DNA of 64,000 nt from contig MU657234.1 in NCBI GenBank assembly GCA_026770575.1, positions 37,844 to 101,843 on the forward strand. The letters run 5' to 3'. Shown piece after piece: positions 1 through 64,000 of this stretch. Position 1 is the first letter of the stretch. Every line of letters starts with the position of its first letter. The notes under the pieces were generated by a model that saw only the letters and a list, made by a program, of their open reading frames with translations, made no database searches and had not been told where the DNA came from. This stretch comes from Pelagophyceae sp. CCMP2097. Its lineage: Eukaryota > Sar > Pelagophyceae. Made by a program: the position numbers and the translations under genes.

Positions 1-259
1 GGCTGAGCAGGCCGCTCCGCGACCCGCCCGCCTGGAAAACCGCGTGACCGCTGCCCACCACCGTCCCGTTCGCGACGCAGAGCGAGTCGTCGCCCTTGAG
101 CACGAGCGGCTCCTCCAGCTCGACGCGCCGCCCGCGGAGGTCCAGGGGCCGGCTGCACCGGATCGCCGCCGCCGTGAGCCGTGCAAAGTTGCGCCCGCTG
201 ATTGCCGACGAGGCCATCCGCAGCATCACGACCAGAGTCGCGACCAGGCACCGTGTCAT
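1..259 (-). CDS. Partial secreted protein, possibly beta-helix type
   Basis: The reverse strand opens with an ATG at 257-259 and stays open for 86 codons to the window edge, so the 3' part is missing. The first 20 or so residues (MTRCLVATLVVMLRMASSA) look like a signal peptide. The following sequence ends in GTVVGSGHAVFQAGG, which resembles the short Gly-rich turns of right-handed beta-helix proteins. No catalytic residue is visible. Third codon positions are strongly G/C, like the recognised genes nearby. The family is inference; the open frame and leader are seen directly. Confidence 0.45.
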   Translation of the reverse strand, partial: MTRCLVATLVVMLRMASSAISGRNFARLTAAAIRCSRPLDLRGRRVELEEPLVLKGDDSLCVANGTVVGSGHAVFQAGGSRSGLLS

Positions 260-476
260 TGCATTGCACCCGCGCGCGCGTCCTTGGGGCCCTCGACTCG
301 GACTCAGGAGCAGGCTCCTGGCTCCTGCCCTCGAGTTCTTTTCCAAAGTTTGGACCCTTCGCTGGAAATTGCTGGAAGGATCTCCTGACTGACCGCATCG
401 AGGCGGGGCCTCTCTCGGTGAGCGTTCAGAACATCGGCACGTCTCCCGACGGACCCATCGTCAAGCTCCAGAAGGC

Positions 477-666
477 NNNNNNNNNNNNNNNNNNNNNNNN
501 NNNNNNNNNNNNNNNNNNNNNNNNNNNNNNNNNNNNNNNNNNNNNNNNNNNNNNNNNNNNNNNNNNNNNNNNNNNNNNNNNNNNNNNNNNNNNNNNNNNN
601 NNNNNNNNNNNNNNNNNNNNNNNNNNNNNNNNNNNNNNNNNNNNNNNNNNNNNNNNNNNNNNNNNN
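477..666. other. Assembly gap (190 N)
   Basis: Run of undetermined bases. It interrupts the 5' part of the plus-strand reading frame that resumes at 667. Confidence 0.99.
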
Positions 667-1590
667 TACGGCCTTCCGAGCCCGGCGTGCGCGCCCTACG
701 TGGGGCGCCGACTCTTGGACGTCGAGCTCGGCAAGCACGGGCACGAGCTCTTGAGCCACCCCTCCTTCGTCAACCGCAAGAGAGCGCGCGAAGACTATCA
801 CGACGGGAATTTGGAGCGCCTGGCCGCCGGTCTCGTCGAGGCCTACGTGCCGTGCAGCACCGAAGTCTTCGGCCTCTTTGCGGGCGTCTGCGCCGGCGGC
901 GGCGCGGCGGCACGCGACTCGTTTCGCGGGTTTCGTGACCGCAGCAAGGTGGTCCCCGACATGTTGTGGACAGACTTGTCCGGAGCGCAATGCCTCGGGG
1001 ACGTCAAGACCATCGCGAACAACGTCACGAACTACGGCCAAGCGCGAACCCTCCGCGCAGGCAAGCCGGTCGACATCCGCGCGGCCAAGGTCAACGATGA
1101 GTACGACAAGCACGCGCTCGCACTCGACGTCCAGTTCAACCGCTGTCCCGCGTACGAGGTGGACCCGACCACTGGCCTGCCACGCAAGCACGCGAACGGC
1201 ACTAAGGTGGCGTCCACGACCGTCGGGCCGGTGCGGGCGCTGCTCCGCTCGTTCGGCCCAGTCAAGGGATTCGTCTTCGGCGACTTTGGGGAGGCGTCCG
1301 TCAACGTGCACGCGTTGCTCAAGGTCATCGCCGAGCGAATCGCCATCCGCCACTGGAAGGAGATGGGCGCGCGTAACGCCAACGACGCGGCCTCCGCACT
1401 CTCCAACCGCTTCTACAGGGAGTGGGGGATCGGCTCCATGCGCGGCCGCGCCCGCGCGCTGCTCACGCAACTCGACGCCGTCGGCGAGCCGCGCCACGCG
1501 CCGTCGAGCTGCTTCTTTGCCGCACAGGCTCGGCGCCAGTACGCCGCGCGCCAGCAGGCCTACGTCTTCCGACAGGGACCTTACGTCTAG
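667..1590 (+). CDS. C-terminal fragment with PD-(D/E)XK-like motif, probably mobile-element derived
   Basis: After the gap an open frame of about 307 codons runs to a TAG at 1588-1590. It contains VVPDMLW followed about 15 residues later by CLGDVKTI, the spacing and residues of a PD-(D/E)XK nuclease core (PD ... D-x-K). Further on come FGDFGEASVNVHALL and an Arg/Ala-rich tail. Restriction-like endonuclease domains of this kind sit at the C-terminus of some retroelement polyproteins, so a mobile origin is plausible. No reverse transcriptase or integrase is visible because the upstream part lies in or before the gap. A host nuclease-fold protein is the alternative. The start cannot be set. Confidence 0.45.
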   Translation, partial: YGLPSPACAPYVGRRLLDVELGKHGHELLSHPSFVNRKRAREDYHDGNLERLAAGLVEAYVPCSTEVFGLFAGVCAGGGAAARDSFRGFRDRSKVVPDMLWTDLSGAQCLGDVKTIANNVTNYGQARTLRAGKPVDIRAAKVNDEYDKHALALDVQFNRCPAYEVDPTTGLPRKHANGTKVASTTVGPVRALLRSFGPVKGFVFGDFGEASVNVHALLKVIAERIAIRHWKEMGARNANDAASALSNRFYREWGIGSMRGRARALLTQLDAVGEPRHAPSSCFFAAQARRQYAARQQAYVFRQGPYV

Positions 1591-1731
1591 CGGCCTAACG
1601 GCCGGCACTGCTAGATGACTGACACCGCCCGCCGCTTCTCTTCGCGCTCTCCCGTTTCTCTGCTCCCTGCGCTTCGCCTGCCCTCCGCGCCGACTGTTTG
1701 ATCGTTTAAAGTATACTTCGCTGGAAACGCG

Positions 1732-1902
1732 CAGCGCTCGCGCTTTGGACCGCCCAACCAAAGCCCGGCGCCACAGGCCGCGCCGCCGCTGTGCACGTCC
1801 CGCGCCCACAGCTCGAGCGCTCAACGCTCAGCGCTCGCGCTTTGGACCGCCCAACCAAAGCCCGGCGCCACAGGCCGCGCCGCCGCTGTGCACGTCCCGC
1901 GC
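1732..1902. repeat. Perfect 74-bp direct repeat, two copies
   Basis: Bases 1732-1805 recur without mismatch at 1829-1902, 97 bp apart. The unit starts CAGCGCTCGCGC and ends CACGTCCCGCGC. It lies in the 480-bp non-coding stretch between the nuclease-like fragment (ends 1590) and the end of the dioxygenase gene at 2073. I see no gene in that stretch. Confidence 0.9.
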
Positions 1903-2072
1903 GTGCGCGCACCTCGCCAGGCTCCGCGGCTCCTGACGGCGACAAAAGCCATGCGGCGTGTTATCATTCTCCAGCTTTGGCTGCTCGGAGCTTGGAGGGA
2001 CCGGCGTCGTGGCGTCCCCGGCCGCTGCGAGCGTGGCGCGCCAAAACGCGGCGCGTGCGCCTCCCGGCGAGG

Positions 2073-3905
2073 TCAGTCGGTGGCTGGCGGCCGCGTGAAG
2101 AGGAGATCGTAGTCGGCGACGGCGACGGCGCGGTTCCTGGCGTCAAAGTAGAGCGTGTCCGTCGGGTTGAGGTAGTCTGCGAGGCGGAGCCGGCCGGCGA
2201 CGCCGGCGCCCGCGCGCCGGAGCTCGAGGAGCGTCTCCGAGTCGGTCGTGATCGGTGGCGCGGTGTCGGCATTGGTGAGCGCGAAGATGGACCTCGACGC
2301 CTCGGAGCTGCGCCAGCCGGCGCCGCCGTCAAACGCCTCAGCGCGCCGCGCGAGGCTAAACACCTTTTGCGCGGCGGGGCCGCGGTAGTACGTCACCGTC
2401 GTCAGGAGCGGGTCTTCGTCGCCGCCGCCGAGGGCGCGCGTCTGCGCGCGGCTCGAGTCGCGCGTGTCCGTGTACTCGACAGACGCCACAACGGGGCGGC
2501 CGGCAAACGCATCGAGTCGCGCGCGGTTGTTGAAGAGACGGTCCTCGGCGACGCCGAACTTGGTGCGGAGGAAGCGCAGGCGGATTACAACGGGCACGCC
2601 GACGCGCCGCCGCTCCTCGGCGAGCGTCGCCTCGCCGACGGCGACTGACGCGCGCGGCCCACCGATAAAGGCGAGGCCCAGGGGGGCCGCGGAGTTTCGC
2701 AGCGTCTGCGTCACGACCCAGTCGCCGGCCATCCACTCGGGGAAATAAAGATTCCGTGCGCCGCCGCCGGCGTCGTCGGCGCCCTGGAGCTGCGTCAGCG
2801 TTAGGGCCGTGAACCGCCGGGCCAAGTAACCTTCGGCGGCAGCGTCGTCGGCCGCGCCGGCGATCATCGGCGCGCGCGACCAGGCCGTCGCCGCGAAGAG
2901 GCGCCCAAGCCCGCCGCGGCGACTCACAGTCGACGCGAGGCGGCGTCCCACTTCTTCGCGCGCGCCAGTGGGAGCGAGGTGCCGCTCTTCCAGGGGTCGG
3001 AAGTTGACGTCGTCCTCGGCGCCGCGCGGGCCGAGAGTCACGTAGAAGATGGGCCGCGGGGCGCCGCCAGCGTTCTCGCCGCCGCGGTGGAGAACGCGGT
3101 AGTCGAATATGACGACCTCACCGGCGCGGGCGAGCGGTGCTGCGAGCGCTACGTCGGGCTCCCACTCGATCGTCGGCGCCCGGGCGACGGCGTGCTCCTC
3201 GGCGTGCGAGGCGATCACGAACTCCGTGGGCCCGTTAGACGACGCGAGGTCGCAGAGGGGCACGAAGACGTTGAAGAGCGGGCCCGCGCCGTCGGCGTGC
3301 ATGTTTTGCTGCGTCGCCCCGGGCAGCGCGACGACGCAGCCGCGCAGGCTTTCCTCCACGGCGTGCGCGTCGTTGCCATCGCCGTCGGACAGCACGCTGC
3401 GCACGACGGGCGCGGCCCACTGCCGCGCTTGCGCGGCCAGCCGCGCCGCCCACGCGTGGGGGTCCTCGCCGTCGCCGGCGTCGGGGATGCGGAAGTCGAA
3501 GCGGCCGTCGCCTCGGGATTGCAGGACGGCGCCGTCGCCTTCCTGTCGCTGGAGCGCCGCCAGCAGCGATAGGGCCTCGTCCGACGCCGCGCGCGCGCCG
3601 CGCACGAGCTCGCCGCCGCAGAGCGCGACGACACCGTGTGCCCGCAGCGCGTCCGCCGCGCGCCGCACCGAGGCCGCGTCGAGGGCGCCGCGCCGCACCT
3701 CGCCCTCGCTCACCTGCACCGTGATGGAGGCGACCGGGGCGACGGCGACGGGCGGCTGCGGAGCGAGCGACGCGCCGTCGACGCCCGCCGCCGCGCGGGC
3801 GCGCAGAAGATCCGCGCGCCGGTCAAGCGGCGGCGGCGCGCGCAGCGCCCAGGCGGTGGAACACCGAAACGCCAGCAGCAGCAATACCAGCATCGCACGG
3901 GTCAT
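2073..3905 (-). CDS. PhyH-type 2OG-Fe(II) dioxygenase fused to DUF6816
   Basis: Single-exon gene of 610 residues starting at ATG 3905. Residues 1-20 form a hydrophobic leader (MLVLLLLAFRCSTAWA), compatible with a signal peptide or heterokont plastid leader. The first half carries phytanoyl-CoA-dioxygenase-type metal ligands: QNMHADGAG (HxD), a distal histidine in FDYRVLHRGGEN, and a following Arg in PRPIFYVT for 2-oxoglutarate. The second half begins LYFPEWMAGDWVVTQTL and contains PVVASVEYTDTR and YDLLFTRPP, the pattern of DUF6816, known from cyanobacteria and plastid-bearing eukaryotes. Oxygenase activity is expected from the motifs; the substrate is unknown. The join lies within one open frame, so it is not a gene-model artefact. 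Confidence 0.8.
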   Translation of the reverse strand: MTRAMLVLLLLAFRCSTAWALRAPPPLDRRADLLRARAAAGVDGASLAPQPPVAVAPVASITVQVSEGEVRRGALDAASVRRAADALRAHGVVALCGGELVRGARAASDEALSLLAALQRQEGDGAVLQSRGDGRFDFRIPDAGDGEDPHAWAARLAAQARQWAAPVVRSVLSDGDGNDAHAVEESLRGCVVALPGATQQNMHADGAGPLFNVFVPLCDLASSNGPTEFVIASHAEEHAVARAPTIEWEPDVALAAPLARAGEVVIFDYRVLHRGGENAGGAPRPIFYVTLGPRGAEDDVNFRPLEERHLAPTGAREEVGRRLASTVSRRGGLGRLFAATAWSRAPMIAGAADDAAAEGYLARRFTALTLTQLQGADDAGGGARNLYFPEWMAGDWVVTQTLRNSAAPLGLAFIGGPRASVAVGEATLAEERRRVGVPVVIRLRFLRTKFGVAEDRLFNNRARLDAFAGRPVVASVEYTDTRDSSRAQTRALGGGDEDPLLTTVTYYRGPAAQKVFSLARRAEAFDGGAGWRSSEASRSIFALTNADTAPPITTDSETLLELRRAGAGVAGRLRLADYLNPTDTLYFDARNRAVAVADYDLLFTRPPATD

Positions 3906-4155
3906 CGCGCTGCACGCCTCGAGGAGACTCCAGCCATTGGGGGTGCCGCGAAGCTGGCGGCCGGCCTCGGACGACCCGCAGACAGCGCCGTCGGCCGCGT
4001 GAGGATGATTTTCGCTAAAAGTCGGCGATCGATTTCAAGTGAAATCAAGTTTCTCGATCGCGCGCGCGGCCCTCGGGGTCCGGTGTGTTGCGAGGCATCT
4101 CCCGGGTCGCAGATCGGCGCGCGCAGCTCGAGGGCTCGGCCGGGTCGGGGCGAAA

Positions 4156-6163
4156 ATGGCGCACCCTGGGTGCCCAGAGATCATCTTGCAGAGTGAGTTG
4201 GAGCACGGGCTCTTCTTGGAGTGGATGTACGGCCAATCGGGGAACTGGCTGCTCCTCGAGTTCCCGTTTACGTTTACGTGCATCTTCATGCGGAACCGGC
4301 CTATTTTCTTCAATCTCTTTTTCAAGCAGAAGCTGCTCGGCGCCTTTGGTGGCGTGTTCCCGTCGGGCCACGAGCGCGAAGAGCAGCAGCGGCGGAGCGA
4401 GCACGTCAAGGCCCCGAGCGCCGACGACGTGCTGGCCGATTCTTTCCGCGCCCTCGGTGCGTCGGTCGTCAGTCGAGGCTTGAGACTCGCGGCTTTTTCG
4501 CCATTCCGGCCGCCGCGTCCCACGCCGCGGGCCCGCAGGTCTGGTGCGCGGCTGCACCGTCGGCGAGGCCCGTAAGGCGTTTCACAAGCTGGCGCTGAAG
4601 AACCACCCGGACAAGAACCGCGACGACCCCGCGGCGGCGGCGGCGAAGATGACCGCGCTCAACGCGGCCTACGAGCTCGTGCGCGCAACTTTCAGGGACG
4701 AGGGCCTAGAGTCGGACGGCGACGACTCGGAGGGCGACGAGCCCACGGCGCGGCAGCGCCGCGGCGCCGCGCGCGCGCCGCCGCGCGCCGCGTCGGACGA
4801 CGACGACGACGACAAGGAGTGGCGCGAGGAGCAGGAGTGGCGCGCTCGACGCAATAAGGACCGCGCCAAGTTCCAACACGAGAAGCAAAAGTATTCTGGG
4901 CCGCCCACTGGCAAGCGCGGGGCCGGCGGCGTCTTGTCGAGGAAGAACGCGAAGAAAAAGGCCAAGCAGCTGGCCAAGAAGCGCGAGGCGGCGAGCCCGC
5001 CAGAGGGCGAGGCCGACGGCGCGGCCGACGGCGGCGCGCCGGCGCCGGCGCCGGTGGGCGGCGCGGACAGACGGCGGGCGCCCGCCGCGGTGGCGATTGC
5101 GATCATGGCCGACGCGCCTTCCATCCTCGTCGACGAGTTCATGAAGCTCTTCGCTCTTCGCGGCCCCGCCGCGCTCGTGGAGCCGCTGGACGAAGACGGC
5201 AACACGCTGCTCCACTACGGCGTCATGTACGACCGCGCGTTCGCCATTAACCTCGCCGTGCGCTTCGCCGGCGAGGCCTGGCCCGACGCGTTCCTCCGGC
5301 CAAATCTGCAAGGCAAGCTGCCGTGCGAGTGCGCCGGCCCCGACGCCGAGTGCAAGAACCGTGTCGAGGAGCTCACCACGGCCGCGCGCACACACCAGGC
5401 CAAGGCCCACCGCTCCTTCGACTGGCGGCACGCCCTCAGACTGCTCAGCGCCCGCAGCCAGCGTCCCGCTGCGCGGACCCTGGGGCCGTCGGTCCGTGGG
5501 GAACGTCGCGCCGCCGGTGCGATGAGGCAGCGTCGTCTCATCGCAATTTGCAGGCCATCGCGGGCGCGGCGCTCCCGCTGCAAGCCATCCTCGCCGTCTC
5601 ATTCTCGGATTCGCCGAGGTTCAACTGGTCCATCGCAGCCGCGGTGGCGACTATGGCCGTCGCCACGGTCGGGTGCGTCCTCTTGCGTCGCATCATCTCC
5701 CCCGTCGCCCGTGCATTATCTGCGGCAATGCATCTCATGACGCCAATGGATCAGGCCGGTCGAGGACCCGATCGCGCCGTCGCTTTACTGGGCGCTATTC
5801 GTTTTCGCGTCTTTCGCGCCGTCCGTCCGCGTCTACAGGACCGCCTTCTACCCGGGCTGGATCCTCGCGCTCCCGTGGCTCTACGTCACGTCGAGCTTCC
5901 TGATGCGCGGCATGGCCGAACCCGACAAGCGCGAGGACGACTACGAGGACAGGATGTACTTTATGAAGTACCGCGAGAACCGGCCCCCCGACCTCTCAAA
6001 GCAAGTGCACGCGTGCCTCCTGAAGCTGTGCGACGCCCTTGCGTCGCCGCGCGCGCTGCTCCTCCGCATCGGTGGCTCCCGACTCTCGCCGGGAATCGCC
6101 ACTTTCGCCACGGGGCTCGCCATGTGGGCGGCATGCGGCCTCGTCGCTTCTTACGCAAAGTAA
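4156..6163 (+). CDS. J-domain / ankyrin-like / membrane protein, multi-exon
   Basis: Proposed exons are 4156-4456, 4539-5491, 5554-5672 and 5755-6163; the phases agree at every junction and the introns are 62-82 nt. The first junction completes a J-domain (GEARKAFHKLALKNHPDKN, with the HPD motif). An acidic stretch and a Lys-rich run follow. Next comes an ankyrin-like unit (LDEDGNTLLHYGV). Hydrophobic segments follow: AVATMAVATVG, then YWALFVFASFAP, ILALPWLYVTSSFLM and a C-terminal IATFATGLAMWAACGLV. A role as a membrane-bound Hsp70 co-chaperone is inference. An in-frame ATG at 5105 could begin a separate ankyrin/membrane gene. The N-terminal start is uncertain (ATG 4039 is also in frame). 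Confidence 0.55.
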
Positions 6164-6281
6164 GGCACGAGCAACACACACTTGGCCCCCCACCCCACAG
6201 TTCCAAGCAAGACCCCCGCCTCGCCTGGTTCTCCGGTTCGCGCGGTGGCCGGCTCGTATGCATCTTACGTCGGTCGTGATG

Positions 6282-9200
6282 TCAGTAGATCAGCGCGCCG
6301 TCGTAGCGGCCTTGGAAGCCGGCGGCTTCCCATAGCTCGTACGTGTCGAGGTTGTTCTGGGCAGTTATGCGGTGGTCCTCGCGCTTTGCGAGTGCCTGGA
6401 GGGGCACCGTCACCAGCGCCGCCGCGACTGGGCGACGGAGCGCCCGGCACGGGGTGGACTCGCCAGCGCGCGCCGGAAGTTGGGGCCCTGCTCCGCCCGC
6501 CTCTCCGGGACGAGGAGCTCGCAGATGGCCGCGTTGTTCACGACGAACCCGCTCTCGGGGAAGGCGACCTAGTGACACAGGCAGACACGTGGGCCCTGTG
6601 TTGTAGGAGCTCGAGAAAAGAGACGAGTCGACGGGGAGCGCGTTTCGAGTCCCCAAGACAAACCTTTGCTTTGGAAAAGATGGCGCAGCCTATGACGGGA
6701 CATGGTCGATGCTCCTTGCCTTGCAAGATTGCTCCGCATTGGAGCTGCGGAGCCATCTTTCTGAGAAGATACCAATCGTTGCGTCCTCGTCAACGCACTT
6801 GCCCATTGGGTTTGATGGGAAAGTCACTTCCCCTGGGGGAGTTGGCAAGGGTCACCTTCTTCCGTCTTGCCGAGGAGGACCAGGTTCTTGCCGTGGAACA
6901 CGACAGATTTCGGGCTCGGCGGCAGCTTCATCAGCCTGCGGGTGAAGCGCGATGCCGGTCTCCATTGCGAGGCTTCGGAAGCGCATGGACGAGCCACTCC
7001 TCGGGAGAGCAGTGCCTGCTCACTCGACAGTCTTGAGCGACCGCGTCAGCAGCTCGGGCGCCTGTGATTTCGAGCGCTATGCGTTCGTCGGGTTGTGCGG
7101 CCGACGCACCTCGTTTTGATCGTCGCCGTTGCGAATGAGGAGCTCGGCGTAAATGTCAAGGACGCGCCAGTCGTGCGGGTCGAGCCGCACCTAGGCGTCG
7201 CGTCCCCGCACCTTAGAGACACGGTGCGTCGCGTCCTTCGTCTTTCAAGTGCGTCTTTCGAAACCTTTGAAGAACCTCGCTCGAGGACGGCGTATTCGAG
7301 ATTTCTTCGACGGCGCAGTATCGGGACAGAATGCGAGAGGAGCGCGTAGTCGTGCTGCCAGATGGGCGCCAGCGCCGATGCGAGGTGGGCCTCGGTCCCG
7401 ACGACGATGATCGCCGCGAGACCGATGGCGCACGCCTAGCGAACAAAACGCGTTCCCCGACGCCCCACGCTTCGGCGCGGCCGCGTACCGCCATGGCGTC
7501 GAGGCGTCTTCTGTTGTGGCGGGCGGTGGCGACGTGGAGCGCCAGGAACGCCGCGACGGGCGCCGCCGCGAGCGTCGGCAGGTAGCTGTAGCGGTCGCCG
7601 CCCTTTTGGATCATGCCGTGCTGGATGAGGCCCGTCGAGGGCAGGTACGCCGCGACGACGTGGACCCAGACGGCGAGCACGGCGCCGCCGTCGGCGCGCA
7701 GCGCGGCGAGGCTGCAGAGCAGGCTGACCAGCGTTGCGGCGCAGGCGACGACGACCTCGGTCGAGTCGGCGCCCTCGGCGAGCGGCAGCTCCTTCATCGC
7801 GTAGTGCGGACGGAGCTCCGCCGGCCAGGCCGCCTTGCCGATGCAGAACCAGAGCGTCACCGCCGCCTTGGCCTGGGCCGCACGGGGTCGCCCAGGGGCC
7901 TCGACGCGGCCGCGCAGAGACGACAGAGGAACAAAAGGGGCTTCCAAGCAGTCCTCGAAAGTATACAGGGGTTGGGTCGTCGACGTACCGCTCGCTGCGC
8001 CACCGTCTCCAAACATATGAGGTCCGCGCTGGATTCTTGGCCTATCGCGGACGTTTGAGAAAGGCGACTCGCAAACGAGCGAACAAACGACGAACGAGCG
8101 ACGCATGATCCCCAAAAACACAATTTGAATCTGAGGAGCGTCGTCGCGATGACCTGCCGACTCACCCATGACGTTCGCGCGTAAGGTCACGGGCACCATG
8201 ACCGCGGTCACGAGCGCGTACGGGACGAGATGGGCGGCAGTCGTCGAGAACCATCCCAAGTGCGTCTCTGTCCGGAGCAAGACCAAGTTGAGAGCGAAGA
8301 CCGACCTGCGCCCGCCCTGTGCATCTCCGCAGCCTCGCAAAGCCTCTCATTGATCCACCTCTGTCGTCGTCCTCACAAAGGAATTGCGCCTCTTGCTTGC
8401 TGAAAATTCCACCCTTGGCCTCTTTTGAGAGTCACTCACGCGGGCACGGGCATCGTCACGCTCTTGGTCAGCGTCGCGAGCGCGTACCTGTTTTGTCGCT
8501 TGGACCCTCGACTTTCGTGCAGGTTGGCGCGCGGGTTCGGGGCGGCCTTCCTTCGAAGCGAGGGGACATTTCGGACGCTGGCGGGGGACAGCGTCGGGCC
8601 GACGAGCCGCAGGCAAAAGCGCCTCCTTCGGTGGTCCGCCGGCGTCGTGAGCACGCCGACGTGCGCCCGAAGCATGAGCAGCACGAACAGGGCGGCGAGA
8701 GCGTACCTAGGCGGCGCTCCTGCGCCCACGGGGCACCGTGGGCGTCGGCAAGCAGGGGGACTCGCGGCTGCGCGGACGCCCATGCGACCACTTCGACGTG
8801 GCCCGGATGCGCCGCCCACACTGCGGCGCCGATCGACGCAAACGCGGCCCGCGAGCGGCGCGTGCCGACGTCGAGCCGCGCCAGTACCGCGCAGCATAGC
8901 GAGTAGAGCGCGACGGCGCAGCACCAGTGCAGGGTCAGCGTCGTCAGGCGGTGCGCGCGCGCGTCGACGCCTGCGCACCCATCTTTTAAAGACAGTCTCC
9001 TCGAGAGGGAGCGCGGCATCGTGGACGCCGGACCAAGGGATGCTGAGCAAGCCGTCGTCGGCCTACGAGAGGAGCAGTCGTCCAGAGAAGGGCGGAACAC
9101 AAACGACGGCGCACCAGCGTGCCGGTAAGGCGCTGCACTAAAGCCTTGAGCATCCAGCCGACGGGCTCGAAGACGTTGATGCGCGTCGTTCGGTGCATCT

Positions 9201-9485
9201 TGCCCAAGAGTTCCCACGAGAGCGGCTTGCGTACGAGCTCGTTGTCCAGAAAGTTGGACCGATCCTAGTCGGAAGGCCCTCTGGGCGTTTCTTGCGGCGA
9301 GGAGGGTGACTCGCATCCCACTCTTGCGTGAATTGCGACCAGTCGCAGCCGGTCCACTGCGGGGCTATGAGCGGATGATACGCCGCGGCGACGGCCAGGC
9401 TCAGAAAGGCCAAGCTGAGCACGTGCGATAGTGCCGGCGACCCATCGGCCTGCGGCGTGGCGGCTCCGGCCTCGTCGCCTTTCAT
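6282..9485 (-). CDS. TMTC-like protein O-mannosyltransferase, multi-exon
   Basis: The gene runs from ATG 9485 to a TGA near 6282. Exon 1 (9315-9485) joins exon 2 (9115-9264) across a 50-nt intron to give EWD/DRSNFLDNELVRKPL, then GKMHRTTRINVFEPVGW. Further exons carry AAVWAAHPGHVEVVAWASAQ (8960-8700), a membrane segment near 8200-8340, LWFCIGKAAWPAELRP and GGDRYSYLPTLAAAPVAAF (7890-7440). These are hallmarks of the multi-spanning TMTC family, which mannosylates ER client proteins. The C-terminus (7200-6282) has TPR-like pieces such as RLDPHDWRVLDIYAELL. Most internal junctions are not resolved, and one C-terminal intron (6569-6855) is unusually long. The start is only about 110 bp from that of the divergent VIT-ZIP gene. 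Confidence 0.7.
9265..9314 (-). other. GC-AG intron in TMTC-like gene
   Basis: On the minus strand the intron starts GCGAGT and ends CTAG, 50 nt. Splicing gives QEWD/DRSNFLDNE in phase 0. No GT donor close by keeps the frame. Confidence 0.6.
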
Positions 9486-9593
9486 CGCGACGGGCACGAT
9501 CCTGGGATGAACAACACGGCCGTCGTGTACGTTTACAGACTGGCTCTTAGCGATAAGTACCCACGAGTTGACGCTGCCGATCGCGGTCGAGGG

Positions 9594-11545
9594 ATGGCGG
9601 AGGCATCGCGGCGGGAGCGGACGCCGTCGATGGACATGCGCGCGGCGGCGCACGCGTCCATGGGGTCGGAGTACGTCAAGTCGCTCGTCTTTGGCGGCCT
9701 CGACGGCATCATCACGACGTTTGCGGTGGTGTGCGCGGCGTGCGGCGCTGAGCTGGGCGCGCGCGTGATCGTGCTCATGGGCGTGGCGAACCTCTTCGCC
9801 GACGGCATCTCCATGGGCGTCGGCGACTACCTCTCGGAGCGCGCGGAAGAGGACTGCGCGAGGTCGGTGCGGCGCCACGAGGAGGCCGCGATGCGCGCGG
9901 CGCGCGCGGCGACGCGCGCCAGGCTCGCTGCCGTGTACCGCGCCAAGTACTTTGCCGACGCCGCCGACGACGACGACGACGCGCAGGGCCGCGCCGACGC
10001 CGTCGTCGACGCGCTCCTGGCCTGCGGCGAGCGCGCCGTCATCGACGCGCTCCTCGCCGTGGAGCACGGCATCCTTTCGGATGAAGACGACGCCGACGGC
10101 TCCGCGCCGCGCCCCGCCGGCCTCTCGGCGGCGGCGCGCAAGGGCCTCGTCACGGGCGCGGCGTTCATCGTCTTCGGCGCCGTGCCCCTCGGCGTCTTTT
10201 TGCCGCGCGCGCTCGGCTCGGCGGCGCTGGCCGACGCGCTGGGCCTCACGGCGGCGCGCGTCTTCCCGCTGTCTATGGTCGCCACGTCGGCGACGCTCTT
10301 CGGCTTGGGCGTCTGCAAGGGCCGCGTGGCGCGGCAGCGCCCCGTCTGGGCCGGCGGCGAGATGCTGCTCAACGGCCTCGCCGCGGCGACGGCGGCGTAC
10401 GTCATCGGCTTCGTCGCCGACGGCATCGTCGGCGCCGACACGGGCCATGCCGCGGCCGCGGGCGGGTCCACGGCGGTCGCGCCGCCGTGGGCCGCGGGCG
10501 CCGCGGTGGCGCGGTGGTGCACCGCGGCGGTGCCCGACTCCGTCTCGGACTACACCAAGTCTATCGCCGTGCCCTTCCTCATGTCGCTCCTCGCCGGCCT
10601 GGCGACGACGCTCGGCGGGTTCGCCGCGTGCCTCACCGGGGGCAACGTCTCGCCCGATTTCAAAGCCTTCATGCTCTCCCTCGCCGTCGGCGTCATGCTC
10701 GCCGTCTCCGTCCTCGAGCTCCTGATGCCGTCGATGCGCCAGGCAAACACGCAGCAAGACGCGGGCCGCATCGCCGTAGCCGCGCTCCTCGGCGCCGCCG
10801 CCGCCTTCGGCCTCGGCCGCATCGTGCCGCTTATCGCGCCCGCGGCGGGCGACGGCGACGACGGCGCGGCCGCGGCGGGCGAAAAAACGGGACCCGCGAC
10901 GCCGGCGCGGCCGCCCGCGCCGTCGGCGTCGGATTCGGCGCGCCGCAAGAGCGCGAGCGCGACGGGCGTGCTGCAGCGGCTGCAGAACAGCTCGGCGGAG
11001 TGCGACTCGCCAAATTCGGCCGAGGGCAAGCGCACGCGCGCGGCCAACTGGCGCCTCGCCATCCTCATGACGGTCTCGCTGACGGCGCACAACCTGCCCG
11101 AGGGCCTCGCCGTTGCCGTCTCCACGCACTCGTCGTGCCGGTCCGGCGCCGCCGTCGCCCTCGCCGTCGCGCTCCACAACATCCCCGAAGGCGAGGCGCT
11201 CCGTCTTGCTGGCCCTCATCCAGAGTTTGAAAGCCACGGCGCGTAGGTTTTGTTATCGCGCTGCCCGTGCTCGCTGCGACGGGTTCGAAGCGCAAGGCTC
11301 TGGCGCTGACGCTCATGTCGGGCCTCTCCGAGCCGACGGGCGCGCTCCTCGGCCTACTCTTCCTCAACCCGTTCATCACGTCGCGTCGCGTCGAGGGCAT
11401 CAACTCGTTTGTCGCCGGGGTCATGATCTGGATCAGCTGCTGCGAGCTCTTCCCGGAGGCGGCCAAGCTCGGCAGCGCGCCCATGATTGCCGCCGGCGTC
11501 CTCGTCGGCGCCCTCGTCATCTACGCCAACGCCCTCGTCATCTGA
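9594..11545 (+). CDS. VIT-ZIP fusion metal transporter
   Basis: Exons 9594-11190 and 11247-11545 encode 631 residues. The first 290 or so match the CCC1/VIT1 vacuolar iron transporter family: VFGGLDGIITTFAVV, ANLFADGISMGVGDYLSERAE, an Arg/Glu-rich segment in the metal-binding position, then FIVFGAVPLGVFLP and further membrane helices. The second half is a ZIP (GufA-like) transporter: FMLSLAVGVMLAVSVLELL, then the paired signatures SLTAHNLPEGLAVAVS and ALHNIPEG that form the metal site, then LTLMSGLSEPTGALLG and the last helices. VIT proteins export Fe/Mn from the cytosol into vacuoles; ZIPs move divalent metals into the cytosol. The two halves lie in one uninterrupted exon. ATG 9594 was preferred over 9507, which nearly abuts the TMTC start at 9485. 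Confidence 0.88.
11191..11246 (+). other. GC-AG intron in VIT-ZIP gene
   Basis: The 56-nt intron starts GCGAGG and ends CGTAG. Removing it gives HNIPEG/FVIALPVL, keeping the five-residue spacing between EG and P usual in ZIPs. The alternative GT donor downstream would insert four residues into this conserved helix. Confidence 0.7.
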
Positions 11546-11744
11546 GGCTCAGACTGAGCCGCCCCCGGAGCCGCGCCGGACGCGCCTCGGGCCCAGTGTT
11601 TTTCAAACGGCGCGCCCTTTTCGCCAACTGGACCTCCGATGAGACGGCGAGCTTAAGAAAGTCATGGCGTCGTTCGGCTCGTCACGGCGGCGGCCGGGTC
11701 GTCGCCGTCGCCCCCGCAGACGTCGGTGGTCCGTCGTCCTGGTG

Positions 11745-13015
11745 TTACGCGACGGGCGCGGCCGCCGCGGGCGCGGCGGCGACGGGCGCGGCCGCGGGGC
11801 GCGGCTTCTTCGTCGCCTTGATCATGCCGTACTCCATGAGGCCGCGGTCGAACGCGCGATGCATGCGCTCGAGGCAGATGCCGTCGCGGAGGCACTTCCA
11901 CCACATTCTGGGCCCGGCGAAGACGACGGGCCACGGGTCGAAGACGCCGACCCAGATGGAGTGGCGCCAGCTGGCAATGGTGTTCTTGGCCCAGTCGTCC
12001 TGGGCGATGTTCTCCAGCGCCTTCGTCTCGCCGAGTAGGCGCGCGTAGTCGTTGGTGGAGATGAAGTACGGGTGCGTCCACTCCGAGTAGAGGAAGTCGA
12101 GCGACCGCTCCTCCTCGGCGGTGAAGGACTGCGTCGAGTTGTCGCGCTGGCACCACGTGGCGATGACGAGCTTGCCGCCCGGCTTGAGGACGCGCGTCAT
12201 CTCGCGGACGTACTCGCCCTTGTCGGGCATGTGCTCGCCGGACTCGCAGCCCCAGACGACGTCGAAGGACTCTGCGGGGAACTCCATGGCCAGCGCGTCC
12301 ATGACTTTGAACTCGACGTTTGTCACGTTGCGCTCCTTGGCCAACTCGCCGGCGCGCTGCGCCTGCGCCGGCGACAGCGTGATGCCCGTGACCTGCGCCT
12401 TGTCGGCCCCGAGCTGGTTGGCGAGGTAGCGCGTCGTGCCGCCGATGCCGCAGCCGACATCGAGGACCTTGAGGCACGACTCGCCCGCCTCGGGCCGCGC
12501 GTCCAGGACGCCGCCCCACCGCATCATGCGGTCCGTGAAGTTGTACTTGGCCTCGACGAAGTCCTTCTTCAGGTAGCCGCGCGAGAGCTCCTCGTCGGTG
12601 TACCAGCCGAGGTGGATGTGCTCACCCCAGTAGTACTCCAAAATGCCCTCGCGCGTCCACGCGTCGTACTCGCGGCCCACCGAGTTGGCCGCGCGGTCGT
12701 ACGGCCGAGACCTATCCACGCGGTCAAAGTCCGACGCGGCGCGCGCGGCGGCCCGCTGGGTGTCGCGCCGAAAGGGGCGCCGCGGTCGCACGGTCGGTCG
12801 AGGCGCTTCTTAATGATCACGCTCGCGGCGGCGGCCACGAGCGCCGGCGCGGCCCAGCGCGCCACGCGCGCCGCGCCGCTCAGCGCGACGGGCGCGAGGG
12901 CGGACTTGACGACGAGGCGCCGCGCGCCGGTGCCGCGCGGCCGCGCGAACGGGGCGTTCGGCACCAGGCCGAGGCACTGCCCCAGGAGCGTCGCCAGCAC
13001 CAGGAAGCGCCCCAT
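11745..13015 (-). CDS. VTE4: Tocopherol (gamma) C-methyltransferase-like, plastid-targeted
   Basis: Exon 1 (12792-13015) and exon 2 (11745-12711) join across an 80-nt GT-AG intron with phase kept. The leader is MGRFLVLATLLGQCLGLVPN followed by an Ala/Arg-rich stretch, consistent with a bipartite plastid signal of secondary algae; a hydrophobic stretch ALVAAAASVIIKK follows. The catalytic part has YDAWTREGILEYYWGEHIHL, typical of the gamma-tocopherol methyltransferase family, the SAM motif DVGCGIGGTTRYLA, and the later FDVVWGCESGEHMPDK and LKPGGKLVIATW. It would methylate gamma- to alpha-tocopherol with S-adenosylmethionine in the plastid. The C-terminal Ala/Pro tail is not conserved. A related plastid methyltransferase (such as MPBQ methyltransferase) is less likely. 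Confidence 0.82.
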
Positions 13016-13191
13016 GCCGTCGGGAGGGCGAGGGCTTGCGACTCACGGGGTCCGACGGCCGCCTGACGCAGTGCTACACGACTTCGGCGAGCGTGCAACC
13101 TGTTGGTGCCTTCCCGTTCCAAGCTTGGAAGTGGCAGGTGCGATCCACAGGCACTTATAGAGGTTCACGGCGGCCCCGGGTGGATGCGCAC

Positions 13192-14394
13192 TTAGGAGAG
13201 ATTCAACTTTGAAAGGCCTTGCTGCGCCGCAGTCGTTGAAGGAGCCTGGGGCGGCGCGTCGTCGTCGTCGTCGCCCTCCTCCTCCTCCTCCTCGTCGCCC
13301 TCGTCGCCCTCGCCTTCATCGTCGCTCTCTTCGCCGTCGTCGCTCGGCGGGAGGTCCATGTCGTCGAGGTAGCCGCCAGCGTCGGCCGTCGCCTTTGAGC
13401 GCTCGTCGCGCGCTTTCCTCGCGTCCTTGTTGTCCTTGTCGATGGCTTCCTCGGCCGCGCGGACGCCCGCGCCGTCGGTCGCGAGGCAGTATGCCTCGAA
13501 GCCGTGGTGGTTCAGGCGCAGAAACTCGGGGCCGTAAGGGAAGCTGCAAAGGAGCGGTGGTGCACCACGTCGGCAAGGCACAAGGGCGTTGCATCACTTG
13601 CGGCTCGAGGAGCGCCTCAGCGTCTTCGCGCCTAGGTTTCAAATCTCCTCGCCGTTGTGAAAGAGAGGTGGTCAAAGACGCGGCGGGAGGGAGACAGGCC
13701 GACGACGACGAGAGCGGCGGCGAGCGCCTCGACCTAAGGCGCGCCTCGTCTCGCGCCGCAGAGGTCCCAGCGATGCGGGAGGGGTGGGGGGCAGGACTCG
13801 CCGTGTTCATTTTGAAGGGCTTGCCGTAGTTGACCGAGTTGGCCGCGACAATGAACGGCAGCTTCCGGTGGTTTCGGTGCTTGCCCAGCGCCGCGAATGG
13901 GATCTCGTCGAGGCGGTTCCAGGAGCAGTTGATCGCGCCGAGGCCTAGCCGAGGAGCGTGGCCGCCGGCCGGCGGTCGGACCGACGAGAACTCGACGCAC
14001 CGTTGTTGACGACCAGTTGCAAGTCAGCCGGCGAGAGCACCTGCGTGCGCCGTCGACGGGCGCGCGGTGCGAGAGCCGGCATGCACCTCGGAGGCCTCGC
14101 TCGACAGGACGACGCCATTGAACGGCTTGCCTGGAGAACGTCGCCTCGGCGCGGCGTCGCCTCGGCGGGCGGCGTGCGAGACGCGGACGCGGCGGGCTCG
14201 CCGACTTTGAGGGAGCTGACGAGCCCCATGCGCACGGCCTTTGAGCCGGAGTCGCGCTTGGCGTCGTTCTGGCCGAACTCCCAGAGCACGACTCGCGTCT
14301 TGAGCAGCTTGCGGCTCTTCGGCTCGTAGTCCTCGTCCTCCTCCACAGGCGGGCGCTCGTCCCCGAACTCGGGCTCCTCCCCAAAGCCGGCCAT
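13192..14394 (-). CDS. TSR3: 18S rRNA aminocarboxypropyltransferase TSR3
   Basis: Short exons across this span assemble the TSR3 core in order: WEFGQNDAKRDSGSKAVRMG, SSLKVG/KPFNGVVLSSEA, VLSPADLQLVVNNG, GLGAINCSWNRLDEIPFAAL, LPFIVAANSVNYGKPF, VEALAAALVVVG and FLRLNHHGFEAYC, then an acidic tail of Asp/Glu runs. TSR3 transfers the aminocarboxypropyl group of SAM to the hypermodified uridine of 18S rRNA late in 40S maturation. The first junction needs a GC donor (intron 14131-14201). ATG 14394 precedes an acidic N-terminus; an in-frame start at 14481 is also possible. The start and end are firm to within an exon; the two junctions near 13600-13750 are approximate. Confidence 0.8.
14131..14201 (-). 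other. GC-AG intron in TSR3
   Basis: On the minus strand it starts GCGAGC and ends CTCCAG, 71 nt. The single leftover base before it completes a Gly codon, giving SLKVGKPFNGVVL as in other TSR3 proteins. The only nearby GT sites give the wrong phase. Confidence 0.6.
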
Positions 14395-14572
14395 GGGCTC
14401 TCCGGCCGAGGCGCGCCCGCGTCGAGTGTCCACGGAGCCGGCTAGCCTCGGAGAAGGTAAAGAAATGACCCCTTCGCCCAAAGCGGCGATCCTTTGGCGC
14501 CGTCTCTTGCGCGCCGGCCGCGGTCGAGGTGAGGAGCTTGTCGATTCGGACCGCTTTTGTTAAAGGGCGGTC

Positions 14573-16486
14573 TCACCAGGAGCCGAGGGAGCCGTCTGCG
14601 GAGTTGTGCCGCTCCTTGAACTTCTGGAAGCCGGACTGCGGCTGGTCGTCGAGGGACATGGGGTTGGCGCCGAAGCTGGCGCCAAAGCTCCGCGGCTGCG
14701 ACATGGCCATGACGCTCGGCGAGCACGAACCGACGGGCGTCTCGCGGCGCCGCCGGTCCGAGTCGGAGTGCTGCGCGCCGGCGTCGTCGTCGTCGCTCTC
14801 CTCGCCCGACTCGTCCGACTCGTCGTCTTCCGAGGCGTCGTCGTCGTCGTCGTCGTCGCCGCCCGTGGGCGTCCACTGCCGGTAGTGCGCGTCGACGAAG
14901 GCCGAGGACCGGCGGAGGTTGTAGGGGTCAAAGGGGAAGAAGAAGTTGGACGCGTGCTGCACCTGCGCGTCGTCGTCGTGCGCGGCGGCTCTTCTGGCGT
15001 GGCCCGGCGCGGCGCGGCTGACGGACTCGATGGCCGCGTCGACCTGCGCCACGAAGGCCGGCGAGAAAAGGTCGTGCGCCGTGCGAGCAAACTCCATGCG
15101 GACGCGCGGGTCGCAGCGCCGCAGCGGCTGCAGGCGCGAGCGGAAGAGGAGGCCGTCCCAGCGCCGCTCGTCGAGGGCGGTCCGCCGGCCGTCGTCGGCA
15201 TAGGCGATGACCGTCGGGTAATACTGCTGCAGAGCCGCGCCGTGGAAGCAGACGACATAGACGAGCGCCTCACAGAGCGCGTGCACGACGCGGCGGCCGC
15301 GCGCCGCCGCCTGGCGGTCCGCCATGCCGGCGAGCGTCGCCGCCGCCGCCTCGGCGGCGTCGAGGAGCGCCTCGGCGCACAGCGCGACGAGGGACGTCTT
15401 GACAAAGGCCGCGCGGCAGACGAAGCTCGCCGCGTACGCCGCGGCGCCCAAGCGCGTCACGACGGCGACGGAATCGTCGCCGAAGAGCGCTGCGAGGCGG
15501 CGCACGAAGACGCCGCTCAACCTCGCCGGGTCCTGGGCGCAGAGGTAGAAGATTAGGAACTGGACGTACTTGCTGCGGTGCGTGTGCAACACCGCCTGCT
15601 CGAAAATGTCCCCCGCGGCGCCGAAGAGGCGCTGCAGCGCCGCCGGCTGCCGCCGCACCGCGTCGACGTACTCGAAGACGATGACCATGACCGTGTCGAG
15701 CTTGTTGGCGCGCTCCTGCATGTCATCGTCCTTCTTGGACCGCGGCGCGGCGGCGTCCCCGTCCAACTCGAGCGAAAACAGGTCCGCCTCGGCGGCGAGG
15801 GGCTTGTTTCGCGGCGCCAGCGCGGAATCCAGCTTGATCTCGACGTCGAGCTCGAGCGCGCGCTCGACGACGAGCTGCAGCACGGTGCGCTCGAGCACGG
15901 GGTAGAGGCGCGCGAGGCCGAGGAGCAGCTCGGCGTAGGCGCGGTGCTGCTGCACGGGCGACCGCGAGTACGGGTACCAGCGCCGGAGCGCCGCCACGAG
16001 CTCGGCGGTGCCCTGCGGGCAGACGTCGATGAGGGCCGCGACGCCGCGGCAGCAGGCCTGCGTCGCGGGCACGGCCTGCGACGCCGGCGGCGGCGGCGGC
16101 GGCGGCGGCGCTGCGCCGGGCGCGGCGTCGTCACCGAGCGACGGCGCGAGGCGGAAGAGGACGTCGTAGGCGCGCCCGACGTGCGTCGCGTTGGTGGCGA
16201 CGACGGCGACGAGCAACTGCGCCAGCGCGTCGACGACGTCCGGCGCCGCCGACGAGCAGGCGAAGATGGCGTCGAGGAGCGGCGCGTGCGCCGCCGTGCC
16301 GACGATGCGCGGCGCCTGCCGCGCGAGCGCGAGCAGCACGCGCGCGCGGATCGCGCGCTCGTCGGCGCCGGCGTCGGCGTCCTCCGCGCCAATCTGCCCC
16401 AGCAACGCCTCGTAGCGCGACGCCTTCTTCTTCGTCCCCTTGGCCTCACGCTCGCCCAGCACACGCTCCACGAACGCCGCCTCCAT
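14573..16486 (-). CDS. RRN3: RNA polymerase I initiation factor RRN3 (TIF-IA)
   Basis: Single-exon gene of about 637 residues from ATG 16486. Helical-repeat sequence runs through most of it, including ERTVLQLVVERALELDVEI, and the family hallmark FFFPFDPYNLRRSSAFVDAH appears about 100 residues before the end. RRN3 bridges RNA polymerase I to the promoter-bound core factor in the nucleolus and is the growth-regulated step of rRNA transcription. The tail is acidic and Ser-rich (DDDDDDASEDDESDESGEES), a likely phosphorylation region. Length is near that of human and yeast RRN3. An in-frame GTG at 16522 was not used as the start. Confidence 0.85.
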   Translation of the reverse strand: MEAAFVERVLGEREAKGTKKKASRYEALLGQIGAEDADAGADERAIRARVLLALARQAPRIVGTAAHAPLLDAIFACSSAAPDVVDALAQLLVAVVATNATHVGRAYDVLFRLAPSLGDDAAPGAAPPPPPPPPASQAVPATQACCRGVAALIDVCPQGTAELVAALRRWYPYSRSPVQQHRAYAELLLGLARLYPVLERTVLQLVVERALELDVEIKLDSALAPRNKPLAAEADLFSLELDGDAAAPRSKKDDDMQERANKLDTVMVIVFEYVDAVRRQPAALQRLFGAAGDIFEQAVLHTHRSKYVQFLIFYLCAQDPARLSGVFVRRLAALFGDDSVAVVTRLGAAAYAASFVCRAAFVKTSLVALCAEALLDAAEAAAATLAGMADRQAAARGRRVVHALCEALVYVVCFHGAALQQYYPTVIAYADDGRRTALDERRWDGLLFRSRLQPLRRCDPRVRMEFARTAHDLFSPAFVAQVDAAIESVSRAAPGHARRAAAHDDDAQVQHASNFFFPFDPYNLRRSSAFVDAHYRQWTPTGGDDDDDDDASEDDESDESGEESDDDDAGAQHSDSDRRRRETPVGSCSPSVMAMSQPRSFGASFGANPMSLDDQPQSGFQKFKERHNSADGSLGSW

Positions 16487-16905
16487 GCCCCGTCCGACCG
16501 ACGAGCCGAGACCTGCGATCACGAAACGCGTCGCCTAAAAATACATTTGTGTCGCCGGATTGTGACGGAACGGAACTAGATAGCGCTGCTTCCAGCAGCG
16601 CGTGCACGCGCGCCCGTCGGAGAAGCTCGTCAGAGAGGTCGAGACGGACGTCCTTTGCGCCTCATTCGTACGCATTGGTGCAAAGGCATATATGATTGTA
16701 TGATGCATATATGATTGCAAATGGGCAGTGTTATTATCGGGGTGCGTCTGGGACTCTGGGCGAGGCGCGGCGGAGGTTCGGCGGCGACGAAAAAGTGCTT
16801 CGTCGCCCGCGTCATGTGGTTCTGCTGCCGCGCCGTGGCCGTTTTCGCCAGACGTCTTTCGCGGGCGCGCCGAGTCGCTAGACTCGTCGCCCCACGCTAG
16901 TGGCG

Positions 16906-17551
16906 TCAGCCCGAGGAGTGCTGGTGCTGCCGCGCGGCGGCCGCCTTTGCGGCCACGGCGGCCTCCTCGACGGGGTCGCGGTGCAGCTTGTAGAGCACGG
17001 CGTAGACGGTAGGCAGGGCCAAGAGCGTCGAGTAGAGCTGGCCCTGGAGCACCGCGGCCATGCGCGCCGGGTCGCGCGCGGCGCAGCAGAGCGCGTCGCA
17101 GTCCGCCGCGAGGCCGCGCTTGGTGTGGAAGCGGAATAGCGTGCCCAAGTACAGGGCCTACGCCGTCGCGACTGAGCCGCCGCAACGAGTCAGAGCGGCG
17201 CCGGGACGCCGGATCTCACGAGGCCGAGGGGCACCATGAATCGGACGCGTCGGAACGCGAGCCGCCTGAGGCGCCGTCGTCGCACGCGGCGCGGCGTCCC
17301 GAGGGCGCCGACGGTCCTCTCCAAGGATATTTCCGCCGCGGCGGCGGATGCAGGGGGGCGCACAGCTCGGTGACTTGTGCGAGCGAGAGCTCCTTGCCGA
17401 TCTGGAAGTAGAGCGCAATGTGGTAGAGCACGTAGACCGAGTACATCATGTTGACTGAGTTGAGCGCGAGGAGCGCGCCGACGAGGAGGAAGCCGGCGCC
17501 AAAGGCGCAGTCGACGCCGCCGACGAATGGCGCCGCCGAGAAGCCGAGCAT
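16906..17551 (-). CDS. Multi-spanning membrane protein, unknown
   Basis: ATG 17551 opens an exon with hydrophobic segments (AFGAGFLLVGALLAL, VYVLYHIALYF). A short middle exon (RFMVPLGL) joins a last exon starting ALYLGTLFRFHTKRG and continuing VLQGQLYSTLLALPTVYAVLY to a stop at 16906. Introns lie near 17160-17220 and 17270-17390, ending in CGTAG and CTCAG. At least four membrane spans are predicted by eye. I do not recognise the family. An upstream minus-strand frame (17799-17600, MDWLKHEAPPETIRPW) might be an earlier exon, but no junction was found. Confidence 0.5.
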
Positions 17552-18345
17552 CGCGGCCGTCGACGCCGCAGCAAGCTAACGCTTTGGTCCACGCGCGCGC
17601 GCACCCACGACGGATGAGGAGCACTCGCCAGGTGCGTCAGCGCCGAGCACGGGTCTTCTCGGACCCAAGCCAACAACCCCGGCAGCCGGTCCATCAAGGG
17701 TGGCCAGCCTGGCAGCAAGTCCGGGTCTGGCAGGCTCGTCTCCACCGGGGCCCACGGCCGAATCGTCTCGGGTGGCGCTTCATGCTTGAGCCAGTCCATG
17801 CCGCCCGTCGCAAGCGCGCGCGCGCCGAACAGATCTGATCGCCGAAGATATCACAATCCGTCGTGGCGCGAGTTTACATGTATTTGCCCGCCGTGAGGGG
17901 CAATCTCTTCTTCTTCTATTATGATCTCTCTTCACGCAGCCGCGCGGAGGCTCTCCATTACGAGGCCGTTGAATAATGATTCCGTTGTGAACCTTAGGCG
18001 ATCGCACTTTTCAAAGCACGGGCGCGGACCCACGCTTGGAGGGCTTCCTTCCGCCTGACGGCAGGCTCCGAGGCGCGAGAATGTCGGACGATGACGAGAG
18101 TACACTTTCCCGGCGGCGTCCGCGTTTGTTCTTTGGAGGGGTCATTTCCACCTGCGGGTGCGCTTGAGTAATTCACGAGGGGTCGATGCGTCGTCGAGGG
18201 AGTCTGAAGGACGGCGGGTGGAGCCGCGCCCTCCTCCCCGTGCCCGAGACAGGCCGGGGTGGCATCCGTTCTAATTCCCGCGAGACGTCCAAGGGCCGAC
18301 GCGCCGTCGACGCGGCGAGGGATACCAAGGCAATTTCGAACAGGT
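17552..18345. other. Intergenic, no recognised gene
   Basis: Between the divergent starts of the membrane protein (minus) and the Lys/Ala-rich gene (plus). Part of it (17830-17990) is AT-richer than the surroundings, as expected for promoter DNA. Only short or unsupported reading frames are present. Confidence 0.5.
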
Positions 18346-19489
18346 ATGCCCGGTCTCGCGAGCGCGTCGGAGTCGTCGGACGAAGACTCGGTGCCGAACC
18401 TCAGCGAGGTAATTCTTCCGCCTCTGAAAAATCGACGAGTGCTTGCGTTGCTTCGAAGCGCGTCGTCCGTCCCTTTTAACTTTCGTCTACGCAGGACTCG
18501 GAGGACGAGGAGATGAACCGGGCGAAGAAAGAGAGTGCGACACCACCGCCGCGTCCTCCGCGCGCTGACGAGCGGACCGCCCCGCCTTTTCGCGGCGCCT
18601 GAACTCCCTTCGCCGCAGGCCTCGCGCTGGCGAAAAAGGCCAAGGCCGACAAAAAAGAGAAAAAGGCCGCCGACGCGAAGAAAGCCGAGGTAAATTGGAT
18701 CTGCCGTCGGCGGCACCGTGCTGGGGCGAAACGAGCCCGCCGCTCCCGTGGCCGAGTCGGGCGGCGTCGAATCGTCGGATGCTGTAGGCTGCCGCCGCCG
18801 CGAAGACCGCGGCCAAGGCCGCCGCGGCGGCACCCAAGCCGCCGGCGGAGAAGAAAGCCGAGGCGCCGGAGACGGGCGAACCGCCTGGCGAATTCGACCA
18901 CCTCGACCTGGAGATTGTGCGTGCACCCTCGACGCATCGTAGACGCCGTGCGACCGGGGCTCCCCGGTCTCTCTCGCCCCGAGTGCGACGCCCGTGACGG
19001 CGCACGCGCGGCAGGTCACGTGGTGCACGGCGAGGTTCCTCAAGTTCCTCCCGCAGCGCGGGCACCCCGAGTGCCACCACATGGCGCGCCGGTTCTGCGA
19101 CGTGGACGACGATGACGGTGCGTGCGCCCTCCCCAAGACAGAGCTGCCGTCGCCGGGGTTGCTCCCTCGACGGGCAGCGCCCCCTCGACGGGCATCCGCC
19201 GAGGGGCGTCCTTTTATGAATTTTTCGAGCACGCGGTAGATGCCGCGCGGCGTGCGCATGGCCGCGTCCGATCTCCGTCTGACGGTTTTCCGGCCCAGGC
19301 GACACGATTGAAAAGTGCAAGAACTTCCTCCTCGCCTGCGGTAGCAATCCGAAGAAGATGAAAAAGCCCGTCGCCGACTTTGGCATCGAGCTCGTCAAGT
19401 ACCGAGAGAAGATCCGCAATAAGCGTTACCAGACTCAGGCGCCGGCGGTCTCCAACGCGGACGCGCTCGTGACGAAGTGCGCCTTTTGA
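18346..19489 (+). CDS. Lys/Ala-rich protein with Cys/His segment, unknown
   Basis: Six exons fit with matching phases: 18346-18408, 18495-18534, 18619-18689, 18788-18916, 19015-19117 and 19299-19489. The N-terminus is acidic (SESSDEDSVPNLSE/DSEDEEMN). A Lys/Ala-rich stretch follows (LALAKKAKADKKEKKAA). A more ordered part contains VTWCTARFLKFLPQRGHPEC, CHHMARRFCDVDDDD and KCKNFLLACGSNPKKMKKP. All introns are GT-AG and about 85-180 nt. The composition suggests a nuclear or nucleolar protein, and the clustered Cys/His might bind metal, but no family is recognised. An upstream exon cannot be excluded. Confidence 0.55.
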
Positions 19490-19512
19490 AAGTCCCAACG
19501 GGCCGCCGAGAC

Positions 19513-22500
19513 ATGCGCGATGCACGTCTCAAGCGCGCGACGCCTCGTAGGGAGCACCTCGTCGCGAGCGCGGGCTCGGGCGACGTCGTCCGGCTCCGGG
19601 CCGCGATCAAGGACGCCCTCGCCCAGGTGTCGCACTCGAAGAAGGGGGTGCCCCCGCTCGACGTCCGCAGCGACACGAGCGGATACGGTGCGTTTTTCAC
19701 AAGAGCCTCGTCGAGACCCTTGCGCCGGCCGGCCCTCTAGCGGATTCCTGCAGCCCGAAGAGACGCGTGCAATAGGTGACACGGCTCTGGTCTCCGCGTG
19801 CCGCCGCGACCACACGGAGTGCGCGCGCGAGCTCCTCGCCCAGGGCGCCGACCCGAACGCGTGCTCTCGCGACGGCTCGACGCCGCTCTGCGCCGCCTCG
19901 GTGCGTGCTCCTCGTCGAAAGGACGCGCCTCTTCCCTCGCGGCAGAGAGCACGCGTTGCCGGGTCGTCTCCGCTCCCGACGAGTTTCGAGGTGCCTCGTG
20001 TGTCCTTCCGCGACACGCGCAAAACCAGGCGGGAGGCTACGTGAAGACGGTGGAGCTGCTGCTCATGTCGGGCGCGTCGGTCGCGCTGGGCTCGTCGGTG
20101 GTGCACTCGAGCTGCGCGCTCTTCCTCGTCGACGAGAACCCGGCGATGCGGCAGCGGGGAATGACGGGCTCGCCGCTGGTGCACGCGCTGGCGGCCGACT
20201 CGGTGCCCGTCATCGAGCTGCTGCTGCGCTGGGGCGCGGTGCCCGTGGCGGGCAACTGCGCCGAATTCGGCAAGGGCCGGTTCTATGAGATGCTCGCGTT
20301 CTGCGAGAAGACGATGGACAAGAGCCGGAGCGGCATGGTCGACGAGGACGTGGTCTACCCGCAGCAGCAGTCGCAGCAGCAGAAGAAGGCGCAGAACGAC
20401 GAAAACTCGCTGCCGCGCGTCCGCTTCGAGGTCCTCGGGGCCCTCGGCGCCGTCGTCGCGGCCCCGCGGTCCGGCGTCATGCGGTCGCTGGCCAAGTTCG
20501 AGGTGACCGTCACGCGCGACTTTGAGCGTAAGCGGCGCTACGCGCTCCTCTGGCGCTGCGAGCTGCTGCTCTTCCAGGCGGGCCTCACCGACGTCCTTGA
20601 CACCAGGTCGGGCCTCAACCTCGACCAACTCGAGGACGACGACTCGGAAAGCTGGCTCAACCAGATGCCCGTGCCGACGGTGCCGTCGGGCAAGGGCGTC
20701 GTGCTTCCGGGCATCCACACGGCGATCAAGGCTTGCGAGAAGTGCATCGTGAACTGCCGCATCCTCGCCGGCGAGGCGCCGGCGAGCGAGCTCAAGGCCA
20801 AGTCGCTGGCCGCGGAGTTGAACCGGCTCGACGCGGTCAGGTTCTTTTCGGACCTTAAGGGGCTCACGTACCGCGACCTTGTCGTCTACTACGAGTGCAT
20901 GGCGCTGGAGCGGCTCAAGAACCTCGTCGAGAAGATGGAGGGCGTCCTCAATGGGACCACCAGGTTCAAGGGCAGCAAGGTGGCCAACGGCGTGGTGCGC
21001 GACGAAATGCTGAAGCTGTCGCATTTTTCGATGCGGCTCATCCTCGACGATTGCGACCACGCCGCCAACAACGAGTGGCTCAAGTCGCTGCGCGGGCGCA
21101 TGGCCGTCGCCGGCGGGCGGCTCTCGGAGAAGGTCGAGGCGGCGCAGCGCGACGCGCTGGCCCACGGCGGCTACCTGAAGACGCTGCTGGGCCTCACCGG
21201 CGAGCCCGACGAGGCGCTCGCGCAGCAGCTCGAGCTGACCCTGCTCGCGGGCGGCAAGATCCGCACCATGGAGAGCACCGTCGCGCAGCAACTCCGGCTC
21301 GCCAAGGAGCTCGACAGGGCTGAGGAGGCCCAGGCGGTCAAGGCGCCGCCGCCGCCGACGCCGTTGGCCAAGGGTTTTCTCAACAAAAAGGAAAAGGCGG
21401 AGAAGTACGCGGACGTGCCCGACGTGCCTTCGGCGTCGTCGGAGGCGCAAAAGGCGGCCGAGGCCGCGCGCGCCGCGGAGCGCGCCGCGGAGGCGGCGCG
21501 CGCCGAAGAGGCGGCGGCGCGTTCCCGCCAGGCGGACGAGGCGTCGGCGGCGTCGGAGGCGGTGCGCAAGGAGAAGCTGCAAAAGGAGCGCGACGTGGAG
21601 AAGAAGCGGCAGAAGGAGGTGAAGAAGAAGCGCGACGAGGAGGCGGCCAAGGCGCGCAAGCTCGCAGAGTCGTGGGTCAAGGCGGAGACGGCGTTTCGCG
21701 ACCTGGAGAAGCGGCCCATCGCAGAGCAGCGCAACGGCCGCGAGTGGGACCGCATCCGCAGCGACCTCGGCGTCGAGGCGACGGAGTCGGACAAAGAAGA
21801 CGACGACGACGGCGTGGACGTGTCGGCCGCGGAACTGCGCGTCGACGACGCCGACGCCCGGCTCCCGCGCGAGGACTGGGAGATGCACCCGGACCTCCTC
21901 ATCACGGGCCGCGTCCTCAAGTGGCTCGAGAAGCACGGCGCGAACGTCCGGGAGACGAAGGCGCACGGCGCGCTCGCGGCGGCGATGCTCGAGCGGCTCT
22001 CGGCCATTTCGCGGGGCGACGCCGTGTCGCGGCGGCGGTCGACGGAGTTCGACCTGGGCCTCGGCGGCGAGGAGCTGTGGTCGTCGCGCCTGGGCGCGTT
22101 CGTCGTGCTCTGGTCGCGGCACGACGTCGACAAGAAGAGCCAGCCGCTCGTCTGGCGCGTCGAAAAGGTCGGGTCGCGCGAGGTCGCCGCGCTGGAGATG
22201 ATCGCCCACTCGCTGCGGCGGCGCGCGGACCACGTCGCGCTGGAGATCGCGGCGGACTCGTCGTCGAACGGCGACGACGCCGTCTGGCTCGCGCCGGGGA
22301 CGAACCGGCCGCTGCTGCTGCACGTCCTCGCGGCCAACGCCATGTCCGGCGGCGACGTGGGCGCCGAGCTGGACCGCATCCAGTGGCGGCCACCGTTCCG
22401 GCTGACGACGCGAGAGAGCGAGGCGCTCGGCCACCGCGGCGCGCCGGCGATGGTCCTCGGGCGGTCGGGCACGGGCAAGACGCTCATTATGGCCGAGCGC

Positions 22501-25500
22501 ATCCGGCGCGACCGCGAGTCCGAGCCCGGGTCGCGCATCCTCTTCGTCGCGCGGTCGTACCGCCTCGCGGACCACGTCGCCCGGGAGATTTGCCAGAGCG
22601 AGGCGCACCAGCAGGTCGCGCGGGCCGTCAAGCCGAAGCAGGCCGACATCGCCGCGCTCCTCGGGGGCGACGCCCCGGCGGGCAAGGGCAAGAAGAACGG
22701 CGGACCGCGGGCCGCGGTCGACCGGTCCGAGTACGTGCTGACGAACGAGGAGCTGCTGTCGGTCCTCGAGCACAAGGTCGCGGGCGAGTCGGAGGACTGG
22801 GAGCCGGCGGCGCGCTGCGACCTGCCCAAGTTCTCCGACGACTTTTGGCTCCGCGGCGGCGGCGAGGCGCGAACGCAGGACCGCAAGGGCCCGAAGAAGG
22901 AGACGCAGCCGCTGCTGCCCAACATTTGCTGGGAGCAGATCCAGTCGCACATCAAGGGGTCGACGAAAGCGGCGCTGCTGGGCCGGCCGCTGAGCCGCGA
23001 GGAGTACCTCTCCTCCATCGGCGCGCGGCGCGCGGGCAACCTGACGGCGCCCGAGCGCGAGACGGTCTACAGCGTCTACGAGTGCTACAACAGCTGGCTT
23101 CTCGACTCCATGCTCTGGGACGACTCGGACCGCGAGGTGAAGCTCGTGCAGCGCATCCTCGCCGACGGCTGGGTCCCGTCGGCAGACGGCGTCGTGCGGG
23201 CGCCGGCGGACTTTTGCTACTGCGACGAGGTGCAGGACATGACGCAGGCGACGCTGGTGCTACTGCTGCTCTGCGCGGGCAACCGGCCGGACCGCCTCTT
23301 CGTCGCGGGCGACACGGCGCAGGCCATCCACGAGGGCGTCTCCTTCCGCTTCAACGACCTGCGCCAGGCCGTGTACGACCTGCACATTGAGATTGCGGGC
23401 CGGTCCGCGTTCCACAAGGACGACGGGCCCGGGAGCGAGGCCAAGTCGAAGCTTGCGGCGTCGCGGCACGTGACGCTAACGCGCAACTACCGGTCGCACG
23501 CGGGCATCCTCCGGCTGGCCAACGCGACGCTTGACCTGCTCAAGCACTCTTTCCGCGACGCTTTGGACGTCATCGAGCACGACGACGGCTTCGCCGCGGG
23601 GCCGCGGCCGCTCGTCGCGACGAGCGAGCGCGCGGTGGCAATCCTCGAGCGCGACCGCCACGCGCACGCGCTGCTGCGGTCGGAGCCGCTGCGCGCGGCG
23701 CGCGCGCGGTCCGCGCTCGACGCCGAGGCGACCAAGGAGGCGCACGCGTCGCACGCGAAGCGGCTGGACAAGGGCCGCGGCGAGCACGAGCTCTTCGAGC
23801 GGCTCATCGTCGAGCGGAACCGCATCTACACCGACGCGGCGCTGACGGAGGTCATCGAAGCCGCCGTCGACGCCGATTTTGCGGCGACGCGCAAACGCCG
23901 CGAGGCGCGGCGCCGCGCCGCCGAGGCGCGGGACTTTAGCGCGCGCCTGGCCCGGGCGCAGGCGCTGCTTGTCAACGCGAACAACCGGACGTGCGACGCG
24001 CTGCGCCTGACGGTGCACGTCGCGCGGCGCTGCGAGCTGATCCGCGCCGCCGTTTCGGCGCACGACGCCGACGTTGCGCAGGCGGCGGGCGGCACGGCGC
24101 CGCCGCCGCCGCCGCCGTCGGACGCGGACCAGGCGCGGTGGGCCGTGCACGCGGCCATGGTGCAGCTCGAGGACATGAAGCTCTTCTTCAAGCGCGTGTC
24201 GCACATCGACGGCGCGGCGGTGGCGCACTACGTCGGGCTCTGCCGCGCGGAAGAGGTGGAGATCGGCGACATCCCCGTCCTGCGCTGGCCCGAGCCCGGC
24301 GACAAGGACCAGTCCAACGACTGGATCGACATTGGCTTTGGCGAGGTGGACAAGGACGTGATCAACGAGCTCAAGGAAGTCTACTTCAACGTGACCAATG
24401 ACGTGCGGCCCCTCGATTTGCCGGGCGGTTTAGCGCCCGTCGTGGCGCCGCTCGGGTCGTACTACACGCGCCTCGAGCTGGCGATGCCGCGCGTCGACAA
24501 GCGCGCGTTCAACCACGTCAAGCTCGACGTCCCCGCGCCCTTTTCCGGCGACGACGGTGACGACGGCTACAAGACCGACGGCAGGCACGTCGACGACGAC
24601 GCGCGCGAACAGCGCGTCGCCGAGGCGCGCCAGGCCAAGATCGCCGAGCTGCTGAAGCGCGAGGGCGCCAACGCGGACAAGTTCCACGAGCACCACGCGC
24701 AAAAGCGCAAGCAGCAGAAGCAGAAGAAGAAGAAAAACGCGGACCAGGCCGACGACTCACCGGGGGCCGCCGCCGCCGCCGGCGACCTCAACAAGGACCT
24801 CGAGGCCATCCACGCGCACGCCAAGAAGGACCTCGACGCCGCCGCGTACGAGACGTATGACATCTGCAACAACCACGAGATCGAGTCGCGCACCTTCAGC
24901 ATCGCAGAGTACAAGGGCCTCGAGAACGAGACGATTGCGCTCGTTGACTTTTTCGGTGAGCGCCCTTCTGCCGCGGGCCTTTGCGGCCCAGAAAGACGCG
25001 CCCGGAAAGACGCGCCATCCGCGTAGGCGGCGCGACGCCCGAGGTGGCCGCCGGGTGGAAGGCGCTCTTCGCGGCGGCGAACTCGGCCGACGAGACGACG
25101 CGCAGGTCCAAGTTTGAAGAGGCGGGCAAGTGCCGCACGCTCGAGCGCGACATCAAGCTGCTCTACACGGCGCTGACGCGGTCGCGGTCGCGCCTCATCG
25201 TCATCGAGCAGAACCCGGGCGCCGGCGCGGCACGCGGCGCCATTGCGTGGTTCCTCCGGCAGGACGAGCGCCGCGGCCACACGCTCGCGGAAAAGTACGC
25301 GCGCGACGCTGACGACGACGGCAGCAGCAAGGGCGGCGTGCTCCTCGTGCCCGACGAGTGGCGGTCGCGCGGCTGCCTCCGCGCGCGCACCGCCGAGAAC
25401 GCGGTGACGGATCAGGACCGCAAGAACAACCTCGAGTCGGCCGCGCGCGCCTTCGCCAGCGCCGACGACAAGATCCTCGCCGACCGCTGCGCCGCCCAGA

Positions 25501-25808
25501 TGCTGTCCATCGACCTGCACGCCTCGCAGCGCCCGCCCTGCGAAAACGGGCGGCCTTCGAGAGCCAACGGGGCTTGCTCCCCGCGAAGGTCCGCGCGCCA
25601 CGCCCGCCCGCGTAGGCTCCGCCAAGTCCAGGCGCGCCAGTCGGCTGGCGGCGACATGACGGACAACTCGAAGAAGGCGGCGGACGCCGTCGCCACGTGC
25701 ATCTCGAGCCTCGCGCTCCACGAGGCCGTCCTCCTCGCCCGCGCCTCGAAGAACGAGCCGCTCGCCGCAAAGCTCGAGGCCTTCCTCCGAAAGAAGACCA
25801 TGGCCTGA
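19513..25808 (+). CDS. Ankyrin-SF1 (UvrD-like) helicase, TRANK1-type
   Basis: Exons 19513-19687, 19776-19900, 20029-24955 and 25027-25808 encode about 2002 residues with consistent phases. Ankyrin repeats occupy about residues 40-190 (DTALVSACRRDHTECARELL, GGYVKTVELLLMSGASV). A charged coiled coil follows (about 560-660). The helicase has a Walker A GRSGTGKT near residue 910, a Walker B FCYCDEVQDMTQATL near 1165, the motif TRNYRSHAGILRLAN and a final LLYTALTRSRSRLIVIEQ (motif VI). The layout resembles the TPR/ankyrin protein TRANK1 and other SF1A helicase proteins of eukaryotes. ATP-dependent nucleic-acid activity is expected from intact motifs; the process is unknown. A further small intron near 25550-25615 is possible. 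Confidence 0.8.
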
Positions 25809-26039
25809 CCGGTTTAATTCGGCCCCCGGGGCGGAGAAAAGCCGCCCTCTCGGGGTCTAAAGGCATCGAGGCGCATCACGACCGACGCCGGGGGTTTAGG
25901 GGTGCGAGCTGGGGGTATGCTGGGGTTACTGGGGCCCAGGGGGTTGCGGCTCGGCAGCGCCGGCCGCGGAACTGCACGATTTCTGGCGACACATCCGCGT
26001 CGCAAGAACTCTCGAGGCGCGCCGTCGACGCGCGTCCGC

Positions 26040-27431
26040 ATGGCGTCGGTGTACCGCGAGGCGGCGCGCGTCTACGCCGAGGTGGAGAGCGGCCGGTCGT
26101 CGTTGAAGAAGGCGGCCTTTGCCTCGAAGAGCCCGCAAAAGTGCGTGGCCCTCGTCGCGGAGACGCTCAAGCGGCGAGACGCGCTGGCCTACGCCATCAA
26201 GAAGTGCAAGGTCCGGGCCGGCGACCAGCGGCGCGACGCGTGCATGCTCATGCTCGCGACGTACGACGCCGTCGCGGGCAAGGGCCTGCCCAAGGGCGGC
26301 GGTGTGCTGCTGCGCGCCGTGCGCGAGAAGCTCGACGCTTTGAAGGCGGCGTACCACGAAAAGTGGGTCGAGCCGGAGCCCGTGGCGGAGGAGGACCTGC
26401 TGCCGCGGTACATCCGCTGCAACCCTTTGCGCGGCGCCAGCCGCGAGTCGGTCCGCGCTGCGCTCCGCGACGAGTACGGCGCCGACGACGACTTTGAGGC
26501 GAGCGTCGTCGACGACGCCGTCGTGGCCGACCTGCTCTGCCTGCCGCGGTCCTGGGCGAAGCGCGTCCACGGTGGCCACGACCTAGTCATCTCGGGCCGT
26601 GTCGTGCTCCAGGACAAAGCGTCGTGCTTCTCGGCGGCGGCGCTGTTCGAGGACGTCCCCTTGGAGTGGCGCGGCGACGTCCTCGACGCGTGCGCCGCGC
26701 CGGGGAACAAGACGACGCACGCGGCCGCGCTGCTCGCGGGCCGCGGCGCCGTCGTGGCCCTGGACCGCGACGCGCGGCGCCTCGCGCTGCTGCGGAAGCG
26801 CGTCGACCAGGCCGGCGGCGCGAAAATCGTCGAGGCGCGCCTCGACGACTTCCTCACCGTCGACGCCGCCTCGGTGCCGAACGTGCGCGCCATCCTCCTT
26901 GACCCCTCGTGCTCCGGCTCGGGCATGGTCGGCCAGGGCCCCGAGCGCGCGGCGGCCGAGGGCGAGGCGGACGCGGCGGCGCGCCTCGAGTCACTGGCGG
27001 CGTTCCAGCGCGAGGCGCTGGGCCACGCGCTTTCCGACTTTCCGAACGTGGACCGCGTCGTCTACTCGACGTGCTCCGTCCACGACGTGGAGAACGAGGA
27101 CGTCGTCTCGCGCGCCCTCGCCACGCACCGAGGCGAGTTCCGCGTCGAGCCCTGCCTCCGCGGCTGGGCCCGCCGCGGCCGCGCGCACGCCGGCCTCACG
27201 GCGGCAGAGTCGGCCTGCCTCGTCCGCGCCGACGCCCGCGAGGACCGCACAAACGGCTTCTTCGTCGCCCTCTTCGTCCGCATCTCCGCGACGAGCAACA
27301 AGCGCAAGGCTGCGCCCGACGGCGGCGACGACGACGACGGCGACGCGCCGACGGCGACGGCGCGCAACCTCCGGCGCAAGCTCAAGCGGCAAAAGGCCAA
27401 GCTCCGCGCCGCTCCCGGGCCCAGCCTGTAA
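26040..27431 (+). CDS. NSUN5: 25S/28S rRNA m5C methyltransferase NSUN5/Rcm1
   Basis: The CDS has 463 codons from ATG 26040, preferred over the earlier in-frame start at 25902 because MASVYREAARVYAEVESG matches the family N-terminus. The SAM motif is LDACAAPGNKTTHAAALL. The two catalytic cysteines lie in LLDPSCSGSGM and VVYSTCSVHDVENEDV. The C-terminus carries NGFFVALFVR and then a basic tail. Rcm1/NSUN5 methylates one cytosine of large-subunit rRNA. With TSR3 and RRN3 it adds to a set of ribosome-biogenesis genes here, but they are not co-transcribed. It starts 230 bp after the helicase gene on the same strand. Confidence 0.88.
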   Translation: MASVYREAARVYAEVESGRSSLKKAAFASKSPQKCVALVAETLKRRDALAYAIKKCKVRAGDQRRDACMLMLATYDAVAGKGLPKGGGVLLRAVREKLDALKAAYHEKWVEPEPVAEEDLLPRYIRCNPLRGASRESVRAALRDEYGADDDFEASVVDDAVVADLLCLPRSWAKRVHGGHDLVISGRVVLQDKASCFSAAALFEDVPLEWRGDVLDACAAPGNKTTHAAALLAGRGAVVALDRDARRLALLRKRVDQAGGAKIVEARLDDFLTVDAASVPNVRAILLDPSCSGSGMVGQGPERAAAEGEADAAARLESLAAFQREALGHALSDFPNVDRVVYSTCSVHDVENEDVVSRALATHRGEFRVEPCLRGWARRGRAHAGLTAAESACLVRADAREDRTNGFFVALFVRISATSNKRKAAPDGGDDDDGDAPTATARNLRRKLKRQKAKLRAAPGPSL

Positions 27432-27606
27432 AAAACGTGAACCGCCCGAGAGCCGCGTGCGCGCTCGTGGTCTCCGTCGATCGAGACCGTCGGACGTCGG
27501 ACCGAAGGAGAGCGCTTCAAGTTTCGGACTGCAACCTTCTGGAACAGGAATCTTCTAGAGGCCAGTGGAGGCTTCCTCGAAAAAAGAGAGCCGCCGCGCC
27601 ACACGC

Positions 27607-28245
27607 ATGCAGGTGCCGGCGGCATGGGTATGGCAGGGGCCGGATGACGACGAGATGGCCGACCCGGGCCGGCCTCTGGATGCGACGAGGATGATGGAGG
27701 TCGAGCCGTCTTCCATCGCGCACCGTCGGAGGGGGCGGCCCCGGCGCGTGCGGCGCTCCGCCGCGCGGGACCCGGCGCCGCGCGCCGCGAGCACGCTCTC
27801 GAGGTCGCCGAGCAGCGCGCATTCGCGCTCGTCGTCGTCGTCGCGCCGATCGCGGTCCTCGCGCTCGCGCTCACGCTCTCCCCCGCGGTCCGGCTCGCGC
27901 GGCTTGCGCTCCGGCTCGCGTTCGTCATTGTCGTCGTCCTCTTCCTCGGCGGCATCGTCGTCGGCGTCGGCGCCCGGGAGGCGCGCTCGCGTCGGGTCGT
28001 TCGACGCCGACGCCGCAGCGGCGCGACGTGGATCGCGGCGGCGTCGTGGATACTCGCGCCCGCGCTCGCGCTCGCGGTCGCGGTCGCGGTCGCGGAGCCC
28101 CTCTGGCCGGCGGCGCGCGAGCCGGCTCGGAAGGACGCCGGGGCGCGCCAGGCCGCACGCGCCGGAGCGCCGCCGGAGCGCGCGGCTGCTCGAACAGCGC
28201 CGGAGAACGACTGCCGCGGCTCGCCGCGGGGGCATCGCCTCGTGA
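27607..28245 (+). CDS. RS-rich reading frame (strand ambiguous)
   Basis: From ATG 27607 the plus frame encodes SR-protein-like sequence: SRSSSSSRRSRSSRSRSRSP, a Ser run, then RPRSRSRSRSRSRSPSGRR. The opposite strand is also open over 27555-28268 with its own ATG and encodes RDRDRDRERERG and EREREREDRDRRDDDDERE, the complementary low-complexity pattern. Codon third positions are G/C on both, so the strand cannot be decided by eye. RS domains mark splicing factors, but no RRM is seen next to it. It may be an exon of a larger gene or plain simple sequence. Confidence 0.35.
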   Translation: MQVPAAWVWQGPDDDEMADPGRPLDATRMMEVEPSSIAHRRRGRPRRVRRSAARDPAPRAASTLSRSPSSAHSRSSSSSRRSRSSRSRSRSPPRSGSRGLRSGSRSSLSSSSSSAASSSASAPGRRARVGSFDADAAAARRGSRRRRGYSRPRSRSRSRSRSRSPSGRRRASRLGRTPGRARPHAPERRRSARLLEQRRRTTAAARRGGIAS

Positions 28246-28600
28246 TGCACCCGACGCGCAGAGACCATTCATAAAGCATCGGCAGGTTTACTTCTGCGGC
28301 GCGAAGACCGGCTGCACACCTCTCCCACCGCGGTGCCAAGCGTCCAGGCGGGTGGCTCCCCGACCCTCGGTGGCGCGCAGTCCGGAGAACGCCTTTGAGT
28401 GTGGGGAGGTCGCTGCGTATGGCTCGCCGTGATGTCATGTTGGGCGTGATGGGGCCCCAAAGATGGACGCAAAGTCACGGTGCTTCGTTTGCTATTCAAG
28501 TTGCTTAAATCTGTTCGGCGATTGACCCAGTGTGGGTGGAGTCTCTCTTTGAGCCCGCGGTGCGCACGTGTGCGCAAAAGTGGTCACGCCTCGTGCGCCG
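28246..28600. other. Intergenic, no recognised gene
   Basis: About 355 bp upstream of the small membrane protein; no coding signal noted. Confidence 0.5.
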
Positions 28601-28957
28601 ATGCCTCGGGACTCCGCGGGGCCGCCGGACGGCGTCGACCTTCTGGCGGGCGTCCACGGGCGGATTCGGACGATTTTCGAGGCCGAGGACGAACCCGGTC
28701 CCGCCGCCGCACCCGCCGTCGAGTTCGCAGGCCCGGCGGTCGTGCTCGTCACGTCGAAGCAGTACCTGTTCCTAGCGCTCAACCTCCTCGCCTCGATTGG
28801 CTTCTTGATGATCGTCTACCGCGACTACAAGGCGTCGCGTGTCCAGGTGGCCGACGAGGAGCTATTGGCCCAGGTCACCGTGGACAAGCGCAGCAAGCGG
28901 CTCAAGGGCGCCGAGCGCAAGGCGGCCAAGGGCGCCGCCGGCAGGAAGACCGACTGA
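28601..28957 (+). CDS. Small single-span membrane protein, unknown
   Basis: ATG 28601 begins 118 residues. An N-terminal soluble part is followed by one strong membrane span (YLFLALNLLASIGFLMIVY) and a basic C-terminus (VDKRSKRLKGAERKAAKG). No family is recognised. Codon use (G/C third positions) matches neighbours. The in-frame GTG at 28568 was not used. From 28958 to 29287 nothing else is seen. Confidence 0.5.
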   Translation: MPRDSAGPPDGVDLLAGVHGRIRTIFEAEDEPGPAAAPAVEFAGPAVVLVTSKQYLFLALNLLASIGFLMIVYRDYKASRVQVADEELLAQVTVDKRSKRLKGAERKAAKGAAGRKTD

Positions 28958-29287
28958 CGCCGGCACACGGCGACTCCGGCGACCCCGCGGGAGGGACGGC
29001 CGCCGCTCGCGCCGCGCTGCTCGCTCCGCCCGCTATTTTAACGAGGGTCGTTTAGTCATACGCAACGATGCATTGGGGGGCAGTAGTCTGCGAGGGTCCC
29101 GAGCCCGCCGCCGCTGTGTTTTGCCCCCGGGGCATCTGGGACGCACGCGCGCGCCAGGTGCACCTGCAAGAAAGCCGAGGGGGTGTCCCATTATGCACGT
29201 CGCAGAAATTGCATGGGTGCAGTCGGGAGGGAGGCCGCATCGCCGGCGTCGCCAGAAAAAACGAGACGATTGCTGTGGTCGTGACCG

Positions 29288-31359
29288 CTATGCCTCCTTT
29301 TGACGGACCTTCGCGTCGCGGCAGCCTGCGAGGAGCACGCCTTCTCCAGGCCCGGGCTCTGTAGCGCGCGGGGGTGCGGCGCGGTCTCGCGGCGGTCGCG
29401 CGGCGCGACCGCGTTGGCGCTGCGACGCACCGCGCGGGTTGCCGTTTTCGCCGGCATCGTCGGCGTCGTCTTCGTCGTCGTCGTCGAGCTTTGCGTAGAG
29501 GAAGAAGGCGACTTGGCTGCCGAAGCCGGCTGCGAATCGGAGCGCGAAGCGGAGGTCTTTGCGTGGCGCGGCTTTGGCGTCGGTGCGGAAGCGCAGCGGC
29601 GTGGCGAAGTGGGCGTCGGCTCTCGTGTCGCTCGGCACCGGGGGCACGCGGCCCGTGGCGAGCGCGGCGGCGGCGACGGCGTCCTCGACGCCGGCGCCCA
29701 TGGGGTGGCCCGTGAGGCACTTTGTGTTGACGATGACGAGAAACGATAAGAGCCGCGCGCCAAACGCGGCGCGGAGCGCGGCCACCTCGTTGGCGGCGCA
29801 CGAGCTCGACGGCGTGGCGTGCGTGCCCGTCTCGTGCGAAAAGTAGCAGCCGTGCTTGGCCAGGCTCTCGCGGCGGATGCCGTGCTCGGCCTCGAGCGTG
29901 GATAGGAAGGCAGAAAGCTCGGTGGCGATGTGCGCCCGGTCCATGGCCGCGCCGTGGAAGGCCGAGTTGGAGTAGCGCGTCTCGACGAGGCGGCAGGCGT
30001 ACCTGGACCGCGGCGACGCGCGCGGCGCGCACCGCCGCTCCAGGACCAACCCCACGCCGGCCGCGCCGAGGACCATGCCGCTGCGCCGCGCGTCGAACGG
30101 CCGCGCGCATTCCGTTGCGTTCCTGCGCGCGCGCGCGTCGGGTAAACGGAGCAGGCGGCCGTCGGACGCCGCGTCGCACCGCGCGAGGCTCGCGGCGCCG
30201 AGCGCGACGAAACCGTTGCCGAGCCACGGCAGCAGCGCATCGCCCGAGGCGTCGTCGCCCGCGATGACGACGACGCGGTCGCAACGCCTAGCGGCGCCGA
30301 TCGCGGTCCGGCGGCGCGCGTCTCGACCCGCGGCGGCTGCACTCGCCCCGCGCGGAGGAGGTCGTGCGCGACGCCGATGGCCTGCGTCGTGCCCGCACAG
30401 GCGGCGTTGGTCTGGATGTTGGGCCCGCGCGCGCCCACGAGCTGCGCGAGCTGCGCGTTTGCGAGGACAAGGACCTTGAAGAGGAACTTGCGGTCAAAGG
30501 CGTAGTGCTGCGATTCGTGAGGGTCGGCGCCGCCGTGCGCGGCGAGGTACGCTTCGACGAGCGATTCGAGCGCCGCCGCCGCCACCGCGTCGCCGCCGCA
30601 CTTGGGCCGCAGCGCGTCGGCCAGCTGCGAGAACGTGGCCCTCGCCGCCGACTTGGCCTCAGCGTAGCGCGCGAGCTCGCCGGCGGCCGCGTCCAAAGCG
30701 GGGAAGCTCGAGACATAGATGATCCCCGTCCCGTCGCAAAGGCCCTCGGCCAGCCGCCAGCTCGCCGCGTCGCCGTACCTTCCTTCGACGAGGCCTGCGT
30801 CGCGCAGCGCCTCGAGGCCCGCCGCGACGGCCACCTGCGTGGCGCAGCCCATCGTCGCGCAGAGCGGCTTGGCGATGCCGTAGCGCTCCGCGAGGTCGAG
30901 GTGGCCGAGGCGCGCCGCGACGCCGATGGTCTGCGCCGGCGTCTCGACGGCGACCTTTTCGATGCCGCCGCCGGCGCCCTTGCGCAGCTGCACGACGTTG
31001 CGCTTCAGCAGCGACGCGACGGCGCCGGCATCGAGCTCGCTGATGCGCGACTCGCCCGCGAGGACCTACGGCGGGTCGTGCCTCGTCGCGGGGCGGTGAC
31101 GCTCATCACATCAACGACTCGCTCCGCCTCAGGGCTCCGCGGGCGCTGCGCGGCGCACCGACTCGATGTTGTCGCTCGCGAAGACGGCGCGGTCCTCGCC
31201 GGGCAGGCCCACGGATATGCCGCAGACAAGCACGTCGTCGTCCCCGGGGCCGCGCCGCGCCGCCGCGCCGCCGCGCGCGCGCGCCGGCCGCGCGGCGAGC
31301 CACAGCGCGAGCGCGCCCAAGCAAAAGGCGAGCACCAGCTCGGCGAGGCCCGCGGCCAT
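29288..31359 (-). CDS. Membrane-anchored beta-ketoacyl synthase
   Basis: Exons 31159-31359, 30347-31065 and 29288-30287 encode 639 residues in phase. The N-terminus is a membrane anchor (LAELVLAFCLGALALWLAA). The synthase fold follows: VLVCGISVGLPG, the nucleophile in TNAACAGTTQAIGVAHDLL, the first active-site His in FSHETGTHATPSSS and the second in NTKCLTGHPMGAGVEDA. The C-H-H triad is therefore complete. An insertion of about 100 residues before the Cys (KCGGDAVAAAALESLVEAYL) is larger than in typical FabF. No acyl-carrier, reductase or acyltransferase domain is attached, so it is a stand-alone condensing enzyme for fatty-acid or polyketide chains; the product is unknown. The second intron uses a GC donor. 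The tail after the fold is low-complexity. Confidence 0.78.
30288..30346 (-). other. GC-AG intron in ketoacyl synthase gene
   Basis: On the minus strand it starts GCGAGT and ends CGCTAG, 59 nt. Splicing gives HDLLRAG/RCDRVVVIAGDD, the usual sequence after the active-site Cys. The GT three bases inside the donor would break the frame. Confidence 0.7.
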
Positions 31360-31851
31360 ACCTGCGCCGCGCGCCGGAACGCTCCGCCGGAACACACCGA
31401 CGCCCGGTCAGCCCCTCGGCGCGACGGCTACGTCCAGCAAAGCGGCGGAGCGGGGCGGCCTGCGTCGTCCGCCTCGCAGCGTGGGCCCTCGCTCCTCGCC
31501 GGCGTGCGTCGCTCTCGCCGGCGTTCCCGCGCAAGGGTCGGAAGATCGGACTTTCGATTTTTTCGTCGATTCCGATTTTGTCGACGCCGTGACGCCACAA
31601 AAAGAACATGGACGTCCTTCCTACGGGACGGCGCGGGCGCAACTCCAGCGCCTGTCTGCGTGCGAAATGCATCGGGACCTTGTCTTCCTGGTTGCAACAA
31701 CCCCGGCGAGGGACATATAGCGCCGGGTGCGCCCGCCTCAGTGCGCGTCCTTTCGGGACATCCTTTTGGGACAATCTCAGTGGACATTCTCAGTAGACAT
31801 GCGGCTCCGTGAGCGGCGGGCTTGGGTCGCGGGCCTCGACGGCCAGCCAAA
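31360..31851. other. Intergenic, no recognised gene
   Basis: About 490 bp between the ketoacyl synthase start and the end of the TPR gene. It includes a run of G at 31860-31867 just beyond. No coding signal was accepted. Confidence 0.5.
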
Positions 31852-32367
31852 CTAACAAGGGGGGGGGACGCTCGGGTCCGGTTGCCGCGGCTCGGGCGCC
31901 GGCCGGACCCCGAGCTGGTCGCGGCAGAAGAGGACGTGTCGCGCGATGGAGGCGGTGTAGAGGCACGGATTGATTTGCGTGGCGTGCTCGAAGGCGGCGA
32001 TGGCGGCCGCGTAGTCGCCGATCTGCGTGAGCGCGAGCGCCTTGCCCGCCCAGGCGGAGAAGTGTCGCGGCTGCAGCGTGACGGCGCGCTCGGCGTCGGC
32101 GACGCAGGCGGCAAAGTCGCCGCGGACAAAGTGCGCCTTGGCGCGCAGGTTCCAGGCCTCAGCGTAGTCGGGGAACTGCGCAACGAGCGCGTCCCACGCG
32201 CGGAGCGCGCCCGCGGCGTCGGCGCACGCCTCAAGGCGCCGGCCCTCGTCGATGAGCGCGTTGGTGCGCGGGTCGACGTGCGAGCAGAGCGTGATGGACG
32301 CAAAGTGCTGCAGGATGTACGCCGAGACGCGGTCGCCGCGGCCCGCGTGGAACGCGGCGCGGTCCAT
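31852..32367 (-). CDS. TPR protein, bacterial-like
   Basis: ATG 32367 begins 171 residues with three tetratricopeptide-like units: ACADAAGALRAWDALVAQFP, AEAWNLRAKAHFVRGDFAAC followed by LQPRHFSAWAGKALALTQIG, and DYAAAIAAFEHATQINP. The wording NLRAKAHFVRGD ... LQPRHFSAW is close to short TPR proteins of proteobacteria, so plastid, mitochondrial or laterally acquired origin is possible. The frame is open upstream to an AG at about 32385 (AIFDSF before the Met), suggesting an unresolved 5' exon. TPRs mediate protein binding; the partner is unknown. Confidence 0.6.
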   Translation of the reverse strand: MDRAAFHAGRGDRVSAYILQHFASITLCSHVDPRTNALIDEGRRLEACADAAGALRAWDALVAQFPDYAEAWNLRAKAHFVRGDFAACVADAERAVTLQPRHFSAWAGKALALTQIGDYAAAIAAFEHATQINPCLYTASIARHVLFCRDQLGVRPAPEPRQPDPSVPPPC

Positions 32368-32401
32368 AAACGAGTCGAAGATGGCCTACGGAACGCGCGG
32401 G

Positions 32402-34443
32402 TCAGCAAACAATCACCGATGAACATGCCCTCCAATGCCAATCCCGCGCCGCGCCTCTATCCCCCGCCACGCGCCGCTTTCGCACCGAGTCGTCCTCGCG
32501 GCACGTGTGCACGAAGAAGTGGCACCACGTCTCGCAGAGCGCCTCCGTCACCTTGCGCTCGAGCGGCGTGGCGGCGGCGTCGGACGCGCCGGCGCCGGCG
32601 GACCACTGCGTGCGCAGGTGCTGGTGAAGGTCCCACGCGGCGCGCAGCACGTCGGCCTCGCGCACGAGCGCGAGCGACGCGCGCTCGCGCGGCGTGCCCA
32701 CGGGGAGGAGGAGCCGCTGCAGCAGGGCGCCGCCGGTGCGCGCGGCGGCGGGCTGCCGCTCGCGCTCCGCCGCGGAAAGGCCGGCGTCTGCGAGTGCCGA
32801 GTGGAGCACGCCTGCGGCGACGGCGGCCAGCTGCTGCAGCGCGACGATGCAGCGCTCGAGCGGCGGCCCGCGCGGCCGCCGCAGCACCCACAAAGCGTGC
32901 GTGTTGTCCAGCGAGGCGCCCGAGACGAGCGGGTAGACTTGCGTCAGCGCGAGGAGCGCTTCGCCGCCGGCCGCGGGCGCCGCGTGCAGCATCATGGAGG
33001 AGAAGGGCAGGCCCGCCTCGAGGTCGTCGACGAGTTTCTGCAGGCGCCGCGCCGCGCCCGCGCCGCCGCCGTCGGCGGCGGCCGCCTGCGGCGCGAGCCA
33101 GCCGAGGTCGGCGCCCGCGGCGCCGTCGGCGCGGTAGCCGGAAAGCTCGGCGAGGCGCGGTGAGACGGCGTGGACGCGGCGCGGCCGCGCGAGCGTCGTC
33201 ACTAGCACGAGCGGCTCGTCGTCGTCGCCGCCGCGCGCGCCGGCGACGAGCGCCTCGGCCTGGCGCAGCGTCGTCACGGCGATGTGCTCTCGCGCCTGGC
33301 GGAAGACGGTGGCCGAGAACGCGTCGCAGATTTCGCGCGTCCACGTCGACGAGTCGTGGACCACCTTGGCGGCGGCGACGAGCGGTTCGCCCGCGGCGCC
33401 GCCGACGAACTCGCAGTGCAGCACGCCGCGCAGCTCGATTTCGCGCGACGCGCCGCAGGCCCGCGCGTTCGTCGTGCGGTACCAAAACGAGCACACAAGC
33501 GCGTCGTTGCCGGCGTAGCAGACGTCGCCGACGCCGACGTCGGTGACGACGCGTAAAGGCTCCTCGCCGCAGGCGGCTGAGGCGAAGGCCAGCGCGTCGC
33601 GGTAGCTCGCAAATGACGCCGCGTCGCCGCGCACCGCGTCGCGGCCGCGCAGCAGCCGCCATGACGCCGCCGACTCGCTGCTCCGCGCCGAAGGCAGCAC
33701 GCCCGCGCGCGGCGCCGGCCGCGCGCCCGCCGCCGCCGCCGCCGCCGCGTCGTCGCCGCCCGGCGCCGCCGACGAGGACCGGCACTCCCCCGCCGGGCTC
33801 TCCGCCGCCGGCCGGCCGTCCGCCGCCGCGGCCGGCGGCGGCGGCGCGTCGCCGCCGGCCGCAGCGCCGTCGGCCGGCCGGCCCCAGCCCGGCGAGCACC
33901 AGTAGATGCGCGCGCGCGGCGCGATGACCTCGACGTGCGCGTGCAGCAGCGCGTCGAAGGCGTCTGCGGCGCCGGCGGCGCCGGCGGGCTGCGGCGCGCC
34001 GCTGCTGGTCCAGAGCTCGAGGAACTGGACCGCGCGCGCCCGCAGCGCCGCGCGCCGCAGCTCGACCGCCGGGCCGTCGCCGGTGCCCTGCGTCAAGCGC
34101 TCGAAGAGCCTGCGGGCGACGCCGTCAAGCGGGCTCCGGGCCGGAAGCGAGAGGCGGCCGGGCGTGCCCTTTCGGAAATCTCGTCGTCGCTCGCCTTCAA
34201 AAACCCACGAGGAAATTAGGCGGCCGCCCGGCGCGCGGGGCGCGGCGCCGCGGGCGCGCGCTCGGAAGGGACGCCGCGCGGTGGGGACTCGTCGTGCGTC
34301 GCCTGGAGCCGTTCGACGTACTCGCGCTTCCTCTTGCGCGTGTTCCGCGCGTGCACGCGCGCCGCCTCGCGCTTGCGCTCCAACGCCTTCTTCTTCTCGT
34401 CCTCATCGACCTCGCCCTTGCCCTCGGGCCGGCGCCGCGGCAT
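32402..34443 (-). CDS. bZIP-PAS transcription factor
   Basis: Exon 1 (34289-34443) encodes MPRRRPEGKGEVDEDEKKK followed by the basic region RKREAARVHARNTRKRKREY and the start of the zipper. It joins exon 2 (32402-34109) in phase across a 179-nt intron, continuing LFERLTQGTGDGPAVELRR. Exon 2 has a region resembling an NTF2-like fold (CYAGNDALVCSFWYRTTNA, IELRGVLHCEFVGG) and then a PAS domain (VHAVSPRLAELSGYRADG ... LQKLVDDLEAGLPFSSMMLH). bZIP-PAS combinations are characteristic of stramenopiles. No LOV flavin-binding Cys motif (NCRFLQ type) is seen, so it is not an aureochrome photoreceptor. The last 20 or so codons before 32402 look non-conserved, so the true end may differ. Confidence 0.7.
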
Positions 34444-34949
34444 CGCCTTGATTGTTGGTTATGTTTGGGTTTTCTCTCTTGCACAGCAAATACAGCTGAA
34501 CATGCAAATACACATTTGATCAAGTCCTGGCGTGTCGAGATTTTGGGCCTTGCCCAAGGTTGGGCTCTGAAAAGACGGAGTTTTAAATATTCGCGTTGTC
34601 GCGTGACATCCTTTCAAGGTTCCGACGAGTAAGCCGTCGACGAGGCGACGGCGGCGTCGCAGAAGGACGCAAACGTCGACGCGTGCCAGTCCTCGACTGC
34701 GGCCTCGGCTTGCGAAGTGGTGTCGACTGCTTTGGTTTCATCCTACAACAGTTACTGTACGCAAGTGCCCGGGCCTCACCTCTCCGGTTCTGCTGGATCA
34801 TGCTCAAGAGTGGCTGGGCCCAACCCGGGTGCATACGGCGCACGATCAAAAAAGTCGCTCCCGAGGAGATGCCGAAGTGTGCTCGACGGCGCCATCCCGA
34901 GTCGGTCCTCGAGTTACGGCTGCATGCGCCCCCGGCGTCTGCGCGGCGG
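34444..34949. other. Intergenic, promoter side of bZIP-PAS
   Basis: About 505 bp between the bZIP-PAS start and the FSH1 stop. The part next to the bZIP start (34450-34540) is AT-richer, as expected for promoter DNA. No gene recognised. Confidence 0.5.
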
Positions 34950-35902
34950 CTAGGGCCTCGCGCGGAAGCCCTCGAGGAAGCGGCGGTAGGCGTCGAGGGA
35001 TCCGGGCGAATGGTCCACGACGTGGCCTGCGCGGGCGCGTCGCCCCTCGTTTGCCGCGGGCGGAAAGGTGACGGACCGTTGTCGTGCTCGAGCGTCGTCG
35101 CCGGCGCGGGCCCGAAGCACGCCGCGAGGTCCGCCGAGAGCTTTGGGCGGATGATCGCGTCGTTGCGCCCGATGACGTGGAGCGACGGCAAATCGACGAG
35201 CGGCCGGTCGCCGTCGAGGACGCCGTCGTAGGCGCTGTCGACGGCGTTGAACCGGAAGCCGCCCGCGCAGAGGACGAAGGCCGGCGGAAACGCCCGCAGC
35301 GCCGCGGGCGCAAGCGCGTGCGCCGGCTCGCGCGCCTGGGCACATCGTCAACCGCCACCGCGGGGGGCGCAGCCGCGGGGGCCGCAATCACTCGGCGCGC
35401 AAAGCCACGCACGCTCAGCGCCGCGAGGAGCGAGACGAGCGCCGCGCCCTGCGAGTAGCCGAGGAGGCCGTCGAACGGCATCTCCGCGTGCCGCCGCGCG
35501 ACGGCGTCGACGGACTCCTCGACGCCGTCGTAGAGCCACCCGTGCGCGACCTTGGCGGGCCGCCACCACGCCCGCGCGGCCAGGCCGCGCAGGTCGACGC
35601 CGCTAAAGGCGGGCGAGGGCTCGATCTCGTGCGGCGCGTCCAGAAACGTAAACTCGGCCACGTCGTCGAGCGCGCGCGTGACTCGGTCTACGCAGCGACG
35701 TGCCGGTCCCAAATTCGCAAAGGCCGGCGCCCGCGCGCGAACATTCGGGCTCTCGGCGAGAAGCTGGGTTCCCGCGCAGGGGTGTGTTCGACAATGAGGT
35801 CGACGCGGGTCTCAGCGTACGCATTTTGGCGGCGAAGAGGGAGGCGTGCATCGAGTAGCCATGCAGGCAAAGGATCCGCAGCTTCCCCAGAGTTGCGGCC
35901 AT
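34950..35902 (-). CDS. FSH1-type serine hydrolase
   Basis: ATG 35902 starts exon 1 (35821-35902) encoding [20 protein letters not shown]. After an intron (35688-35820), exon 2 begins at 35687 with [19 protein letters not shown], followed by the nucleophile elbow [21 protein letters not shown] further short intron restores [20 protein letters not shown] and [13 protein letters not shown] (acid region), and the last exon gives [18 protein letters not shown] with the catalytic His. This is the FSH1/OVCA2 alpha/beta hydrolase family. Ser, Asp and His positions are all visible. Family members are small cytosolic esterases; the substrate here is unknown. It is head-to-head with MAGOH, 160 bp apart. 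Confidence 0.8.
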
Positions 35903-36062
35903 GACCCTTGTATCAAAGGACAGGAACAGGGTGTGTCTTTCACCAGTCGCTAAAACGTTGTGGACTCGCCAAACTCGCGCACTCGTCGAGGTCGCAGGGC
36001 AGCTCGCGCGGTTCGGCAGCGCGCGTTTTGCTCGGGGCAAGGGCGCCTGCACCTCCGCGACC

Positions 36063-36830
36063 ATGGGCGATGATTTCTACCTGCGCTACTACGTCGGGCA
36101 CAAGGGCAAGTTCGGGCACGAGTTTATGGAGTTTGAGCTCCACTCAAACGGCAAGCTCCGCTACGCCAACAACTCCAACTACAAGAACGACTCGATGATC
36201 AAGAAGGAGGGTACGTCTGCGCCTTGTCGACGCGCCCGAGGGCCCTTTCGCGACGCGAAAACCGACCCGTATACGCGCAGTCACGGTTTCAAAAGCCGTC
36301 GTCGACGAGCTCAAGAGGATCGTCACCGAGTCCGAGGTGACGCGCGAGGACGACAACCAGTGGCCGCAGGCGGTGAGGAATTGACGATGGCGGGCTTTTT
36401 GATTTTGTTTCACTCGCGGAGACGCGTCCTCGGCCGACCCGAGCCTCTCACTGCCCGTTGACGACTTTTGTTTGTCCTTCGTCCGACCGCACCCTTGATG
36501 CCACGCAGGACCGCGTCGGGAGGCAAGAGCTCGAGATCAAGATTGGCAACGATCACATCGCATTCACGGTGCGTCTTCTTCGTCGCGTTTAAAGATGACT
36601 CCTCCCCAGAAACCACAATTCCGAACGTCGTAGTGCGCCAAGATCGGCTCGCTCCTCGACGTGCAAGACTCGAAGGACCCCGAGGGCCTGCGGATATTCT
36701 ACTACCTCGTCCAGGACCTGAAGTGCTTCGTCTTCTCGCTGATCGCGCTCCACTTCAAGGTGCGTGCGGCGCCTGATGATGCACCCAACACTGCATCACG
36801 TGGCCGTCACAGATCAAGCCCATCCCGTAA
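36063..36830 (+). CDS. MAGOH: Exon-junction complex protein mago nashi
   Basis: Five exons (36063-36210, 36281-36372, 36509-36568, about 36634-36759, 36813-36830) give 147 residues, nearly identical to mago nashi throughout: [92 protein letters not shown] and the ending IKPI plus one Pro. MAGOH forms a heterodimer with Y14 in the exon-junction complex and locks eIF4A-III on spliced mRNA. Introns are about 53-136 nt and all GT-AG. The final exon is only 18 bases. This conserved gene calibrates the splice rules used elsewhere in the window. Confidence 0.97.
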
Positions 36831-37069
36831 GCTGCGCATCGTCGCTCGGCGCGTCCGAGCCCCACGACGCCGGCACACTCGTCTCATTGTGCCGGCGGAT
36901 GCGCGGCTCGTCCAGAAGCGCAGCAGAAGGAGACCCGGCCGGCGCCCCGGTTTGATGCGCAGACAAGTTTGACGGCACCGCGCGCGAAAGCCGCTCGCGG
37001 CGATATCAATACTAAGAAAAGGTGTTCGAACATGCATGCCTCACTCAGGCTTCCTGACTCGCAACGACT

Positions 37070-37405
37070 TCACCGAAAAGTGTGCTTGGTTACCATGTTA
37101 TTATCTACTCGCCCTGCAAAAGGGCTTGACGGGTCCGCGCGCCTCGCCCAGTGTGTAGCCACCGTCAGGCCCTGCATATAGTAGTAACCGGTCGTGCACG
37201 TCAGCACGGGCAGCGCCGCCAGCCCGTAGCCGCCCGCGTGGCGGTAGACAAAGGCGACGAGCTGCTCCGTCAATCGCACGGGCGGGGCCCCCGTCTCGAT
37301 CTTGTTCGCCAAGAGCAGACCCCAAAGCGGGAACAGCGCCGCGACAATCGACGCCGCCCACACGCCGTCCATCGGCGCCTCCGCCGCGTCCGGCGGCGCA
37401 CCCAT
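37070..37405 (-). CDS. Small two-span membrane protein, unknown
   Basis: ATG 37405 opens 111 residues with hydrophobic segments WAASIVAALFPLWGLLLA and YGLAALPVLTCTTGYYY. The middle (KIETGAPPVRLTEQLVAFVY) looks like real protein. The C-terminal 25 residues read like non-coding sequence, so the exon probably ends earlier, near 37140-37160, and another exon may follow. No family is recognised. From 36831 to 37069 nothing else is seen. Confidence 0.45.
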   Translation of the reverse strand: MGAPPDAAEAPMDGVWAASIVAALFPLWGLLLANKIETGAPPVRLTEQLVAFVYRHAGGYGLAALPVLTCTTGYYYMQGLTVATHWARRADPSSPFAGRVDNNMVTKHTFR

Positions 37406-37689
37406 GCGCCCTTCGAGGAGCCGTAGACGGTCTCGGCGCTGGATTGACGGCTAGCGGCTCGAGCGGCGTCGCGGCGAACCGTGTTGGGATGGGTCGCCTT
37501 GCCTTGTCGCCTTGCCTTGCAGAATCATTTAGCGAATTACTAGTAAAACCTCGCTCCGTCGTGACCGAAGCGGCACTGTGGCGTTCCAGGTCCGTGCCTC
37601 GAGGGCTCCTCTCCACCGCTTGTCGGGGACTCCCCTGCGGGCCGGTTATTCGGTCGCGACCACCCCGACGCGCTATGCAAAGGGGCAGA

Positions 37690-38790
37690 CCACGATAGGT
37701 ATTGTTGTTGCTATTGCCAGAGGGACTGCTCGCCCGACGCAGTATCGTGATCAGCGGTGGCTGCAGACGCCCCTGGAAGGGGGAGCGTGGCAGGTGNNNN
37801 NNNNNNNNNNNNNNNNNNNNNNNNNNNNNNNNNNNNNNNNNNNNNNNNNNNNNNNNNNNNNNNNNNNNNNNNNNNNNNNNNNNNNNNNNNNNNNNNNNNN
37901 NNNNNNNNNNNNNNNNNNNNNNNNNNNNNNNNNNNNNNNNNNNNNNNNNNNNNNNNNNNNNNNNNNNNNNNNNNNNNNNNNNNNNNNNNNNNNNNNNNNN
38001 NNNNNNNNNNNNNNNNNNNNNNNNNNNNNNNNNNNNNNNNNNNNNNNNNNNNNNNNNNNNNNNNNNNNNNNNNNNNNNNNNNNNNNNNNNNNNNNNNNNN
38101 NNNNNNNNNNNNNNNNNNNNNNNNNNNNNNNNNNNNNNNNNNNNNNNNNNNNNNNNNNNNNNNNNNNNNNNNNNNNNNNNNNNNNNNNNNNNNNNNNNNN
38201 NNNNNNNNNNNNNNNNNNNNNNNNNNNNNNNNNNNNNNNNNNNNNNNNNNNNNNNNNNNNNNNNNNNNNNNNNNNNNNNNNNNNNNNNNNNNNNNNNNNN
38301 NNNNNNNNNNNNNNNNNNNNNNNNNNNNNNNNNNNNNNNNNNNNNNNNNNNNNNNNNNNNNNNNNNNNNNNNNNNNNNNNNNNNNNNNNNNNNNNNNNNN
38401 NNNNNNNNNNNNNNNNNNNNNNNNNNNNNNNNNNNNNNNNNNNNNNNNNNNNNNNNNNNNNNNNNNNNNNNNNNNNNNNNNNNNNNNNNNNNNNNNNNNN
38501 NNNNNNNNNNNNNNNNNNNNNNNNNNNNNNNNNNNNNNNNNNNNNNNNNNNNNNNNNNNNNNNNNNNNNNNNNNNNNNNNNGCCGCTGCCTTCGAGGGCA
38601 GCCGCAGGTTGTGTTGCCAGAGTGACTGCGGGCCAGACGCAGTGTCGTGGGAAAGGGAATTGGAGATCTGGTCCTTGTGGGCCCCCCTCCGCCGGGGGGG
38701 AGCCCTCCGAGACCCGGCGGACACCGCCGGGTAAGGGGGCCTTCTGCGACTGCCTTCGGGGGCAGGCGCAGGACGAGTGCGGGGAGCACG
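37690..38790. repeat. Tandem-repeat tract around an assembly gap
   Basis: Left of the gap (about 37697-37790) and right of it (38607-38650) the same pattern recurs: TTGCCAGAG(G/T)GACTGC, then GACGCAGT(A/G)TCGTG, and Pro/Arg-coding phrases such as CTGCAGACGCCCCTGG against CTTCGAGGGCAGCCGCAG. Copies are diverged. A minisatellite-like array that failed to assemble is the likely cause of the gap. No gene is supported here although long frames run through the N run. Confidence 0.6.
37797..38581. other. Assembly gap (785 N)
   Basis: Run of undetermined bases inside the repeat tract. Confidence 0.99.
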
Positions 38791-38951
38791 GGATCGGTGC
38801 CGCGCCGTCGGGCAGCGTGGGCACGAGCGGGACCAGGTGCTGCACGTCGAGGCCGCCAAAAGCAAAATGCAAAAGTTCAGTGAACGCTCGAAGATGTCGA
38901 GAAGTCACACTGACATGATGATGGTAGGAATTCCTATCCTCTTGAGTCAGG

Positions 38952-39107
38952 CTTGCCGGGATATAAATAAAAACCCTCATGCCAACGACAGGTCGGCGTA
39001 CGCCACTCGTGGCGTCCGACCGCCCTCTCCTCTGGGCCCACTCGACCTTTATTGCCATCACCTCTCCAGTTGTCTCTTGCCGGGATATAAATAAAACCCC
39101 TCATGCC
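38952..39107. repeat. 32-bp direct repeat, two copies
   Basis: The unit starts CTTGCCGGGATATAAATAAA and ends CCTCATGCC. It occurs at 38952-38983 and 39076-39107 with one mismatch. Both contain a TATA-like ATATAAATAAA. The surrounding 38600-39400 region is otherwise non-coding as far as I can tell. Confidence 0.75.
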
Positions 39108-39402
39108 CCTCATGCCTCATCCTCGAACAATTGGCTCCGGGCCTCTGGGCCTGGAAGCCAACCTTTGACTCGGGTTTGACGGTCATACCCCTTTGGGCCA
39201 GCCCCAGTCACTGGCACCCAGGGTGGATCTTAAGCAAGCAACAATTGTATGAAACTTGAAAGAAGGCGAGAGCGGCGTATGCTATAGGGAGATACGGGAC
39301 GCGCGTAGGATGCCCCGGAGGAATCGGTGAGCTCGCTCGTTCGTTGGATGCAGATTCCCACCCAGGTGTCGTGGACGACGGGAGGGCGTTTTCGCGCACT
39401 CA

Positions 39403-39447
39403 TCAATCGAACATGCTCTTAATGAACAACGCGGCGTCGTCAAAGGA
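39403..39447 (-). pseudogene. Remnant of rhomboid gene 3' end
   Basis: The minus strand reads FDDAALFIKSMFD then stop, matching the FDDATMFIKRMFD stop that ends the rhomboid gene at 45919. Similarity continues about 50 bp past the stop (GACGGGAG, then CTCATCAATC against CTCCTCAATC). Nothing upstream matches the rhomboid body. It is a relic of a duplicated 3' end, or less likely the last exon of a paralogue. The rest of 37406-39878 shows only the repeats and gap already listed. Confidence 0.5.
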
Positions 39448-39878
39448 GCCGGCCATCGTCGACATCGCGCCGGCCCCTCTGAGGCTGAAGGCGCTCTCGT
39501 GGGGTACGAGGGCTCTGGCTTTCTCGAACTCGCCGTCGTGATGCCCAAACCACAGGGGGGTTCTTGGCATTCTTGTCGGCATCACGGTCGGTCCGCGGTG
39601 GTCCTGGGCCCTCCGAGGCGGAGGTTCCGCGCCCGACGCTCCCGGCCCTGCCAGACGGCCCTCCCAGATGGCCTGCCAGATGGCTCTTGCGAAAGTCCAA
39701 CATAAGCTTACGAGACGCGGTCCGAGGCTCGACCGTCAGCCCCGGAGGAACAGCGTGCGCCGTGCGCCGGTGCGCCCGGTGGCCCGGGTACGGCTGCATA
39801 CAGCTGGACGCGGGCTGCGTAGGGCCGGACGCGGGCGGCGCGTCTGCAGCGTGCCGTATGGCACGGCGCTATTGCACG

Positions 39879-42800
39879 TCAGCCCCTCCTTTCTCGCCTA
39901 AAATCCACCCTGAGCTTCGGCTTCGGCTTCTTTGGGGCGTCGCGGGCCGTCCTCGCTGCCTTTGGGACGTAGTTGAGCGGCTTGCGGAGGCCGTTTTGCT
40001 TCTTTCGGGGTTTGGGCTTCCATCTGCCCAGATGGCGCGCCCGTTGAAAGTCGCAGAGCTCGATGTACCTCCGCTTCGCCTCTGCCATGCGCGCGCCGTC
40101 GTCGTCCGCGAGGCGTATGATGAGGTCCGTGCGGTCGCCGTCGAGAGGGAGCTGGCGCTCGGCCACGAGCGCGGCGAGGCTCGACAAAGGCATGTTCTGC
40201 TGCAGACTGCGCGGCCGCAGCGCAATCTTCTCGCGGAGGAAGGCCTCGCGGTCCGCCCGCTGCCGCAGCGCGGCCCAGTCGCCGTGGGAGACGCGGACGA
40301 CGTCCCAGCCGGCGGCGTCGAGGAGCCGCGTTCGGAACTCTGAAGGGCCGTCGAGCCGGAGGCTGGCCACGCCCGCGACGGCGGCGACGCCGACGGCCGC
40401 GGCGGTGCCCCCGCCGGCGAAGCCGCGGACGTGCGCCCCGGCGCCGTCGTACTCGACTGCGATCATTTCAGACGGTAGAGCGTTGATCCGCAAACCCTCA
40501 GGGGTGACGAAGTCGGCCTCGTACGAGCCGAGCTTCGCCAACGAGGCCGCCAGATCGATCCGCGCCTGCGCGTCCTCTGGCGAGGGAGCCAGGTACGCTT
40601 CTCGAAGCTCTGCGGAGTGCGTTTTGAGGAGTCGAGCCAGGGCGTGGTCCGGCGAAGTGAGATGGAGGTGCATCGACACCTCGTGCAATTTCGCCATGCC
40701 CGCGGGCCCGCAGTCGAGAAAAGAGGCGGCCTCCGCGTCCCGTGAAACGGTGTCGAGGCGCCGAGCGGCGTCGTCGAAGAGCTCTTGAGCTTCAAAGCCC
40801 GAGACCGCGAAAGCCCAGAGCATCGTCGCGAGTTCGAGAGGCGTAAACGTCGCCATCTTCTTCGCCGCCTCGGCAGACACGGCTTCGAAGAGCGCCGGGG
40901 CCTCGTGACCCCCCTTTGCATACGCCCAAATCGTCTCGGTAAGCGCCCGCGTCGAAAACGTCGCCAAGCGCTCCGCGTCGGAAATTTCGTGGGCGGCCGC
41001 CTCGAACAGCGACGGCGCGTCGAAGCCCGCCGTGGCGTACGCCCAGAGGACGTCTGCCAACTGCTGCGGTTTATATGACGTGATGTCGTCGGCCACCAAG
41101 TTGGCCGCCCTCTGGAACAGTAGAGTCGCCGGGACCGCCCCGAAGAGCGCGCGCCCGGTGTACCGCTCGGCGTCGACCTCGGCTGCGGCGGCGTAGGCGC
41201 GCAGGGTCTTCGCAAGGTCGGGTGGGTCGAACAAGTCTCCCTGTAGGATCCTCTTCGACGCTTCAGAGGCGACGTTTTTGTACAGCCGCGGCGCGGAGAA
41301 GCCAGCCTCGGCAAAGGCCCAGATCGTATTCCCGAGGTCGGTCGGGGTGAAATTCGTCTTCTTCTTTGCCATCTCGAGCGCGATTGCTTCGTAAAGTGCG
41401 AACGCGGATACGCCAGCCTTTGAGTACGCCCACGCTGTCCGCGCCAGCGCCTGGGCGTCGAGCGCCGGAACGGCGCCCACCGCCGCAAACGCGACGGCGT
41501 CGAAAAGCAGCCTGGCGTTGTCTGACAAAGCCTCTTCCGAAAAGGCCCCCGTGGAAGAATACGCCCAGATCGTGTCTGCGAGCGCCCGCGGCGGAAATTT
41601 CACAATCTTCTGCCGCGCCTCCTTCGCGACCGCTTCGAAGAGCTGCGGCGCCTCGAAGCCCGCTGTGGCGTAGGCCCAGACCACGTCTGCCAAAGCTTCT
41701 TCGTCGAACGTCTCAATCTTCTGCCGCGCCTCCAAGGAAACGGCCTCGAAGAGATACGGCGCCTCGACGCCCGCCGTAGCGTAGGCCCAGACGATCTTCG
41801 ACAGCGCCCTTGAGCCAAACGCTGCGATGTTGTTCAAAGCTTCTGCGGCGACGGCCTCGAACAGCGCCGGCGCATGGAAATCCATCTTGGCGTAGGCCCA
41901 AATCGTGTCCGCCAAGACCCGCGGTTCAAATTCGCCCAGCCGCCTCGACGCTTCGGCCAAAACGGCTTCGAACAGCACCGGCGCTTCGACGCCCGCCGAT
42001 GCAAAGGCCCAGACGGTGATTGCGAGGCTCTGCGTCGAAAACGTGGCAATCTTCTTCGACGAAGCGGTCGCCAAATCTTCAAAGAGCGCCCGGCTCTCGG
42101 GCGCTCCGATGTGCGCAAACGCCCACGCCGTGTCCGCCAGCGCCTGCGAGTCGAAGGTGGACATCCTTTCGGACGTCGCCTCTGCGACCTTTTCGAACAA
42201 CGGCCCCGATAAAACGCCCGCCGTCGCAAAGGCCCACGCCGTCTCCGCGAGCTCGTTGGAGGTGAACGACGCCATCTTCTTCACGGACTCGGCCGCAATC
42301 GCTTCAAATAGAGCCGGCGCGTCGACGCCCGCCGCCGCAAAGGCCCACGCCGTGCTGGAAAGGTCCTCCGCTTCAAACGCCGCCATCTTTCCCGTCGCGT
42401 CGACGGCGATGGCCTCGAACAGAGACGCGTCCGCGTCGAAGAGCGCCGCCGCCTCGCCGATCTTCGACACTCCCCAGCACGCGTTCGCCAGCGCCCTCGG
42501 CCGCCACAGATGCGAGTACCGCTCGATGCTCACCGCACACCGGCCCGCCAGTCTTCGCAGCAGCGCCCTCGACGCCTCGTCGAACGTGCCGCAGACGCCG
42601 AGGCGGTGCAGCGCCGTCGCGAGGTTGGCGTGGCTGAACGTCTTCCCGTCCTTCTCGAACAAGGCCAAGATGCTAGAGGCGTCGGGAAGCGCGCAGAGCT
42701 GCGTCTCCAGCGCCATCGCCGCGGCGACGGTCCCGGCGAGGTGCTCCAAAGGATCCGGAGGAGGCACAGCCGGCTTGCGCGGCCGCACTTTCCGAAGAAC

Positions 42801-45602
42801 CTTGCCCTCTTGCAGAGGCGGCGCCTTCCAGGGCGCGGCGGCCTCGACGTTTTCGGCTGGCTGTAGCGCGTGCACCGCGTCGTCTGCGGTGCGCGCGTAC
42901 TCTACGCCGATGGTTCGGCGGCCGACGAGCGTCCCGTGCATGACGTGCAGGACCCTCGCCGCGTCAAAGGCGTTTACTGTGACAAAGGCGTAGCCCTTTG
43001 AGAAGCCGGACTCTGCGTCGATGGGGAGGCGGACGTTTGTGACCGTGCCGACTGCAGAAAAGGACTTGAGGACGTCGTTTGCCTCCAAACGACGCGGCAA
43101 ATGGCTCACAAACAACTCCACGCCCTTCGACCCGCGCTTCGCCCGCGCCCGGTCCGCGTGAGACGCCGCGTCGAAGGCGTCGAAGAGCGTCGGGAACTTG
43201 TTCTTCATGCTCGAAAACGCCCATTCCGCGTTTGTGAGGCTCTTTTGAGAAAACGTCGACATCTGCTCGACGATTTCAAACGCGGCCGCCTCGAAGAGCC
43301 GCGGAAACGAGACCTTTGCCATGGAGAAGGCCCAGACAATGTTCGACAGCTCGAGCGAGTTGAACGTGGAAATCTTCCGGGACGCCTCCGCCCCGATGGC
43401 GTCGAACAGCTCCGGCGCCTCGACGCCTGCCGCCGCAAAGGCCCAGGCCGTGTTGGCGAGGTTTTGGGAGTTAAACTGCTGCATCTTCGCCGGCGCGTCT
43501 CGAGAGACGGCTCGGAAGAGGGCGCGGCACCGTATGCCTGCCCGGGAAAACGCCCAAACCGTGTTCGCCAGCGACTGCGCATCAAACCCGGCAATTCTCT
43601 TCTGCGCTTCCGTGGCCACGGCCTGGAACAGCGCCGGCTTGCGCAGGCCCGCCGTCGCAAAAGCCCAGACGAGGTTTGAGAGACACTGCGAATCGAAACT
43701 AGGGACCTTCTTTCGCGCCTCCAACGCCACCGCGCCGAACAAAGACGCCGCCTCCACTTTTAAAGTCGCAAAGGCCCACGCCGTGTTGGCGAGGTTCTGG
43801 GCGTTGAACGATGCGATGTTGTTCGCAGACTCGGCGGCGATTGCTTGGAACAGCTCCGGCGCCTCGAAACCCGCCTTGGCAAAGGCCCACGCCGTGTTCG
43901 CCAGCGCCTGCGCGTCAAACGTCTCCATCTTCCTCTCCGCTTCTAGACCGACGGCTTCGAAGAGCGCCGGTGCGGATATGCCCATTGTAGAGTAGGCCCA
44001 GGCCGTGATGGCGAGCTCTTGTGCGTCGAACGACGACATCTTCGCCACCGACTCCAGAGCCACCGCTTCAAATAGAGCCGGCGTCAGGACGCCCGCCTTT
44101 GCGAAAGCCCAGGCGGTGTTTGATAGAGACTGCGGGGTGAAAGATACAATCTTATTTTTCGATTCGACGGCGACGGCGTCGTACAGAGCCAGCGCTTGAC
44201 ACCCCGCCGTCGAAAACGCCCAAACCGTATTTGACAGGTTCTGCGGCGTAAACTTCCCCATCTTCCTGCGCGCCTCCAAAGCGACCGCCCGGAATAAGGC
44301 CTCGGATGAAACGGCCTCGTCTGCCGCCTTTGCGGACGCCCCCGCCTTTGCAAAGGCCCAAACCGTGTTCGAAAGCTCTTGCGCATTGAACCGAGCAATG
44401 TGCTTCGAGGCTTCCACTGAAATGGCCTCGAAGAGCAACGGGGCCTCGACTCCCATTCGAGAATAAGCCCACGCCGTGTTGGCCAGGTCCTGCGCATTGA
44501 ACGTCGCAATCTTCGTCGGCGCCGCCTCGGCGACCGCTTCGAAAAGAGCAGGCGCATGGCACCTCATCGTCGCGTACGCCCACACCGTGTTCGACATGGC
44601 CTGCGAGTTGAACAGATTGATCCGGAGCCGCGTTTCAGCAGCGACGGCCTCAAACAACAACGGCGCTTCAAAGCCCGCCGTCGCAAAGGCCCACGCCGTG
44701 TTCGCCAGAGCCTGCGGCGTAAATGTCTCAATCTTCTTCGGTGCCTCTAGAGCGATGGCCTTGAAGAGTGACGGCGCTTGGAAGTTCGCCGTCGCAAACG
44801 CCCACGCAGTGTTCGAAAGTTCCTGGGCTTTAAACGTCTCCATCTGGATCAAAGCCGCGGCCGAGACGGCCTCGAAGAGCACCGCCGCGTCGTCGGTGCG
44901 GCCCCCGAGCTTTGCGGCGCCCCAGACGACGTTGGCGAGCTCGCGCGGCAGCCAGCCGTCCGCCGTGGCGACGCTCGCCGCAGCCTGCCGGACCAGCTGC
45001 CCCAGGACCGGCTGCGGACCCGCGTCGAGAGTGTGGCAGAGGGCGCCGCAGCGGTGCAGCGCCGTCGCGACGTTGACGTTTGTAAAGCGCGAGCCCTCGG
45101 CCAGGAAGAACGCCAAGATGTCCGCCGCAGTCTCGCTTCTGGCGAGGCGGTCGTTGCGCGCCACAGCGGCAACGTCACAGAGGCGGCGCGGCAGCGTCGA
45201 CGGCGGCACGGGCCGCTGCGGCGCAGGGCGTGGCGTCTCGTCTAAAGGCGGCGCTTCGTCGCACGTTTCAGCCTCGCACGCTTTCGCGAGTCTTACAGAG
45301 ATGCGCCCGCCTCGCACTTCTGCGCCGTCGAGAGCGGCCCAGGCGTTTTCGGCGTCTTGGATCGGGACGGTGACGAGCGCAAAGCCTCGGGATTTGCCGG
45401 AAATGGCGTCGAGAGGGAGCGAGACTTGCGAGACTGTGCAGATTCGTTCAAACGCGCCGCACACATCGCCCAGTGTCGCCGCGCGCGGCAGGTCCAGCAC
45501 GACGAGCTGCGCCGTTTCCGCGCGCTTCGAAGCGGCGCGCGCGGCCGGCGAGGCGAGCGCCCTGCGCGGCCGCAGCGACTTTATCGGAATTAGCTGCTTC
45601 AT
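39879..45602 (-). CDS. Giant organellar-type RNA-binding protein: 2x[RRM + WAFA repeats] + RAP
   Basis: Single exon of 1907 residues from ATG 45602, the only ATG in the first 70 codons of the frame. RRM1 spans about residues 32-110 (LVVLDLPRAATLGD ... KSRGFALVTV). A linker with ATALHRCG leads to about 16 repeats of 36-40 residues with core LANTAWAFATAGFEAP (about 220-810). RRM2 lies at about 828-905 (ELFVSHLPRRLEAND ... FSKGYAFVTV). A second linker with ATALHRLG leads to about 15 repeats (about 1034-1615). A RAP domain follows (EMIAVEYDGAGAHVRGF, WDVVRVSHGDWAALR; about 1711-1785), then a SAP-like stretch and a basic tail. RAP and helical-repeat proteins act on organellar RNA. The N-terminus is Arg/Ala-rich, compatible with organelle import; function is inference. 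Confidence 0.82.
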   Translation of the reverse strand: MKQLIPIKSLRPRRALASPAARAASKRAETAQLVVLDLPRAATLGDVCGAFERICTVSQVSLPLDAISGKSRGFALVTVPIQDAENAWAALDGAEVRGGRISVRLAKACEAETCDEAPPLDETPRPAPQRPVPPSTLPRRLCDVAAVARNDRLARSETAADILAFFLAEGSRFTNVNVATALHRCGALCHTLDAGPQPVLGQLVRQAAASVATADGWLPRELANVVWGAAKLGGRTDDAAVLFEAVSAAALIQMETFKAQELSNTAWAFATANFQAPSLFKAIALEAPKKIETFTPQALANTAWAFATAGFEAPLLFEAVAAETRLRINLFNSQAMSNTVWAYATMRCHAPALFEAVAEAAPTKIATFNAQDLANTAWAYSRMGVEAPLLFEAISVEASKHIARFNAQELSNTVWAFAKAGASAKAADEAVSSEALFRAVALEARRKMGKFTPQNLSNTVWAFSTAGCQALALYDAVAVESKNKIVSFTPQSLSNTAWAFAKAGVLTPALFEAVALESVAKMSSFDAQELAITAWAYSTMGISAPALFEAVGLEAERKMETFDAQALANTAWAFAKAGFEAPELFQAIAAESANNIASFNAQNLANTAWAFATLKVEAASLFGAVALEARKKVPSFDSQCLSNLVWAFATAGLRKPALFQAVATEAQKRIAGFDAQSLANTVWAFSRAGIRCRALFRAVSRDAPAKMQQFNSQNLANTAWAFAAAGVEAPELFDAIGAEASRKISTFNSLELSNIVWAFSMAKVSFPRLFEAAAFEIVEQMSTFSQKSLTNAEWAFSSMKNKFPTLFDAFDAASHADRARAKRGSKGVELFVSHLPRRLEANDVLKSFSAVGTVTNVRLPIDAESGFSKGYAFVTVNAFDAARVLHVMHGTLVGRRTIGVEYARTADDAVHALQPAENVEAAAPWKAPPLQEGKVLRKVRPRKPAVPPPDPLEHLAGTVAAAMALETQLCALPDASSILALFEKDGKTFSHANLATALHRLGVCGTFDEASRALLRRLAGRCAVSIERYSHLWRPRALANACWGVSKIGEAAALFDADASLFEAIAVDATGKMAAFEAEDLSSTAWAFAAAGVDAPALFEAIAAESVKKMASFTSNELAETAWAFATAGVLSGPLFEKVAEATSERMSTFDSQALADTAWAFAHIGAPESRALFEDLATASSKKIATFSTQSLAITVWAFASAGVEAPVLFEAVLAEASRRLGEFEPRVLADTIWAYAKMDFHAPALFEAVAAEALNNIAAFGSRALSKIVWAYATAGVEAPYLFEAVSLEARQKIETFDEEALADVVWAYATAGFEAPQLFEAVAKEARQKIVKFPPRALADTIWAYSSTGAFSEEALSDNARLLFDAVAFAAVGAVPALDAQALARTAWAYSKAGVSAFALYEAIALEMAKKKTNFTPTDLGNTIWAFAEAGFSAPRLYKNVASEASKRILQGDLFDPPDLAKTLRAYAAAAEVDAERYTGRALFGAVPATLLFQRAANLVADDITSYKPQQLADVLWAYATAGFDAPSLFEAAAHEISDAERLATFSTRALTETIWAYAKGGHEAPALFEAVSAEAAKKMATFTPLELATMLWAFAVSGFEAQELFDDAARRLDTVSRDAEAASFLDCGPAGMAKLHEVSMHLHLTSPDHALARLLKTHSAELREAYLAPSPEDAQARIDLAASLAKLGSYEADFVTPEGLRINALPSEMIAVEYDGAGAHVRGFAGGGTAAAVGVAAVAGVASLRLDGPSEFRTRLLDAAGWDVVRVSHGDWAALRQRADREAFLREKIALRPRSLQQNMPLSSLAALVAERQLPLDGDRTDLIIRLADDDGARMAEAKRRYIELCDFQRARHLGRWKPKPRKKQNGLRKPLNYVPKAARTARDAPKKPKPKLRVDFRRERRG

Positions 45603-45655
45603 CGGCCGACCGACGCCCACCGTCCGGAGCGGCCGCCGGCGGCCCGGAGGCGGCT

Positions 45656-45735
45656 CGGCGACGCCGTGGTGCGGCAGAACGGCTCGCGGCGGCGGCTTGG
45701 CGACGCCGTGGTGCGGCAGAACGGCTCGCGGCGGC
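45656..45735. repeat. 42-bp tandem repeat, two copies
   Basis: GGCGACGCCGTGGTGCGGCA and the following bases to GGCTCGCGGCGG occur twice, 42 bp apart, just upstream of the RAP-protein ATG (45602). They lie in its promoter or 5' leader. Confidence 0.8.
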
Positions 45736-45918
45736 GCTCCGGCGAAGAACAAGGCGCCTTCCCCTTGGGTACTTCCCGAAACTTTTAAACAAATCTTGGC
45801 CCTACCCACGCTCGCGTCGAGCTGGGGCCCTTGTTAGATCTAAAGTCCCACGGGGCAGTTGAGATGTCTCCTCGTAGGAACGTCAACTCGGGCGTCACGC
45901 ACGACGGGAGAGTACTCC

Positions 45919-47115
45919 TCAATCAAACATCCTCTTAATGAACATGGTGGCGTCGTCGAAGGGCGTGCTTTGCCTGGCTCTTCTTCGCAAGAACCACGCG
46001 GCGAAGACGGCGCCGAAGGCGGCGCCGCCGAGGTGCGCGCAGGCATCGATGCCGTGCCTCCGCCTCAAGACTGCGTCGACGGCGAGCCTATGGTCGCGGG
46101 GCTCAGACGCGGCGCCTGCGAGTCTCTCGAAGGGGCGCAGGCGCGCAGCGCACGTCGCGAGGAGGGCCTGCGCGCGTCGCCGTCGATCGTCGTCGGACGA
46201 GGCAGGAGCGGCGGCCGGCCAGGGGTCTCACGTGCGCCGCAGCGAGCTCGAAGCCGCAGAGCAATACGCGCGACTCTGGGTGCACGGCAGCTTCGAACGC
46301 GAGCATCGCGCAAATGACGCCAGAGGCGCCGCACGTTTCGATCTGTGCCAGAGCCGCGTCACTCGAGCCGTCGGAGCAATCCGACGCGCGGGCCTCCGCG
46401 GCGGCGCGCGAATGTGAGGGGCGCCGGCTTTTGGGACAAAGTGGCGGGAGAAGAGCTTGTGGAGGAGGACGGATGCGGCCGACGAGGCGAGCGCGCCGCC
46501 GCAAACGAGCGCCCAGAAGAGTTGCCTGCCGAGCCTCACGCGCGCGGGCGGCCCGACGTTGGCGAGGGAGAGCATGTTTGTGGCCAGGTGCAGCGCGTCC
46601 TCGTGCGAAACGGCCGCGAGAAGCAGGCACCAGAGACGACCCGCGCGGACGTTGGCCTCGGACGCCAAAAAGTGGCAGCGTAGGCGGTGCGCCGAGACGA
46701 ATACGTGCAGCGCAAAAATGGCCACGCAGAGCACCGTCAGGCACGCCACGTCGTCGACCTCGCCGTCGAGCCAGCGCCTCACGGGGGCGGCGTCGACGCC
46801 GAGCAAGCGCCCGAAGGCGCCGACGCCGAACCAGCGCCCGAAGGCGCCGACATAGAGGCCGCCGCGTTGCGCGCCGAGGCCGGCGTCGACGTAGGCCACG
46901 GCCACGACGCCGAGCGAGACGTGCCACCGCACCGCCGGTCCGAGGAACCACGCGCCGGCCGAGAGCGCGGATTCCGGCGGCCGCGACGTCGCCGCAAACG
47001 CGAGCGCGGCCGCGCCGAGCGCCAGCGGCCACCGCCGCCCCGCAACGCCGCCCCGCGCCGCCACCGCGCCGCGACCATCCCGGTCAATCGTCCCGTCGCT
47101 CAGGATGCGAACCAT
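45919..47115 (-). CDS. Rhomboid family intramembrane serine protease
   Basis: ATG 47115 begins a large first exon with several membrane spans and the loop-helix AAVSHEDALHLATNMLSL. After a phase-0 intron, the next exon starts IETCGASGVICAMLAFEAAV, carrying the catalytic Ser in GASG. After another intron the last exon holds GIDACAHLGGAAFGAVFAAW with the catalytic His in a membrane helix, and ends RRRARQSTPFDDATMFIKRM plus two residues. The Ser-His dyad is complete, so an active protease is expected. Location (Golgi, mitochondrion or plastid) is not clear. It is head-to-head with SPO11, 166 bp apart. Confidence 0.82.
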
Positions 47116-47281
47116 ATGCCTTCTTCCTTCCCTCTCCCGGATGCCACTTTCTACCCGACTCCTCCGCCGACGCTCGTACCCTCGCCAAAAGTGGAAATCC
47201 CGCGCCGACGAAGGATCCCGGATCTTCGAAGAATCTTCGTGCGTGAGCGCCGCCGCTGCCGCGCGCCGCGCGTCGGCTTCC

Positions 47282-48479
47282 ATGTCGCATGAGTACGGCA
47301 TGATGAAGCCCGAGGTGCTCGAGGCGTGGCTGCTCGACCTGCTCGACTCGGTCGCCGAGGAGGGCCGCTTCCCGGCCATTTCGATTGCGGCGCGGGGTGA
47401 GGCCTGCGAGGACGCTTTGGACGGCGACGACGAGCCGGACGGGCCGGCGCGGCGCGCGCCCAAGAGGAAGCAGATGACGCCCGAGGGCGCGCGGTCCTAC
47501 GCCGGCCTCATCTGCGCCGCATCGTTCTGCCACCGCCTGCTCTCAGAGGGGAAGACGGCGACGCAGCGCGAGCTCTACTACATGCACAAAGGCGGCGCCT
47601 TCAGCCCGTGGTCGACGCAGGCCGAATGCAACGAGTCCATCAAAGACGTTTCGCAGTGGTGCGCCCCGACGGCGGCCGCGCGGGGACGAGGCCTCTTCAA
47701 CGACGCCTCGCCGCAGCTTCTCGACGGACCGCGCCGCGCTCGGCATCACCACGTCCGCGCGGGGATGTACTGTCCTCGTGCTGCCCTCTTGAGTGGGAGC
47801 GCTCAGCGACGCGACGCTGAACGTAGGCATCGCCGGGTGCGTGCGCCTCCGGCGGCCGGGCGGCGAGTGGCTGGACCTGCTGCGCGAGGGCGTGCAGGCT
47901 ATTGACCACGACTGGATCACGGTGCGGCGCGAGATCGAGTCGGACGCGCGGTGCGTCGTCGTCGTGGAGAAGGACGGCATCTTCCGGCGCCTCGTCGACG
48001 ACGGTTATTTTGCGCGGCGAAAGTGCATCCTCGTCACGGGCTGCGGCGTGCCCGACGTGGCGACGCGCGCCTGCGTCGCGCAACTGCGCGCGGCGCTGAG
48101 GGTGCCCGTCTACGGCCTCGTCGACTGGAACCCGTACGGCGCGGGCATCCTCGCCGTCTTCAAACGCGGGTCGCGCTTCGGCGTCACCGCGGAGCAGCAG
48201 TACGCCGTCGACGTGCGCTGGCTCGGCCTGCGCTCCTCGCAGGTCGAGGCCGCCCAACTCCCCGACTCGTGCATGCAGCCGCTCAACGTCCACGACGAGC
48301 GCCGCGCGCGGGGCCTCCTCGCCGACACCGACATCCCCGAAACCTGGCGCGGCGAGGTCGAGCGCCAGCTCGAGGTCGGCGCCAAGTGCGAGCTCGAGGC
48401 GCTCTGCACGACGGGCGGCGGCTTCTCCAACGTCGCCGACTTTGTCGAGAGCGCCATCTCGCGCGGCGACTACCTATGA
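47282..48479 (+). CDS. SPO11: Meiotic recombination protein SPO11 (Topo VIA-like)
   Basis: Exons 47282-47658, 47717-47766 and 47827-48479 join in phase to about 359 residues. The catalytic tyrosine is in ATQRELYYMHKGGAF. The spliced middle gives SIKDVSQCFSTDRAALG and ITTSARG/CIAGCVRL. The Toprim part follows: CVVVVEKDGIFRRLVDDGYF (metal-binding Glu), ILVTGCGVPDVATRACV and VYGLVDWNPYGAGIL. SPO11 makes the double-strand breaks that start meiotic recombination, working with a TopoVIB-like partner not seen here. All key residues are intact. The start was set at the MSHEYG Met; an in-frame ATG at 47105 would overlap the rhomboid start and was rejected. Confidence 0.88.
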
Positions 48480-48769
48480 CCCCCGACTTTGTTCCTCCGC
48501 CGTGGAGACGAGCGGCCTCGACACAAAGCGCCTGACAGAGCCTGCCGAGTCTCGACGACGGAGCGGCCCGACGCACCCTTCCGCCGGCGCTCGCGCGCCA
48601 GAGCCTTTGAAGAACCCTCCTGACCACTGAATCTGGGATAGAGACAGCCCTCCCCGGACCCCGGCCCGGCCAAGTCGAGATTCTTAAGAAGTTGCGGGGC
48701 GGGTTCACGCGGTCGAGGCAGCTTCTCCTCGTGATCTCGAGGTTCGTCGGGTCCATAAGGCCGCCGTGA

Positions 48770-50683
48770 TCAGGCGATGAGATCCCCTCCCTACGCGGCG
48801 GACGGGTTAGGGGTCGAAGCGCGCGGGCGGGGCTCTCCCCCCGTGTCTCGATCGTTTGCGGGTCCGTTCGACGCACCATGTTCGTGTTAAACAGCGCGGA
48901 GACGGACGTGCCGCCGTGGATGCCGCGGATGGCGGCCTCGATGAGCTTGCCGACGGAGAGCTGGCGGATCTTGCGCGTGCGCTCCGTGATGGCGGGGTCG
49001 AGGGGCACCGTGTTGGCCACGACCACCTCGTCGAGGACGCACGCCTCGATGCGGTCCGCTGCGGGGCCGGAGAAGAGGCCGTGCGTCGCAAAGGCAAAAA
49101 CGCGGCGCGCGCCGAAGCTAGAGGCGAGAAAAGGTGAGAAGCCCAGCCGACTCCCCGAAGCGTGTGGCGAAGCGCCCGGTCCATCCGACTTTTTTGGCGG
49201 GCCCCGCCCCCCCCCCCGGAGCGTGGCACTCACGCGCGGAGCTCGTTTGCGGCGGCGGTGAGCGTGCCCGCCGTGTCGATCATGTCGTCGACGATGATGC
49301 AGTCGGAGCCCTCGACGCTCCCGACGAGGTGCATCGAGCCGACGACGCCCGGGGCGCTGCGCTGCTTGAGGATGACGGCGAGGGAGATCTCTGGCGGCTC
49401 GGGGAGGCGCGTGAAGCCCTCCATGAAGAGCTTAGCGCGCGCGACGCCTCCCGCGTCGGGCGAGACGATGACGGGCTTGATGAGGTCCTTCATATTGAAA
49501 TACGTCACGGCAATCGGCGCGGCGAAGAGGTTGTCGACGGGCGTGCGCGGGCCGAAGAAGCCCTGGATCTGCGCCGAGTGGAGGTCGACGCAAACGACGC
49601 GGTCGACGCCCATGGCCTCCATCATGCGCGCCACGTCCGCGGCCGAGATGGGCACGCGCGACCGGTCCTTGCGGTCCTGCCGCGCGTAGCCGTAGTACGG
49701 CACCACCGCCGTCACGCTCGCCGCCGACGCGCGCCGCGCCGCCGAGATGAGGAGCAAGAGCTCGATGAGGTGGTCGTTCACGGGCGGCGACGTCGGCTGC
49801 AAAATGTACACGTTGCACCCGCGCACAGAGTCGCAGAGCTGGATGTTCACCTCGCCGTCGTTGAAGCGCCGCACGTTCGCCGGCGACAGCGGCACGCCGA
49901 GGCGCGCCGCCACCTCCTCGGCCAGCGGCCGGTTCGCGCTCCCGGCGATGAGCTTAATGTCAATGTGGCCCAGCTCCTCGTTGATGCGCGACCGCGCGAG
50001 CTTGAACTTCTCCAGCACGTTTTCAAGCCTAAGGGCGAGCGTGCGCACATAGGGCCCCGCCGCCGTCGAAGCGCCCCGCCACGCACCGGCACGACTTGAA
50101 GACCTCGTTGGTGAGCCGGGCCTCAAAGTCGGGCGACTTGGCGTCTGGCGTGTGGCGCAAGCCCATGAACTTGTCGTACTTTTTCATAATCTTCTCAAAG
50201 CCCTGAGTGTTGAGCCAGACAAACGCCTGCAGCTGGCCGATGCGCGCGTGCAGCCGCACCATTGACTCGTTGAGCGCCGCCGAGGAGAGGGGCGCGCCGT
50301 CGCCGCCGCCGGTGAGCGACGTCCGCGGCGACGCCACGGGGATGCTCTTCTCCTTGCTCTCCACGCGCGTGGCCTCGAGCGACTCGAGCTCGCACTCAAA
50401 CTCGTTCACCTTCTCCAGGTAGAAGCGGTTCACCTTCTCCAGCTCCGACTCCAGCAGCATCCACAGCTCGTCCACCTCCGCCTCGCGCCTAATGCCCCAC
50501 CGTCGAGAAGGCCGGCCCGAGCGAGCCCGCGTCCGACGCCCCCCAGGGAGACGCCGTCCGGCACTGGGCCTGGTCCTCGAGCTTGGTCAGGTCCTTGATG
50601 AGGTGCTTCAGAGTGTCGTAGGCGATGTAGCCGTGCTCCCACTCTGCGACGACATTCGTCTTGAGGTCCTGCCCAAACTTCAT
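48770..50683 (-). CDS. SPX domain fused to ribose-phosphate pyrophosphokinase
   Basis: Five GT-AG exons (50565-50683, 50087-50488, 49234-50028, 48877-49117, 48770-48790) keep phase throughout and give 525 residues. Residues 1-174 are an SPX domain: MKFGQDLKTNVVAEWEHGYI, NRFYLEKVNEFECELESLEA and the basic helix GFEKIMKKYDKFMG that binds inositol pyrophosphates in known SPX proteins. Residues 175-525 are PRPP synthetase: IKLIAGSANRPLAEEVAARL, RRFNDGEVNIQLCDSVRG, VVPYYGYARQDRK, VSPDAGGVARA, the PRPP loop DCIIVDDMIDTAGTL and ATHGLFSGPA. The enzyme makes PRPP from ribose-5-phosphate and ATP for nucleotide, His and Trp synthesis. The SPX part implies control by phosphate status (inference). The last exon is seven codons long and less certain. 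Confidence 0.85.
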
Positions 50684-51549
50684 GGCGGCGCCGGAGCAGC
50701 GCGGGGCCTAGACCACGGGCGTCCCCGCAAACGCCGGGTGAAATACGGGCCAAACGGCCGCCGAGGAGCGGGGCCTTTCGGCCCTCTGCCGCGGCGCCCG
50801 ACGGCGGCAGAGGGGCGGGCCGCGGCGAGGTATCGCCAGATTTGCAGCCGTCGGTCGCCGGGGAGCACGCCGCCCCGGGGAGTCGCCGGAGGCGCCCACG
50901 GGTCGCCGCCCCGCCGCGACCGCGCCGAATCCGGTCTGATACCTCCCGGGCGAGAGTGCAAACCGGGTTTCTCCCGAGGCGCCCGCCCCAGCGCGCCCAA
51001 GCGTCGGGGTACCCGCTTCGCGCGCACCCGAGCGGTGCGAGTGAGCCTGTCCGACCCACGACGTGCGCGAAGATCTTTCCGACCGCGACGCCTTGCCCCA
51101 ACCGAGGGGGCGGGAACACGGGCGACTTGTTTTTTAGCCGAATTTTGTGTCGCCGAAATTCGAAATCTGCGAGCTCGTGCTCGCAAAGGGCTTGGCACCT
51201 CTACAGCGGAGTGGCACTACAGACGCGCAAGTGCGTCGAGCGTCGAAGCAACTGCTCGCCTCCGTCCCACTTGACTTGTTCTTTTAACAAATTGTGAAAA
51301 GGGGGGAACAAAACGAACCCGTCGCGGAGAAGAAACTTTAGGCCCTCCCTGCCGTAGACGGCCCCAAAGCAAGTCCGGGCCCTTTACCGTGGTCTGTCGG
51401 AAATACCTTGCAATACTCCCTCGCAAAAAAATACGCAAGAAAATCCAAAAAAGACTCGTGGAGGCTGCTTCGGAGCTTCCGATCGACCGTGACGCGTCGT
51501 CGGCGGCGCCGCTGCCGCCGCTTCGAAGGGTTCGGGCTCGCGGCCCGGG
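50684..51549. other. Divergent intergenic region, no recognised gene
   Basis: 866 bp between two divergent starts. Frames in it are short and without conserved sequence. 51120-51460 is AT-richer with T and A runs. It probably holds both promoters. Confidence 0.5.
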
Positions 51550-54500
51550 ATGGAGCGGGTGGTCTCGCAGACGCCGCTGGTGTCCGACTTTGGCGGCGGC
51601 GATGATCTGTCTCGCCTCCTCGCCGAGGAGCTCATCAGCGGCGACGCGGTGCGCGACGCCGAGCGGCGCGGCGAGGCCTCCTTCGCCGCGCTCGCATCCG
51701 CGGAGCGCGAGCTCACCGATGCCCTCAAGCGGCTCCGGGACAGCGGCGAGGTTTTACCGCCGAGTATGGGCGGTAATCTCAAGAACTGTACCGTGCAATG
51801 GAGGGACGCCAAGGCCTTTGGCGGATGGCAGTCCGGCCGCGTCATCGGCTACACCAACGAGATGCTCCTCGTCCAACTCGGGTGCGTGCTTGCTTGCTTA
51901 TGATCCATCCTGGGTGGAGCTGTAATCCGGGGGGGGTGCTTCGACGCGGGACGACGGCGCGCCGCGGCCTATTCCGAGCCGGAAGCACGGCGCGCCGCCG
52001 CCTCGCGACCGTCGCGCTAGGTCGGCGGAGCTGCTGGCGAGCATGGTCGTCGAGGTCCATCGGAGCGAATGCGTCCTCGCCGTCAAGCGGACGAGCCGCC
52101 AGAAGAGGGTGCGCGACGCCGACGCGGCCGTGAAGGAGGCCGACGCAAGCGCGCTCGGCTGGAAGAATGCGGTCAAGGCCGCGCAGGCCGCGCAATCGGA
52201 GCGGAGCGACAGCGTGGACAAGATGCTGGCCCAGCAAAATCGCCTCCGGTCCGTCCAGTGGCACCCGGACCGTGCGGGGCCGGGGAAGAAGGAAGTCGCG
52301 ACGGCGCGCTTCTCCGTCTTCAAGGCCGCGCACGCCATCCTGCGCGGGCGCACGGTGCGGCTCGACTACTTTGAAGCCGTCCTCGGCGGCAACCCTACGG
52401 CGGTGCGCGTGGCCCACGACGCCTTCGTCGGCGCCTTTGCCGAAGAGTGCGGCGCCGACGACTCCGAGGCCGCGCGCCAGCGGCTCCGCGCGCGCCTCGG
52501 CCGCGGCGGCGGGCGCGCCGCCGGCGCCGCGACGACGCTCCTCCTCGAGGCCGAGCTCGTGCACCGCCAGCCCGCGGCGCCGCGCCTCAAGCTGCGTACG
52601 CCCAAGAGCGACTCGCCGCCGCACCTCTGCGACGTCTCCTTTGACGTCTCGCCGGCCGTGCGCCGCGTTTTGGCGGGCGTCGAGATCCAGCGGACGACGG
52701 GCGAGCGGCTCCTGTACGTAGAGCGGCCGGAGCCCCTCAACGCCGGCGCGGCGGGCGGCAGCTACACGTTCGCCGTGGACCTCGACCGCAAGGGCGTCCA
52801 CGACCTGCGCCTCCGCCTCTGCCTCGCCGGCGAGGCGCGGGTCAGCCCGTGGTCGACGTCGACGGAAGTCGACGTCTTCGACCGCGCCGAGGCCGCGTTT
52901 CGGCTGAAATGCGCAGAGTGCGCGACGCACGTCGAAAAGGTGCGCGACGGCATCGACATGCGCGCCCTGCTCCGGTGCGACGCGTCGACCGACGGCGTCG
53001 GCAAGCACTACCGCCGACTCCGGGGCGCGCTAAACCAGGCCGAGGAGCTCCTCGCCGCGGCGCCGAGCGTCGCTCCGGCAGAAGTGCGGCGGCTCGTCAA
53101 GCTGCGGGCAGTGGCTTTGGCGGAGTTTGAGCAGCTCGAGCGCATCAAGCGCGGCGTCGACGCGCGGCGGCTTGAGGAGGAGCAGTGGCGCCGCAGGCGC
53201 GCGCAGCGGACTGGGCCGCTCCTCGCGTTCTGCGCCGCGACGTGCGGGAGCGAGGAGGACGTGCCGGCGACGGAAGTCGAGTGGTGCGCGGCGCTGCGCA
53301 TCTTTTGCGCCGACGTCGCCGTCGGCGACGAACGCTTGCGGAGCGAGCAGTGCAACGAACTTTTCCAGTTTGCCTGCAACGTCGACTCTGAATGCCTCGC
53401 GCGCGCCTGCGCCGCGTCCGACGAGGCCCTCGCCCTGGGTTTCACGGGCAAGCAGCGCGCCTGGCTCGCGGGCCGCGCCGAGGCGCTCCGCGCCGCGGCC
53501 GCGCGGCCGCCGCCAACGTCGGCGAAGCAGCGTGAGGTCTGCCTCGTCGCCAAGCTCGAGGCCTACCAGCGCCGCCAGCGCGCAGAGGCCGCCGCGGCCC
53601 ACGAGGCCGTCGTGGCCGTCGTGGCCATCGAGCAGCCGGCGCCGGCCAGCGCGGCGGAAGAGGCGCGCGCCGAGGCTCCTGAGCTCCGGACGGCGCCGGC
53701 GGCGCCCGCCGGCGCCTTGCGCCTTCCGCCCGCCGCGCCGCTCCAAGCGAAAACGAGCCTCGCGACGGCGCCGCGGGCGCCCGTCGCCCCGGGGAACGTT
53801 CGAGCGGCGCCTCGGCCGTTCGAGGACGTGGAGGTCGAGGAGGAGATGCTCCGGCTCGCCCTCGCGGTCTCGCTGCAAGAGGAGGTGGAGCGGCAAGACG
53901 TGGCGCGGCTGCACGCGCAACCTCTTGAATTCCGAAAACCTACTAGGAATCCTATCTCTCCACTTGCACTGGCAACCAACCAGTTGTGGTTTGTGGCTGG
54001 AAAAAGAGACGCTTCTGCAAGAGGAGGCGGCGCGGCAAGAGGAGATGCGTCAGCAAGCGGCGCGGCGCCAGGAAGACGAGGCGCTGCGCGAGGTGGCGCG
54101 GCGGCGAGCCGAGGTGCTGCAAGGCGCGGCGCGGCGCGAAGAGGAGCGGGTGCTGCAAGAGGCGGCGCGGCGCCAAGAAGAAGAGGCGCGGCAAGAGGCG
54201 GCGCGCTGCCAGCGCGCAGAGGCCGACGCGGCGCGGCGCCGAGATGGCGAGGCGCGACAAGACGCGGCGCGGCAGCGAGCCGACGAAGCGTGGCAAGAGG
54301 CGGCGCGGCGCCGAGAAGAAGACCACGCGCGGCTCGAAGGGGAGCAGCAGCTCGCCGAGGCGCGGGCGAGCGAGGCCGAAGAGGAGCGCCGGAACCGGCT
54401 CTTCGAGCAGCTCGAAGCGAACCGCCGGAGAACCGCCGACCCCGTCGGCTGGCACGCCGACGCGGCGAGCACCTTCGTCGCGCGCGGGCTGGCGAGCAAG

Positions 54501-55133
54501 AAGGGCACAAAGCCGTGCCGCTACATTGAAACGAAGAGAGGCTGCAAAAACGGCGCCGCGTGCCCGTTCCGGCACGACGAGGAAGACGCCGCGCTGCCGC
54601 CGCCGCCGCCGCCGCCGGTGCCGGTGCCGGTGCGGCAGCAGGGGGGCAAAAAGCCGTGCCGCTACCTTGCATCAAGAAAAGGCTGCAGAAACGGCGCCGC
54701 GTGCCCGTTCCGGCACGGCGACGAAGACGCCGCGCCGCCGCCGCCGCCGCCAGTGCGGCAGACGTTGCCGCCGGTGCGGCAGCAGCAGGAACCATATCAA
54801 CATCCACGCGGGCAACCACGACACTCGCAGCCCGCGACTGCCGTCGCCCAGGTCGCGCTGGCCGTCGGCGACGGCTTCGACGAGTCCATCGCAGAGGCCG
54901 TCGTACTCCGGGCGACGCCGGCAAACGTCGACGACGTGCCGATCCGCGACGTGCTGGAGCAGATCGGCCTGCTCGACCGCCTGCCCTTGTTCGAGCGGGA
55001 GGAGATCCTCGACGTCCGGACCCTGCGGGCGCTCGGCATCAGCGACATCGAGGACCTTGGGATCAACCGCGTCGGGATCAAGGTCATGTTCCGAAGATGG
55101 CTCAACGACCACGGGATCACCCCATTGTTCTAG
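51550..55133 (+). CDS. J-like / UIM / coiled-coil / CCCH x2 / SAM protein
   Basis: Exon 1 (51550-51881) joins exon 2 (from 52021) in phase, giving NEMLLVQLG/SAELLASMVVEVH. Near residue 180 is a J-domain-like helix with HPD (RSVQWHPDRAGPGKKE). A beta-rich segment follows (VSFDVSPAVRR ... YTFAVDLDRKG). Near 53845 is a ubiquitin-interacting motif (EEEMLRLALAVSLQEE). A long Arg/Glu/Ala coiled coil follows, then two CCCH fingers (CRYIETKRGCKNGAACPFRH and CRYLASRKGCRNGAACPFRH, both C-x8-C-x5-C-x3-H), and a C-terminal SAM domain (IRDVLEQIGLLDRLPLFERE ... LGINRVGIKVMF). The frame changes near 53925-54020, where an AT-richer stretch is an intron or insertion. RNA binding and ubiquitin linkage are inferred from the domains. 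Confidence 0.68.
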
Positions 55134-55598
55134 GCCGAGGGTCGTCAACAAACTGCGTAAGAACCGTGTTGGTCCGTGATTGCAGCGTTAATAGCACTTA
55201 TCCTTGGAAGTCCAGTCCAGGATTGCCTAGTTTCATCCACGATGGAAGCATTCTGGTCCACGATTGCACGTCCTAAGCCACGGTAGCAATATCTGCCGTC
55301 CGACGAAGCACCCAGGGTTTGGCCGCCCGAAAAGGCCCCTCGTTTGACACCCTTCTTTCTCCAAGAATGTTTTTGACGGAAAGTGCGGTTCCGTGGGCGT
55401 TCCGAGTTGTGCCGAGAATTCGAAGACAGGTACCGGTAGCGGACGTGTTCGCGAGGGCGGCTCGCAAAGACGGCCAGCAGGACTCTCCGAGGATCCGCTC
55501 GGGCCGGGTTCGATTGCGCTCCGCATAACTCGCCGCTCTTACGGAAGCGAAGAAACGAGCATCGTTCGCCCGCCGGCGGCGGGAGAACGGGTGGGGCC
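55134..55598. other. Intergenic, no recognised gene
   Basis: 465 bp between two same-strand genes. No conserved coding sequence; presumably terminator and promoter DNA. Confidence 0.5.
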
Positions 55599-57468
55599 AT
55601 GGGGAACGTCAACATGAACGGGCTGCGCCTCGCGTCGGCGCGCACGTCCACGAGCTCGAGTGCGCCGCAGCCCCGCGAGACCAAGGCCGCGGGGCTCCAG
55701 ACGTGCAACGAGTGGGACGACAAGGCCATCCGCAAGCTCGTGGGCGAGGGCACGCTCGCGCCGCGGCTCAAGGGCGTGGACAGACGCACGTTGACCAGCG
55801 CCGCTTTCGAGCCCCGAGAGAAGAAATCGTGGCCTGGATTTTCTTCGCCCTTTTGACGAGGGCAGCGCGCTTTTTTCTCGCGAGATGCGTCGCGTCCTCG
55901 TCGTCGTTGCGTCTTCGAAACGAGCGCCGCACCTCCCGGACTCGCCGCGTCGACGAGTCGCATTTTCGCGACGAAAGTCGAAGTCGTTGAAAACACCCTC
56001 GGACCGTCGTTCCGACGAGATGCGTCTGCGAGCTTCCCTCTCACGACGAGGCGACAGGTTCGGACATTAAAGGGGACTGCGATGCCGTCGAGTGCCCGAT
56101 CTGCTTCCTCTTCTTCGACGCGTTCAACCGCTCGGCGTGCTGCAACCAGCCCATTTGCACCGAGTGCGCTCCGCGTCTCGAAAGGACCCTTTTTGTCGCC
56201 GCGGGCCCGGCGCGCGCGGCGATTGCGGCGGCGGAGCGGCGCGTGCTGACGCGCTCCCGCGCGGTAGGTGCTACCTGCAGATCCGACCACAGAACACGCC
56301 CGTAGCGTGCCCGTTCTGCTCCGTCGACGCCTTTTGCGCAATCGTGGCGCCCACGCCGCCCGCCGGCGCCAAGGACGGCGAGCCGCGCCGTCGCTCCAGG
56401 CAGGACGGTTTCGACGAGATGGACGCCGGCGAGGCGAAGGACGGTTCCGCCGAGCCGAAGCGCGCCGTGGGCGCCGCACCGCCGCGCAAGAACGTCGCGT
56501 CGATCCAGGAGCGCATGGACATCGAGGAGCAGATGCAGAAGCAGTCCCGACCGGCGTCTCCTTGGAGCGAGGGGGCGCAACCGCCGCGGCGCTGTCTGGG
56601 AACGCGGGGGGCGCGCGACGCCGGTCTACCCAGGCTCGTGCTGGCGCGCGAGCGCGGCGACTCGTTCGGCGTGGCCGACGACGCGACGCCCGCGTGGGCC
56701 GCGTCGTCAGCGCGCCGGGGCGCGAACTGGCGCTCGCGCTGGCCAGCGTCGTAAGACGTGCCCCTGTGTTGGCGGCTTGGCGCCGCTTCGGCTGCCGGAT
56801 TGTGGGCGGCTCGAGGACCGCCCCCCGTAGGCGACGCGAGATGACGAGAGACGCGATGCTCGACGTGGTGCGTCTCTCCCGCTTAGGGAGCGTCTTTTGT
56901 TCGCACGGGGCGGCCGCGTAGGACCTGCACGACCTCCTCAATTCGCTCGGAGCCGGTGGCACCGGCGGCGTCGACCTGCACCACGTCGAGGAGCTCATGG
57001 TCCTCGAGGCCATGCGGGCCTCGCTGCAAGAGTGCGTTTCCTCGACCGCCGGCTGGTCGTGAGAAAAACGCCGACGAGGGCGTCCCCACAGGGGCGAGCG
57101 ACGACGGCGGGATGAAGCGGGCGTGGGCGGCGCGCCGGCTGCAGCTCCGGACGCTGACGAGGAGGACGACAACGACGACGACGAGTTCCGCGAGGCGATC
57201 CAGGCCTCTATCCTCGAGTCGCAGCCGCCGGAGACCGAGCCGGCGACGGCGCGCGACACACCCGCGGAAGGCGAGGCGGAGGCGCCACCCGCGGCAGGAG
57301 AGCCGGCGGCCGCGCCGGCGGCCGCGCCGGCCGCAGCTGCGCCGGCGGCCGCTGACGACGAAATCGTGAGGACTCGGAACGTTGCGTCACCTCCGCCCTC
57401 TGAAGCATGTCTAGGTGACGACACCAATCATCGTCCTCGAAGCCGCGCCGCCGCCGGATACCGCCTGA
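55599..57468 (+). CDS. RING E3 ligase, DA2/SIP5-like
   Basis: ATG 55599 starts an N-terminal exon ending near DKAIRKLVGEGTLAPRLKG. After an intron of about 300 nt the RING begins DCDAVECPICFLFFDAFNRS and ACCNQPICTE; the next exon completes it with CYLQIRPQNTPVACPFC. Later exons carry VASIQERMDIEEQMQKQ, DLHDLLNSLGAGG followed by HHVEELMVLEAMRASLQE, and DEFREAIQASILES. The LAP-type lead, the Cys spacing and the repeated LEAMRxSLQ helices match the DA2/GW2 and SIP5 group. A ubiquitin-ligase role is expected; targets are unknown. The final exon VTTPIIVLEAAPPPDTA is inferred from phase. Some junctions between 56550 and 57120 are approximate. Confidence 0.7.
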
Positions 57469-57975
57469 TGGCGGCGCTCCGGCCGCGCCGCGCAAGGTAC
57501 ACGACGGCGCTCCCTCGAGCCGGAGCTCGCGTCGATGGCTTCTTCGTGCGGCTCGAGCACGACCGACGACGGTGAAGCCCGGAAATAAAAGCCCCTCCCA
57601 CACCCCCGGCCGCTGGCACGGGTGGATCACACCCCGACTCGACTGTCCACGCCGTGCACGTTCGTTGATATATATATGCGCCGACGGCGCCGATCTCGCG
57701 CCCCTGTCAATAACCATAAGCAAGGCGCATCTCTCCCGCTCGGATGCGGTCTCTCCTCGACAGAGTTTTTTAGTAACAGCTGCCCTGGCAGCACACCGAG
57801 CCGCGAGGCACTTTTGTCGGCTCCAGAAATAAGAGAGGCGACTCGTGGCTCGTGGCTCGGACACACGGTGGTTGTCCTTGTCCGAGAACTCGTGGATCGC
57901 GAGAGGTGGCCCCTCGCCGTCACGGTGGGCCCGGGCGCCAAAAAGGACCCTCCTATCGAGCGGCCCGCGCGGAGG
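57469..57975. other. Convergent intergenic region, no recognised gene
   Basis: 507 bp between the 3' ends of the RING gene (plus) and SEC11 (minus). It contains GAAATAAAAG at 57580 and a short TATATATA tract near 57670, possible polyadenylation sequences. Confidence 0.45.
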
Positions 57976-58950
57976 CTAGCTCTCCTCCTTGTTCGTCAGG
58001 ACGAAGAGGCCCATGATGCCCACGAGGACGTACTTGAGCGCCGGGTAGTCGTTGAGGATAATGGTCACCATGCCAACGTAGCGTAATGTCCTACGGCCGC
58101 GCGGGGTTTCCTCTCGGCGCCGGGCGTATGCTCGCTCGGCGGGCCTGCTCACCCGATGGCGCGGCCGAGGATGTCCTCGCGTTGCAGCCAGAGCTGGCCG
58201 GGCGCGTAGAGGCCGCGGTCGTCGACTCGGTTGTTGTCACCCTTCGTCAGCAGCTCGACGTTGCCGTCGACCTGCTCGTGCACCTTCATGACGCGGTGGA
58301 CGATGGGGATATCACGGTCCTTGATCTTGAAGACGACGACCTCGCCTAAAGGACCCGCAAATCGGCGGCCGCGCCTCCAGCCTCGCGTGGTCGACGCACC
58401 GACGCGAATCGGGTTATCTTGGTTGTTCAGGAAGAGGATGTCGCCGCGCTGGAACGCCGGCTCCATGGAACCCCTGCAACAGTCCGGCGGTCGTGCGCCG
58501 CGGCGCCCGGGGCTGCGCGGGCAGACTCACGAGAGCACGACGACGACCGGAGACTCGCTCTTCGTCACAAACCTGCGCGCGCCGCGCGTCACGGACGATC
58601 GACGGAGTGGCCGACGCCTCCCTCCCTCCGCCTCTCGCCGCGCGGCGGTGCGCCGCCGCGGCCCCGGCCGGGCGGCGCGCCGTCGCCCCCGGCTTCGGGC
58701 CCCTATCTCTGCGGGGCCGCGCTTTTTGGCGCCGGCGGTGACATGAGGCCTTTCCAGATCATGAGCGCGGAGAAGACGATCATGGCGAGGTTGAGCGACT
58801 GGTGCAGCAGCAGCCGCTTGTTCTTCCACAGCTTCTTGAGCTCCTAGACCCGCCGCGCGTTTGGCGCCCGCAAAGCCCGCCATTTCGCCTCGCGCGGCAA
58901 GGCGGAAACGTGCGACGCACCAGGTACTGCTCTTCGATGAGCTCCATCAT
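57976..58950 (-). CDS. SEC11: Signal peptidase complex catalytic subunit SEC11
   Basis: ATG 58950 begins [10 protein letters not shown]. After an intron come [20 protein letters not shown] and the membrane anchor [16 protein letters not shown]. Further short GT-AG introns join [12 protein letters not shown] to [20 protein letters not shown], then [40 protein letters not shown] and the C-terminal exon [20 protein letters not shown] ending in KEES. The catalytic Ser (SGSMEP), His (VHRV) and Asp (TKGDNN) of ER signal peptidase are all present. The protein removes signal peptides in the ER lumen. Length (about 190 residues) fits the family. An additional upstream exon is not needed. Confidence 0.9.
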
Positions 58951-60059
58951 GGTGAAAAGCGGGGCCGAGGCGCGCGTCTGCTGTGCAAGCCGATTTCTTG
59001 GAGAGGAGTCGGGTCGGCGATCCAAGGTGTATTTTCCCGCACGACCGTGAAAAAAACAGAAACTGGGCGGCGCGCGCGGCGACGAGCGATGCAGGGCCTA
59101 TATCGTGGTCCCCGAGGGGGCCACCTGGCACGCACGACGCGGATACACCTCAAAAGCGAAACGCCCCGTGCTGCTGAAGCTCGAGTTTCGAACGAGTATA
59201 CAATGTTGTAGACGGGAGTCGGCGAGGCTCTTCTCGTGTATGCCCAGGCGAGGCCCGCGGTCTATACTTCGAGGCCGTGCTGCGCCGAGCGTGAGTGCGG
59301 CACCACCTCGGCGGCGGCGGCCGCGGCCGCGGCGTCGATGGACTGCGTGCCCTCGGGCTCGGCACCGCCGCCGCCGCACCGACCGGCAAACCGCCGCAAG
59401 GCTGGACGACGGATGGAGCCGCGTCCTTCACCGCGCTGTCAAACGTATGCGTGACGGCGGCCTCTCTGGCAAATCGGCGCCCCCTCGGCGGCTGCAGCAG
59501 GCCACGCTCGCGTCCGAGGCCCGCGCCCGTGCGACGCCGGCCGCTGTTTCGAAGCCGTGGCGACGGCGCCCTCGTCGAGGGACGCGCGAGCGCGCTCGGG
59601 CAACAGGATCCATGCCTCGCTGTATTTCTGAGGCCTCGCGGAGGCCGTCGCACCAAAGGTTCCCACGCCAGCGAGACGAGGGCCCGAATCGAACGCATCC
59701 TGGGAAGGGGCGACGATTTCAGGGAAAGTGGATGGAACCGGGCCGTGGCAGCGCAAGGCATGTACGATGCGCGGGCGCTGGACGCGAGCTATCAATTGGC
59801 GAGTCGTTCCACACAGGCCCTGAGGCCTGAGTTCCGGCGAGAGCTCCGTCGTGACTCGGACGTGCGCGCGAAGCAGGTGACATTATTACGCACTGTACAT
59901 GTCTAATAAGACGTCAGTTTTTCGGAACTCGAATCGCTTTTTAACGACCTCAGGGTGCACTTCCATGAATTCCACTGGCCAGAGCGCCAGTTCCAGCCGA
60001 AGAGAGAGAGAAACCTTCCGGAAGAGGTGTGTACCCGATCTGCGGGCTCGGCGCGGCAA
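58951..60059. other. Intergenic, coding status unresolved
   Basis: 1.1 kb between the divergent SEC11 and EF-hand starts. Plus frame 59295-59906 (with GKPPQGWTTDGAASFTALSN) and the antisense frame over 59270-59760 are both open, with no family match, so I did not call a gene. The rest shows nothing. Confidence 0.4.
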
Positions 60060-62198
60060 ATGGCGCTGCGGCGGACGCGGTCGGCGGCGGCGGTCTGCGA
60101 AGTCGCGTACTCGCCGGACTGGAAGAAGAATCGCGGCCCCAGCGCCGCGCCGCAGGAGCGGTTCCTGGAGCCGCTCCAGGCGAGGCCGCGGTATACGCGG
60201 TCGCGGACCGAGCGCGCTTTGATCGCGGGCGCCGCGCGGGTCGCGCCCGCTGGACCGGGCGTACGCGGACCGCACTCGCAGTTCTTCCACGAACTGCGGT
60301 GTTTTTATTCCCAGTCGTACCGAGTCCAAATGGTCCGCTCCGCGCTCCGAGCCGAGATGGAGCGCGCGGGCTTTACGATGTATTGGGCTTTAATAGACAC
60401 CGACGAAAACGGCACGCTGGACAGGCAGGAGCTCGCCGCCGCCGTGGCCGCCGCGGGTGTGGACGTGAGCGACATGGAAGTCGGCGCCCTCTTCGACGAC
60501 GTGGCCGAGCCGGGAAACGACGAAACCGACGAACGCGCCGTCACCGAGGACGGCTTCTACGAGTGGGTCCTCTCGACGCGCGACCGCTGGATGGTCCAGG
60601 CGCGGCGCCTGAACGACGGCGGCGACCCGCACTGCGACGTCGGCCTGCTGCTGCGCGAGTCGGCGCGTCACGACGCCGGCGTTCGCGCCTGCCTCGATGC
60701 GCTCTGGAAACTCGTCGACAGCGACGGCTCGGGGCTCATCGACCGAGACGAGTACCTTGCCCTGCACGCCAACCTCTACGTCGCCATGAACGAGCCCGAC
60801 GCCAGCGACGCCGGCGCCGCCTTCGAGGCGCGGCGCGCGGCCGAGAACGAGTGGGAGTTCGACGCGCGCGGCGCCGCGGGCCTCACGGCGGCGGGGTTCC
60901 GCCTGAGCTTCTTCCAGCTCGTCGACGCCTGGCTCTCGCAGGAGCATGTCGGGCCGCCGCGAGGCTTCGACGTCGACGAACTCTCGGCCGAGACCTACGC
61001 GCGCTTCCTGCGCTACCTCATGCACCGCGTCTGCGTCGTCGAGGCGCCGCCGCCCGGCGGGGGCCTGCCGGTGCGCTTCCGCTGGGACGCCTCGCCGGAC
61101 GGCTGGGTCCGCGACCTGCCGCCGCTCCAGCTCCAGGGCGCGGCGGCCGTGGCCGCGCTCAACGCCGGCGCGCGCATGGTCGCGCTGCTGCTCGGCACGA
61201 ATGCCGTCATCGAAAGCGGCGACTGGGGCGCGAGCCGCCTGCGCCTGCGGCGCAACGCCGTCGTCGTCGCCGCGGAATCCGCCCAGCGCCTCCGGTTGCG
61301 CGTGTCGCGCGGGTCCCGCGCGGGCAGCGACGTCGACGCATCCGACGCGGAGCTCTCGGCAGCCGGCGCCCGCGACGCGTCGGACGACGACGCGGCCGAC
61401 GGCGCCGGCGCGGCGGCTGGCGCCGGCGCGCGCCGCGCGAGCGGCGACCTGCGCGGCCCGCGGCGCGCCAGGCCCGCGGACGCGGAAGGTGCGCCACCGA
61501 GGAGCCGCAGGGCGTCGAGGGGCGACGCAAAGGTGGCCGTGCACCACGTAGTGACCGTTATCCCGGGCATGGCGGGCTCGAGGAAGCTCGACGCGCTCGT
61601 CGGCGGCCCCGGCACCGCGCCGGCTCGGCCGCGGCACTCGGCGGGCTCCACGCGGCTCCCCGCCGTCGCGGCGCGGGCGGCGCCGCAGCGCGCGGGCGCC
61701 GTGTACCACGTCGTCGACGGCGGTGCGCGCGTCGCGTCGCAGTTCTGCCAGAACAACGTCCTCGGGAACCAGGTCCTCCGGCGGTCCGCGCCCAAGTCCT
61801 TGCGCCTCGAGCCGCTCCCGCCCCACAAGGCCGCGCTGGCGAAAAATACTCGGTCGCTCTGTGAGCGACTTTTTTTGTTGAGAGGCGCTTTGCTCTCGTC
61901 GGGAGAGGCGCCGCGTCGACGATGCCGCCCGGTGCCGACGCGCGCACCTCCAGGCGACTTCCCGGGCGACCCGCTGCTCGCGCGGAGGTTCGACGACCTC
62001 CTGGACGAGGCCCGCAGGGCGCGGCCCGAGACGGGGACGCAGAAACCGGCCCGGCGGCGCTCCAAGAGCGACCTGCACGCCTCGGCCTCGCAGGTGTTGG
62101 CGGACCTTGGCGGCCTCGCCTGCGTGACGACACCCGTGCCATCTTGCAACGCGAGGCCAGACGTCAAAAGACGCATCCGGAGAGCCTCGTTCGCCTAG
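60060..62198 (+). CDS. EF-hand calcium-binding protein
   Basis: The frame runs from ATG 60060 (MALRRTRSAAAVCEVAY) to a stop at 62198. Two canonical EF-hands are visible: DTDENGTLDRQE near residue 114 and DSDGSGLIDRDE near residue 223, each with acidic residues at positions 1, 3, 9 and 12. The C-terminal half is Ala/Arg/Asp-rich and of low complexity, with short conserved-looking pieces (VHHVVTVIPGMAGSRKLDAL, FCQNNVLGNQVLRRSAP). A GT-AG intron at about 61860-61960 keeps phase (SLC/DFPGDPLLARRFDDL) and probably should be removed. No kinase or other enzyme domain is present. The tail ends 46 bp from the convergent WAFA-repeat gene. Confidence 0.65.
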   Translation: MALRRTRSAAAVCEVAYSPDWKKNRGPSAAPQERFLEPLQARPRYTRSRTERALIAGAARVAPAGPGVRGPHSQFFHELRCFYSQSYRVQMVRSALRAEMERAGFTMYWALIDTDENGTLDRQELAAAVAAAGVDVSDMEVGALFDDVAEPGNDETDERAVTEDGFYEWVLSTRDRWMVQARRLNDGGDPHCDVGLLLRESARHDAGVRACLDALWKLVDSDGSGLIDRDEYLALHANLYVAMNEPDASDAGAAFEARRAAENEWEFDARGAAGLTAAGFRLSFFQLVDAWLSQEHVGPPRGFDVDELSAETYARFLRYLMHRVCVVEAPPPGGGLPVRFRWDASPDGWVRDLPPLQLQGAAAVAALNAGARMVALLLGTNAVIESGDWGASRLRLRRNAVVVAAESAQRLRLRVSRGSRAGSDVDASDAELSAAGARDASDDDAADGAGAAAGAGARRASGDLRGPRRARPADAEGAPPRSRRASRGDAKVAVHHVVTVIPGMAGSRKLDALVGGPGTAPARPRHSAGSTRLPAVAARAAPQRAGAVYHVVDGGARVASQFCQNNVLGNQVLRRSAPKSLRLEPLPPHKAALAKNTRSLCERLFLLRGALLSSGEAPRRRCRPVPTRAPPGDFPGDPLLARRFDDLLDEARRARPETGTQKPARRRSKSDLHASASQVLADLGGLACVTTPVPSCNARPDVKRRIRRASFA

Positions 62199-62244
62199 CG
62201 AGCGGGGACGCCGTATGCGCGGGCCCGTGGCCGCCTTTGCAGAA

Positions 62245-63880
62245 TTAATCAAAACCGTTATGTACCCTGACGGCTTGAAGCCACGGCGCCTCGATGCCCG
62301 CCGCCTCGTACGCCCACGCGGTGTTCTCGAGTTGGCGCGGGTTAAAAGTATGCTTTGGCGCTTCCGCGGCGACGGCCGCGAAGAGCGCCGGCGCTTTACA
62401 CTGAGCCGTCGAGTACGCCCAAACCGTCGTCGAGAGGTCTTGCGCGTCAAAGGTCGAAATCCTCGACGCCGCTTCTGCGGAAACGGCTTTGAACAGCGCC
62501 GGCGCCTCGGCTCTCGCCATCGCGTACGCCCAGACGGTGTTGGCGAGCGCTTGCGGGACGAAAGCCGCGAGCTTCCGCGGCGCTTCCGCGGCGGCGGCCC
62601 GGAAGAGCGCCGGCGCCGCGACACCCGCTCTTGCGTAGGCCCAGACGGTGTTGGAGAGGTCCTGATAATTAAACGTCGAGATCTTCTTCGTCGATGCCGC
62701 GGCGACGGCTTCAAACAGCGCCGGCGCCGAAACGCCCGCCGTCGCGTAGGCCCACACGACGTTGGAGAGCTCTTGCGGCTTAAAAGTCGCGATCTTCCTC
62801 GAGGATTCTGAGGCGACTTTTTCAAACAGCGCCGGCGCTTCGACGCGCGCCGTCGCAAAGGCCCACGCGGTGTTTGCGAGATCTTGCGAATTGAACGCGT
62901 GCATCTTCTTCGTTGATTCGGCGGCGACGGCGTCGAGGAGCGCCCGGTTCGCCGGAGAAGGCGGCGCGGTTGCAAACGCCCACGCGGTGTTTGCGAGCTC
63001 TTGGGCGTTGAAAAGGTGAATCTTCTTCGGCGCTTCCGAAGCGATCGCTTCGAAGAGCATTGGCGCCTCGACGCCGGACTTTCGAAATGCCCACAGCGTG
63101 TTGACCATCTCCTGCGACCCAAAGGTGTCCAGCTTCTTCAAGGCTTCCGCGGAAACGGCCTCGAACAACAACGGCGCCGCGGAGCCCACCGTCGCAAAGG
63201 CCCAGGCGGTGTTGGCAAGCTCTTGCTGCTTAAAAGTCTCCATCTTCTTTGACGCTTCCGCAGCAAGGGCTTGAAACAGCGCCGGCGCTTCGACGCCCGC
63301 CGTCGCGTAGGCCCAGGCGGTGTTTGCCAAAGACTGCGCGTTGAAGGCGTTGAAGGACAATAATTGCAGCGTCACCTCGTTTGCGACGGCGTCGAAGAGC
63401 ATCGGCGCGGCGCGGATGTTGGCGACCTTTGCGGCGCCCCAGACGACGTTGGCGAGCTCGCGCGGCTGCCAACCCACGCCGACGCTCCCCGCCGCGAGCC
63501 GCGCGAGCCGCTCGAGGCGGTCGTCGGCGCCGCGGCCGCCGCGCGATGCGGTCGCAGCGATCCTGCGTATGTATATACCTCTCGGTTCGTCGGCACCAGT
63601 GGGTATCACGCATCATCTCCACCGTGTCGGTCTATATACACTGGTCATCTCGCCTGCCGAGGCGGTGCATCGCCGTCGCGAAGTTGACGGCGTTGAAGTC
63701 GCCTGCGCGGGCGTCGAACAGCGCGAGGATGGCCTCGGCGGTGCGCGCGGCCGTGAGCCGCTTGTTGACGTCGATGGACGCCGACATTGCCGACTTCTTG
63801 GACGCAATGCCCAAGCAGCGCACGCCGCGACGCAGCGGTATCGACCGCCGCAGGGCCAGACCCGCGCTCGCGGGCCGCAT
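62245..63880 (-). CDS. WAFA-repeat protein lacking RAP domain
   Basis: ATG 63880 begins MRPASAGLALRRSIPLRRGV, an Arg-rich organelle-import-like leader. The conserved lead FNAVNFATAMHRLG follows, related to the ATALHRxG linkers of the giant RAP protein at 39.9-45.6 kb. After an intron (about 63563-63653) come RELANVVWGAAKVAN and about 11 repeats with core LANTAWAFATA(G/R)VEAPALFE. The frame stops at 62245 soon after NTAWAYEAAGIEAPWLQAV, in the middle of a repeat, with no RRM and no RAP. It could be a 3'-truncated paralogue or a short family member. The intron donor is either GCGAGA or a GT 12 nt further in; both keep the frame. Confidence 0.7.
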
Positions 63881-64000
63881 CCGCGCCACTACGAGCTTAG
63901 CTCCCTCTTAAAAAAGTTTACAAAACCTCGTTTTCATCCACTAAATTTTGCCTTATTTTCGATGCAAGGAGTCTGCAAGTGCAGCACGTTTTGCAAAACT

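What the first reader, a model, noticed from the sequence alone, without database searches (positions are those of the whole stretch)
48770..50683. SPX domain spliced in frame to PRPP synthetase
Seen: exon 2 ends in the SPX basic helix region (KIMKKYDKFMG ... NEVFKSC) and exon 3 begins LENVLEKFKLARSRINEE and then the full PRPP synthetase. The leftover bases of exon 2 and the first base of exon 3 make one Arg codon, the donor is GTGCGT and the acceptor TTAG, and no stop intervenes. Known: SPX domains sense inositol pyrophosphates and so phosphate status in VTC, PHO81, XPR1 and plant SPX proteins; PRPP synthetases of the classical type need phosphate as activator. Inference: a single polypeptide that ties PRPP output, and so nucleotide synthesis, to cellular phosphate. 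I know of no described SPX-PRPP synthetase. Phosphate limitation is a main ecological factor for marine algae.
Basis: partly seen in the sequence, partly recalled or inferred. Interest (0 to 1): 0.88.

Follow-up and report, generated by a model that had tools for sequence, protein, structure and literature searches.

The report
Phosphate-sensor domain fused to PRPP synthetase
A marine alga makes one protein in which a phosphate-status sensor (SPX domain) is joined to the enzyme that starts nucleotide building (PRPP synthetase); the same fusion occurs in other algae and may tie nucleotide production to phosphate supply.

Summary
Five minus-strand exons (50683-48770) splice into 525 residues: an SPX domain (1 to about 190) and a complete class-I-like PRPP synthetase (about 197-519). 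A public protein, P0001, is identical over all 525 residues; its longest contig (1,827 b) is shorter than the unspliced gene (1,914 b). The last SPX helix is encoded in exon 3, which argues against two genes. At least 80 protein clusters carry both domains; those with names are Aureococcus, Octactis, Rhizochromulina, Prymnesium, Chrysochromulina, Diacronema and a Pavlovales alga. Four lysines of the inositol-pyrophosphate site are invariant in 39 of 39 aligned rows, and the phosphate/ADP allosteric site is kept. It is the only PRPP synthetase detected in the 66-Mb assembly, which also has PPIP5K N-domain matches. Most likely, inositol pyrophosphates bound to SPX set PRPP output by phosphate status. 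Binding is inferred from residues; the direction of control is a guess. No paper found describes an SPX-PRPP synthetase. It is a new architecture made of two known families.

The parts
50565..50683 (-). Exon 1: start of SPX domain (residues 1-40, MKFG...; holds Y19, Y22, K26)
   Evidence: identical in P0001
50489..50564 (-). Intron 1 (76 nt, GTGCCG..CATTAG)
   Evidence: one of many in-frame choices; the one that gives the sequence of P0001
50087..50488 (-). Exon 2: SPX core helices, including the lysine surface cluster K139, K142, K143, K146
50029..50086 (-). Intron 2 (58 nt, GTGCGT..CCCTTAG), lies inside the SPX fold
   Evidence: P0001
49234..50028 (-). Exon 3: last SPX helix (model residues 174-193), short linker, then PRPP synthetase N-domain and much of the C-domain
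49118..49233 (-). Intron 3 (116 nt, GTGAGT..CCTCTAG)
   Evidence: P0001
48877..49117 (-). Exon 4: end of the PRPP synthetase C-domain, with allosteric-site residues S510, S512, F515
48791..48876 (-). Intron 4 (86 nt, GTGCGT..CCGCGTAG)
   Evidence: P0001 ends GGDLIA as predicted
48770..48790 (-). Exon 5: last residues GGDLIA and stop

Best explanation
The gene encodes a single 525-residue enzyme: a class-I-type PRPP synthetase with an N-terminal SPX receptor domain for inositol pyrophosphates. SHOWN: the spliced sequence exists as one protein in a public record; both domains are complete and intact at their key sites; the architecture occurs in pelagophytes, dictyochophytes and haptophytes; no second PRPP synthetase was detected in this assembly. 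INFERRED: inositol pyrophosphates (InsP8/InsP7), which are high when cytosolic phosphate is ample, bind the SPX lysine cluster and change the state of the synthetase, so that PRPP, and with it nucleotide synthesis, follows phosphate status. GUESSED: the direction. I favour bound = permissive and empty = restrained, by analogy with VTC. Class-I synthetases are also activated by phosphate directly, so this enzyme would read phosphate twice: through SPX and through its own allosteric site.
Against: No binding or activity data. The model's pTM is 0.59, so the relative placement of the domains is not determined. No IP6K-family (PF03770) match in the assembly, so the route to 5-InsP7 is unclear (the search is exon by exon). 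Human PRPS1, without SPX, was retained by a 5-InsP7-analogue resin, and InsP6/PP-InsPs did not alter its activity in vitro (PMC13237142, passages). In part of the haptophyte-type fusions the catalytic-loop Lys or Arg is replaced (K kept in 29 of 39 rows, R in 32 of 39). Unfused relatives with altered active sites sit inside the same clade, so SPX is not needed for every member. PF03105 found no other SPX gene in the assembly, so the wider SPX system of this alga was not seen here.
Confidence: 0.68

Rival explanations
1. SPX is a docking module rather than an on-off switch: ligand-dependent SPX contacts bring the synthetase to partners or to a membrane (for example polyphosphate-storing acidocalcisomes), so that PRPP is made where phosphate is released. 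Catalysis itself is not changed.
For: PP-InsPs promote binding of plant SPX domains to PHR transcription factors (PMC7810988, title and start of abstract in the listing). A VTC-domain match is present in the assembly. Human PRPS1 activity did not change with PP-InsPs (PMC13237142, passages).
Against: I searched for no partner or targeting signal, so this is open; the SPX runs almost directly into the first strand of the synthetase (helix to 193, strand from 198), which favours mechanical coupling.
Confidence: 0.17
2. SPX controls assembly: it governs hexamer or filament formation, replacing the filament contacts used by E. coli and human synthetases.
For: Filament contact residues E298, R302, N305, E307 (PMC10227994, PMC9232217, passages) are A, G, G, T here; E298 and R302 are each kept in 0 of 20 rows that I grouped as ochrophyte-type fusions; in 24 rows grouped as haptophyte-type, E298 in 7 and R302 in 1. 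An SPX-SPX interaction regulates VTC (PMC10167327, title and passages).
Against: The 9 fusions that I left unassigned keep E298 and R302 in 9 of 9, and 14 unfused relatives vary as well (E298 7 of 14, R302 9 of 14), so the loss does not track the fusion.
Confidence: 0.1
3. Two neighbouring genes (an SPX protein and a PRPP synthetase) wrongly joined by a predicted intron.
For: The two halves lie on separate exons and I had no raw RNA-seq reads.
Against: Identical 525-aa P0001 on contigs of at most 1,827 b; the last SPX helix lies in exon 3 and the fold match runs to residue 189-191; single-chain relatives with transcriptome names, P0034, P0055, P0058.
Confidence: 0.01
4. The SPX domain is a leftover without regulatory role, or binds InsP6 only as a structural cofactor.
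For: None direct; unfused relatives nested among the fusions show that SPX can be dispensed with.
Against: Ligand residues are invariant or nearly so while the SPX part as a whole changes fast: median end branch 0.33 in the SPX tree (27 rows) against 0.17 in the synthetase tree (43 rows).
Confidence: 0.04

Closest known systems
SPX-regulated proteins: VTC complex, XPR1/SLC53A1, GDE1, PHO81, PHO90, plant SPX1-4
   Same: N-terminal SPX with the same fold and the same inositol-pyrophosphate-binding residues
   Different: Here the output is PRPP synthetase, an enzyme of central metabolism, instead of a transporter, polyphosphate polymerase, phosphodiesterase or transcription/kinase regulator (this list of known outputs is partly recalled)
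Class I PRPP synthetases (E. coli Prs, B. subtilis Prs, human PRPS1/2)
   Same: 40-47% identity to the 50 Foldseek rows listed, same fold, same active-site and phosphate/ADP allosteric-site residues
   Different: N-terminal SPX of about 190 residues; a two-residue insert before the PVDN motif relative to E. coli; most filament-contact residues not kept
Mammalian PRPS-associated proteins (PAP39/PAP41) and PRPS paralogs
   Same: Synthetase homologs that assemble into and tune the PRPS complex, one with an N-terminal extension (PMC12238573, passage)
   Different: No SPX; the window's protein keeps its catalytic residues, so it is an enzyme and not a PAP

Membership tests
SPX domain | Profile match above the curated cut-off | tested here: met
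   PF03105 83.7 bits, cut-off 27.8
SPX domain | SPX fold (N-terminal helical hairpin plus long helical bundle) | tested here: met
SPX domain | Ligand residues Y19, Y22, K26, N123, K129, K132, K133, K136 (Vtc4 numbering; Y19, Y22, N123, K129 from PMC10167327, the rest recalled) | tested here: met
   All present in the window's protein; invariant or nearly so in 39 rows
SPX domain | Binds inositol pyrophosphates | not testable with these tools
   Needs ITC or similar
Class I PRPP synthetase | N-domain and C-domain profiles above cut-off | tested here: met
   PF13793 162.9 bits, PF14572 95.3 bits
Class I PRPP synthetase | Active-site residues (F35, N/D37, E39, H130, catalytic-loop K194 and R196, R5P motif DDMIDTAGT; the two loop residues are recalled) | tested here: met
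   F229, D231, E233, H324, K395, R397, D421-T429
Class I PRPP synthetase | Phosphate/ADP allosteric site 1 residues S/N47, R49, K100, R104, Q135, D143, S308, S310, F313 | tested here: met
   All present
Class I PRPP synthetase | Activation by phosphate, inhibition by ADP | not testable with these tools
   Needs enzyme assay
Class I PRPP synthetase | Filament contacts E298, R301, R302, N305, E307 (seen in E. coli and human; I do not count them as needed for class I membership) | tested here: not met
   A500, R503, G504, G507, T509: only R301 kept
PRPS-associated protein (PAP) type | Loss or disruption of catalytic-loop and active-site residues (recalled as the PAP trait) | tested here: not met
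   Catalytic residues intact here; altered instead in the 7 unfused relatives inspected

The most novel reading that the evidence does not exclude
In several marine algal lineages the inositol-pyrophosphate pathway acts straight on the entry enzyme of nucleotide synthesis: SPX-PRPP synthetase is the sole PRPP source in this alga, and SPX ligand occupancy gates PRPP output, so that RNA and DNA synthesis, a large phosphorus demand, is throttled by phosphate status at one enzyme. The fusion arose once, came to ochrophytes and haptophytes by descent or transfer, and took over regulation from filament formation.
Probability: 0.38. Interest if true: 0.9.

Novelty: new variant of a known kind. Interest (0 to 1): 0.77.

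Why it matters
SPX domains are the eukaryotic readers of phosphate status; the described outputs that I know of are transport, polyphosphate, phosphate recycling and transcription. A covalent link to PRPP synthetase would put nucleotide, histidine, tryptophan and NAD synthesis under the same signal. That would matter for how bloom-forming algae (Aureococcus, Prymnesium) economise on phosphorus. It also gives a one-protein system to test whether inositol pyrophosphates control PRPP synthesis, an open point since human PRPS1 is retained by an InsP7-analogue resin without an effect of PP-InsPs on its activity in vitro (PMC13237142, passages).

Tried and rejected
Two-gene model: rejected (see rivals). 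Alternative introns 1: many GT/AG or GC/AG pairs keep the frame; the 76-nt one gives the sequence seen in P0001.

Viral carriers: a scan of viral contigs with alignment A2 gave 13 loci, all matching only the synthetase part (query residues within 197-516); 0 of 13 match the SPX part. The patterns used came from the synthetase.

Second PRPP synthetase in the assembly: PF13793 1 place, PF14572 1 place, P0001 and the unfused relative P0094 again only this gene. The tool reads six frames exon by exon and scores few candidates, so a strongly split copy could be missed, and assembly completeness is not given.

Other SPX genes: PF03105 rang only in this gene (3 matches, all in it); a motif and tblastn look for SPX near the VTC locus L010 found nothing, but only 3,681 bases were held. 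I do not conclude that other SPX genes are absent.

Trees: a quick tree of 75 rows; the careful tree of 43 rows left out 32 of these, P0099 (unfused, long branch) and 31 more thinned by hand. P0088, labelled haptophyte-type, fell in the unassigned group. I first read the tree as haptophytes nested inside ochrophytes, hence transfer; I dropped that, as it rests on those unnamed rows. The SPX tree of 27 rows has no outside SPX proteins, so it cannot test whether SPX was captured once.

The idea that loss of filament contacts tracks the fusion was tested and is not clean.

Literature: SPX domain with PRPP synthetase 0 papers, SPX with PRPP synthase 0; SPX domain with ribose-phosphate 5 and with pyrophosphokinase 5; SPX with phosphoribosyl pyrophosphate 8; SPX domain with Aureococcus 2; inositol pyrophosphate with phosphoribosyl pyrophosphate synthetase 1; SPX domain with domain architecture, fusion and haptophyte 0. 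Of these I read passages in PMC13237142, PMC5513979, PMC8233357 and PMC10294617; the others I saw only in the listing. The library holds open-licence papers only.

Full report
GENE AND PROTEIN. The gene lies on the minus strand, 50683-48770. Splicing the five exons (50683-50565, 50488-50087, 50028-49234, 49117-48877, 48790-48770; four GT..AG introns of 76, 58, 116 and 86 nt) gives 525 residues. Pfam finds SPX (83.7 bits), Pribosyltran_N (162.9), Pribosyl_synth (95.3) and Pribosyltran (58.8), all above the curated cut-offs.

PROOF OF ONE CHAIN. A search of about 5.8 billion proteins with residues 1-200 returned P0001, which is identical over all 525 residues. P0001 is known from 4 contigs, the longest 1,827 bases; the unspliced gene spans 1,914 from start to stop, so the introns (336 nt in all) cannot all be there. 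The simplest source is spliced RNA (inference: the source type is not stated). The nearest relatives carry the same junction (P0002: FKSCRLENVLEKFK; P0003: FKSERLDACLEKFK), and more distant ones an alignable one.

HOW WIDESPREAD. Proteins with both precomputed SPX and Pribosyltran_N: 17 of 19 hits and 33 of 34 (P0019 is in both). Among the 120 listed of 7,999 hits, 64 carry SPX, 31 of them new. This makes 80 clusters (counted), a lower bound, since searches scored 8,000 candidates each and one search lists only the best 120. Carriers with names: Aureococcus anophagefferens (P0005, P0006, P0053), Octactis speculum (P0055), Rhizochromulina marina (P0058, by its taxid), Prymnesium parvum (P0034, by its taxid), Chrysochromulina (P0039), Diacronema lutheri (P0081) and Pavlovales sp. 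CCMP2436 (P0083). Octactis and Rhizochromulina are dictyochophytes and Prymnesium a haptophyte; that Chrysochromulina, Diacronema and Pavlovales are haptophytes is recalled.

RESIDUES. In 39 aligned rows (38 of the 80 clusters plus the N-truncated P0018), N133, K139, K142, K143 and K146 are invariant, Y19 and Y22 are present in 37 of 37 rows that reach that far, and K26 in 36 of 37. Y19, Y22, N133 and K139 align with Vtc4 Y19, Y22, N123, K129, residues whose substitution, in Vtc3 and Vtc4 together, changes the response of VTC to 5-IP7 (PMC10167327, passages). The allosteric phosphate/ADP site known from human PRPS2 (S47, R49, K100, R104, Q135, D143, S308, S310, F313; PMC10227994, passages) is kept: R49, K100, R104, Q135, D143, S308, F313 in 39 of 39, S310 in 38, and position 47 is S in 13 and N in 26, N also in E. 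coli. The catalytic-loop Lys and Arg are intact in the window's protein but replaced in part of the haptophyte-type rows (K kept in 29 of 39 rows, R in 32 of 39).

EVOLUTION. In a careful tree of the synthetase part (43 rows: 30 fusions, 4 unfused pelagophyte-type relatives, 8 other unfused, E. coli), fusions plus the 4 unfused relatives form one group (98/94); the 8 other unfused rows form another (99/97). The simplest reading is one fusion, with SPX lost in the 4 unfused relatives, which have also lost catalytic-loop and active-site residues (one of them is Chrysophaeum taylorii, a pelagophyte). Haptophyte-type fusions form one group (99/97) next to the pelagophyte- and dictyochophyte-type ones (87/84, modest); two further groups of unnamed fusions branch deeper. 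Whether the haptophyte and ochrophyte forms are related by descent or by transfer is not resolved. The SPX tree also keeps haptophyte-type rows together (99/95), but has no outside SPX proteins. The labels are mine and rest on the few named rows.

SETTING IN THE CELL. In the 66-Mb assembly, PF13793 and PF14572 each ring at one place, this gene, and neither P0001 nor P0094 finds another. If the assembly and the search are complete, all PRPP would come from this enzyme. PPIP5K N-domains are at 2 places, a VTC-domain match at 1; no IP6K-family match and no other SPX match. The ligand-making route is thus only partly in sight.

HOW IT MOST LIKELY WORKS. In yeast all detectable inositol pyrophosphates fall on phosphate starvation and 1,5-IP8 is proposed to signal phosphate abundance to SPX proteins (PMC10511240, abstract); class I synthetases need phosphate as activator (PMC9232217, passage). 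I infer that ligand-bound SPX permits, and empty SPX restrains, PRPP synthesis, so that nucleotide synthesis, called a major sink for phosphate in PMC7381174 (passage), slows early when phosphate falls. The direction is a guess. Human PRPS1 was retained by a 5-InsP7-analogue resin although it lacks SPX, yet its activity was not altered by InsP6/PP-InsPs in vitro (PMC13237142, passages); these algae have attached a dedicated receptor.

NOVELTY. Searches joining SPX with PRPP synthetase/synthase names found no paper that describes the fusion (listings, with passages read in four papers). Two evolutionary studies of PRPS do not contain the word SPX in the held main text (PMC13252144, PMC12238573; find results). 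PMC5513979 reports SPX transcripts under phosphate stress in Aureococcus (citing earlier work) and in two haptophytes, with no occurrence of 'pyrophosphokinase' or 'PRPP' in its main text; PMC8233357 counts SPX genes in phytoplankton, with no occurrence of 'pyrophosphokinase' or 'fusion'. Public databases do hold such proteins under generic names (for example 'ribose-phosphate diphosphokinase' in Octactis), so the sequences are known and their meaning apparently is not.

Noticed in passing
P0089, P0092, P0093, P0094 (Chrysophaeum taylorii), P0096, P0097, P0106: Unfused relatives nested among the pelagophyte-type fusions have altered catalytic-loop, K99/K100-loop and G227 positions: they look like algal counterparts of mammalian PRPS-associated proteins. 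A search with P0094 found none in the window's assembly.
   Followed up: partly
P0030, P0032, P0034, P0036, P0038, P0039, P0041, P0042, P0044, P0048: Ten haptophyte-type fusions have a rewritten catalytic loop (Lys to Pro, Gln or Arg; in seven also Arg to Thr or Ser), some with inserts; whether they are active enzymes is open.
   Followed up: partly
P0064, P0066-P0069, P0071, P0075, P0078, P0082 (and P0088): A separate, deep group of SPX-PRPS fusions of unassigned organisms; 9 of the 9 first-named keep filament-contact residues E298 and R302.
   Followed up: partly
P0015: Starts like the ochrophyte-type fusion P0014 and ends with a haptophyte-like C-domain; probably a metagenome assembly chimera.
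   Followed up: no
window 47793-48479 (+): Neighbouring open frame with a Spo11/topoisomerase VI-A Toprim domain (PF21180, 129 bits).
   Followed up: partly
window 39882-45833 (-): Long open frame with RRM, FAST kinase-like and RAP domains together.
   Followed up: no
window 19780-25023 (+): Long open frame with a UvrD-type helicase match.
   Followed up: no
G000:C78:117295-117558 and G000:C66:35777-36040: Two PPIP5K N-domain matches but no IP6K-family match in the assembly.
   Followed up: no
L016-L028: PRPP synthetase matches without an SPX match on viral contigs, 37-45% identical to the algal enzyme.
   Followed up: no
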